Source of the DNA: Betaproteobacteria bacterium
Lineage (GTDB): Bacteria > Pseudomonadota > Gammaproteobacteria > Burkholderiales > Burkholderiaceae_D
DNA: 34,831 nt
Assembly (NCBI GenBank): GCA_903644065.1
Contig: CAHJXF010000005.1
Coordinates: forward strand, 1-34,831
Direction: 5' to 3'
The position numbers and the translations under genes are program-made. The notes under the pieces were generated by a model. The model did not search any database. It had not been told where the DNA came from and saw nothing but the letters and a program-made list of their open reading frames with translations. This document shows, piece after piece, positions 1 through 34,831 of the stretch. Position 1 is the stretch's first letter, and each line of letters starts with the position of its first letter.

Positions 1-76
1 CGGTGTCGGCGGCGCGCACGACTCCCGCGATGGGCGCGACCACGGCCGCTATCACGAATCGCCTGCGAGTCAGCAT
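1..76 (-). CDS. Tat-exported protein, N-terminal fragment
   Basis: An ATG on the minus strand at 76-74 opens a frame that runs off the left edge (25 codons visible). The peptide starts MLTRRRFVIAAVV and ends at residue 25 after a VRAAD stretch. TRRRFV matches the twin-arginine consensus (S/T-R-R-x-F) and is followed by a short hydrophobic core and an alanine-rich cleavage region, so a folded, probably cofactor-containing, periplasmic protein is likely. The gene is divergent from the Rieske oxygenase at 321. Nothing of the mature protein is visible, so no function can be assigned; the fragment could also be a lipoprotein-free Sec substrate. Confidence 0.5.
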   Translation of the reverse strand, partial: MLTRRRFVIAAVVAPIAGVVRAADT

Positions 77-320
77 GTGGTTCGGCTCCGGTCGGTCGAA
101 GTGATCAGGACCCGCGATGCGCTGCGTCGGTTCCTCGACATCGCGAATAGCAATTACGGGTTCGAGCGGTTCGCGTCGGTCCGAGCGGGCAAGGCGGTAA
201 TTCCCGCGGCCGTCGCGTGGCCTGCATGCTAGGCTTTCGCATCGTCGTCGTTCGCGCATCGAGCCCCGCCCGCATGCTCCCATCGCGTGTCGCGACCCGC
301 CATCGAAGGAGTCGTCCCGC

Positions 321-1439
321 ATGTCGTCCGTCACGACGCTGCGTCGCTATGCGCCGCGCCCTCAACAAGAAAGTCGCGACCTGCGGAAGACCGGGCTGGA
401 CCCGGACTTCTGGTATCCGCTCGCCCGCTCCCGCCAGCTGAAGGCCGGCAAGTCGCTCGCGGTGCGCTTCGCCGGCGAACCGATCGTGCTGGTTCGTCCC
501 AAGGCGGGCGACGGCAAGGACGGCGACGTCTTCGCGCTCGAGGACCGCTGCGCCCATCGGCAGGTGCCGCTCAGCCTCGGCGTGGTCCGCGGCGATCGAC
601 TGCAGTGCCACTACCACTGCTGGACCTACGACCGCACCGGGGCGTGCGTCAACGTGCCGTACCTGGACGAGGGCAAGGAGCTGCCCAACGGCGTGCGCAG
701 CTATCCGGTGCGGGAAGCCTACGGCCTGGTGTTCGTCTACACCGGCGACCGCGCGGCGCCGGGCTTCGAGCGCTTCCCCGACGTGTCGACCTTCGCGAAG
801 CCCGAGTACCGCACTCGCACGCTCGACCGCACCATCGGCTGCCACTACTCGTTCATGCACGAGAACCTGATGGACATGAACCATCAGTTCCTGCATCGCA
901 GCCTGATGGGTTCGATCCGCGCGACGCTGCTGGACCTGCGGAGCGGCGACGGCTGGGTCGAGGTCGACTACACGTTCTCGCGCGCGGCCGGCAAGCAGCC
1001 GCTCGGCGAGCGCTTCATGATCAATCGCAAGGGCGGCACCACGCTCGTCGACGGGTCGATCGACAAGATGACGATCCGCACCGGCTACCCGTACCAGACG
1101 CTGCAGTTCTGGACCGCCGGCAGCAGCGAGCCGGCGCTGGATCTGTGGAACTGCTACATGCCGGTCGACCGCGAGCAGCGGCAGAACCAGACCTACGGGC
1201 TGATGATGATCCGCAAACCCGGCATCCCCGGGATGATGCACCTGCTGTGGCCGTTCATCGTCGCGTTCACGAACGGCATCTTCGGCCAGGACACGCACAT
1301 CGTCGAAGCCGAGCAGGCCGCCTTCGACGCGCAGGGCGAGGATCGCAACCAGGAGATCTTCCCGGCGATCCAGGCGCTGCGGGCGCTGCTGATCGAGAAG
1401 GGCGTGCCGCTGGAGACGCGCTACGTGCCGGTCGCCTGA
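321..1439 (+). CDS. Rieske [2Fe-2S] aromatic-ring oxygenase, alpha subunit
   Basis: 372 aa, the usual size of a VanA/phenoxybenzoate-dioxygenase-like terminal oxygenase. The Rieske centre is complete: C77-x-H79 and C96-x2-H99, separated by 16 residues. The mononuclear iron motif follows as N182-x2-D185-x2-H188-x3-H192. The product should hydroxylate or demethylate an aromatic or related substrate with O2 and electrons from a separate reductase. No ferredoxin or reductase gene lies beside it in the window, so its electron donor is elsewhere. The start is supported by AAGGAG at 306-311. The gene converges on the aldehyde dehydrogenase, with a strong hairpin between them, so it is not part of the benzoate operon. 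The substrate cannot be read from the sequence. Confidence 0.85.
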   Translation: MSSVTTLRRYAPRPQQESRDLRKTGLDPDFWYPLARSRQLKAGKSLAVRFAGEPIVLVRPKAGDGKDGDVFALEDRCAHRQVPLSLGVVRGDRLQCHYHCWTYDRTGACVNVPYLDEGKELPNGVRSYPVREAYGLVFVYTGDRAAPGFERFPDVSTFAKPEYRTRTLDRTIGCHYSFMHENLMDMNHQFLHRSLMGSIRATLLDLRSGDGWVEVDYTFSRAAGKQPLGERFMINRKGGTTLVDGSIDKMTIRTGYPYQTLQFWTAGSSEPALDLWNCYMPVDREQRQNQTYGLMMIRKPGIPGMMHLLWPFIVAFTNGIFGQDTHIVEAEQAAFDAQGEDRNQEIFPAIQALRALLIEKGVPLETRYVPVA

Positions 1440-1507
1440 TCGGCCGGTCGGCCGGTCGGTACCGTTCGACGAGTCGACGCGGTGCGCGACGATGTGTCTG
1501 CGCGCGC

Positions 1508-1540
1508 GATGCAGGAATCTTTCATGAAGATTCATGCATC
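1508..1540. terminator. Long inverted repeat between convergent genes
   Basis: The arms GATGCAGGAATCTT (1508-1521) and AAGATTCATGCATC (1527-1540) pair over 14 positions with a single mismatch around a 5-base loop. The repeat is AT-richer than its surroundings and lies in the 112-bp gap between the 3' ends of the Rieske gene and the aldehyde dehydrogenase. A bidirectional transcription terminator is the simplest reading. There is no run of T after either arm, so classical intrinsic termination is uncertain and an mRNA 3'-end stabiliser is the alternative. Confidence 0.5.
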
Positions 1541-1551
1541 GCGTGCCACGG

Positions 1552-3021
1552 TCAGTTGAGCTGCGTGACGAACTTGGTCGTGAGGTACCCGTCGAAGGTC
1601 TCGGTCCCGCCCTCGCTGCCGTAGCCCGAGTCCTTGATGCCGCCGAACGGCGTCTCGGCGAGCGCCAGGCCGATGTGGTTGATCGACACCATGCCGGCCT
1701 CGAGCCCGTTCGCGATCGCCGTCGCGTTCTTCGTCGAACCGGTGAACGCGTAGGAGGCCAGGCCGAACGGCAGGCTATTGGCCTTCTTCAGCACCTCGTC
1801 GACGGTCTTGAAGCGGACCATCCCGGCGACCGGGCCGAACGGCTCCTCGGTCATCATGCGGCTGTCGTCGGGCAGGTCCGCGATCACGGTGGGCACGTAG
1901 AAGCTGCCGGCGTCGCCCATCGTCTCGCCGCCGGTCAGGATGCTCGCGCCGCGTTGATGCGCGTCCTCGATGAAGCCCGCGAACGGCGCGATGCGGCGCT
2001 TCTGCGCGAGCGGCCCCATGCGGTTGGCCGGGTCGCTGCCGGGCCCGACCCTGATGGCGCGGGTCTTCTCGACGAAGCGCGCGACGAAGCGGTCGTAGGC
2101 GCCTTCCTGCACGTAGAAGCGCGTCGGCGAGATGCACACCTGGCCGGCGTTGCGAAACTTGAAGCCGACCAGGATGTCGGCCGCGCGCTCGACGTCGGCG
2201 TCGTCGCAGACGATGACGGGCGCGTGGCCGCCGAGCTCCATCGTGCAGCGCTTCATCAATGCACCGGCCATCGCGTTCAGCTGCTTGCCGACCGCGACCG
2301 AGCCGGTGAACGACACCTTGCGGACGATCGGCGACTCGATCAGGTGCTTGGACACCTCGTGCGGCACGCCCCAGACGACGTTCAGGCAACCCGCGGGCAG
2401 GCCGGCGTCGTGGAACAGGCGGGCCAGCGCGACCACGCCGCTCGGCGCGTCCTCGGGTCCCTTCAGCACCATCGTGCAACCGGCCCCCAGCGCCGCGACG
2501 ACCTTGCGGATCGCCTGGTTGAACGGGAAGTTCCACGGCGTGAACGCGGCGCAGACGCCGATCGGCTCGCGTAGCACCAGCTGCCGCACGCCGTCCATCC
2601 GCGGCGGGATCACGCGGCCGTAGATGCGCCGGCATTCCTCGGCATGCCACTCGGCGTGCTCGGCGCACATCATCACCTCGCCGACCGCCTCGGCGATCGG
2701 TTTGCCCTGGTCGAGCGTCATGTTGGCGCCGATCGACTGCGCGCGGTCCCGGGCCAGCTCGGCGACCTTCCGCAGGACCTTGCTGCGCTCGGTGGGCGAG
2801 GTCTTCTTCCACGTCTCGAAGGCCCTTGCGGCGCTCTGCAGCGCCAGGTCGAGGTCTTCCGTCGTGGCATGCGGCAGGCTGCCGATGACGCGGTCGGTCG
2901 CCGGGTCGACGACGTCCTGTTCGCGGCGGCCTTCTCCCTTGACGAAGCGGCCGTCGATGTAGAGGGCGAGGTCCTCGTAGGCGGTGACGGGAGCGAGTGC
3001 GGCGCGGTCGGGTGCGTTCAT
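1552..3021 (-). CDS. NAD(P)-dependent aldehyde dehydrogenase, succinate-semialdehyde type
   Basis: 489 aa. The aldehyde dehydrogenase signature is complete: PWNFP with N164, K187 in the cofactor pocket, ELGG with general base E262, and GQVC with nucleophile C296. Overall it reads like the GabD/succinate-semialdehyde branch. It is the last gene of the leftward benzoate block, 382 bp after livF. The box pathway produces 3,4-dehydroadipyl-CoA semialdehyde, which needs a dehydrogenase, so this enzyme may fill that role by position. Its sequence does not resemble the dedicated box-cluster dehydrogenases I know, so a plain short-chain semialdehyde substrate is equally possible. The ATG at 3021 has an AAAGGA ribosome site about 8 bases upstream; upstream in-frame ATGs would add low-complexity sequence foreign to the family. 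Confidence 0.85.
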
Positions 3022-3403
3022 GGGAAATCCTTTCGAGGATTCGGAAGGTCGGCACGGGGCGGCCTTCCTGGAATGAGATGGATCGAGGGCGTGGCGTTCG
3101 CGGCGTTCCGCCATTCGATCGGCCGGAGCGTACCGTCTTTCGCGTCGCGTCGAAGGTGCCTCGGTTCTGCGGCTTCCGAGCGACCCGACCCACGCGGTGT
3201 CGTGGCGGCTGTCGGCGATCACGGCGCCTCCCCCGCGTGAACGTGCGGTCGGCTGTCGACCGCGACCGCGACCGCCGACAGCGCACGACGGCGCATCGCT
3301 CGCGCAAATCACTCGCCGGCGTCACAACGCCGACGTCACCACGCCGACATCACAACGCCGACATCACAACGCCGACAGCACCCGCCGACGGCACCCGCCG
3401 ACG
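3022..3403. other. 382-bp spacer between livF and the aldehyde dehydrogenase
   Basis: No gene is supported here. The part next to the dehydrogenase start holds only its ribosome site and GC-rich sequence without a convincing promoter hexamer pair. The part next to livF (3314-3403) is taken up by a tandem 13/14-bp repeat, listed separately. Frames that cross the region are arginine-rich shadows. The gap is long for an operon, so the dehydrogenase may have its own promoter. Confidence 0.6.
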
Positions 3404-3408
3404 TCACA
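3314..3408. repeat. Tandem 13/14-bp minisatellite at the livF 3' end
   Basis: Seven head-to-tail units: four of 14 bp (CGCCGACATCACAA and variants, 3314-3369) followed by three of 13 bp (CGCCGACGGCACC and variants, 3370-3408). Two of the 14-bp units, at 3342-3355 and 3356-3369, are identical. The last unit covers the livF stop codon (TCA at 3404-3406 on the plus strand), so the array appears to have grown out of the end of that gene. It should be prone to slippage and may differ between strains. Confidence 0.85.
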
Positions 3409-4171
3409 CGCCCAGATACCCGGCCAGCGTTTCGCTGCCGTGCAACGCGCCCGACGATCCTTCGAGCACCACGCGCCCCTTTTGCAGGACCACGCAGCGA
3501 TCGGTGTGCGCCAGCACCGTGCGGTAGTTGCGGTCGACGACCAGCGACGCGATGCCGCTCGCGCGGATGGTGCCGACGATCCGCCAGATCTCGGCCACGA
3601 TCAGCGGCGCCAGCCCTTCGGTGGCTTCGTCGAGGACCACGATGTCCGGGTTCAGCATCAGCGCGCGGCCGATCGCGAGCATCTGTTGCTCGCCGCCCGA
3701 CAACGCGCCACCGCCGTGGTGCAGGCGTTCCGCGAGACGCGGGAAGGTCTCGAGCACCCGGGCCAGGGTCCACGCCGGGCGCGTCGACGCGGCCGGCGGT
3801 CGGGACGCCATCACCAGGTTTTCGCGCACCGACAGGTTGGGAAAGATGCCGCGACCCTCGGGCACGTAGCCGATGCCCAGCCGTGCGATGCGATCGGCGC
3901 GCTCGCCCGTCACGTCGCGGTCGGCGACGCGCACCGTGCCGCCGCTCGCCCGGTGCAGCCCGAGCAGGGTGCGGATCAGCGTGGTCTTGCCCATCCCGTT
4001 GCGGCCGAGCAGGCCGACTGCCTCGCCGGGCGCGATCGACAACGACACGCCGTGCAGGATGTGGCTCTGGCCGTAGTGCGCATGAACCGCGTCGGCGACG
4101 ATCAATAGGTCGCCGGGCGAGCGGAGCGGTGCAGGCGGCGCCTGCGCTGTCGATGCGGCGCCGGCGCTCAT
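3404..4171 (-). CDS. livF: ABC importer ATP-binding protein LivF
   Basis: 255 aa cytoplasmic ATPase of a hydrophobic-amino-acid-type (HAAT) importer. Walker A GRNGMGKTT lies at 56-64, the signature LSGGE at 157-161 and Walker B IVVLDE at 177-182. The switch position, His in most ABC ATPases, reads VDRN here, in line with the non-His VEQN/VDKN forms common in LivF proteins. The ATG at 4171 overlaps the livG stop by four bases (ATGA), so the two are translationally coupled. It is the last transporter gene in the leftward benzoate operon; together with livG it should power uptake of benzoate or a related aromatic acid. The substrate is inferred from context. About 20 residues precede the ABC domain, longer than usual. 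Confidence 0.93.
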   Translation of the reverse strand: MSAGAASTAQAPPAPLRSPGDLLIVADAVHAHYGQSHILHGVSLSIAPGEAVGLLGRNGMGKTTLIRTLLGLHRASGGTVRVADRDVTGERADRIARLGIGYVPEGRGIFPNLSVRENLVMASRPPAASTRPAWTLARVLETFPRLAERLHHGGGALSGGEQQMLAIGRALMLNPDIVVLDEATEGLAPLIVAEIWRIVGTIRASGIASLVVDRNYRTVLAHTDRCVVLQKGRVVLEGSSGALHGSETLAGYLGV

Positions 4172-4920
4172 GCCGCGTCGTCGCCGAGGTAGGCGAGCTG
4201 CACCTCGGGACTGGCGCGCACGACCGACGGGGTGTCGCTCGCGATCACGCGACCGTCGACCATCACCGTGATGCGGTCGGCGACGCGGAAGACGGCGTCC
4301 ATGTCGTGCTCGATCAGCAGCACCGCGTGCCCGTCCTTCAGGTCGTGCAGCAGCGCCAGCATGCGTTCGGTCTCTTCGGCGCCCATCCCGGCCAGCGGCT
4401 CGTCGAGCAGCAGGACCTGCGGGTCGGTCGCGAGGCACATCGCGATCTCGAGCTGCCGCTTCTGGCCGTGCGACAGCGAGCCCGCCGGTCGCGCGGTCGC
4501 GTCGCCCAGGCCCGCGCGTTCGATCGCGCGCATGGCCGCGTCGCGGCTTTCGCCGCAGCGCGAGGCGGGCGTCCACCAGTCCCACACCCGAGGCCAGCGC
4601 GCCTGCGCCGTCAGGCGACAGTTCTCGAACACGGTGAACTGCGGAAAGATCGTGTTGCGCTGGTAGCTGCGGCCCAGCCCCGCGCGCGCGCGTCGCGGCT
4701 GGGTCCACCGCGTCGCGTCGTGGCCGAGCAGAGCGACCGTGCCCGACGTGACCGGCAGCTCGCCGGACAGCACGTTGACGAGCGTCGACTTGCCGGCGCC
4801 GTTGGTGCCGATCACCGCGTGCAATTCGCCGCGCGTTAGCGTCATCGACACGCGATCGACCGCCTTCAAGCCGCCGAAGTGTCGCGATACGTCGGCGGCG
4901 ACGAGGAGGACATCGCTCAT
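4168..4920 (-). CDS. livG: ABC importer ATP-binding protein LivG
   Basis: 250 aa ATPase, partner of LivF. Walker A GTNGAGKST is at 38-46, signature LSHGQ at 149-153, Walker B VLLLDE at 169-174 and the switch histidine at H205 in IEHD. The order and length are typical of LivG. The start at 4920 overlaps the livM stop by four bases and the stop overlaps the livF start by four, a tightly coupled livH-M-G-F run. The longer open frame upstream of this ATG is an out-of-frame copy of livM and is not coding. Confidence 0.93.
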   Translation of the reverse strand: MSDVLLVAADVSRHFGGLKAVDRVSMTLTRGELHAVIGTNGAGKSTLVNVLSGELPVTSGTVALLGHDATRWTQPRRARAGLGRSYQRNTIFPQFTVFENCRLTAQARWPRVWDWWTPASRCGESRDAAMRAIERAGLGDATARPAGSLSHGQKRQLEIAMCLATDPQVLLLDEPLAGMGAEETERMLALLHDLKDGHAVLLIEHDMDAVFRVADRITVMVDGRVIASDTPSVVRASPEVQLAYLGDDAA

Positions 4921-6002
4921 GCGCGGGCGCGCCTCGGACCGAACAGACCGATCAAGCCGCGCGGCAAGGCCGCGACGAAGCCGATGATCGCGAGTCCCAG
5001 CATCAGCTGCCAGTGCTTGGCGAACGAGCCGAACAACGCGTCCGACTGAAACACTTCCTGCAGCGCCATGAACGCCAATGCGCCGAGCATCGCGCCGCGC
5101 AGGTGGCCGACGCCGCCCAGGATGATCATCAGCAGCACGGCGCCGCTCTGGTTCCACGCCAGCAGTTCCGGATTGACGGCGCCGTCCTTCATCGCGAACA
5201 GCACGCCGGCGAGCGACGCGATCATCGCGCCGATCACGAAGGCGCCGAGCTTGTACGGATAGGTCGCGAAGCCCGCGGCGCGCATGCGCTGCTCGTTGGA
5301 CTTGATGCCGGCCAGCGCCCGCCCGTAGCGACTGCGCAGCAGCACGGCCAGGAAGGCGAACGTGGCGACGAGCGTCGCGAGCGTCGCGTAATAGACGCCG
5401 TGTCCGTGCTCGAAGTCGACCAGTGTCGTGGAGCCGAGGGTCAGCGCCGGCTTGTAGTAGAGATAGATGCCGTCGCTGCCGCCGCCGAACGACGTGTCGT
5501 GGAAGACGAAGAACGCCATCTGCGCGAAGGCCAGCGTGATCATGATGAAATACACCCCGCGCGTTCGCAGCGACAGCGCGCCGACCAGCGCTGCATAGCC
5601 GCCGGCGGCGAGCAACGCGACGGGCACGACCAGCCACAGGCTGGCCGCGTCGACCCGCGCGGTGACCAGGGCGGTCGCGTAGGCGCCGATGCCGAAGAAC
5701 GCCGCTTGGCCGAACGACACGAGGCCGGTCTGGCCGACCAGCAGCTCGAGGCTGAGCGCGAAGATCGCGTAGATCATCACCTTGCCGACCAGGTCCGTGT
5801 AGAAGCTCGAGCCGAAAGCCGGGAACAGCGCCAGCACGACGAAGGCCACGACGACCGGCATCGCCTTCCATCGCGCGGACCGCGTCGTCGCGGCGCCGCT
5901 GTCGCTCGCCGCTGCGGTCGACGGCGCGGTCGACGGCTCGGTCGCGGATGTCGCCGTCGATGGCGCGGTCGCGGATGTCGCGGTCGACGTGGCCGCCATC
6001 AT
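4917..6002 (-). CDS. livM: ABC importer permease LivM
   Basis: 361 aa inner-membrane permease with about eight to ten hydrophobic segments starting near residue 48 (MPVVVAFVVLALFPAF). The conserved family core ELLVGQTGLVSFGQAAFFGIGAY is recognisable near residues 85-107. It pairs with LivH to form the translocation channel. The N-terminal 45 residues are unusual: a low-complexity Ala/Ser/Thr/Pro cytoplasmic tail encoded by a 27-bp tandem duplication (repeat TATSATxPS). The start is a double ATG (6002 or 5999); the first overlaps the livH stop by four bases and is preferred. Confidence 0.92.
   Translation of the reverse strand: MMAATSTATSATAPSTATSATEPSTAPSTAAASDSGAATTRSARWKAMPVVVAFVVLALFPAFGSSFYTDLVGKVMIYAIFALSLELLVGQTGLVSFGQAAFFGIGAYATALVTARVDAASLWLVVPVALLAAGGYAALVGALSLRTRGVYFIMITLAFAQMAFFVFHDTSFGGGSDGIYLYYKPALTLGSTTLVDFEHGHGVYYATLATLVATFAFLAVLLRSRYGRALAGIKSNEQRMRAAGFATYPYKLGAFVIGAMIASLAGVLFAMKDGAVNPELLAWNQSGAVLLMIILGGVGHLRGAMLGALAFMALQEVFQSDALFGSFAKHWQLMLGLAIIGFVAALPRGLIGLFGPRRARA
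5935..5988. repeat. 27-bp tandem duplication in the livM 5' end
   Basis: Two adjacent 27-bp copies (5935-5961 and 5962-5988) differing at about three positions, each containing CGGTCGCGGATGTCGC. On the coding strand they give the peptide TATSATxPS twice in the LivM N-terminal tail. The length is a multiple of three, so copy-number changes keep the frame. Confidence 0.8.
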
Positions 6003-6880
6003 CCGGCCTTGAAGAGGCCTTCGGGCTTCCACAGCAGCATGGCGGCCATCAGCAGGTACACCAGCATGCCGGCCAGCGACGGGAACAGCACCTTGCCGAA
6101 GGTGTCGACCACGCCGACCAGCAGCGCCGCGACGAAGGCGCCGCGGATCGAGCCGATGCCGCCGATCACGACGACCACGAAGCAGATGATCAGCACCTGG
6201 TTGCCCATGCCGGGGTACACCGACGACACCGGCGCGGCGACCAGGCCGGCGAGCGCGGCGAGACCGACGCCGATCGCGAAGACCACGCGGTACAGGAAGC
6301 GGATCGGGATGCCGAGCGCCTGCACCATCTCGCGGTTGGTAGCGCCCGCGCGGATGCGCATGCCGAGGCGCGTCTTCGTCATCACGGCCCACAAGGCCAG
6401 CGCGACGACGCCGCACACCGCCGAGATGAACAGCCGATAGACCGGATAGGTCATCACGTCGGACAGCGGAAAGCTGCCGGACAGCCAGCCGGGCATCGCG
6501 ACGCCGTGCACGTCGTCGCCGACCAGGATGCTGCGCAGTTCCTCGAACACGAGGATCAGTCCATACGTCATCAACACCTGCTGGAGGTGCTCGCGTTCAT
6601 ACAGGTAGCTGAAGAACGCCCACTCGAGCAGGTAGCCGAACGCCACCGCGAGCGCGACGCCCACCGCGAGCGTCGCGAAGAAGCCGCCTCCCAGCCAGGT
6701 ATCGACCACGGGTGCGATCGCGTACGCGAGGTACGCGCCCAGCATGTAGAAGCTGCCGTGAGCGAGGTTGATCACCCCCATGATGCCGAAGATCAGCGTG
6801 AGGCCGGATGCGACGAGGAACAGCAGCAGCCCGTATTGCACGGCGTTCAGGCACTGGATCAGGAAGGTGGGAAAGTCCAT
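5999..6880 (-). CDS. livH: ABC importer permease LivH
   Basis: 293 aa polytopic inner-membrane protein, first permease of the HAAT importer. The N-terminal half carries the family stretch GLTLIFGIMGVINLAHG near residues 26-42, and the C-terminal half VVVIGGIGSIRGA near 235-247. The length is normal for LivH. It is 364 bp downstream of the substrate-binding protein gene livK, separated by a dense block of hairpin repeats, while its 3' end overlaps livM by four bases. That layout suggests the binding protein is expressed at a different level from the membrane components. Confidence 0.93.
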   Translation of the reverse strand: MDFPTFLIQCLNAVQYGLLLFLVASGLTLIFGIMGVINLAHGSFYMLGAYLAYAIAPVVDTWLGGGFFATLAVGVALAVAFGYLLEWAFFSYLYEREHLQQVLMTYGLILVFEELRSILVGDDVHGVAMPGWLSGSFPLSDVMTYPVYRLFISAVCGVVALALWAVMTKTRLGMRIRAGATNREMVQALGIPIRFLYRVVFAIGVGLAALAGLVAAPVSSVYPGMGNQVLIICFVVVVIGGIGSIRGAFVAALLVGVVDTFGKVLFPSLAGMLVYLLMAAMLLWKPEGLFKAG

Positions 6881-6943
6881 TTCAAGCCGATGTCGTGCGG
6901 CACAGCCGTGACCGATGAGGATTCAAACCCAGGCCCCCAGACT

Positions 6944-7132
6944 GTCATCCCGGCGCAGGCCGGAACCCAAGTCGGGTGAAGGACCCGGCCCCCCGACGTC
7001 GGGTAAAGAGCCCGGCCCCCCGACTGTCATCCCGGCGCAGGCCGGAACCCAAGTTGGGTGAAGGACCCGGCCCCCCGACGTCGGGTGAAGAGCCCGGCCC
7101 CCCGACGTCGGGTGAAGAGCCCGGCCCCCCCC
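6944..7132. repeat. Nested tandem repeat: 82-bp unit containing 27-bp units
   Basis: A REP-like module GTCATCCCGGCGCAGGCCGG... starts at 6944 and again at 7026, 82 bp apart. Each is followed by 27-bp units beginning GTGAAG and containing CCCGGCCCCCCGACGTCGG: at 6976-7002 and 7003-7024 (partial) in the first copy, and at 7058-7084, 7085-7111 and 7112-7132 (partial) in the second. A third REP module starts at 7136, 110 bp after the second, because the second copy has one 27-bp unit more. In livK-livH mRNA each unit can fold into GC-rich hairpins. Confidence 0.85.
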
Positions 7133-7135
7133 ACT

Positions 7136-7208
7136 GTCATCCCGGCGAAGGCCGGGACCCAATGTGGTGATGAAGAAAGCATCGGGTCCCGACCTCGGCC
7201 GGGATGAC
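7136..7208. repeat. REPIN-like inverted repeat in the livK-livH spacer
   Basis: The left arm GTCATCCCGGCGAAGGCCGG (7136-7155, continuing GACCCAA) and the inverted right arm (7181-7208, ending GGCCGGGATGAC) flank a short AT-richer centre. Each arm is itself a small palindrome, CCCGGC-GAAG-GCCGGG in the left arm. This is the architecture of a pair of REP sequences. No RAYT transposase gene is in the window. Confidence 0.8.
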
Positions 7209-7244
7209 AAAATCGAAGCCCTCCCGCGCCGACCTCCGCTCGCA

Positions 7245-8423
7245 TCAGCTCCTGCAGCCCCGCGCCGGATCGCTCAGCCCCTTGATCGCGATGCCGTCGA
7301 GCTTGTTCTCCTTGCCGACCACCTTCCGCAGGTAGATGTCCTGCACCGGGTTGTGCGCGCGGCTGATCGTGAACGTGCCGCGCGGGCTGTCGATCTTGGC
7401 CTTCTCGATCGCGGCCGCGAACTCGGGCTTCTTCGACACGTCGCCGCCGGTCGCCTTCAGGCCGATCGCCAGCATCTGCGCCGCGTCGTAGCCCTGCACT
7501 GCGTACACGTCGGGCTGCAGCTTGTAGGTCTTGGCGTAGGCGAGGCGGAACGCGTTGTCGCGCGGCGTGTTCAGGCCGTCGGCGTAGTGCAGCGTGGTGT
7601 ACATGCCCTGCGCCGCATCGCCCTGGGCGTCGAGCGTGCCGTCGGTGAGGAAGCCCGGGCCGTACAGCGGGATGCTGCGGTTGAGGCCCGCGGCCGCGTA
7701 GTCCTTGACGAACTTGACCGCGCCGCCGCCGGCGAAGAACGCGTACACGACGTCGGGCCTGGTCGCGGCGATCTCGGTCAGGAGGGCCTGGAACTCGACG
7801 CCGGGGAAAGGCAGGTTGAGCGCCTTCACGACCGTGCCGCCGCCCTTCTCGAACGACTCCTTGAAGCCGTTGGTCGATTCGGTACCGGCCGCGTAGTTCC
7901 ACGTGATGGTGACGGCCTTCTTCGCCCCCTTCTTGGCCGCGACCTCGCCCATCGCGTAGGCCGGCTGCCAATTCGAGAACGAGCTGCGGAAGATGTTGAC
8001 GCCGCACATCGGCCCGGTGATCGCGTCGGCGCCGCCGTTCGGCACGATCAGCAACGTGTTGCTGTCCTTGGCGGCCTTGGCCATCGCGGTGGCGACACCC
8101 GAGTGCACGGTGCCGACCAGCACGTCGACGTTGTCGCGCTTGATCAGCTTGTTGACGTTGTCGGTGGCCTTCGACGGCTCGGATTCGTCGTCGACCTTGA
8201 CGTACTCGATCTCGCGTCCGCCGAGCTTGCCGCCCTGCTCGTCGACGTAGAGGCGAAAGCCGTTCTCGATCGCGTTGCCGAGCGCCGCGTAGGTCCCAGT
8301 GTACGGCAGCATGAAGCCCACCTTGACCTTGGCGGCCTGGGCGGACGCCGGCGTCGTCGTCACGGCCAGCGCGGCCGCGCCGGTCAGCAATGCGGCGCTC
8401 ATCGCGAAGGTACGTCGTTGCAT
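7245..8423 (-). CDS. livK: ABC importer periplasmic substrate-binding protein (LivK type)
   Basis: 392 aa. A cleavable signal peptide is clear: MQRRTFAMSAALLTG... with a cleavage site after TTPASA (about residue 28). The mature protein starts KVKVGFMLPYTGTYAALG, the opening strand of the type I periplasmic binding fold (Peripla_BP_6), and continues to a normal length. It should deliver the ligand to LivHMGF. Lying between benzoate-CoA ligase and the permeases, the ligand is probably benzoate or another aromatic acid rather than an amino acid; this is inference. The start at 8423 has AGGGAG about 5 bases upstream and lies 13 bp after the hydrolase stop. Confidence 0.9.
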   Translation of the reverse strand: MQRRTFAMSAALLTGAAALAVTTTPASAQAAKVKVGFMLPYTGTYAALGNAIENGFRLYVDEQGGKLGGREIEYVKVDDESEPSKATDNVNKLIKRDNVDVLVGTVHSGVATAMAKAAKDSNTLLIVPNGGADAITGPMCGVNIFRSSFSNWQPAYAMGEVAAKKGAKKAVTITWNYAAGTESTNGFKESFEKGGGTVVKALNLPFPGVEFQALLTEIAATRPDVVYAFFAGGGAVKFVKDYAAAGLNRSIPLYGPGFLTDGTLDAQGDAAQGMYTTLHYADGLNTPRDNAFRLAYAKTYKLQPDVYAVQGYDAAQMLAIGLKATGGDVSKKPEFAAAIEKAKIDSPRGTFTISRAHNPVQDIYLRKVVGKENKLDGIAIKGLSDPARGCRS

Positions 8424-8436
8424 GGAGTCTCCCTGT

Positions 8437-9309
8437 TCAGTGGATGTCGATGGGTCGATCCTCGAGGGCCGTGCCACCGGCGCCCGGCGCATGCGCCGCG
8501 ACGAAGTGTACGGTCGCTTCGATCACGGCGGTGGGCGAATCGCGATGCGGCGAGTGGCCGCAGCCGTGGAGCTTGAGCAGCGTGGTGTCGGTCACCGCGT
8601 CGGCGATGCCGTCGATGTGCGCCATCGTCCCGTACCGGTCGTCGTATCCCTGGATGGCCAGCACCGGGCAGGCGATGTCGGCCAGCAGCGCGTGGATGTC
8701 GAAGAAGCGGAACGGCTCGGAGAGCCACACGTCGTTCCAGCCGTGAAAGGCCGAGTCGACGTCGTCGTGATGGCGCGCCAGCTTGCGGCGCAGGTCGCCG
8801 TGGAGATAGGCGTCGCGCGCGAGCGCGATGCTGTCGATGCCGCCCTGCTCGACATCGAGGTGCGGCGCCATGACGACGAGGCCGGCGACGCGGTCGGGCC
8901 AGGTCGCGGCGTGGATCAGCGCGATCGAGCCGCCGTCGCTGTGGCCGAACAGCCACGGCGGTTCGGCGACGACGTCCACCGCGAGCGCCTCGAACAACGC
9001 CGGCAACACGTCGCGCGCCTGGCGATGAAGGAAGTCGGCCTGCCATCGCTCCGCATGCGGGCGCGGCGTCGACCGGCCGTAGCCGGGCCGCGAATACACC
9101 AGCCCGCGATAGCCGCCTGCCGCGCACAGTCGGTCCGGAAAGTCCTTCCACATCGCGACGGAGCCGAGCCCCTCGTGCAGGAAGACGAGCAGCGGCGCGG
9201 CGCGCGGCCCGTCGATCCGGCGATATTCGAGGTCGAGCGACTGTCCGTCGACGCGCAGCGCGACGATGCTCGAGCCGGCATCGCGCGGCCGGTGATCCGG
9301 CGCGCTCAT
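8437..9309 (-). CDS. Alpha/beta-hydrolase of the benzoate operon
   Basis: 290 aa cytoplasmic alpha/beta-hydrolase. The nucleophile elbow is GHSDG with S124, the acid is probably D223 or D224 in QGYDDRYG, and the histidine is H252 in GCGHSPH. The oxyanion region is FLHEGLGS near 43-50. The ATG at 9309 overlaps the benzoate-CoA ligase stop by four bases, so the two proteins are made together. Box-type clusters often contain a hydrolase of this kind, described as a lactonase or thioesterase; a role in clearing dead-end CoA thioesters or lactones of the epoxide pathway is inference. Esterase activity on a benzoate ester is the alternative. Confidence 0.85.
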   Translation of the reverse strand: MSAPDHRPRDAGSSIVALRVDGQSLDLEYRRIDGPRAAPLLVFLHEGLGSVAMWKDFPDRLCAAGGYRGLVYSRPGYGRSTPRPHAERWQADFLHRQARDVLPALFEALAVDVVAEPPWLFGHSDGGSIALIHAATWPDRVAGLVVMAPHLDVEQGGIDSIALARDAYLHGDLRRKLARHHDDVDSAFHGWNDVWLSEPFRFFDIHALLADIACPVLAIQGYDDRYGTMAHIDGIADAVTDTTLLKLHGCGHSPHRDSPTAVIEATVHFVAAHAPGAGGTALEDRPIDIH

Positions 9310-10910
9310 GCGGCCGCGGGACTCGATCGCTCGCGCAACCGGAAGCGCTGGATCTTTCCCGTCGCGGTCTTCGGCAGCTCGCCGACGAATTCGATCTCGC
9401 GCGGGTATTTCACCGGCGCCAGACGGGCCTTCACGAAGGCCTTGAGCTCGTCCGAGAAGGCGTCCGAGCCGTTCTCGCCGTTCTTCAGCACGACATAGGC
9501 CTTCGTGCGCGTCAGTCCGTTCTCGTCCGGCACGCCGATCACCGCCGCCTCCAGTACCGCGACGTGTTCCATCAAGGTCGACTCGACCTCGAACGGCGAG
9601 ACGTACTGGCCGCTCACCTTCAGCATGTCGTCGCTGCGGCCGGCGTAGATGTAGTAGCCGTCGACGTCGCGCAGGTACTTGTCGCCGCTGCGGGTCCAGG
9701 CGCCCTGGAAGGTCTCGCGACTCTTCTGCCGGTCGGACCAGTACATCAGCGCCGCGCTCGGGCCCTGGATGAACAGGTCGCCGACGACGTCGGGACCGTC
9801 GATGACCCGCCCGAGTTCGTCGCGCAGTTCGACCGCGTAGCCGTCGACCGGCTTGCCGGTCGTGCCGTAGCGCACGTCGCCCGGTCGGTTCGACAGGAAC
9901 ACGTGCAGCATCTCGGTGGAACCGATGCCATCGATGATGTCGCAGCCGAAGTGACGCGTGAAGCGTTCGCCGACGTCGCGCGGCAGCGCCTCGCCGGCCG
10001 ACGAACACATGCGCAGCGCCACGTCGTCGCGCGGCGGCAGGGCGGGCGAGGCCAGCATGCCGGCGAAGCCCGTGGGCGCGCCGAAGAACACGGTCGGTCG
10101 CAGACGTCGGCCATCGCCCGCGTCGACGCCGCGCAGCCGCGCGAAGCAGGCCTCCGCGGTCGGACGGCCGGCCATCAGCACCACCGTCGCGCCGACCGTC
10201 AGCGGAAAGGTCAGGCCGTTGCCGAGGCCGTAGGCGAAGAACAGCTTGGCGGCGGAGAAAGTGACGTCGTCCTCGGTCAGGCCGAGGACCGACCGGGCGT
10301 AGAGCTCGGCGGTCCAGTACAGGCTGCCCTGCGCATGCACGGTGCCTTTGGGGCGGCCGGTCGACCCCGACGAATAGAGCCAGAAGGCGGGGTCGTCGGC
10401 CCGCGTGTCGCAGGCGCCGGCCATCGGCTCGTGGGCGGCGATCCACTCGTCGAACCCGGCCGTGTCGTCGCCCGGACGAGAGACCACGACGTTCGCGATC
10501 TCGTGGTCCGCGTCGACCATCGCCGCGCGCAGCACCGGCAGCAGTCTGTCCGAGACCAGCGCCGCCTGCGACCGGCTGTGCGAAAGGATGTAGGCGTAGT
10601 CGGTCGCCGTCAGCAGGGTGTTGATCGCGACCGGAACGACGCCGGCGTACAACGCGCCGAGGAAGATCGCGGGCCAGTCGTTGCAGTCGTGCATCAGCAG
10701 CAGCACGCGATCCTCGCGACGGACGCCCGACGCACGGAGCGCCGTGGCGGCGCATCGCGCCCGTCGCTCCAGGGCGGCGTAGGTCAACGCGCCGTCGTCG
10801 TCGACATAGGCGATCTTGTCGGCACGCGACTGGTTCAGCGCGAACACGTGTCCGGCGAAGTTGAATCGCTCGTCCGGCGGCGACACGACCGTCTCGGTCA
10901 TCCCGGTCAT
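9306..10910 (-). CDS. bclA: Benzoate-CoA ligase (EC 6.2.1.25)
   Basis: 534 aa acyl-adenylate-forming enzyme that activates benzoate with ATP and CoA to benzoyl-CoA, the entry step of the box pathway. The AMP-binding loop SSGSTGRPKG is at 180-189, and the C-terminal catalytic lysine is about K519 in TATGKIQR. The middle (KLFFAYGLGNGLTFPL, then VFFGAPTGFAGML) is typical of benzoate-CoA ligases. The ATG at 10910 is chosen because GAGAGGA lies 5 bases upstream and it gives the family length; ATG 10901 is also possible, and ATG 10988 would add 26 residues with no good ribosome site. First gene of the leftward operon, divergent from boxR. Confidence 0.92.
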   Translation of the reverse strand: MTGMTETVVSPPDERFNFAGHVFALNQSRADKIAYVDDDGALTYAALERRARCAATALRASGVRREDRVLLLMHDCNDWPAIFLGALYAGVVPVAINTLLTATDYAYILSHSRSQAALVSDRLLPVLRAAMVDADHEIANVVVSRPGDDTAGFDEWIAAHEPMAGACDTRADDPAFWLYSSGSTGRPKGTVHAQGSLYWTAELYARSVLGLTEDDVTFSAAKLFFAYGLGNGLTFPLTVGATVVLMAGRPTAEACFARLRGVDAGDGRRLRPTVFFGAPTGFAGMLASPALPPRDDVALRMCSSAGEALPRDVGERFTRHFGCDIIDGIGSTEMLHVFLSNRPGDVRYGTTGKPVDGYAVELRDELGRVIDGPDVVGDLFIQGPSAALMYWSDRQKSRETFQGAWTRSGDKYLRDVDGYYIYAGRSDDMLKVSGQYVSPFEVESTLMEHVAVLEAAVIGVPDENGLTRTKAYVVLKNGENGSDAFSDELKAFVKARLAPVKYPREIEFVGELPKTATGKIQRFRLRERSSPAAA

Positions 10911-11015
10911 CCCGGTCCTCTCGATCGTCGACCCTCGCCACGCGGCAGGCGGATGCGGCTGGCCGGTCTCGTCGACGCACGTCGGCATGTTGAATAATTC
11001 ATGTGGATGCCGGAA

Positions 11016-11060
11016 ACTTAAGGGCGCCGTGGAACAGCGTCAAGCAGGATATTGCATATC
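11016..11060 (-). promoter_or_regulatory. Predicted bclA promoter with BoxR-type operator
   Basis: On the minus strand TTGACG (11043-11038) is followed after 16 bases by TTAAGT (11021-11016), a good -35 with a weak -10, about 105 bp before the bclA start. The block TGCAATATCCTGC (11056-11044) overlaps the -35 edge and reads TGCA-N6-TGCT, one base from the TGCA-N6-TGCA site known for BzdR. The perfect palindrome GATAT-TGC-ATATC (11048-11060) covers the same bases. Repression of the uptake/activation operon by BoxR in the absence of benzoyl-CoA is inferred. Confidence 0.55.
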
Positions 11061-11127
11061 GAGGGTTTGTCCGGACGTGCGGTTCGCACGCACTGCGGCT
11101 TCCTTCGCGACCGGGAAGCACGACACG

Positions 11128-12066
11128 ATGCGAGACGAAGGATCACCGTCCGGCGACGATGGCAGCGCCGGGGAGAGCGGTGGTCGCGATCCGTTCCTGG
11201 TCGCGCTCGGCGAGCGCATGCGTTCGTTGCGCGCCCGAAAAGGCATGACACGGCGTTCGCTCGCCGTCGCATCGGCGGTGTCGGAACGCCATCTGGCCAA
11301 CCTGGAACTCGGGGTCGGCAACGCGTCGATCCTGGTGCTGCGGCAGGTCGCGGTCGCGCTCGAATGCCAGCCGGCCGACCTACTTGGCGAGTACATCGAT
11401 TCGCCCGAATGGCTGTTGATCCGCGACCTGTTGCGCGGCCGCGGGGACGACGACCTGCGGCGCGCCCGCGCGGCGCTGGCCGACCTGTTCGGGACCGCGG
11501 CGCGTCCCGAGGCGCGCCGCCGCCGCATTGCGCTGGTGGGCTTGCGCGGCGCGGGCAAGTCCACGCTGGGACGGCGCCTCGCGACCGATCTCGGCGTGAC
11601 CTTCGTCGAGCTCAATCGCGACATCGAGCGCGTCGCCGGTTACGGTCTCGCGGAAATCCACAACCTGCTCGGCCCGACCGCCTATCGCCGCTACGAGCGA
11701 CGTGCGCTCGAAGAGGCGCTGCAGCGCCATCCCGACGCGGTGCTGGCCACGCCGGGCGGCATCGTCTCCGATCCGGCGACCTTCAACCTGCTGCTCGCGA
11801 ACTGCTACACGGTGTGGCTCACCGCGTCGCCCGGCGAACACATGCAGCGCGTCGTGGCCCAGGGCGACACGCGACCGATGGCCGGCAACGCCGAAGCCAT
11901 GGACGACCTGAAGCGCATCCTCGCCGGACGCGCCGCGTTCTATCGCAAGGCGGATCTGAGCGTGGACACGTCCGGCCTGTCGCTCGACGACGCCTACGAA
12001 CGCCTGGTTGCGTCGCTGTCCGCCGCGCCGGACCGCCCGATCGCCGCCCCGGTGCGCATGCAATAA
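11128..12066 (+). CDS. boxR: BoxR/BzdR-family transcriptional regulator
   Basis: 312 aa two-domain regulator. Residues about 23-90 form an XRE-type helix-turn-helix (GERMRSLRARKGMTRRSLA...). Residues 131 to the end are a shikimate-kinase-like domain with Walker A GLRGAGKST at 138-146. This fusion is the hallmark of BzdR and BoxR, where the kinase-like domain binds benzoyl-CoA and the protein represses the benzoate genes until the inducer appears. A linker with an extra helical segment joins the domains. The ATG at 11128 follows a GGGA element; the stop codon lies inside the first TGCA-N6-TGCA operator of the downstream boxC promoter. Same strand as boxCBA, divergent from bclA. Confidence 0.93.
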   Translation: MRDEGSPSGDDGSAGESGGRDPFLVALGERMRSLRARKGMTRRSLAVASAVSERHLANLELGVGNASILVLRQVAVALECQPADLLGEYIDSPEWLLIRDLLRGRGDDDLRRARAALADLFGTAARPEARRRRIALVGLRGAGKSTLGRRLATDLGVTFVELNRDIERVAGYGLAEIHNLLGPTAYRRYERRALEEALQRHPDAVLATPGGIVSDPATFNLLLANCYTVWLTASPGEHMQRVVAQGDTRPMAGNAEAMDDLKRILAGRAAFYRKADLSVDTSGLSLDDAYERLVASLSAAPDRPIAAPVRMQ

Positions 12067-12072
12067 AATGCA
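12059..12072. promoter_or_regulatory. BoxR operator 1
   Basis: TGCA-ATAAAA-TGCA, an exact match to the TGCA-N6-TGCA site described for BzdR. It overlaps the boxR stop codon and ends 7 bases before the predicted boxC -35 box. Confidence 0.7.
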
Positions 12073-12079
12073 ATTTCGC

Positions 12080-12111
12080 TTGACGTAGCCGACGCAGACC
12101 TGCAATATCTT
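12080..12111 (+). promoter_or_regulatory. Predicted boxC promoter
   Basis: TTGACG at 12080-12085 is a near-consensus -35. The -10 is not sharp: CAATAT at the 17-bp spacing (12103-12108) or TATCTT at 12106-12111. Either choice overlaps operator 2, so a repressor bound there would block RNA polymerase. It would drive boxC-boxB-boxA. Confidence 0.5.
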
Positions 12112-12114
12112 GCC
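12101..12114. promoter_or_regulatory. BoxR operator 2
   Basis: TGCA-ATATCT-TGCC, one base from TGCA-N6-TGCA, placed over the predicted -10 region. Its extended sequence TGCAATATCTTGCCTGACA matches 16 of 19 positions of the bclA promoter block read on the minus strand. Confidence 0.6.
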
Positions 12115-12128
12115 TGACATCGCTGTGA

Positions 12129-12142
12129 TGCATCATCGTGCA
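12129..12142. promoter_or_regulatory. BoxR operator 3
   Basis: TGCA-TCATCG-TGCA, an exact match to TGCA-N6-TGCA, 26 bases before the boxC start and probably downstream of the transcription start. Its centre is 28 bp from operator 2 and 70 bp from operator 1. Confidence 0.65.
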
Positions 12143-12168
12143 GACAGTTCGCACTCACCGGAGAGTCC

Positions 12169-13932
12169 ATGGAAGCCGATCAAGTCCTCGATCCGTCGAT
12201 CGTCATCAATCCGGACGTGTCGCCCCATCCGGTTCCGTCGGAAGCGGTGCGGGAGGCGGGTCGGGCGGCGGTGAGCGCTGCGACGGGCGCGGTCGACTAC
12301 CGCATCGAGCCGTCGCGCTACCGGCACTGGTCGATGACGTTCGACGGTCCGATCGCGACGCTCAGCCTCGACATCGACGAGGATGCCGGCATCCGTCCCG
12401 GCTACAAGCTGAAGCTCAACAGCTACGACCTCGGGGTCGACATCGAGCTGAACGATGCGATCAACCGCATCCGTTTCGAGCATCCCGAAGTGCGCGCCGT
12501 GGTCATGACCAGCCGGAAGGACCGCATCTTCTGCTCGGGCGCCAACATCTTCATGCTCGGCGTGTCGTCGCACTCGTGGAAGGTCAACTTCTGCAAATTC
12601 ACCAACGAGACGCGCAATGGACTCGAGGACTCCAGCAAGTACTCCGGTCTCAAGTTCCTCGCGGCGGTCAACGGCGCCTGCGCGGGCGGCGGCTATGAGC
12701 TGGCGCTGGCCTGCGACGAGATCCTGCTGGTCGACGATCGGTCGTCGGCCGTGAGCCTGCCCGAGGTGCCGCTGCTCGGCGTCCTGCCCGGCACCGGCGG
12801 ATTGACCCGCGTGACCGACAAGCGTCACGTGCGCCACGACCTGGCCGACGTGTTCTGCACGACCACGGAAGGCGTGCGCGGCGCGCGCGCCAAGGAGTGG
12901 CGGCTGGTCGACGACATCGCCAAGCCGGCCGTCTTCGCGCAGAAGGTCGCCGAGCGGGCGGCAGCGCTGGCCGCGGTCAGCGACCGTCCCGTCGATGGAC
13001 TGCCGGTGTTGCTGACGCCGATCGAGCGAGCGATCGACGACGCCGGCCTGCACTACGCGCACGTGGACGTCCTCGTCGATCGCGGCAGACGCGTCGCGAC
13101 GTTCACGATCGCGGCGCCGTCCGGCGACCAGCCCACGACGGTCGACGCGATCGTCGGCGCGGGCGCGACCTGGTGGCCGCTGGCGATGGCGCGCGAGCTC
13201 GACGACGCGATCCTGTCGATGCGCACCAGCGAGCTCGACATCGGAACCTGGGTGCTGAAGACCGTCGGCGATCCGGTCGCGGTGCTGGCGTGCGACGCGG
13301 CGCTGCTGGCTCATCGCGATCACTGGTTCGTCCGCGAGACGCTCGGCTTCATTCGCCGCACGCTATCCCGCCTCGACGTGTCGTCGCGCACGTTGTTCGC
13401 GCTGGTCGAGGAAGGTTCGTGCTTCGCCGGCACGCTGCTCGAGTTGGCGCTGGCTTGCGACCGCACCTACATGCTGGCGCTGCCGGACGCACCGGAGCGT
13501 GCGCCGTCGCTGGTCGTCGGCGAGGTGAACTTCGGCCTGTATCCGATGGCGACCGATCAGTCGCGGCTCGCACGACGCTTCTACGAGGAAGAGCCGGCCC
13601 TCGCCGCGGTACGCGCGACCATCGGCACGCCGCTCGACGGCGATGCCGCGATGAAGGTCGGCCTCGTGACGATGGCGCCCGACGACATCGACTGGGCCGA
13701 CGAGGTGCGCCTGGCGCTCGAGGAACGCTCGGCGATGTCGCCCGACGCGTTGACCGGCATGGAAGCCAACCTGCGCTTCAACGGCCGCGAGACGATGGCG
13801 ACGCGGGTGTTCGGCCGCCTGACCGCGTGGCAGAACTGGATCTTCAACCGGCCGAACGCGGTCGGCGAGAAGGGCGCGCTGAAGCTGTACGGCAAGGGCG
13901 AAAAGGCGCAGTTCGACTGGAAGCGGGTCTGA
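12169..13932 (+). CDS. boxC: 2,3-epoxybenzoyl-CoA dihydrolase BoxC (EC 4.1.2.44)
   Basis: 587 aa, crotonase superfamily. BoxC converts 2,3-epoxybenzoyl-CoA plus water to 3,4-dehydroadipyl-CoA semialdehyde and formate, opening the ring without O2. The first crotonase half shows the oxyanion-hole segment IFCSGANIFML (120-130) and NGACAGGGYELALACDE (168-184); a degenerate second half repeats the pattern at about 412-435 (EEGSCFAGTLLELALACDR). The double-length architecture is specific for BoxC compared with ordinary enoyl-CoA hydratases of about 260 aa. C122, E177 and E199 are candidate active-site residues by motif. The ATG at 12169 follows GGAGAG. First gene after the operator-rich promoter; boxB follows 149 bp later. 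Confidence 0.95.
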   Translation: MEADQVLDPSIVINPDVSPHPVPSEAVREAGRAAVSAATGAVDYRIEPSRYRHWSMTFDGPIATLSLDIDEDAGIRPGYKLKLNSYDLGVDIELNDAINRIRFEHPEVRAVVMTSRKDRIFCSGANIFMLGVSSHSWKVNFCKFTNETRNGLEDSSKYSGLKFLAAVNGACAGGGYELALACDEILLVDDRSSAVSLPEVPLLGVLPGTGGLTRVTDKRHVRHDLADVFCTTTEGVRGARAKEWRLVDDIAKPAVFAQKVAERAAALAAVSDRPVDGLPVLLTPIERAIDDAGLHYAHVDVLVDRGRRVATFTIAAPSGDQPTTVDAIVGAGATWWPLAMARELDDAILSMRTSELDIGTWVLKTVGDPVAVLACDAALLAHRDHWFVRETLGFIRRTLSRLDVSSRTLFALVEEGSCFAGTLLELALACDRTYMLALPDAPERAPSLVVGEVNFGLYPMATDQSRLARRFYEEEPALAAVRATIGTPLDGDAAMKVGLVTMAPDDIDWADEVRLALEERSAMSPDALTGMEANLRFNGRETMATRVFGRLTAWQNWIFNRPNAVGEKGALKLYGKGEKAQFDWKRV

Positions 13933-13978
13933 CCCACGCACGCGACGATCAATACATAGTCTTTACCGATCACCTGAC

Positions 13979-14067
13979 CGTCGTTCCCGCGCCTGCGGGA
14001 ACCCAGTGGCTTGCACCACGGGGCGACGACGAACGATGCTGGATTCCCCGCCGTTGCGGGAACGACG
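13979..14067. repeat. REPIN-like inverted repeat in the boxC-boxB spacer
   Basis: Left arm CGTCGTTCCCGCGCCTGCGG (13979-13998, continuing GAACCCAG), inverted right arm (14038-14067, ending GCGGGAACGACG). Each arm is a small palindrome (TTCCCGC-GCCT-GCGGGAA in the left arm). The element fills most of the 149-bp spacer and ends just before the boxB ribosome site. It is related to, but distinct from, the CCCGGC/GCCGGG elements at 7136 and 15521. Confidence 0.8.
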
Positions 14068-14081
14068 AAAGAGAGCCACTC

Positions 14082-15509
14082 ATGTCCACGATCGACTACG
14101 CCACCAAGATTCCCAACAACGTCAACCTGGCCGAGGACAAGACGCTGCAGCGTGCGCTCGAGCACTGGCAGCCCGAGTTCCTCAACTGGTGGCAGGACAT
14201 GGGTCCCGACGGCTCGCACGACCACGACGTCTACCTGCGGACGGCGACCTCGGTCGACTCGGCCGGCTGGGCGCAGTTCGGCCACGTCAAGATGCCCGAG
14301 TACCGCTGGGGCATCTTCCTGAACCCGGCCGTCGCGGACAAGAAGATCGGCTTCGGCGAGAACCTGGGCCGCGACGCCTGGCAGGAAGTGCCGGGCGAGC
14401 ATCGCGCCAACCTGCGGCGCATCATCGTGACGCAGGGCGACACCGAGCCGGCGTCGGTCGAGCAGCAGCGCCACCTCGGCCTCACCGCGCCGTCCCAGTA
14501 CGACCTGCGCAACCTGTTCCAGATCAACGTCGAGGAGGGGCGACACCTGTGGGCCATGGTGTACCTGCTGCATCGCTACTTCGGCCGCGACGGTCGCGAG
14601 GAAGCCGAGGCGCTGCTGCATCGCAATTCGGGCGACCAGGACAACCCGCGCATCCTCGGCGCGTTCAACGAAAAGACGCCCGACTGGCTGGCGTTCTACA
14701 TGTTCACGTACTTCACCGACCGCGACGGCAAGTTCCAGTTGTCGGCGCTGGCCGAGAGCGCGTTCGATCCGCTGGCCCGCACCACCAAGTTCATGCTGAC
14801 CGAGGAAGCGCATCACATGTTCGTCGGCGAGTCGGGCATCTCGCGGGTCATCAATCGCACCTGCCAGGTGATGAACGAGCTCAAGACCGACGACCCGATG
14901 AAGATCCGCGCCGCCGGCGTGGTCGACATGGGCACGCTGCAGCGCTACCTCAACTTCCACTACTCGGTGACGATCGATTTGTTCGGGGCCGACGAGTCGA
15001 GCAACGCCGCGATCTTCTACAACTCGGGCCTGAAGGGCCGCTACGAGGAGACCAAACGCGACGACGACCATCGGCTGCAGGGCCAGACCTACAAGGTGCT
15101 GGGCGTGCAGGACGGACGCCTCGTCGAGCGCGAGGTGCCGATGCTCAACGCGCTCAACGAAGTGCTGCGCGACGATTACATCAAGGACTCGATCGGCGGC
15201 GTCAACCGCTGGAACAAGGTGATCGAGAAGGCGGGCCTGCCGCATCGCCTCGTGGTGCCGCACAAGGCGTTCAACCGGAAGATCGGCGCGTTGTCGAACG
15301 CGAAGGTCAGTCCGGACGGACAGGTCGTCGGCGAAGCGGAGTGGGCGGCCCGCGAGCGCGACTGGCTGCCGACGGCGGAAGACCGCGCGTTCGTCGCTTC
15401 GCTGATGGGCTGCGTCGCCGAGCCGGGCAAGTTCGCCGGCTGGATCGCGCCGCCGCCGATGGGCATCAACAAGCAGGCGGTGGACTTCGAATACGTTCGG
15501 TTCAATTGA
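14082..15509 (+). CDS. boxB: Benzoyl-CoA 2,3-epoxidase BoxB (EC 1.14.13.208)
   Basis: 475 aa class I di-iron epoxidase, the oxygenase component that converts benzoyl-CoA to 2,3-epoxybenzoyl-CoA with O2 and electrons from BoxA. The di-iron ligands are visible as E122, E152-x2-H155 (VEEGRH), D213 and E242-x2-H245 (TEEAHH). As I recall the Azoarcus BoxB ligands, all sit at a constant offset of two residues from those. The length is normal. The ATG at 14082 follows AAAGAGAG. REPIN-like inverted repeats lie on both sides of the gene, suggesting that its mRNA level or stability is set apart from boxC and boxA. Confidence 0.96.
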
Positions 15510-15520
15510 GCACCGCGCCG

Positions 15521-15595
15521 GTCACCCCGGCGCGGGCCGGGGCCTAATCGCGGTTCTTCGAGGAAAGATCAGGTCCCGGCCTTTGCCGGGACGAC
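15521..15595. repeat. REPIN-like inverted repeat in the boxB-boxA spacer
   Basis: Left arm GTCACCCCGGCGCGGGCCGG (15521-15540, continuing GGCCTAAT), right arm inverted at 15568-15595 (ATCAGGTCCCGGCC...GGGACGAC). The arms share the consensus GTCxxCCCGGC-N3-GGCCGGxxCCTxAT. The right arm ends five bases before the boxA ATG, so the element itself occupies the ribosome-binding region of boxA. Confidence 0.82.
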
Positions 15596-15600
15596 ATGGA

Positions 15601-16872
15601 ATGAGCGCCAACGCCGAAGTACTGAAGCAGCACCTGATCGATCCCGAGATCTGCATTCGCTGCAACACCTGCGAAGAGACCTGTCCGGTCGACGCGATCA
15701 CGCACAACGACGACAACTATGTCGTCGATGCGACGAAATGCAATTTCTGCATGGCCTGCATCTCGCCTTGCCCCACCGGCTCCATCGACAACTGGCGCAC
15801 GGTGCTGAAGCCGGCGGCGTACAGCGTCGACGAACAGTTCACATGGGACGAGTTGCCGGCCGAGAAGGAAGTCGACGGTGGATTGCTTGAGGCCGAGGCG
15901 TTGACGCCCATCGACGCCGCCGAGGCGGCCGACGACGAGAAGGCGCTCGAGCTCGATTCGTCGCAGCTGGCCGACCCGTTGTCGGGCGCGCAGGTGCCGC
16001 CGTGGTCCGCGTCGCATCCCTACGTCAACCTGTACGGCCACAAGGCGCCGGTGACCGCCACGGTGGCCGGCAACTTCCGCGTGACGGCGCTCGGCACCGA
16101 CAGCGACACGCATCACATCGTGCTCGACTTCGGCAGCACGCCGTTTCCGGTGCTCGAGGGTCAGTCGATCGGCATCCTGCCGCCGGGCGTCGACGCACGC
16201 GGCAAGGCCCATCACGCGCGCCAATATTCCATCGCCAGTCCGCGCGACGGCGAGCGCTCGGGCTACAACAACGTCTCGCTGACCGTCAAGCGCGTGACGA
16301 CCGACTACGACGGTCGGGCGGTGCGCGGCGTCGCGTCCAACTACGTCTGCGACCTGAAGAAGGGCGACGAAGTGCGCATCATCGGACCGTTCGGCACCAG
16401 CTTCCTGATGCCGAATCATCCGAACGCGAACCTGATCATGGTGTGCACCGGCACCGGCAGCGCGCCGATGCGGGCGATGACCGAGCGGCGTCGTCGTCGC
16501 GTGGACCTGAACGAGGGCGGCAAGCTGATGCTGTTCTTCGGCGCGCGCACGCAAAGGGAACTGCCGTACTTCGGGCCGCTGATGAACCTGCCGAAGGAAT
16601 TCATCGACATCAACTTCGCGTTCTCGCGCGAAGAGGGCCACGTCGACGGCGCGCCGAAGCGCTACGTGCAGCACCTGATGCGCGAGCGATCCGCGGACGT
16701 CGGCGCGCTGCTGCAGGACGACAACACCTATTTCTACGTCTGCGGGCTCAAGGGAATGGAAGCCGGCGTCCTCGATGCGTTGAAGGACATCTGCGTCGGA
16801 CGGTCCATCGACTGGCCGGCACTGCATGCGCAGATGAAGCGCGAGGGGCGGCTGCACTTCGAGACCTACTGA
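15601..16872 (+). CDS. boxA: Benzoyl-CoA epoxidase reductase component BoxA
   Basis: 423 aa NADPH-dependent flavoprotein that feeds electrons to BoxB. Two [4Fe-4S] clusters are encoded by C18-x2-C21-x2-C24-x3-C28 and C47-x2-C50-x2-C53-x3-C57. An acidic linker (about 85-128) leads to a ferredoxin-NADP reductase module with RQYS (207-210) for FAD and CTGTGSAPM (282-290) for NADPH; the C-terminus ends FETY as expected for this fold. The start at 15601 is chosen from the family N-terminus; a TTG at 15583 in frame would lie inside the REPIN. No clear Shine-Dalgarno exists, since the repeat arm ends at 15595. Last gene of the box operon. Confidence 0.95.
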
Positions 16873-16949
16873 GCTCGAGGCGTCGGCGACTCGAAGCGAT
16901 CCGACGATCGGGTCCATCCGGCTCGTCGAGGAGGTCATCGGCCTGCACG

Positions 16950-16977
16950 ACCGGCCCGGTCCGCCGCGCCGGCCGGT
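16950..16977. terminator. GC-rich hairpin after boxA
   Basis: ACCGGCC (16950-16956) and GGCCGGT (16971-16977) are perfect 7-bp inverted arms with a 14-base loop, 77 bp past the boxA stop, in the 178-bp gap between convergent boxA and the XRE gene. There is no T tract, so termination is only possible. The rest of the gap shows nothing recognisable. Confidence 0.3.
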
Positions 16978-17050
16978 ACGTGCCGGCGACGAGCGCCGCG
17001 GATCGCGGATCAGCCTGCCATCGCTTGGCGCGGCAGGAGAACGCGCGACA

Positions 17051-17284
17051 TCAGCGTCGTGCGCTCCGGGACGGCGCTTCGTACTCGAACACCGCCTCCA
17101 GGGGCTGCCCGAACGCATAGGCGATCCGGAACGCCAGCTCCAGCGACGGGGCGTACTTGCGCGATTCGATCGCGATGATGGTCTGGCGCGTGACGCCGAC
17201 CTCGTCGGCCAAGGTCTGCTGGGTCATCTCGCCCGCGTCGAAGCGCAGACGCCGGATGTTGTTGACGATCGGCGGCCCGGTCAC
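17051..17284 (-). CDS. Small XRE-family transcriptional regulator
   Basis: 77 aa from a GTG start at 17284, essentially one helix-turn-helix: [20 protein letters not shown], then [20 protein letters not shown]. This matches the short YozG-like repressors of about 65-75 aa that sit beside small membrane proteins. The GTG overlaps the stop of the preceding membrane gene by four bases (GTGA), so they are co-translated. An ATG at 17308 would lengthen it by eight residues that do not belong to the domain. It probably autoregulates the promoter at 17769-17797, which has a palindrome between the -35 and -10. Target genes elsewhere are unknown. Confidence 0.85.
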
Positions 17285-17742
17285 GCCGGCATGCCCTTGC
17301 GATAGCACACCAACTGCGTCAGTTGCCGAAGCGCTTCGGCGATCACCACGCTGATGAACGCGAACTGACTCGCGACCGGATAGGTCGGCACCGCGATCGT
17401 CCCGTCCACGCGAGGCGGCGTCAGGAAGCCGAGCACCGCCTGGGTGCTGATGGCGCCGAGCAGGAGGATGACGAGCGCGACGTAGGCGACCCGCATGCCG
17501 TAGCGGTCGATCGCCCGGTCCCGCTCGTCGCCTGGCAGGCAGACGTGCAGCGACCGCGTCAGTCCTTCGGCGACGGCGATCACGATCAGGAACGCGATCG
17601 ATGCAGCCACGAAGGCGACGCTGAGCGCGTGCGCGACCGGCTCTCGAGCGGCGAACACGCGGAAAACGTAGGCCACGTACGGCACGAAAACGATGAGGAT
17701 CGACGCGAGACGGATCCAGGCGCTCAATTCACGAGGGGACAT
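17281..17742 (-). CDS. Four-helix membrane protein paired with an XRE regulator
   Basis: 153 aa integral membrane protein with four hydrophobic segments (about residues 9-27, 42-62, 87-107 and 127-147) and short loops; the loop after the second segment contains [17 protein letters not shown]. No enzymatic motif is visible. It is the first gene of a two-gene unit with the XRE regulator. Such pairs are widespread, and the membrane partner is thought to sense or to tether the regulator, but the function is not established. The ATG at 17742 has GGAG 8 bases upstream; the earlier in-frame ATG at 17811 would lie upstream of the predicted promoter. Confidence 0.75.
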
Positions 17743-17768
17743 GACGGCTCCGATGAAGACAGGCACGC

Positions 17769-17797
17769 AATGTAATGTATAGCATACACGGTGTAAA
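17769..17797 (-). promoter_or_regulatory. Promoter with embedded palindromic operator
   Basis: On the minus strand TTTACA (17797-17792), 17 bases, then TACATT (17774-17769). The perfect palindrome TGTAT-AGC-ATACA (17776-17788) lies entirely in the spacer between the hexamers, a classical place for a small XRE repressor. The region is AT-rich compared with the window. The leader to the membrane-protein ATG is about 20 bases. Confidence 0.6.
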
Positions 17798-17943
17798 GCA
17801 AAAATGACCAAAAGTTCGTTGAAGCGGATATTCGCGTCGAACGAAACTTGCCGCTGCCGCTGCCGCCGCTGCCGCCGGACTCCCCGCGCACGAGCGGACG
17901 CGTTGCGCTAAGGTAGCGGCCCGTCCAGTCTCCCGTTTCCTGC

Positions 17944-18675
17944 ATGACCTTTTCTCAGCCTGCCGCTCTCGTCATCGGTGCCGGTGACGCGACCGGTGGC
18001 GCAGTCGCCCGGCGCTTCGCGCGGGAAGGCTTGACGGCCTGCGTCGTGCGGCGCACGGCCGACAAGCTGGAGCCGCTGGTCGCCGCGATCGACGGGGCTG
18101 GCGGCCGGGCCCGGGCCTTCGGTCTCGATGCGCGCGACGAGGAACAGGTGGTCGCGATGGTCGACACGATCGAACGCGACGTCGGTCCGATCGAGGCCTA
18201 CGTGTTCAACATCGGCGCCAACGTGCCGTCGTCGATCCTCGACGAGACGGCGCGCAAGTACTTCAAGATCTGGGAGATGGCCTGCCTCGCGGGATTCCTG
18301 ACCGCGCGCGAGGTGGCGAAACGCATGGTCGTCCGGGGCCGCGGCACGATGCTCTTCACGGGCGCGACCGCGTCGCTGCGCGGCAGCGCGAACTTCGCCG
18401 CGTTCGCCGGCGCCAAGCACGCGCTGCGTGCGCTGGCGCAGAGCATCGGCCGCGAGCTGGGACCGAAGGGCATCCACGTCGGTCACGTGATCGTCGACGG
18501 GGCGATCGATACCGAGTTCATCCGCACGCGATTCCCGGAGCGCTACGCCGCGAAGGATCACGACGGCATCGTCGACCCGGAGCACATCGCCGACACCTAT
18601 TGGTTCCTGCACCGCCAGCCACGCGACGCGTGGACCTTCGAGCTCGACCTGCGTCCCTGGATCGAGCGCTGGTGA
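17944..18675 (+). CDS. SDR-family protein lacking the catalytic tyrosine
   Basis: 243 aa Rossmann-fold protein of the short-chain dehydrogenase/reductase superfamily. The cofactor loop reads IGAGDATGG (11-19), and NIG (89-91) takes the place of NAG. In the active site S144 and K158 are in place, but the YxxxK tyrosine is F154 (FAGAK), so the usual proton relay is absent. The sequence around it (FAGAKHALRALAQSIGRELGP) is otherwise perfectly SDR-like, so this is a stable substitution and not a frameshift. It may be a binding or regulatory SDR, or use another donor. The ATG at 17944 starts a four-gene rightward run with an isomerase, a reductase and an acetyltransferase. Confidence 0.85.
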   Translation: MTFSQPAALVIGAGDATGGAVARRFAREGLTACVVRRTADKLEPLVAAIDGAGGRARAFGLDARDEEQVVAMVDTIERDVGPIEAYVFNIGANVPSSILDETARKYFKIWEMACLAGFLTAREVAKRMVVRGRGTMLFTGATASLRGSANFAAFAGAKHALRALAQSIGRELGPKGIHVGHVIVDGAIDTEFIRTRFPERYAAKDHDGIVDPEHIADTYWFLHRQPRDAWTFELDLRPWIERW

Positions 18676-18708
18676 TGCGGACCGCTCCTTGAGAAAATCA
18701 CCATCGCG

Positions 18709-19302
18709 ATGAAGCAAGTGGAATTCTTCTTCGACCTCGGCAGCCCGGCGTCGTACCTGGCGTCCACGCAGTTGCCGAAGCTGTGCGACGAGGCCGGCGC
18801 CGTACTGGTCCATCGACCGATGCTGTTGGGCGGCGTCTTCCAGGCCACCGGCAACGCGTCGCCGATGCAGATTCCGGCCAAGGGCAAGTACGTGTTCGAC
18901 GACCTGCAGCGCCACGCGAGGCGCTACGGCGTCCCGTTCGTCTACAACACCTTCTTTCCGATCAACACGCTGCTGCTGATGCGCGCGGCGGTCGCCCTGC
19001 AACTGCGCCAGCCCGATCGTTTCCCGGCCTACGTCGACGCCGTGTTCCAGGCGATCTGGGTCGACGGCCGCGACATGAACGACGGCTCGGTCGTCGCCGC
19101 GGTGGTCCAGCGCATCGGCCTCGATCCGGCCAGCGTGATGGCCGCCGTCACGGACCCGCTCGTCAAGACGACGCTCAAGAGCACGACCGACGAGGCTGTC
19201 GCACGCGGTGTCTTCGGCGCGCCGACGATGTTCGTCGGCGCGCAGATGTTCTTCGGTCAGGACCGCCTCGATTACTTGCGCGAGGTCTTGGCCGCGGCCT
19301 GA
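18709..19302 (+). CDS. 2-hydroxychromene-2-carboxylate isomerase-like protein (DsbA fold)
   Basis: 197 aa, the size of NahD-type isomerases and kappa-class glutathione transferases. The thioredoxin-fold start [13 protein letters not shown] carries S12, the serine that activates glutathione in this family, and the helical insert and the C-terminal GAPTMFVG cis-proline loop (about 169-176) are present. The family isomerises aromatic ring-cleavage intermediates or conjugates glutathione; the substrate here is unknown. It lies 33 bp after the SDR gene and 49 bp before the RutE-like gene, suggesting one operon handling an aromatic or aldehyde compound. Confidence 0.85.
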
Positions 19303-19351
19303 TTTTCCCCCCGATCGCCCGCGATCGCTTCTCGTCTTCCACAGGAATCCC

Positions 19352-19966
19352 ATGCCCGATCCCGCCTTCCGCCCGCACAACGCGCCGCTCGCCGACGATG
19401 CCCTCGCCCAGCTCTTCACCGAGGCCCGCAGCCACAACGGCTGGCAGGACCGGCCCGTCAGCGACGAGCAGCTGCAGGCGCTCTACGACCTGTGGAAGCT
19501 CGGTCCCACGTCGGCGAACTGCTGCCCGGCCCGCGTCGTCTTCGTGCGCTCGGCCGAAGCCAAGCAGAAGCTCGAGCCGTGCATGTCGGAAGGCAATCGC
19601 CTGAAGACGACCAGCGCGCCGGTCACCGCCATCATCGGCATGGACATGACGTTCTACGAGCAGCTGCCGAAGCTGTTCCTGCACGCGGATGCGCGCAGCT
19701 GGTTCCTCGGCAACCAGCCGATGATCGACGACGCCGCGTTCCGCAACTCGTCGCTGCAGGGCGCGTACTTCATCCTCGCGGCGCGCGCCCTCGGCATCGA
19801 CACCGGTCCGATGTCGGGCATGGACAAGGCCAAGGTCGACGAGGCCTTCTTCGCGGGCACCGCGGTCAGGACCAACTTCATCTGCAACCTCGGCTACGGC
19901 GACCCGGCGCACGTCTTTCCACGCAGCCCGCGCCTGTCGTTCGACGAAGCCTGCCGCGTGGAGTGA
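19352..19966 (+). CDS. RutE/HadB-like nitroreductase-family reductase
   Basis: 204 aa FMN-dependent reductase of the nitroreductase superfamily, close to RutE (malonic semialdehyde reductase) in length and in the opening [16 protein letters not shown] followed by [12 protein letters not shown]. The [12 protein letters not shown] segment near 149-160 is typical of RutE. No other rut gene is in the window, so reduction of malonic semialdehyde in pyrimidine catabolism is doubtful and the substrate is open. AGGA lies 6 bases before the ATG. Third gene of the SDR/isomerase set. Confidence 0.85.
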
Positions 19967-19988
19967 CGCGATCGCCGTCGATCCGCCG

Positions 19989-20582
19989 GTGAGCTCCGCG
20001 GCGCTGCCCGAATGGACGACGACGCGGCTGCGCATCGCCCACGTGCAGCCGGGGTACGAGGCGGAGACGGTCGACTTCTTCGAACGCAACCGGCGGCATT
20101 TCTCGCGGTGGGATCCACCGGCGCCGCCGGATTTCTACAGCACGGCGTTCTGGACGCGCAGCATCGCGCGCTCGGTCGACGAGTTCACGGCCGATCGCGG
20201 CGTGCGGCTCGACCTGTTCGATGCCCGACGCGGGCCGAGCCGCGTCGTCATCGGTCGCATGGGCTTCTCGCAGATCGTGCGCGGACCCTTCCAGTCGTGC
20301 CTGCTCGGCTACCAGATCGACGCGGCCTACGAGGGTCGTGGCCTGATGTTCGAGGCCCTGCAGTCGGCGGTCGCCTACATGTTCGACGAGAAGGCGCTGC
20401 ACCGCATCCAGGCCAATCATCTCCCGGAGAACCGGCGCAGCGCGGCGCTCCTCGCGCGCCTCGGCTTCGTCCGCGAAGGCTTGGCGAAGGACTATCTGTT
20501 CATCGCCGACGCCTGGCGCGACCACGTGCTCAACGCACTGCTCAATCCGGCGTTCGACGCATCGTCGCTGATCGGGCGCTGA
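19989..20582 (+). CDS. RimJ/RimL-family GNAT acetyltransferase
   Basis: 197 aa acetyltransferase of the RimJ type. TTRLRIAHVQPGYEAETVDFFERN forms the first strand and helix, YQIDAAYEGRGLMFEALQSAVAYMF (about 111-135) contains the acetyl-CoA loop, and HRIQANHLPENRRSAALLARLGFVREG is the diagnostic C-terminal block. It probably acetylates the N-terminal alanine of a ribosomal or other protein. The start is a GTG at 19989 with no good ribosome site; it follows the reductase stop by 22 bp, so coupling is likely. Confidence 0.85.
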   Translation: MSSAALPEWTTTRLRIAHVQPGYEAETVDFFERNRRHFSRWDPPAPPDFYSTAFWTRSIARSVDEFTADRGVRLDLFDARRGPSRVVIGRMGFSQIVRGPFQSCLLGYQIDAAYEGRGLMFEALQSAVAYMFDEKALHRIQANHLPENRRSAALLARLGFVREGLAKDYLFIADAWRDHVLNALLNPAFDASSLIGR

Positions 20583-20655
20583 CGCCGACTCGTCGCGCGC
20601 GCCGCAGGGCGTGTCGCAACGACATCGGTGTCGAAGGTCTGCCGCGCGAACGCGG

Positions 20656-20701
20656 GGCCCACCCAAGCAGCCGTGGGCCTCGCTCGGGTTCGTCGGCCCA
20701 C
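20656..20701 (+). promoter_or_regulatory. Mutually exclusive hairpins in the yadG leader
   Basis: Segment A GGCCCAC (20656-20662), segment B GTGGGCC (20673-20679) and segment C GGCCCAC (20695-20701) are perfect complements: B can pair with A or with C but not both. This three-segment arrangement lies 65 bases before the ABC ATPase start. It resembles an attenuator or RNA switch; chance in GC-rich DNA cannot be excluded. The rest of the 183-bp gap (20583-20765) shows no promoter that I trust. Confidence 0.3.
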
Positions 20702-20765
20702 CGACCCGCCGCAGGCGCACGGCCGGACGCTCCATACTGTCGTCCCGTCCTCCGTCCGACACCGC

Positions 20766-21692
20766 ATGACCGCCATCATCTCCGTTCGCAACGTCTCCAA
20801 GACCTACAACACCGGATTCAAGGCGCTCGACGGCGTGGATCTCGAGATCGATCGCGGCGAGATCTTCGCGTTGCTCGGGCCGAACGGCGCCGGCAAGACC
20901 ACGCTGATCGGGCTCGTCTGCGGCATCGTCAACGTCGATGACGGGAAGATCACCGTCGACGGCCGCGACATCGTCGACGACTACCGCGCCGTTCGCAGCC
21001 TGATCGGCCTCGTGCCGCAGGAACTCACCACCGACGCGTTCGAGACCGTGTGGGACACGGTGTCGTTCAGCCGCGGCCTGTTCGGCAAGCCGCCCGACGC
21101 CGCTCACATCGAGAAGACGCTGCGGTCGCTGTCGCTCTGGGACAAGAAGGACGCCCGCATCCGCACGCTCTCGGGCGGCATGAAGCGTCGGGTAATGATC
21201 GCGAAGGCCCTGTCGCACGAGCCGACGGTCCTGTTCCTCGACGAGCCCACCGCCGGCGTCGACGTCGCGTTGCGAAAGGACATGTGGGCGATGGTGCGCG
21301 GTCTTCGCGAGGAGGGCGTGACCATCGTGCTCACGACCCACTACATCGACGAGGCCGAGGACATGGCCGACCGCGTGGGCGTCATCAGCCACGGCCGCAT
21401 CATCCTGGTCGAGGACAAGGTGAAGCTGATGCGCAAGCTCGGCAAGAAGCAGTTGACGCTGCAGCTGACGAGCCCGATCGGGCGCATCCCCGACAGCCTG
21501 GCCGCGCATGCGTTGACGCTCGCAGGCGACGGCAGCGAGCTGGTCTACGTCTACGACCCGCGCGAGACCGAGGTCGCCGTGTCGACGCTGCTCGACGGCC
21601 TGAGCCACGCCGGCCTGAAGCTCAGGGACCTGCACACGACGCAGAGTTCGCTCGAGGACATCTTCGTCGACCTGATCCGGGAGACGGCATGA
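20766..21692 (+). CDS. yadG: ABC exporter ATP-binding protein, YadG type
   Basis: 308 aa, the length of E. coli YadG. Walker [10 protein letters not shown] is at 38-46, Q-loop VPQE at 83-86, signature LSGGM at 135-139, Walker B VLFLDE at 155-160 and switch histidine H192 in LTTHY. A C-terminal extension of about 90 residues follows, as in ABC-2 (drug/polysaccharide) exporters. It overlaps the permease gene by four bases. The transported substrate is not known for YadGH. The start at 20766 is the one that begins directly at the first strand; upstream in-frame starts add leader sequence with hairpins. Confidence 0.9.
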
Positions 21693-22450
21693 ACAGCCAC
21701 GCGATCCGCGCCATCTATCGCTTCGAAATGGCGCGCACCTGGCGCACCGTCACGCAGAGCATCGTCTCGCCGGTGCTGTCGACCGCGCTGTACTTCGTGG
21801 TGTTCGGCTCGGCGATCGGCTCGCGCATCGAACACATCGGCGGCGTGACCTACGGCGCCTTCATCGTGCCCGGGCTGATCATGCTTTCGGTGCTGACGCA
21901 GAGCATCTCCAACGCGTCGTTCGGCATCTACTTCCCGAAGTTCACCGGCACCATCTACGAGCTGCTGTCCGCACCCATCAGCCACCTGGAGATCGTGCTC
22001 AGCTACGTCGCGGCCGCGGCGACCAAGTCGGTGCTGGTCGGGCTCATCATCCTCGCCACGGCCAGCGTCTTCGTACCGCTCGACATCGCGCATCCGGTGT
22101 GGATGGTGCTGTTCCTGATCCTGACGGCGGTGACGTTCAGCCTGTTCGGCTTCATCATCGGCATCTGGGCGGACGGCTTCGAGAAGCTGCAGCTGATCCC
22201 GATGCTGATCGTGATGCCGCTCACCTTCCTCGGTGGTCCGTTCTACTCGGTCAGCATGCTGCCGCCGATCTGGCAGAAGCTGTCGATGCTCAATCCGTCG
22301 GTGTACCTGATCAGCGGCTTTCGCTGGAGCTTCTTCGACCAGTCGGAGGTGCCCATCGGCCTGAGCGTCGGCATGACGCTGGTGTTCTTCGTCGTCGCGC
22401 TGGCGGTCGCCACCGAGATCATGCGGCGGGGCTGGCGCCTGAAGGCCTGA
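21689..22450 (+). CDS. yadH: ABC-2 type permease, YadH type
   Basis: 253 aa inner-membrane permease with six hydrophobic segments. The family blocks [13 protein letters not shown] (about 35-47), [22 protein letters not shown] (57-78), [16 protein letters not shown] and [15 protein letters not shown] near 178-214 match the YadH/NodJ ABC-2 pattern. The ATG overlaps the yadG stop (ATGA). It converges on mntP, leaving 15 bp between the stops. Confidence 0.9.
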
Positions 22451-22465
22451 TCGCGTCGATGCGGC

Positions 22466-23026
22466 TCAGTGCAGGTGCTGCCACAGGATGACGGCGCCGA
22501 TGCCGATCAGCACCGCGCCGCCCGCGGCTTCGGCCCAGCGGCCCGCGATGCGCCCCATGACCCGCCCGACCATCACGCCGACGGTCACCATCACGAAGGT
22601 CGCGAAGCCGATGGCGCCAGCGATCGGCACGATGCCGATGTCGAGGAACGCGAGGCCGGCGCCTACCGCCATCGCATCGATGCTGGTCGCGATCGCGGTC
22701 AGCGCCAGTCCGCCGAACGAGTGCTTGACCGGCTTCTGGACCGGTTCGGCGCGGTGGTGCAGGGCCGACAGGATCATCCGCGTGCCGAGCACGCCGAGCA
22801 GCACGAATGCGATCCAGTGATCCCACGCGCTGACGGCGTCGGCTGCCAGGCGGCCGAGCAGCCAGCCGACGAGCGGCGTCGTCGCTTCGATGACGCCGAA
22901 GATCAGGCCGGTGCGCAGCGCCTCGCCCCAGCGCGGCTCGAGGAGGGCCGCGCCCTTGGCGATCGCCGCGGCGAACGCGTCGGTCGACATGGCGAGCGCC
23001 AGAAGCACGACGGCGACGAAGTTCAT
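22466..23026 (-). CDS. mntP: Manganese efflux pump MntP
   Basis: 186 aa, six predicted membrane helices, no soluble domain, as in MntP (YebN). The two related halves show the conserved acidic signature: [14 protein letters not shown] near 13-26 and [15 protein letters not shown] near 113-127, whose aspartates bind Mn2+. The protein exports excess Mn2+. A yybP-ykoY riboswitch lies in its 5' leader, so expression should rise with intracellular manganese. The ATG at 23026 is the start of the first helix ([16 protein letters not shown]). It lies 205 bp after a CoA-transferase gene on the same strand and probably has its own promoter. Confidence 0.95.
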
Positions 23027-23094
23027 CGGGTACCTGACGGTCGGGACGAGCACGGCGGCGTGCCCGCACGCCCGACTCGCATCGCGCTGGCACG

Positions 23095-23219
23095 CCCGTG
23101 GTCTCGCCAACCTGTGCGGCTGCCGGCGCCACGGCGTGCCTGCGGTGCATCGCATCGCACGCCGAGTATGTTGACGCAGGCGCTTCCTGCTGCGGAAGCC
23201 GGCTACTCCCCAAGGGGAG
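23095..23219 (-). promoter_or_regulatory. yybP-ykoY manganese riboswitch of mntP
   Basis: Read on the minus strand, the conserved segments appear in order: TTGGGGAGTAGCC (from about 23213), GTCAACATACTCGGC (23175-23161) and GGTTGGCGAGACC (ending at 23100). These are the invariant parts of the yybP-ykoY aptamer that binds Mn2+ through two coaxial stems, with a variable stem between them. It lies directly upstream of mntP, the classical target. High Mn2+ should relieve repression of the downstream gene. Confidence 0.92.
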
Positions 23220-23223
23220 CATG

Positions 23224-23252
23224 AGTTTACTTCAGGTTCCGACGCTTCTCGA
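23224..23252 (-). promoter_or_regulatory. Possible mntP promoter over the CoA-transferase stop
   Basis: On the minus strand TCGAGA, a 17-base spacer and TAAACT (23229-23224) give 8 of 12 matches to the sigma-70 hexamers. Transcription would start about 23217, exactly where the riboswitch begins. The -35/-10 spacer contains the stop codon of the upstream gene (23234-23232). Confidence 0.4.
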
Positions 23253-24503
23253 ACCTTCATGGGCGCGCAGCAACGCGAGGATCTCGTCGCGATGCTCGTC
23301 GAGCGCCGGCGGCGGCAGGTCGTAGCGCGGCGGCGTGACCGACAGGCGCATCGGGTTGGCCACCAGAGAGACGCGACCGGCCTCGGCGTGCGGCAGGTCG
23401 ACGCGCAGGCCGCGTGCGACGACCTGCGGATTGGCGAAGACCTCGTCGATCCGGTCGATCGGCCCGCACGGGACGTCGGCCGCCTCCAGCCGCTCGATCC
23501 ACTGCTGCTTGGTGCGGCCGGTCAGGATCGCCTCGAGCAGCGGCACCAGCACGTCGCGGTGGCGGACCCGCGCGGGGTTGGTCGCGAAGCGCGGATCGAC
23601 GGCCAGGCCGGGACAGCCGGCGGCGTCGCAGAAACGGCGGAACTGCAGGTCGTTGCCGACCGCGAGGATCAGATGCCCGTCCGCGCAGGCGAATACCTGG
23701 TACGGGACGATGCTCTGGTGGGCGTTGCCGACGCGCGCGGGGACGCGGCCGCTGTTCAGGTAGGCCGTGTTCATGTTCGACATCGTGGCGACCATCACGT
23801 CGAGCAGCGCCATGTCGATGTGCTGGCCCTGCCCGGTGGCCCGCACGTGCAGCAGCGCCGCGAGGATCGCCGTCGCCGAGTAGATGCCGGTCAGCAGGTC
23901 GCTGATCGCCACGCCGGCCTTTTGCGGCGGACCGCCGTGGCAGGTCGCGCACGCGTCCTCGCGTTCGCCGGTCACCGACATGAAGCCCGACAGGCCCTGG
24001 ACGACGAAGTCGTAGCCCGGCCGCCGGGCCCACGGGCCGGTCTGGCCGAAGCCGGTGATCGAGCAGTAGACCAGCGCGGGCTGGTCGCGCGACAGCGATT
24101 CGTAGTCGAGGCCGTAGCGCGCCAACTGGCCGACCTTGTAGTTCTCGATGACGACGTCGCTGATCGTCGCCAGCGCCCGCACGGTGCGCTGGCCGTCGAC
24201 GCTCGCGAGATCGACGGCGATCGACTTCTTGCCGCGGTTGGCCGCGACGTAGTAGGTCGAGACGGCCGTGTCGTTGCCGTCGGCGTCCTTCACGTACGGC
24301 GGACCCCAGGCTCGCGTGTCGTCGCCGCCGTCCTGACCGGCGGACGCCGGGCGCTCGACCTTGATCACCTCGGCGCCGAGATCGGCGAGGATCTGGCCGC
24401 TGTAAGGTCCGGCGAGGACCCGTGTCAGGTCGAGGATGCGGACGCCGGCGAGGGCGCCGGGCACGAGCGGTGGGATCGCGGCGGCAGCTGCGGGACGTTG
24501 CAT
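23232..24503 (-). CDS. Class III CoA-transferase (CaiB/BaiF family)
   Basis: 423 aa, normal for family III CoA-transferases, which move CoA between acids through an aspartyl-CoA thioester. It opens with [20 protein letters not shown] and GAEVIKVE, the nucleotide-binding half. [19 protein letters not shown] (161-179) contains D165, the residue that aligns with the catalytic aspartate of formyl-CoA transferase by motif. The donor and acceptor acids are not predictable; succinyl-CoA-dependent activation of a dicarboxylic or aromatic acid would fit the neighbourhood. The ATG at 24503 has no visible ribosome site. It is divergent from ugpB and upstream of mntP. Confidence 0.9.
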
Positions 24504-24543
24504 GTCGAGGTCGGCGATGCGCGGGCGTGGGAAGGGCGCTGAC

Positions 24544-24549
24544 TATAAT
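24544..24549 (+). promoter_or_regulatory. -10 box upstream of ugpB
   Basis: A perfect TATAAT lies 49 bases before the ugpB ATG, rare in this GC-rich sequence. No -35 match is found at 16-18 bases, so an activator (PhoB in the known ugp operon) may be needed; I do not see a convincing Pho box. Confidence 0.45.
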
Positions 24550-24598
24550 CCGCCTTCCGTCCTACGCCTCGTCGCCGCCTCTAGCCGCGCACCGTTCC

Positions 24599-25981
24599 AT
24601 GTTCAATCGTTCCACCCTGCGTCGCGGGCTCCTCGCGCCGCTCGCGATTCTCGCCGCAGTCGTCTCGACGCCCGCGTCCGCCATCACCGACGTGCGCGTC
24701 TGGCATTCGATGACCGGCGTGTCCGCGCAGACCTTCGAGACGATGGTCGAGAGCTTCAACGGCAGCCAGAAGAACTACCGCGTCGACCTCGTCTTCAAGG
24801 GCGACGACAAGGCCACCACGGCGGCGGGCATCGCGGCGCTCAGCCTGCCCGACGGCCCGGACCTGCTGCAGGTCAGCGATGTCGGGTCGGGCGACGTGCT
24901 GGCCGTGAAGAACGGCGTCAAGCCGATCCACGAGATCCTGCCGCTCGCCAAGTCGAAGGACTTCGACTTCTTCATTCCCGGCGCGGTGGCGTTCATGAAG
25001 GACGAGCGCAACCGGCTGCGCGCCTTTCCGCTCGAGGCCTCGGTGCCGGTGCTGCTCTACAACAAGGCCGCCTACGCGAAAGCCGGCCTGCCGACCGACG
25101 CGCCGCCGGCGACCTGGCGCGACCTGCAGAAGCAGCTCATCGTGTTGCAGGACGCGGGCAAGGGCATGAAGTGCAGCTACACCAGCAGCGACCAGGCGTG
25201 GATCCATATCGAGAACCTGGGCGCGCTGCACGGCGAGGCGATCGCCACCAGGAACAACGGACTCGACGGCGGCGGGGCGACGCTGACCTTCAACGACCTG
25301 CTGCACGTCCGGCACATCGCGCTGATGACGAGCTGGGTCAAGAGCGAGCTGTACCGGCCGTCGGGCCACGGCGAAGAGGGCGACGCGCGCTTCGCCTCCG
25401 GCGAATGCGGCGTGCTGACGACCGCGAGCGGGTCGCTCGGCGACATCGCGAAGGCCGCCCGCTTCAACATCGGCGTCGCGCCGCTGCCGTTCTACGAGGA
25501 GGGCGCGCGGCAGCCGGTCAACACGCTGGTCGGCGGGTCCGCGCTGTGGGCCGCCGAAGGCCGCACGCGCGACGTCTACAACGGCATCGCGACGTTCCTC
25601 GCCTATCTCGCGACCCCGGTCATCGCGGTCGAATGGCACCAGAAGACCGGCAGCCTGCCGTGGACCAGCGCCGCGTACCTGGTGTCGGAGCGCACCGGCT
25701 ACTACGACAAGTACCCCGGCCTCGCCGCCGTGATGAAGGGTGCCGCGACGTCCCAGGCGGCCACGTCCCGCGGCATCCGCCTGCCCGCCTACGACAAGGT
25801 GCGCGACATCATGGATGCGCAGCTCGACGCGGTGTGGTCGGGCGAGAAGCCGCCGAAGCTCGGCCTCGACGACGCGGTGCGTCTCGGCGACGACGCGATG
25901 AAGCAGGCGGTCGCCTTGCCGGAGCCGCCGAAGGCCCGGCCCGGCAAGGCGCCGAAGAAGGGTGTCTCGTCCCGGACCTGA
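24599..25981 (+). CDS. ugpB: sn-Glycerol-3-phosphate-binding periplasmic protein UgpB
   Basis: 460 aa. The signal peptide runs MFNRSTLRRGLLAPLAILAA... to PASA (about residue 28). The mature protein starts ITDVRVWHSMTG and continues with segments characteristic of UgpB: LLQVSDVGSG, VPVLLYNKAAYAKAGLP, GMKCSY, then ATRNNGLDG, ASGSLGDI and AVEWHQKTGSLP. It binds glycerol-3-phosphate or glycerophosphodiesters for uptake. A C-terminal Pro/Lys-rich extension (from about 445) is longer than in E. coli UgpB. No ugpA, ugpE or ugpC follows; instead the next gene is ugpQ, which overlaps it by 20 bp. Confidence 0.92.
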   Translation: MFNRSTLRRGLLAPLAILAAVVSTPASAITDVRVWHSMTGVSAQTFETMVESFNGSQKNYRVDLVFKGDDKATTAAGIAALSLPDGPDLLQVSDVGSGDVLAVKNGVKPIHEILPLAKSKDFDFFIPGAVAFMKDERNRLRAFPLEASVPVLLYNKAAYAKAGLPTDAPPATWRDLQKQLIVLQDAGKGMKCSYTSSDQAWIHIENLGALHGEAIATRNNGLDGGGATLTFNDLLHVRHIALMTSWVKSELYRPSGHGEEGDARFASGECGVLTTASGSLGDIAKAARFNIGVAPLPFYEEGARQPVNTLVGGSALWAAEGRTRDVYNGIATFLAYLATPVIAVEWHQKTGSLPWTSAAYLVSERTGYYDKYPGLAAVMKGAATSQAATSRGIRLPAYDKVRDIMDAQLDAVWSGEKPPKLGLDDAVRLGDDAMKQAVALPEPPKARPGKAPKKGVSSRT

Positions 25982-26756
25982 CCGCGTGGCGGGTCGCGGG
26001 CGATGGGCCTGGCCGCGCCGCATCGCGCATCGCGGCGGCGGAACGCTGGCGCCCGAGAACACCATCGCCGCGATCAGCGAAGGCATCGCCCGCGGCTATC
26101 GGGCGGTGGAAGTCGACGTGATGCTGACGGGCGACGACGTACCGGTGCTGATGCACGATGCCGTGCTCGGCCGGACGGTCGGCGGCCCGGGCCGCGTGGC
26201 GGACCTGTCCTACGCGGCATTGTCGCGGTGCGACGCGGGCGGCTGGTTCGAGGCCCGCTTCGCCGGCGAGCCGGTACCGCGCTACGAGGACGCGATCGCG
26301 TTCTGCCGCCGCCACGGCGTGTGGATGAACGTCGAGATCAAGCCGTCGCCCGGCCACGAGGCGAGGACGGGCCGCATCGTGGCGTCGATCACGGCCGCGT
26401 GGTTCACGGTCGACGCCGCCGGTCGACCGCTGCTCTCGTCGTTCAGCATCGCCGCGCTCGACGCCGCGCGCGATGCGGCACCGCGGATCGATCGCGGGCT
26501 GCTGGTCGAAGCCGTCGACGACGGTTGCCTGGCGATCGCCGCATCGCTCGAATGCGTCAGCGTGCACGCCGGCCAGCGCACGCTCGACGCGTCGACCATC
26601 GAGCGGGTCCACGCCGCCGGCTTCGGCGTCGCCGGCTATACGGTCGACGCTCCGCAGCGCGTCGCGGAACTGGAGCGAGCCGGCATCGATGCGCTGTTCG
26701 TCGATCGCCTCGACCTCGTGCCGCCCACCCGCCCGGAGGCGCCCGCTCAGAAGTGA
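25962..26756 (+). CDS. ugpQ: Glycerophosphodiester phosphodiesterase UgpQ
   Basis: 264 aa cytoplasmic GDPD-family enzyme that hydrolyses glycerophosphodiesters to glycerol-3-phosphate and an alcohol. The active site is complete: AHRGG with H23-R24, ENT at 32-34, E50-x-D52 as metal ligands and H65-D66 as the second acid/base; NVEIKP follows mid-domain. The start is uncertain. GTG 25962 overlaps ugpB by 20 bp; GTG 25986, just after the ugpB stop, would place the HRGG motif close to the N-terminus as in E. coli. It ends 10 bp inside the 3' end of convergent pagL. Confidence 0.9.
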   Translation: MSRPGPDRVAGRGRWAWPRRIAHRGGGTLAPENTIAAISEGIARGYRAVEVDVMLTGDDVPVLMHDAVLGRTVGGPGRVADLSYAALSRCDAGGWFEARFAGEPVPRYEDAIAFCRRHGVWMNVEIKPSPGHEARTGRIVASITAAWFTVDAAGRPLLSSFSIAALDAARDAAPRIDRGLLVEAVDDGCLAIAASLECVSVHAGQRTLDASTIERVHAAGFGVAGYTVDAPQRVAELERAGIDALFVDRLDLVPPTRPEAPAQK

Positions 26757-27379
26757 TACGCGTAGCGCAGCTGCCCCAGGTCCTCGCCGGGATTGGGGTG
26801 CTTGATGCCGGCGTTCGAGTAGTGCTGGATGCGCAGCGAGACTTCGTGCTCCCGGTTCGTGCCGAAGCGTTTGCCGATGCCGACGTGGTCGCCGAATTCG
26901 AAGGTCGTGGAGAAGCTGCGATCACGGCTCATGAAGATCGGCGTGATGGCGTTGACGCCGATGCCGACCTCGAGGAAGACGCCGCCGAGCGCCGGTCCGA
27001 ACGTGTAGCGCACCACCGGCGTCAGCCCGATCTGCGTGACGTGGTGGTCGGCGTCGCGATCGTGCGGATGCACGTTCCAGCGCCCGAGCGAGAATTCGCC
27101 GTACACGTCCCACGGCTGCAGCGAGGCGTCGGGCCAGAGACTCGCCGTGGCGCCGATGGTGGCGCTCGTCACCGCCACGTCGCCTCGTCCCACCTCGCCG
27201 AACACGGAGGGATCGTGCTCGGCACCGCATGCCGCGGCCGTGCACAGCGCGATGACACCGCCCGCCGCGAGCCGCGCGAGAGGACCGAGAGGAGCGAGCC
27301 ACCGGGTCGGTGACGGCGAGGACGGGGATTCGTTGTCGCTGGCGAACGGGCTGCGGGGTCCCGAAGGGTCGGCGTTCAT
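26747..27379 (-). CDS. pagL: PagL-type lipid A 3-O-deacylase
   Basis: 210 aa outer-membrane beta-barrel enzyme that removes the 3-O acyl chain of lipid A. The PagL signature HYSNAG holds the catalytic H186 and S188; E199 or D200 would be the third residue. The chain ends YAYHF, with a terminal aromatic residue suited for barrel assembly, and strands alternate as expected ([20 protein letters not shown]). A hydrophobic signal segment (about 29-52) is preceded by about 25 polar residues, an unusually long n-region, so the true start may be further downstream. The ATG at 27379 follows a GAGAGA ribosome site. Divergent from alaS. Confidence 0.88.
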
Positions 27380-27442
27380 TGGGTTCTCTCGATTGATGCG
27401 ACCGTTGCAATTCTTCGTGGCTGCGCCGACATGCGGCCCGTA

Positions 27443-27509
27443 CCGGTCCGGTCGCTGCGCCGCTGCGGACCGGATGCGGCAGGCATCCAAGCGTCGCAGT
27501 GCGCGACGC
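27443..27509. other. Two perfect hairpins in the pagL-alaS intergenic region
   Basis: CCGGTCCG (27443-27450) pairs with CGGACCGG (27466-27473) around 15 bases; GCGTCGC (27491-27497) pairs with GCGACGC (27503-27509) around 5 bases. They lie 115-180 bases before the alaS start. E. coli AlaRS represses its own gene by binding a palindrome at the promoter, so a control role is conceivable but unproven; no clear promoter hexamers accompany them. Confidence 0.3.
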
Positions 27510-27623
27510 TGTGCGGCAGGTGAACCCGGTCAGTTAGCATTCAGGGTTCTCGGTCGAACGCCTGTCCGTCCGGTCCCAAACTGGATGTCGGACCAGTCCT
27601 ACATGAAAGTTGCGCAAATTCCC

Positions 27624-30298
<2,675 letters not shown>

Positions 30299-30302
<4 letters not shown>

Positions 30303-30928
30303 GGTCCGCATCGCGCATCGCGGCCGACGACCTGCGCATCCGTCGGGCCGAGCCGACGGACTACGCTGCCGTTCGCGACATCATGGCGAGTCGCGCCACT
30401 TACGCGAATACGTTGCAGCTGCCGTTTCCGTCTCTGGAGCAGTGGCGCGAACGCATGGCGCGGTCCGACGGCACGGACTGCGCGATCGTCGCGGAGGCGC
30501 GCCAGGCAGGCCAGGCAGGCCAGGCGGGTCAGGCGAGCCAGGCGGGCCAGGCAGGCCCGGCAGGTGAGGCGGGCGAGGCGTTCACCGTCGTCGGGCATCT
30601 GGTCCTCGACATGGCGAAGCAGCAACGCCGCAGTCATGTCTGCGCGCTCGGCATGAGCGTGCGTCACGACTGGCAGGGACGCGGCGTCGGGACCGTCCTG
30701 CTGGCGGCGGCCATCGATCGCGCGGACAACTGGATGAACGTCCTGCGCATCGAGCTCACGGTATTCGTCGACAACGAGGCGGCCTGTGCGCTCTATCGCC
30801 GCCACGGTTTCGTGATCGAGGGCCGCCATCGCGCCCACGCGATGCGCGATGGCGCGTTCGTCGATGCGTTCACGATGGCCCGCCTGCATCCGCGGCCGGC
30901 CCGGTTGCCGGCGACGGTCGAGGGGTGA
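30299..30928 (+). CDS. yhhY: YhhY-type amino-acid N-acetyltransferase with a collagen-like insert
   Basis: 209 aa GNAT protein. It follows E. coli YhhY (AaaT, an amino-acid acetyltransferase) block by block: [42 protein letters not shown], then the acetyl-CoA loop QGRGVG (126-131) and [22 protein letters not shown] with VDAFTMARL at the end. Between two core beta strands, where YhhY has a tight turn, eight 9-bp repeats encode residues 69-92 ([24 protein letters not shown]). The catalytic core is intact, so the protein should be active. The GTG start overlaps the alaS stop, implying translational coupling. Confidence 0.88.
30503..30574 (+). repeat. In-frame 9-bp minisatellite in the yhhY homologue
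   Basis: Eight direct 9-bp units of the form CAGGCxGGx (CAGGCAGGC, CAGGCGGGT and close variants). The unit length is a multiple of three, so copy changes lengthen or shorten the protein without breaking it. The peptide has Gly-X-Y triplet spacing like bacterial collagen-like repeats, with one Gly-to-Ser interruption at unit 4. Confidence 0.9.
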
Positions 30929-30932
30929 CGCC

Positions 30933-31136
30933 GTGCTGATCCGTCTCGCGACCCTGGCGCTCGTGGCGGTCATCTCCGGCTGCGCCGTCGTCGCCGTGGC
31001 CGACGCGGTGGGCACCGTCGCGGTGAAGACCGTCGGCGTGGCCGCCGACGCCGCGATCGGCACCGTCAAGATCGTCGGCAAGGGCGTCGGCAAGGCGGCC
31101 GACGCGACGCTCGGCAGCGACCGGGACGCGAAGTGA
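30933..31136 (+). CDS. Small lipoprotein
   Basis: 67 aa from a GTG at 30933, preceded by GAGGGG about 7 bases upstream. The N-terminus is a lipoprotein signal with lipobox ISGC, Cys17 being the lipidated residue. The mature part is an Ala/Val/Gly-rich run with imperfect repeats (VKTVGVAADAAIGTVKIVGKGVGKAADA) ending in a charged tail, similar in style to small envelope lipoproteins of unknown role. It is 4 bp after the acetyltransferase stop, so it belongs to the alaS transcript. Confidence 0.75.
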   Translation: MLIRLATLALVAVISGCAVVAVADAVGTVAVKTVGVAADAAIGTVKIVGKGVGKAADATLGSDRDAK

Positions 31137-31176
31137 CTGGGCAGCGCGGCGCCCGCATCGCGCTGCGGGTGCCGGC

Positions 31177-31719
31177 TTGAGCGCGGCGGCCTGGCGCTTC
31201 TGCCCGCGCTGCGCGACGCCGCTCGCATCGCGCGAGGCGGGCGGGCGACCGCGCCTCGCGTGCCCGGCCTGCGACTTCGTCCACTGGGACAATCCGCTGC
31301 CGGTGCTGGCCGGCCTCGTCGAGTACGACGGCCGCATCCTGCTGGCGCGCAACGCCCAATGGACCCACGGCCTCTATGCGCTGATCACCGGATTCATGGA
31401 GGCCGACGAGACGCCGGAGCAGGGCATGGCCCGCGAACTGAAGGAAGAGACCGACCTCGACGCCGACCGCATGACGCTGATCGGCGTCTACGAGTTCATG
31501 CGGAAGAACGAGCTGATCATCGCCTATCATGTCGAGGCCAGCGGCACCATCAAGCTGAGCGAGGAACTGGCCGACTTCCGTCTCGTCGCGCCCGAACGCC
31601 TCAGGCCGTGGCGCGCGGGCACCGGCTACGCGATGGCCGACTGGATGCGGGCTCGGGGCCTGCCGGTCGAGTTCGTCGACCTGCCGTCCCGCCCGACCAC
31701 CGAGTCACCGAACTCGTGA
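31177..31719 (+). CDS. Nudix hydrolase with N-terminal zinc ribbon
   Basis: 180 aa. A zinc ribbon (C9-x2-C12 and C29-x2-C32) precedes the Nudix fold. The Nudix box runs from G72 to L94 with E78, R86-E87 and E90-E91 in place; its usual second glycine is D93. The enzyme should hydrolyse a nucleoside diphosphate linked to another group, in the style of small NADH-pyrophosphatase relatives, substrate unknown. The start appears to be TTG at 31177; no better start keeps the zinc ribbon. It follows the lipoprotein by 40 bp and precedes a TusA-like gene by 32 bp. Confidence 0.87.
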   Translation: MSAAAWRFCPRCATPLASREAGGRPRLACPACDFVHWDNPLPVLAGLVEYDGRILLARNAQWTHGLYALITGFMEADETPEQGMARELKEETDLDADRMTLIGVYEFMRKNELIIAYHVEASGTIKLSEELADFRLVAPERLRPWRAGTGYAMADWMRARGLPVEFVDLPSRPTTESPNS

Positions 31720-31751
31720 CCGCTCACCGAGCAACCGACCCGAAGAATCGC

Positions 31752-31991
31752 ATGTCGAACGAACCGACCATCGACGCCGAAGTGGATGCCCGCGGGCTGG
31801 CGTGTCCGCTGCCGATCCTGCGGGCCAAGAAGGCGCTGTCCGCCCTCGAGAGCGGCAAGCTGCTCCGCGTGCTGGCCACCGACCCGGGTTCGGTGCGCGA
31901 CTTCCAGGCGTTCTCGCGGCAGACCGGCAACGAGCTGGTGGCCCAGGTGCAGACCGGGACCGTGTGGTCCCACGTCATGCGGCGCCGCTGA
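31752..31991 (+). CDS. TusA-family sulfur-carrier protein
   Basis: 79 aa, the size of TusA/SirA/YeeD proteins. The single conserved cysteine is C18 in the CPLP motif (ARGLACPLPILRAKKAL), which carries persulfide sulfur for tRNA thiolation or sulfur metabolism. The C-terminal half with ATDPGSVRDFQAFSRQTGNELV is typical. GAAGAA lies about 6 bases before the ATG. No other tus or dsr gene is in the window, so its sulfur partners are elsewhere. Converges on the AsmA-family gene with a 12-bp gap. Confidence 0.9.
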   Translation: MSNEPTIDAEVDARGLACPLPILRAKKALSALESGKLLRVLATDPGSVRDFQAFSRQTGNELVAQVQTGTVWSHVMRRR

Positions 31992-32003
31992 CCGCGATGC
32001 TCG

Positions 32004-34037
32004 TCAGGACGCGCTGGCCTGCCGGGCGGGCTTCCCCTTCGACGAGCCCTTGGCGGGCTTGACCTGCTCCGGCGAGTCGGTGTTCTTCACCGGCGCGCCC
32101 TTGATCTTCGACAGCAGCACGTCGCAGTCGGCGTCCTTGCCCGGCCCGGTCTCGATCAACGGCAGCACCGCCAGCAGCGGATTGACGAAGCCGAGCGCCA
32201 CCGCGCCGCCGACTCGCGCCGCGAGCGTCGCGTAGTCGGGCTGCACGCTCGGGTTGGCGAACGTGCCGTCGACATGGAAGGGCGTGCGCAGCACCACGAT
32301 GCTCTTCTGCTTCGGCAGCGGCGTGATCTTGAAGGCCATCTTCTCGTTCTTAAAATCGGCGTTGCCGACGAACGTGATGACGTTGATGTCGGTGTCGATC
32401 AGCGACGTGTCGGTCGTGAAGTCGCCGTTCTTCATCGAGAAGTCGCCGACCGCGCAGGCGATCTTGGAGTTCTGGTCGCCGAGCAGGTAGCGCACCACCT
32501 GGGGACCCTGCAGGCCGATCAGTTCGAGCAGCAGCGAGCTCGACTCGCCGCGTCCCATCGCGACCTGCGCGCTGCCGTTGGCCGTGGCCATCATCGCGCC
32601 GATCGAGTTGCCGCGCCCGTCGAGCTTCACTGCGCCGTTGAGCCGTCCGAGCGATGCGCGCCCGCCCTCCGTGACCTTGGGCGTCAGGCGCGCTAGCGAC
32701 AGGTCGTCGAACTTCGCGTCGACCGTCGCATGCATCGGCTGCGCGCTGCCGTCGAAGCGGAAGTTGCCGCCCATCTTGCCGTCCGCGAAGCCGAACGCGA
32801 GCGGGGTGAACGACAGCACGCGATCCTGCATCGTCGCGTGAATCTCGAGGTTGTCGAACGGGATCGAACCGGCGTTCTTGATGTGCTTGGCCTGGTAGTG
32901 CACGTCGGCATCGAGCGTGTTCCATTTCTCGGTGCTGAAGGTCTGCTGCGGCATCAGCTTCTCGGGCTTGGTCGCGTCGATGACCCTCGGCGCGACCGCG
33001 GGCTCGGGCTTCTTGCCGGTCATCGGCGCGAAGTCGGCGAGGTCGAGATCATTGGACGACATCGTGCCCGACACGAACGGCCGCTCGCGCTTCTCGAACG
33101 CGACCGATCCGCCGATGTCGCTCGACCCCATGCGGCCGGTGAAGTCCTCGTAGCGATAGACCCCGTCCGCGATGCGCACGTGGCCCGCCGTCTGGTATGC
33201 GGGCGTCTCGGGCAGGCCGACGCCGATGATGCGGTACCAGTCGCCGAGGTTGGCGCCGGCCAGCGTCACCTGCAGGTCGGCCGCCTTGAAGTTGGAGATG
33301 CCGGTGACCGTACCCTTCGCCGACACGCGGCTCGCGCCGATGCTCGCTTTCAGGTCGAGCGGATAGGCCGTGTCCTGGTCGCGCAGCTTGAGCAGGTCGC
33401 CGCCGGACGCATCGACCTTCAGCGGCAGGCCGTTGTACTTGCCGGTGGCCTTGGCGCCGAAGCCGTCGGTGCTGCCGCCGCCCTGCGTGTCGACCTTCGC
33501 GCCGGTCAGCGTGGCGAGATCGACCTGCACGTCGGTGTCCCTGGCCTTCACCACGTAGCCGATGTGACCCTGCTCGATGCCCAACTCCTCGATCACGATC
33601 GACGTGCTCGAGTCGCTCTGCTGCTTGTCGAACAGCCAGTTGCGCTTGTTGTCGGGGCCTTCCTCGAGGTTCACGACGGGATGCACGACGTCGAGTCGCT
33701 TGAGCACGAGTCGCTGGTGCAGCAACGCGCCGAGCGAGACCTTCGCGTCGACATGCTCGATGGAGGCCATCTGCGGGGTCGACGCCCACGACGGGTTGCC
33801 GAGCTGCAGGCCGTCGATCGTGATCCGCGGACCCTGCAGCCAGTACAGCCACACGTCGCCGTTGATCGCGAAGCTGCGGCCGGTCCCGTCGCCGACCTTC
33901 TTGGCGATGGTGTCGCGCAGGAAATTGAGCTTCCAGGGGAACAGGAACGCGATGAATAGCAAGACGAGCACCGCGACCGGCGCCCACCACCACGAGAGGC
34001 GGCGTCGCGGCCGCGAGGATTGTTCGAAGGTCGTCAT
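32004..34037 (-). CDS. AsmA-family inner-membrane protein (YhjG-like)
   Basis: 677 aa. One N-terminal membrane anchor (about 16-34, WWWAPVAVLVLLFIAFLFP) is followed by a long periplasmic beta-rich domain of the AsmA type; ITIDGLQLGNPSW and the later VTFVGNADFKNEKMAF block resemble YhjG. The family is thought to help lipid transport or outer-membrane assembly. A Lys/Ser/Pro-rich tail (from about 650) is probably disordered. It lies downstream of dut on the same strand with a 90-bp gap; it may share its transcript. Confidence 0.88.
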   Translation of the reverse strand: MTTFEQSSRPRRRLSWWWAPVAVLVLLFIAFLFPWKLNFLRDTIAKKVGDGTGRSFAINGDVWLYWLQGPRITIDGLQLGNPSWASTPQMASIEHVDAKVSLGALLHQRLVLKRLDVVHPVVNLEEGPDNKRNWLFDKQQSDSSTSIVIEELGIEQGHIGYVVKARDTDVQVDLATLTGAKVDTQGGGSTDGFGAKATGKYNGLPLKVDASGGDLLKLRDQDTAYPLDLKASIGASRVSAKGTVTGISNFKAADLQVTLAGANLGDWYRIIGVGLPETPAYQTAGHVRIADGVYRYEDFTGRMGSSDIGGSVAFEKRERPFVSGTMSSNDLDLADFAPMTGKKPEPAVAPRVIDATKPEKLMPQQTFSTEKWNTLDADVHYQAKHIKNAGSIPFDNLEIHATMQDRVLSFTPLAFGFADGKMGGNFRFDGSAQPMHATVDAKFDDLSLARLTPKVTEGGRASLGRLNGAVKLDGRGNSIGAMMATANGSAQVAMGRGESSSLLLELIGLQGPQVVRYLLGDQNSKIACAVGDFSMKNGDFTTDTSLIDTDINVITFVGNADFKNEKMAFKITPLPKQKSIVVLRTPFHVDGTFANPSVQPDYATLAARVGGAVALGFVNPLLAVLPLIETGPGKDADCDVLLSKIKGAPVKNTDSPEQVKPAKGSSKGKPARQASAS

Positions 34038-34127
34038 GGGTGATGTGATCTCGCGGTGCGATCCGGGTTCCGGCGGGTCGTCCGGATGTCCAGTGGTTGC
34101 GTGCCGAGCGTCGCGACGGCTGCGTTG

Positions 34128-34574
34128 TCAGCCGCGGCCGGAACTGCCGAAGCCGCCGGTGCCGCGCTGCGATGCGTCGAAGGTGTCGACGATATCAAAA
34201 ACGCCCTGGACGACCGGCACGATGACCAGTTGCGCGATGCGTTCCATGGGCTCGAGAACGAACGGCTCGAGACCGCGGTTCCAGACGCTGATCATCAGCT
34301 GGCCCTGGTAGTCGGAGTCGATCAGGCCGACCAGGTTGCCGAGCACGATGCCGTGCTTGTGGCCGAGCCCCGAGCGCGGCAGGATCATCGCCGCGTAGCC
34401 GGGGTCCTCGAGATGGATGGCGAGACCGGTCGGAACCAGCGACGTGCCCGCCGGCGCGAGCGTCGTCGCCTCGTCGATCGCGGCGCGCAGGTCGAGTCCG
34501 GCGCTGCCCGGCGTCGCATAGCGCGGCATGCGGTCCGCGAGGCGGGCGTCGAGGATGCGGACGGCGATCCTCAT
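34128..34574 (-). CDS. dut: dUTP diphosphatase
   Basis: 148 aa trimeric dUTPase that hydrolyses dUTP to dUMP and pyrophosphate, keeping uracil out of DNA. All five family motifs are visible: [10 protein letters not shown] (motif 1), [11 protein letters not shown] (2), [12 protein letters not shown] (3, with the catalytic aspartate), [11 protein letters not shown] (4) and the glycine-rich [12 protein letters not shown] tail (5) that closes over the substrate. The length matches E. coli Dut. It lies 25 bp after a small membrane-protein gene on the same strand. Confidence 0.97.
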
Positions 34575-34599
34575 GCGGCAGGCCGAGCAGAGCGGACGC

Positions 34600-34827
34600 T
34601 CACGTCGTCGTCGTCGTGCCGCGACCGCCGTCCATCGTGCGGCGGATCGCGTCGCGCAGGCGCCGCACGCCCCACGTCAGCAACGCGCCGCCGACCAGGA
34701 GGACGGCGACCGACGCGGCGGGCCAGACGAAGCCGACGATCACGAGCAGGCCGCCGAGCACGGTCGCGGCGAAGGCCGCGAGGAGGGCTCGTCCCGGCGC
34801 GCCGCGCCGCAGGATCTCGCCGCTCAT
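34600..34827 (-). CDS. Small two-helix membrane protein
   Basis: 75 aa with two hydrophobic segments (about 14-33 and 36-53) and a basic C-terminal tail that ends in five threonines encoded by a short trinucleotide run. No family is recognised. It is upstream of dut on the same strand. The start at 34827 is four bases from the window end, so a longer upstream start cannot be excluded. Confidence 0.6.
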
Positions 34828-34831
34828 CGAA

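Follow-up and report, generated by a model that had tools for sequence, protein, structure and literature searches.

Genes of the box locus

The window, by which is meant the whole stretch of 34,831 nucleotides analysed here, carries boxA, boxB, boxC, and bclA of the box cluster, and each of these genes scores above the cutoff of its family model. The benzoate-CoA ligase gene bclA (9306-10901, minus strand; TIGR02262, 751 bits against a cutoff of 375) lies on one side of the regulator gene boxR (11128-12066, plus strand). On the other side, boxC (12169-13932; TIGR03222, 956.7 bits, cutoff 712) is the first gene 3' of boxR, at the end of a spacer of ~105 bp, and is followed by boxB (14082-15509; TIGR03225, 880.7 bits, cutoff 499) and boxA (15598-16872; TIGR03224, 725.2 bits, cutoff 459), all on the plus strand. 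On the transport side of bclA, the ORFs at 7245-8492 and 5999-6880 are separated by a gap of about 365 bp.

The boxR product, a repressor of the type that joins an XRE helix-turn-helix domain (HTH_3, 32-85) to a shikimate-kinase-like domain (SKI, 140-294), passes the BzdR/BoxR family model (NF006015, titled 'anaerobic benzoate catabolism transcriptional regulator'; 420.8 bits, cutoff 204) and is the sole full-length match within its own genome. Its gene adjoins bclA, boxC, boxB, and boxA, as expected of BoxR rather than BzdR. The 20 solved-structure matches listed for this regulator were shikimate kinases and related enzymes, and helix-turn-helix regulators, none of them named BoxR or BzdR.

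The sequence was compared with a genus sample of three genomes including the window's own (G000, G001, and G002), in which the loci of the two relatives are designated L004 and L005; boxR is present in all three. Because residue 30 (L005) or 38 (L004) of the long bclA ORF is the first to align with these relatives, bclA probably starts at 10901 or 10910 and not at 10988, which would give it a leader of roughly 100 nt. A BoxD-like query (E 1e-30) was unmatched in all three genus genomes, each of which is a draft of 180 to 478 contigs; among the control genomes the same query was matched in three of five, with two boxR-bearing genomes unmatched. An aldehyde dehydrogenase encoded at 1552-3018 of the window could stand in for BoxD.

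Candidate operators and promoters

An earlier sequence-only reading of the window had pointed to four sites of the type TGCA-N6-TGCA beside boxR, and all four were recovered at the positions it gave. The first, TGCAATATCCTGCT (11056-11043, minus strand, one mismatch), is a candidate BoxR-type operator at the bclA promoter. The other three precede boxC: candidate operator 1, TGCAATAAAATGCA (12059-12072, exact), includes the boxR stop codon (TAA, 12064-12066), as that reading had proposed; candidate operator 2, TGCAATATCTTGCC (12101-12114, plus strand, one mismatch), lies over the inferred boxC -10; and candidate operator 3, TGCATCATCGTGCA (12129-12142, exact), lies 28 bp from operator 2 in the inferred boxC leader. 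Putative TGCA-repeat operators, mainly of the form TGCA-N6-TGCA, are therefore present at both target promoters.

Simple scans of positions 10900-12200 for sigma-70 promoters and terminators called neither, so that the two promoters rest on conservation. The inferred bclA promoter (11015-11043, minus strand) would comprise a -35 TTGACG (11043-11038), a 17-nt spacer, and a -10 TAAGTT (11020-11015), and its hexamers are identical in all three genus genomes. The inferred boxC promoter (12080-12108, plus strand) would comprise a -35 TTGACG (12080-12085), a 17-nt spacer, and a -10 CAATAT (12103-12108), and the form TTGACR-N17-CARTAT is found in all three genomes. The bclA site had been described as overlapping the -35; since the two have a single base in common, the site abuts the hexamer more than it overlaps it. 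It had also been proposed that the sites tie both transcription units into one switch. A BoxR-family regulator encoded between the promoters and BoxR-type operators at each of them agree with that proposal, but there is no single divergent control region: the promoters face apart with about 1 kb between them and boxR in the middle.

Occurrence of the dyad outside the genus

Matches to BoxR (E 1e-60) were found in 49 of 245 family genomes, the window's own included. Of the 57 loci outside the genus, 56 were used to count upstream sites; L019 was left out because it holds too little upstream DNA. It should be noted that L019, a boxR-boxC pair, comes from a record titled as a Klebsiella pneumoniae MAG, for which an error of binning or naming seems likely. 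TGCA-N6-TGCA with at most one mismatch occurred within 300 bp before the aligned boxR start in 48 of the 56 loci, leaving eight without an upstream site, and in the boxR coding DNA of only two. The control dyads ACGT, GTAC, and CATG were found in the same 300 bp in 5, 1, and 17 of the 56 loci, respectively. Among the spacings, six was the richest upstream of boxR (76 sites across the 56 loci).

Downstream of boxR the picture is more divided. In 37 of the 56 loci boxC lies within 400 bp of the boxR stop, with boxC residue 1 extrapolated from the alignment. In 18 of these 37 a site fell within the stretch searched, which ran from 25 bp ahead of the boxR stop to 130 bp beyond it; the controls gave 0, 2, and 9, and the CATG dyad is thus itself raised, both here and upstream. 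The remaining 19 had no site in the searched stretch. In eight of the 37 the gap from boxR to boxC exceeds 130 bp, so that these were searched in part only. The gap to the extrapolated boxC residue 1 was negative in 13 loci, and tight packing of the two genes tends to go without operators between them, since 10 of these 13 carried no site; such closely packed genes may be co-transcribed. These counts suggest two arrangements among the relatives, one in which boxC has operators after boxR and one in which boxR and boxC lie close together without them. Sites paired 26-33 bp apart after boxR recur (e.g., L006, L012, L026, L031, and L044), and in two of the 37 loci (L010 and L028) a site lies over the boxR stop codon.

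A position weight matrix (PWM) built from the 76 upstream sites of the 56 loci, all of them outside the genus, placed the four candidate sites first to fourth in the window: operator 1 (23.9), the bclA site (22.1), operator 2 (18.9), and operator 3 (18.1). The next position scored 16.1.

Conservation within the genus

On the bclA side, TGCA-N6-TGCT runs into TTGACG, 17 nt, and TAAGTT in all three genus genomes, with TGCAATATAGTGCT occupying the position of the bclA site in both other members. After boxR, TGCAATAAAGTGCA spans the stop codon in both other members, and a dyad with the boxR stop codon inside it is therefore common to all three; the gap from this dyad to the boxC -35 is 7 nt here and 8 nt in both relatives. 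The bclA site and operator 1 scored 22.5 to 22.9 in both relatives. The BoxR C-terminus reads MQ in all three genus genomes versus none of the 55 outside loci with a readable stop, which suggests that operator 1, rather than the protein, fixes the last BoxR codons in this genus.

The two inner sites are less constant. The counterparts of operator 2 carry two mismatches apiece, and their scores are 14.3 (L005) and no more than 7 (L004); they lie 43 bp from operator 1 in each relative, compared with 42 bp in the window. An exact copy of operator 3 is present in L005. L004 lacks one: its sequence can be read at the expected position, which is closely followed by an A-rich stretch and a run of N. 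The expectation that TGCA half-sites would be kept at the same positions in related clusters is thus borne out at the level of sequence for the two strong sites, the bclA site and operator 1, whose positions are unchanged in both relatives; operator 2 is kept only with two mismatches, and operator 3 is kept in one of the two.

This unevenness could mean that BoxR binds only the bclA site and operator 1, operators 2 and 3 being lesser or chance sites, as the two highest PWM scores in the window and their persistence in the relatives would allow. Operators 2 and 3 nonetheless rank directly behind them in the window, and their 28-bp separation falls within that of the site pairs that recur after boxR outside the genus; a two-site arrangement therefore appears unlikely, though it deserves consideration. 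That all four sites serve as operators is the reading preferred here.

The sequence-only reading had further proposed a 19-bp block as the shared unit, to be sought in relatives. The 19-mers it quoted from the bclA and boxC regions are accurate and share 16 of their 19 positions; of 120 Markov shuffles, whose best matches averaged 12.9, one did as well. The corresponding pair of 19-mers shares 12 of 19 positions in one of the other genus members and 14 of 19 in the other, which rules out the 19-bp block as the operator unit; the 14-bp dyad core alone is kept. A pattern shaped after the sites had been seen, TGCANTATNNTGCW, has a single exact match, at the bclA site, in each of the three genomes of the genus, and with one mismatch is found at nine distinct places in G000, four of them within the boxR locus; given how the pattern was shaped, this result is illustrative only. 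The earlier interpretation is thus partly supported: its outline holds, and two of its details, the 19-bp unit and the single divergent region, do not.

A further conserved element is the dyad GCATGTTGAATAATTCA in the bclA leader (10985-11001), whose 17 bp are identical in all three genus genomes. Its other matches at up to three mismatches in these genomes comprise four places, each with three mismatches and all in G001, and its BoxR PWM score is weak (8.2).

Comparison with chance expectation

Counting sites in the window is by itself weak evidence, as it indicates mild over-representation: 17 matches with at most one mismatch were observed versus 9.85 expected, and 1 of 100 shuffles reached 17. 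As 13 of these 17 lie outside the four-site set, the resemblance to operators could in principle reflect chance or coding constraint, with no regulation involved. However, the exact dyad is rare in the genome and yet clustered here: the 3.71-Mb genome holds 17 copies, the boxR-boxC spacer alone accounting for two, and simple arithmetic from the genome-wide rate gives an expectation of about 5e-4 in 105 bp (the reversed control pattern occurs 58 times in the same genome). The independently built PWM, which ranks the four sites at the top of the window, found a mean of 0.01 positions at 18.1 or above in 100 Markov-1 random windows. Coding constraint likewise fits poorly with operator 1, which is kept beyond the stop codon in the genus and encodes a protein ending seen in none of the outside loci with a readable stop. 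An origin without regulation is scarcely conceivable on this evidence; the significance comes from clustering and motif fit, by which the four sites are far beyond chance.

Proposed control of bclA and boxCBA

Judged by sequence and by analogy, the four sites are very probably operators of the BoxR encoded between them, a benzoyl-CoA-responsive repressor that would control both bclA and boxCBA. Without benzoyl-CoA, BoxR dimers would occupy a single operator bordering the bclA -35 and three operators at boxC, situated upstream of the -35, over the -10, and in the leader; bound at both promoters, BoxR would keep polymerase off. Basal BclA would then make benzoyl-CoA, which would release BoxR, so that boxCBA and, on the far side of boxR, the ligase (perhaps with transport) would turn on together. 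The sites, their conservation, their motif fit, and the family of the regulator come from this analysis itself, while binding, repression, benzoyl-CoA as the inducer, and cooperativity are carried over from the studied relatives BoxR and BzdR. By analogy with BzdR, operators 2 and 3 would stand in the way of polymerase, and operator 1 may contribute to de-repression as OR2 and OR3, which lie upstream in the BzdR system, are reported to do. We infer that bclA, with one operator placed at the edge of its promoter, may be leaky enough to supply the ligase that forms the inducer.

Other regulators recognise TGCA as well. The available portion of one account describes TGCA-containing boxes for XylS and, seemingly, BenR (PMC6678401), so that an activator of the XylS/BenR type, for example, might bind these sites in place of BoxR. 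The XylS box given there is TGCA(N6)GGNTA and not a symmetric dyad (PMC6678401), whereas the symmetric dyad accompanies boxR in most of the outside loci, and the gene between the sites of the window belongs to the BoxR family. Binding by such a regulator is accordingly highly improbable, and BoxR remains the favoured ligand of the sites. It is doubtful, too, that BoxR bound at both ends closes boxR into a ~1-kb repression loop, or blocks read-through into boxC from the operator at the stop codon; if either were true, boxR's own transcription would be part of the switch, and the conserved dyad of the bclA leader could be a further element of it.

Comparison with known systems

The sites are real and conserved, but a control system of this kind is already described in related bacteria. 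The published text at hand presents BoxR and BzdR as repressors that bind TGCA repeats spaced by 1, 6, or 15, with ATGCACTATAGTGCAT as the main motif and with sites that rarely occur singly and are often separated by several turns (PMC6449761); both regulators are also treated in PMC10803450, PMC4424350, and PMC3602430. In its available parts, the account of the BoxR regulon of Betaproteobacteria (Suvorova and Gelfand, 2019; PMC6449761) agrees with the window in the regulator family, the TGCA-N6-TGCA motif, and the multiplicity of sites. The published cluster is likewise divergent: boxR is grouped with boxCBA, and the opposite arm holds bclA together with lactonase and transporter genes. The window differs in that its strongest site holds the boxR stop codon, a feature that may be known in that regulon too, and in the unmatched BoxD query in its genus, which is represented by drafts.

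The PN promoter of Azoarcus, as far as described in the accessible part of PMC6678401, also has three BzdR operator regions at one promoter, with TGCA(N6)TGCA in OR2 and OR3 and with one region covering the core promoter as well as the start site; there, benzoyl-CoA de-represses. PN differs from the promoters in the window in that it serves the anaerobic bzd operon and includes a site for AcpR. Its OR1 carries other TGCA arrangements, one N15 and one short palindrome, and OR2 (-83 to -63) and OR3 (-146 to -126) are more distant upstream (PMC6678401) than operator 1 would be, measured from the inferred boxC start. The locus adds a well-supported case of BoxR control in a genus known here from draft genomes, and it offers a clean case for testing whether induction depends on an additional upstream operator, as it reportedly does for BzdR.

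Other repeats and promoter-like elements

Several observations concern TGCA repeats of other kinds or at other places. Upstream of boxR outside the genus, a smaller peak was seen at a spacing of 18, with 16 exact TGCA-N18-TGCA repeats and 50 with at most one mismatch across the 56 loci; the published spacings are 1, 6, and 15. Inspection by eye shows that in L025 and L032 the dyad continues into TTGCGT-N17-CATAAT, which is likely to be a boxR promoter. In the window, a TGCA-like repeat at 17766-17784 lies just upstream of the likely ATG of the ORF at 17281-17811 and contains the fifth- and sixth-best PWM positions; the fifth-best (17766-17779) is perhaps, from its position, a promoter site of a different system.
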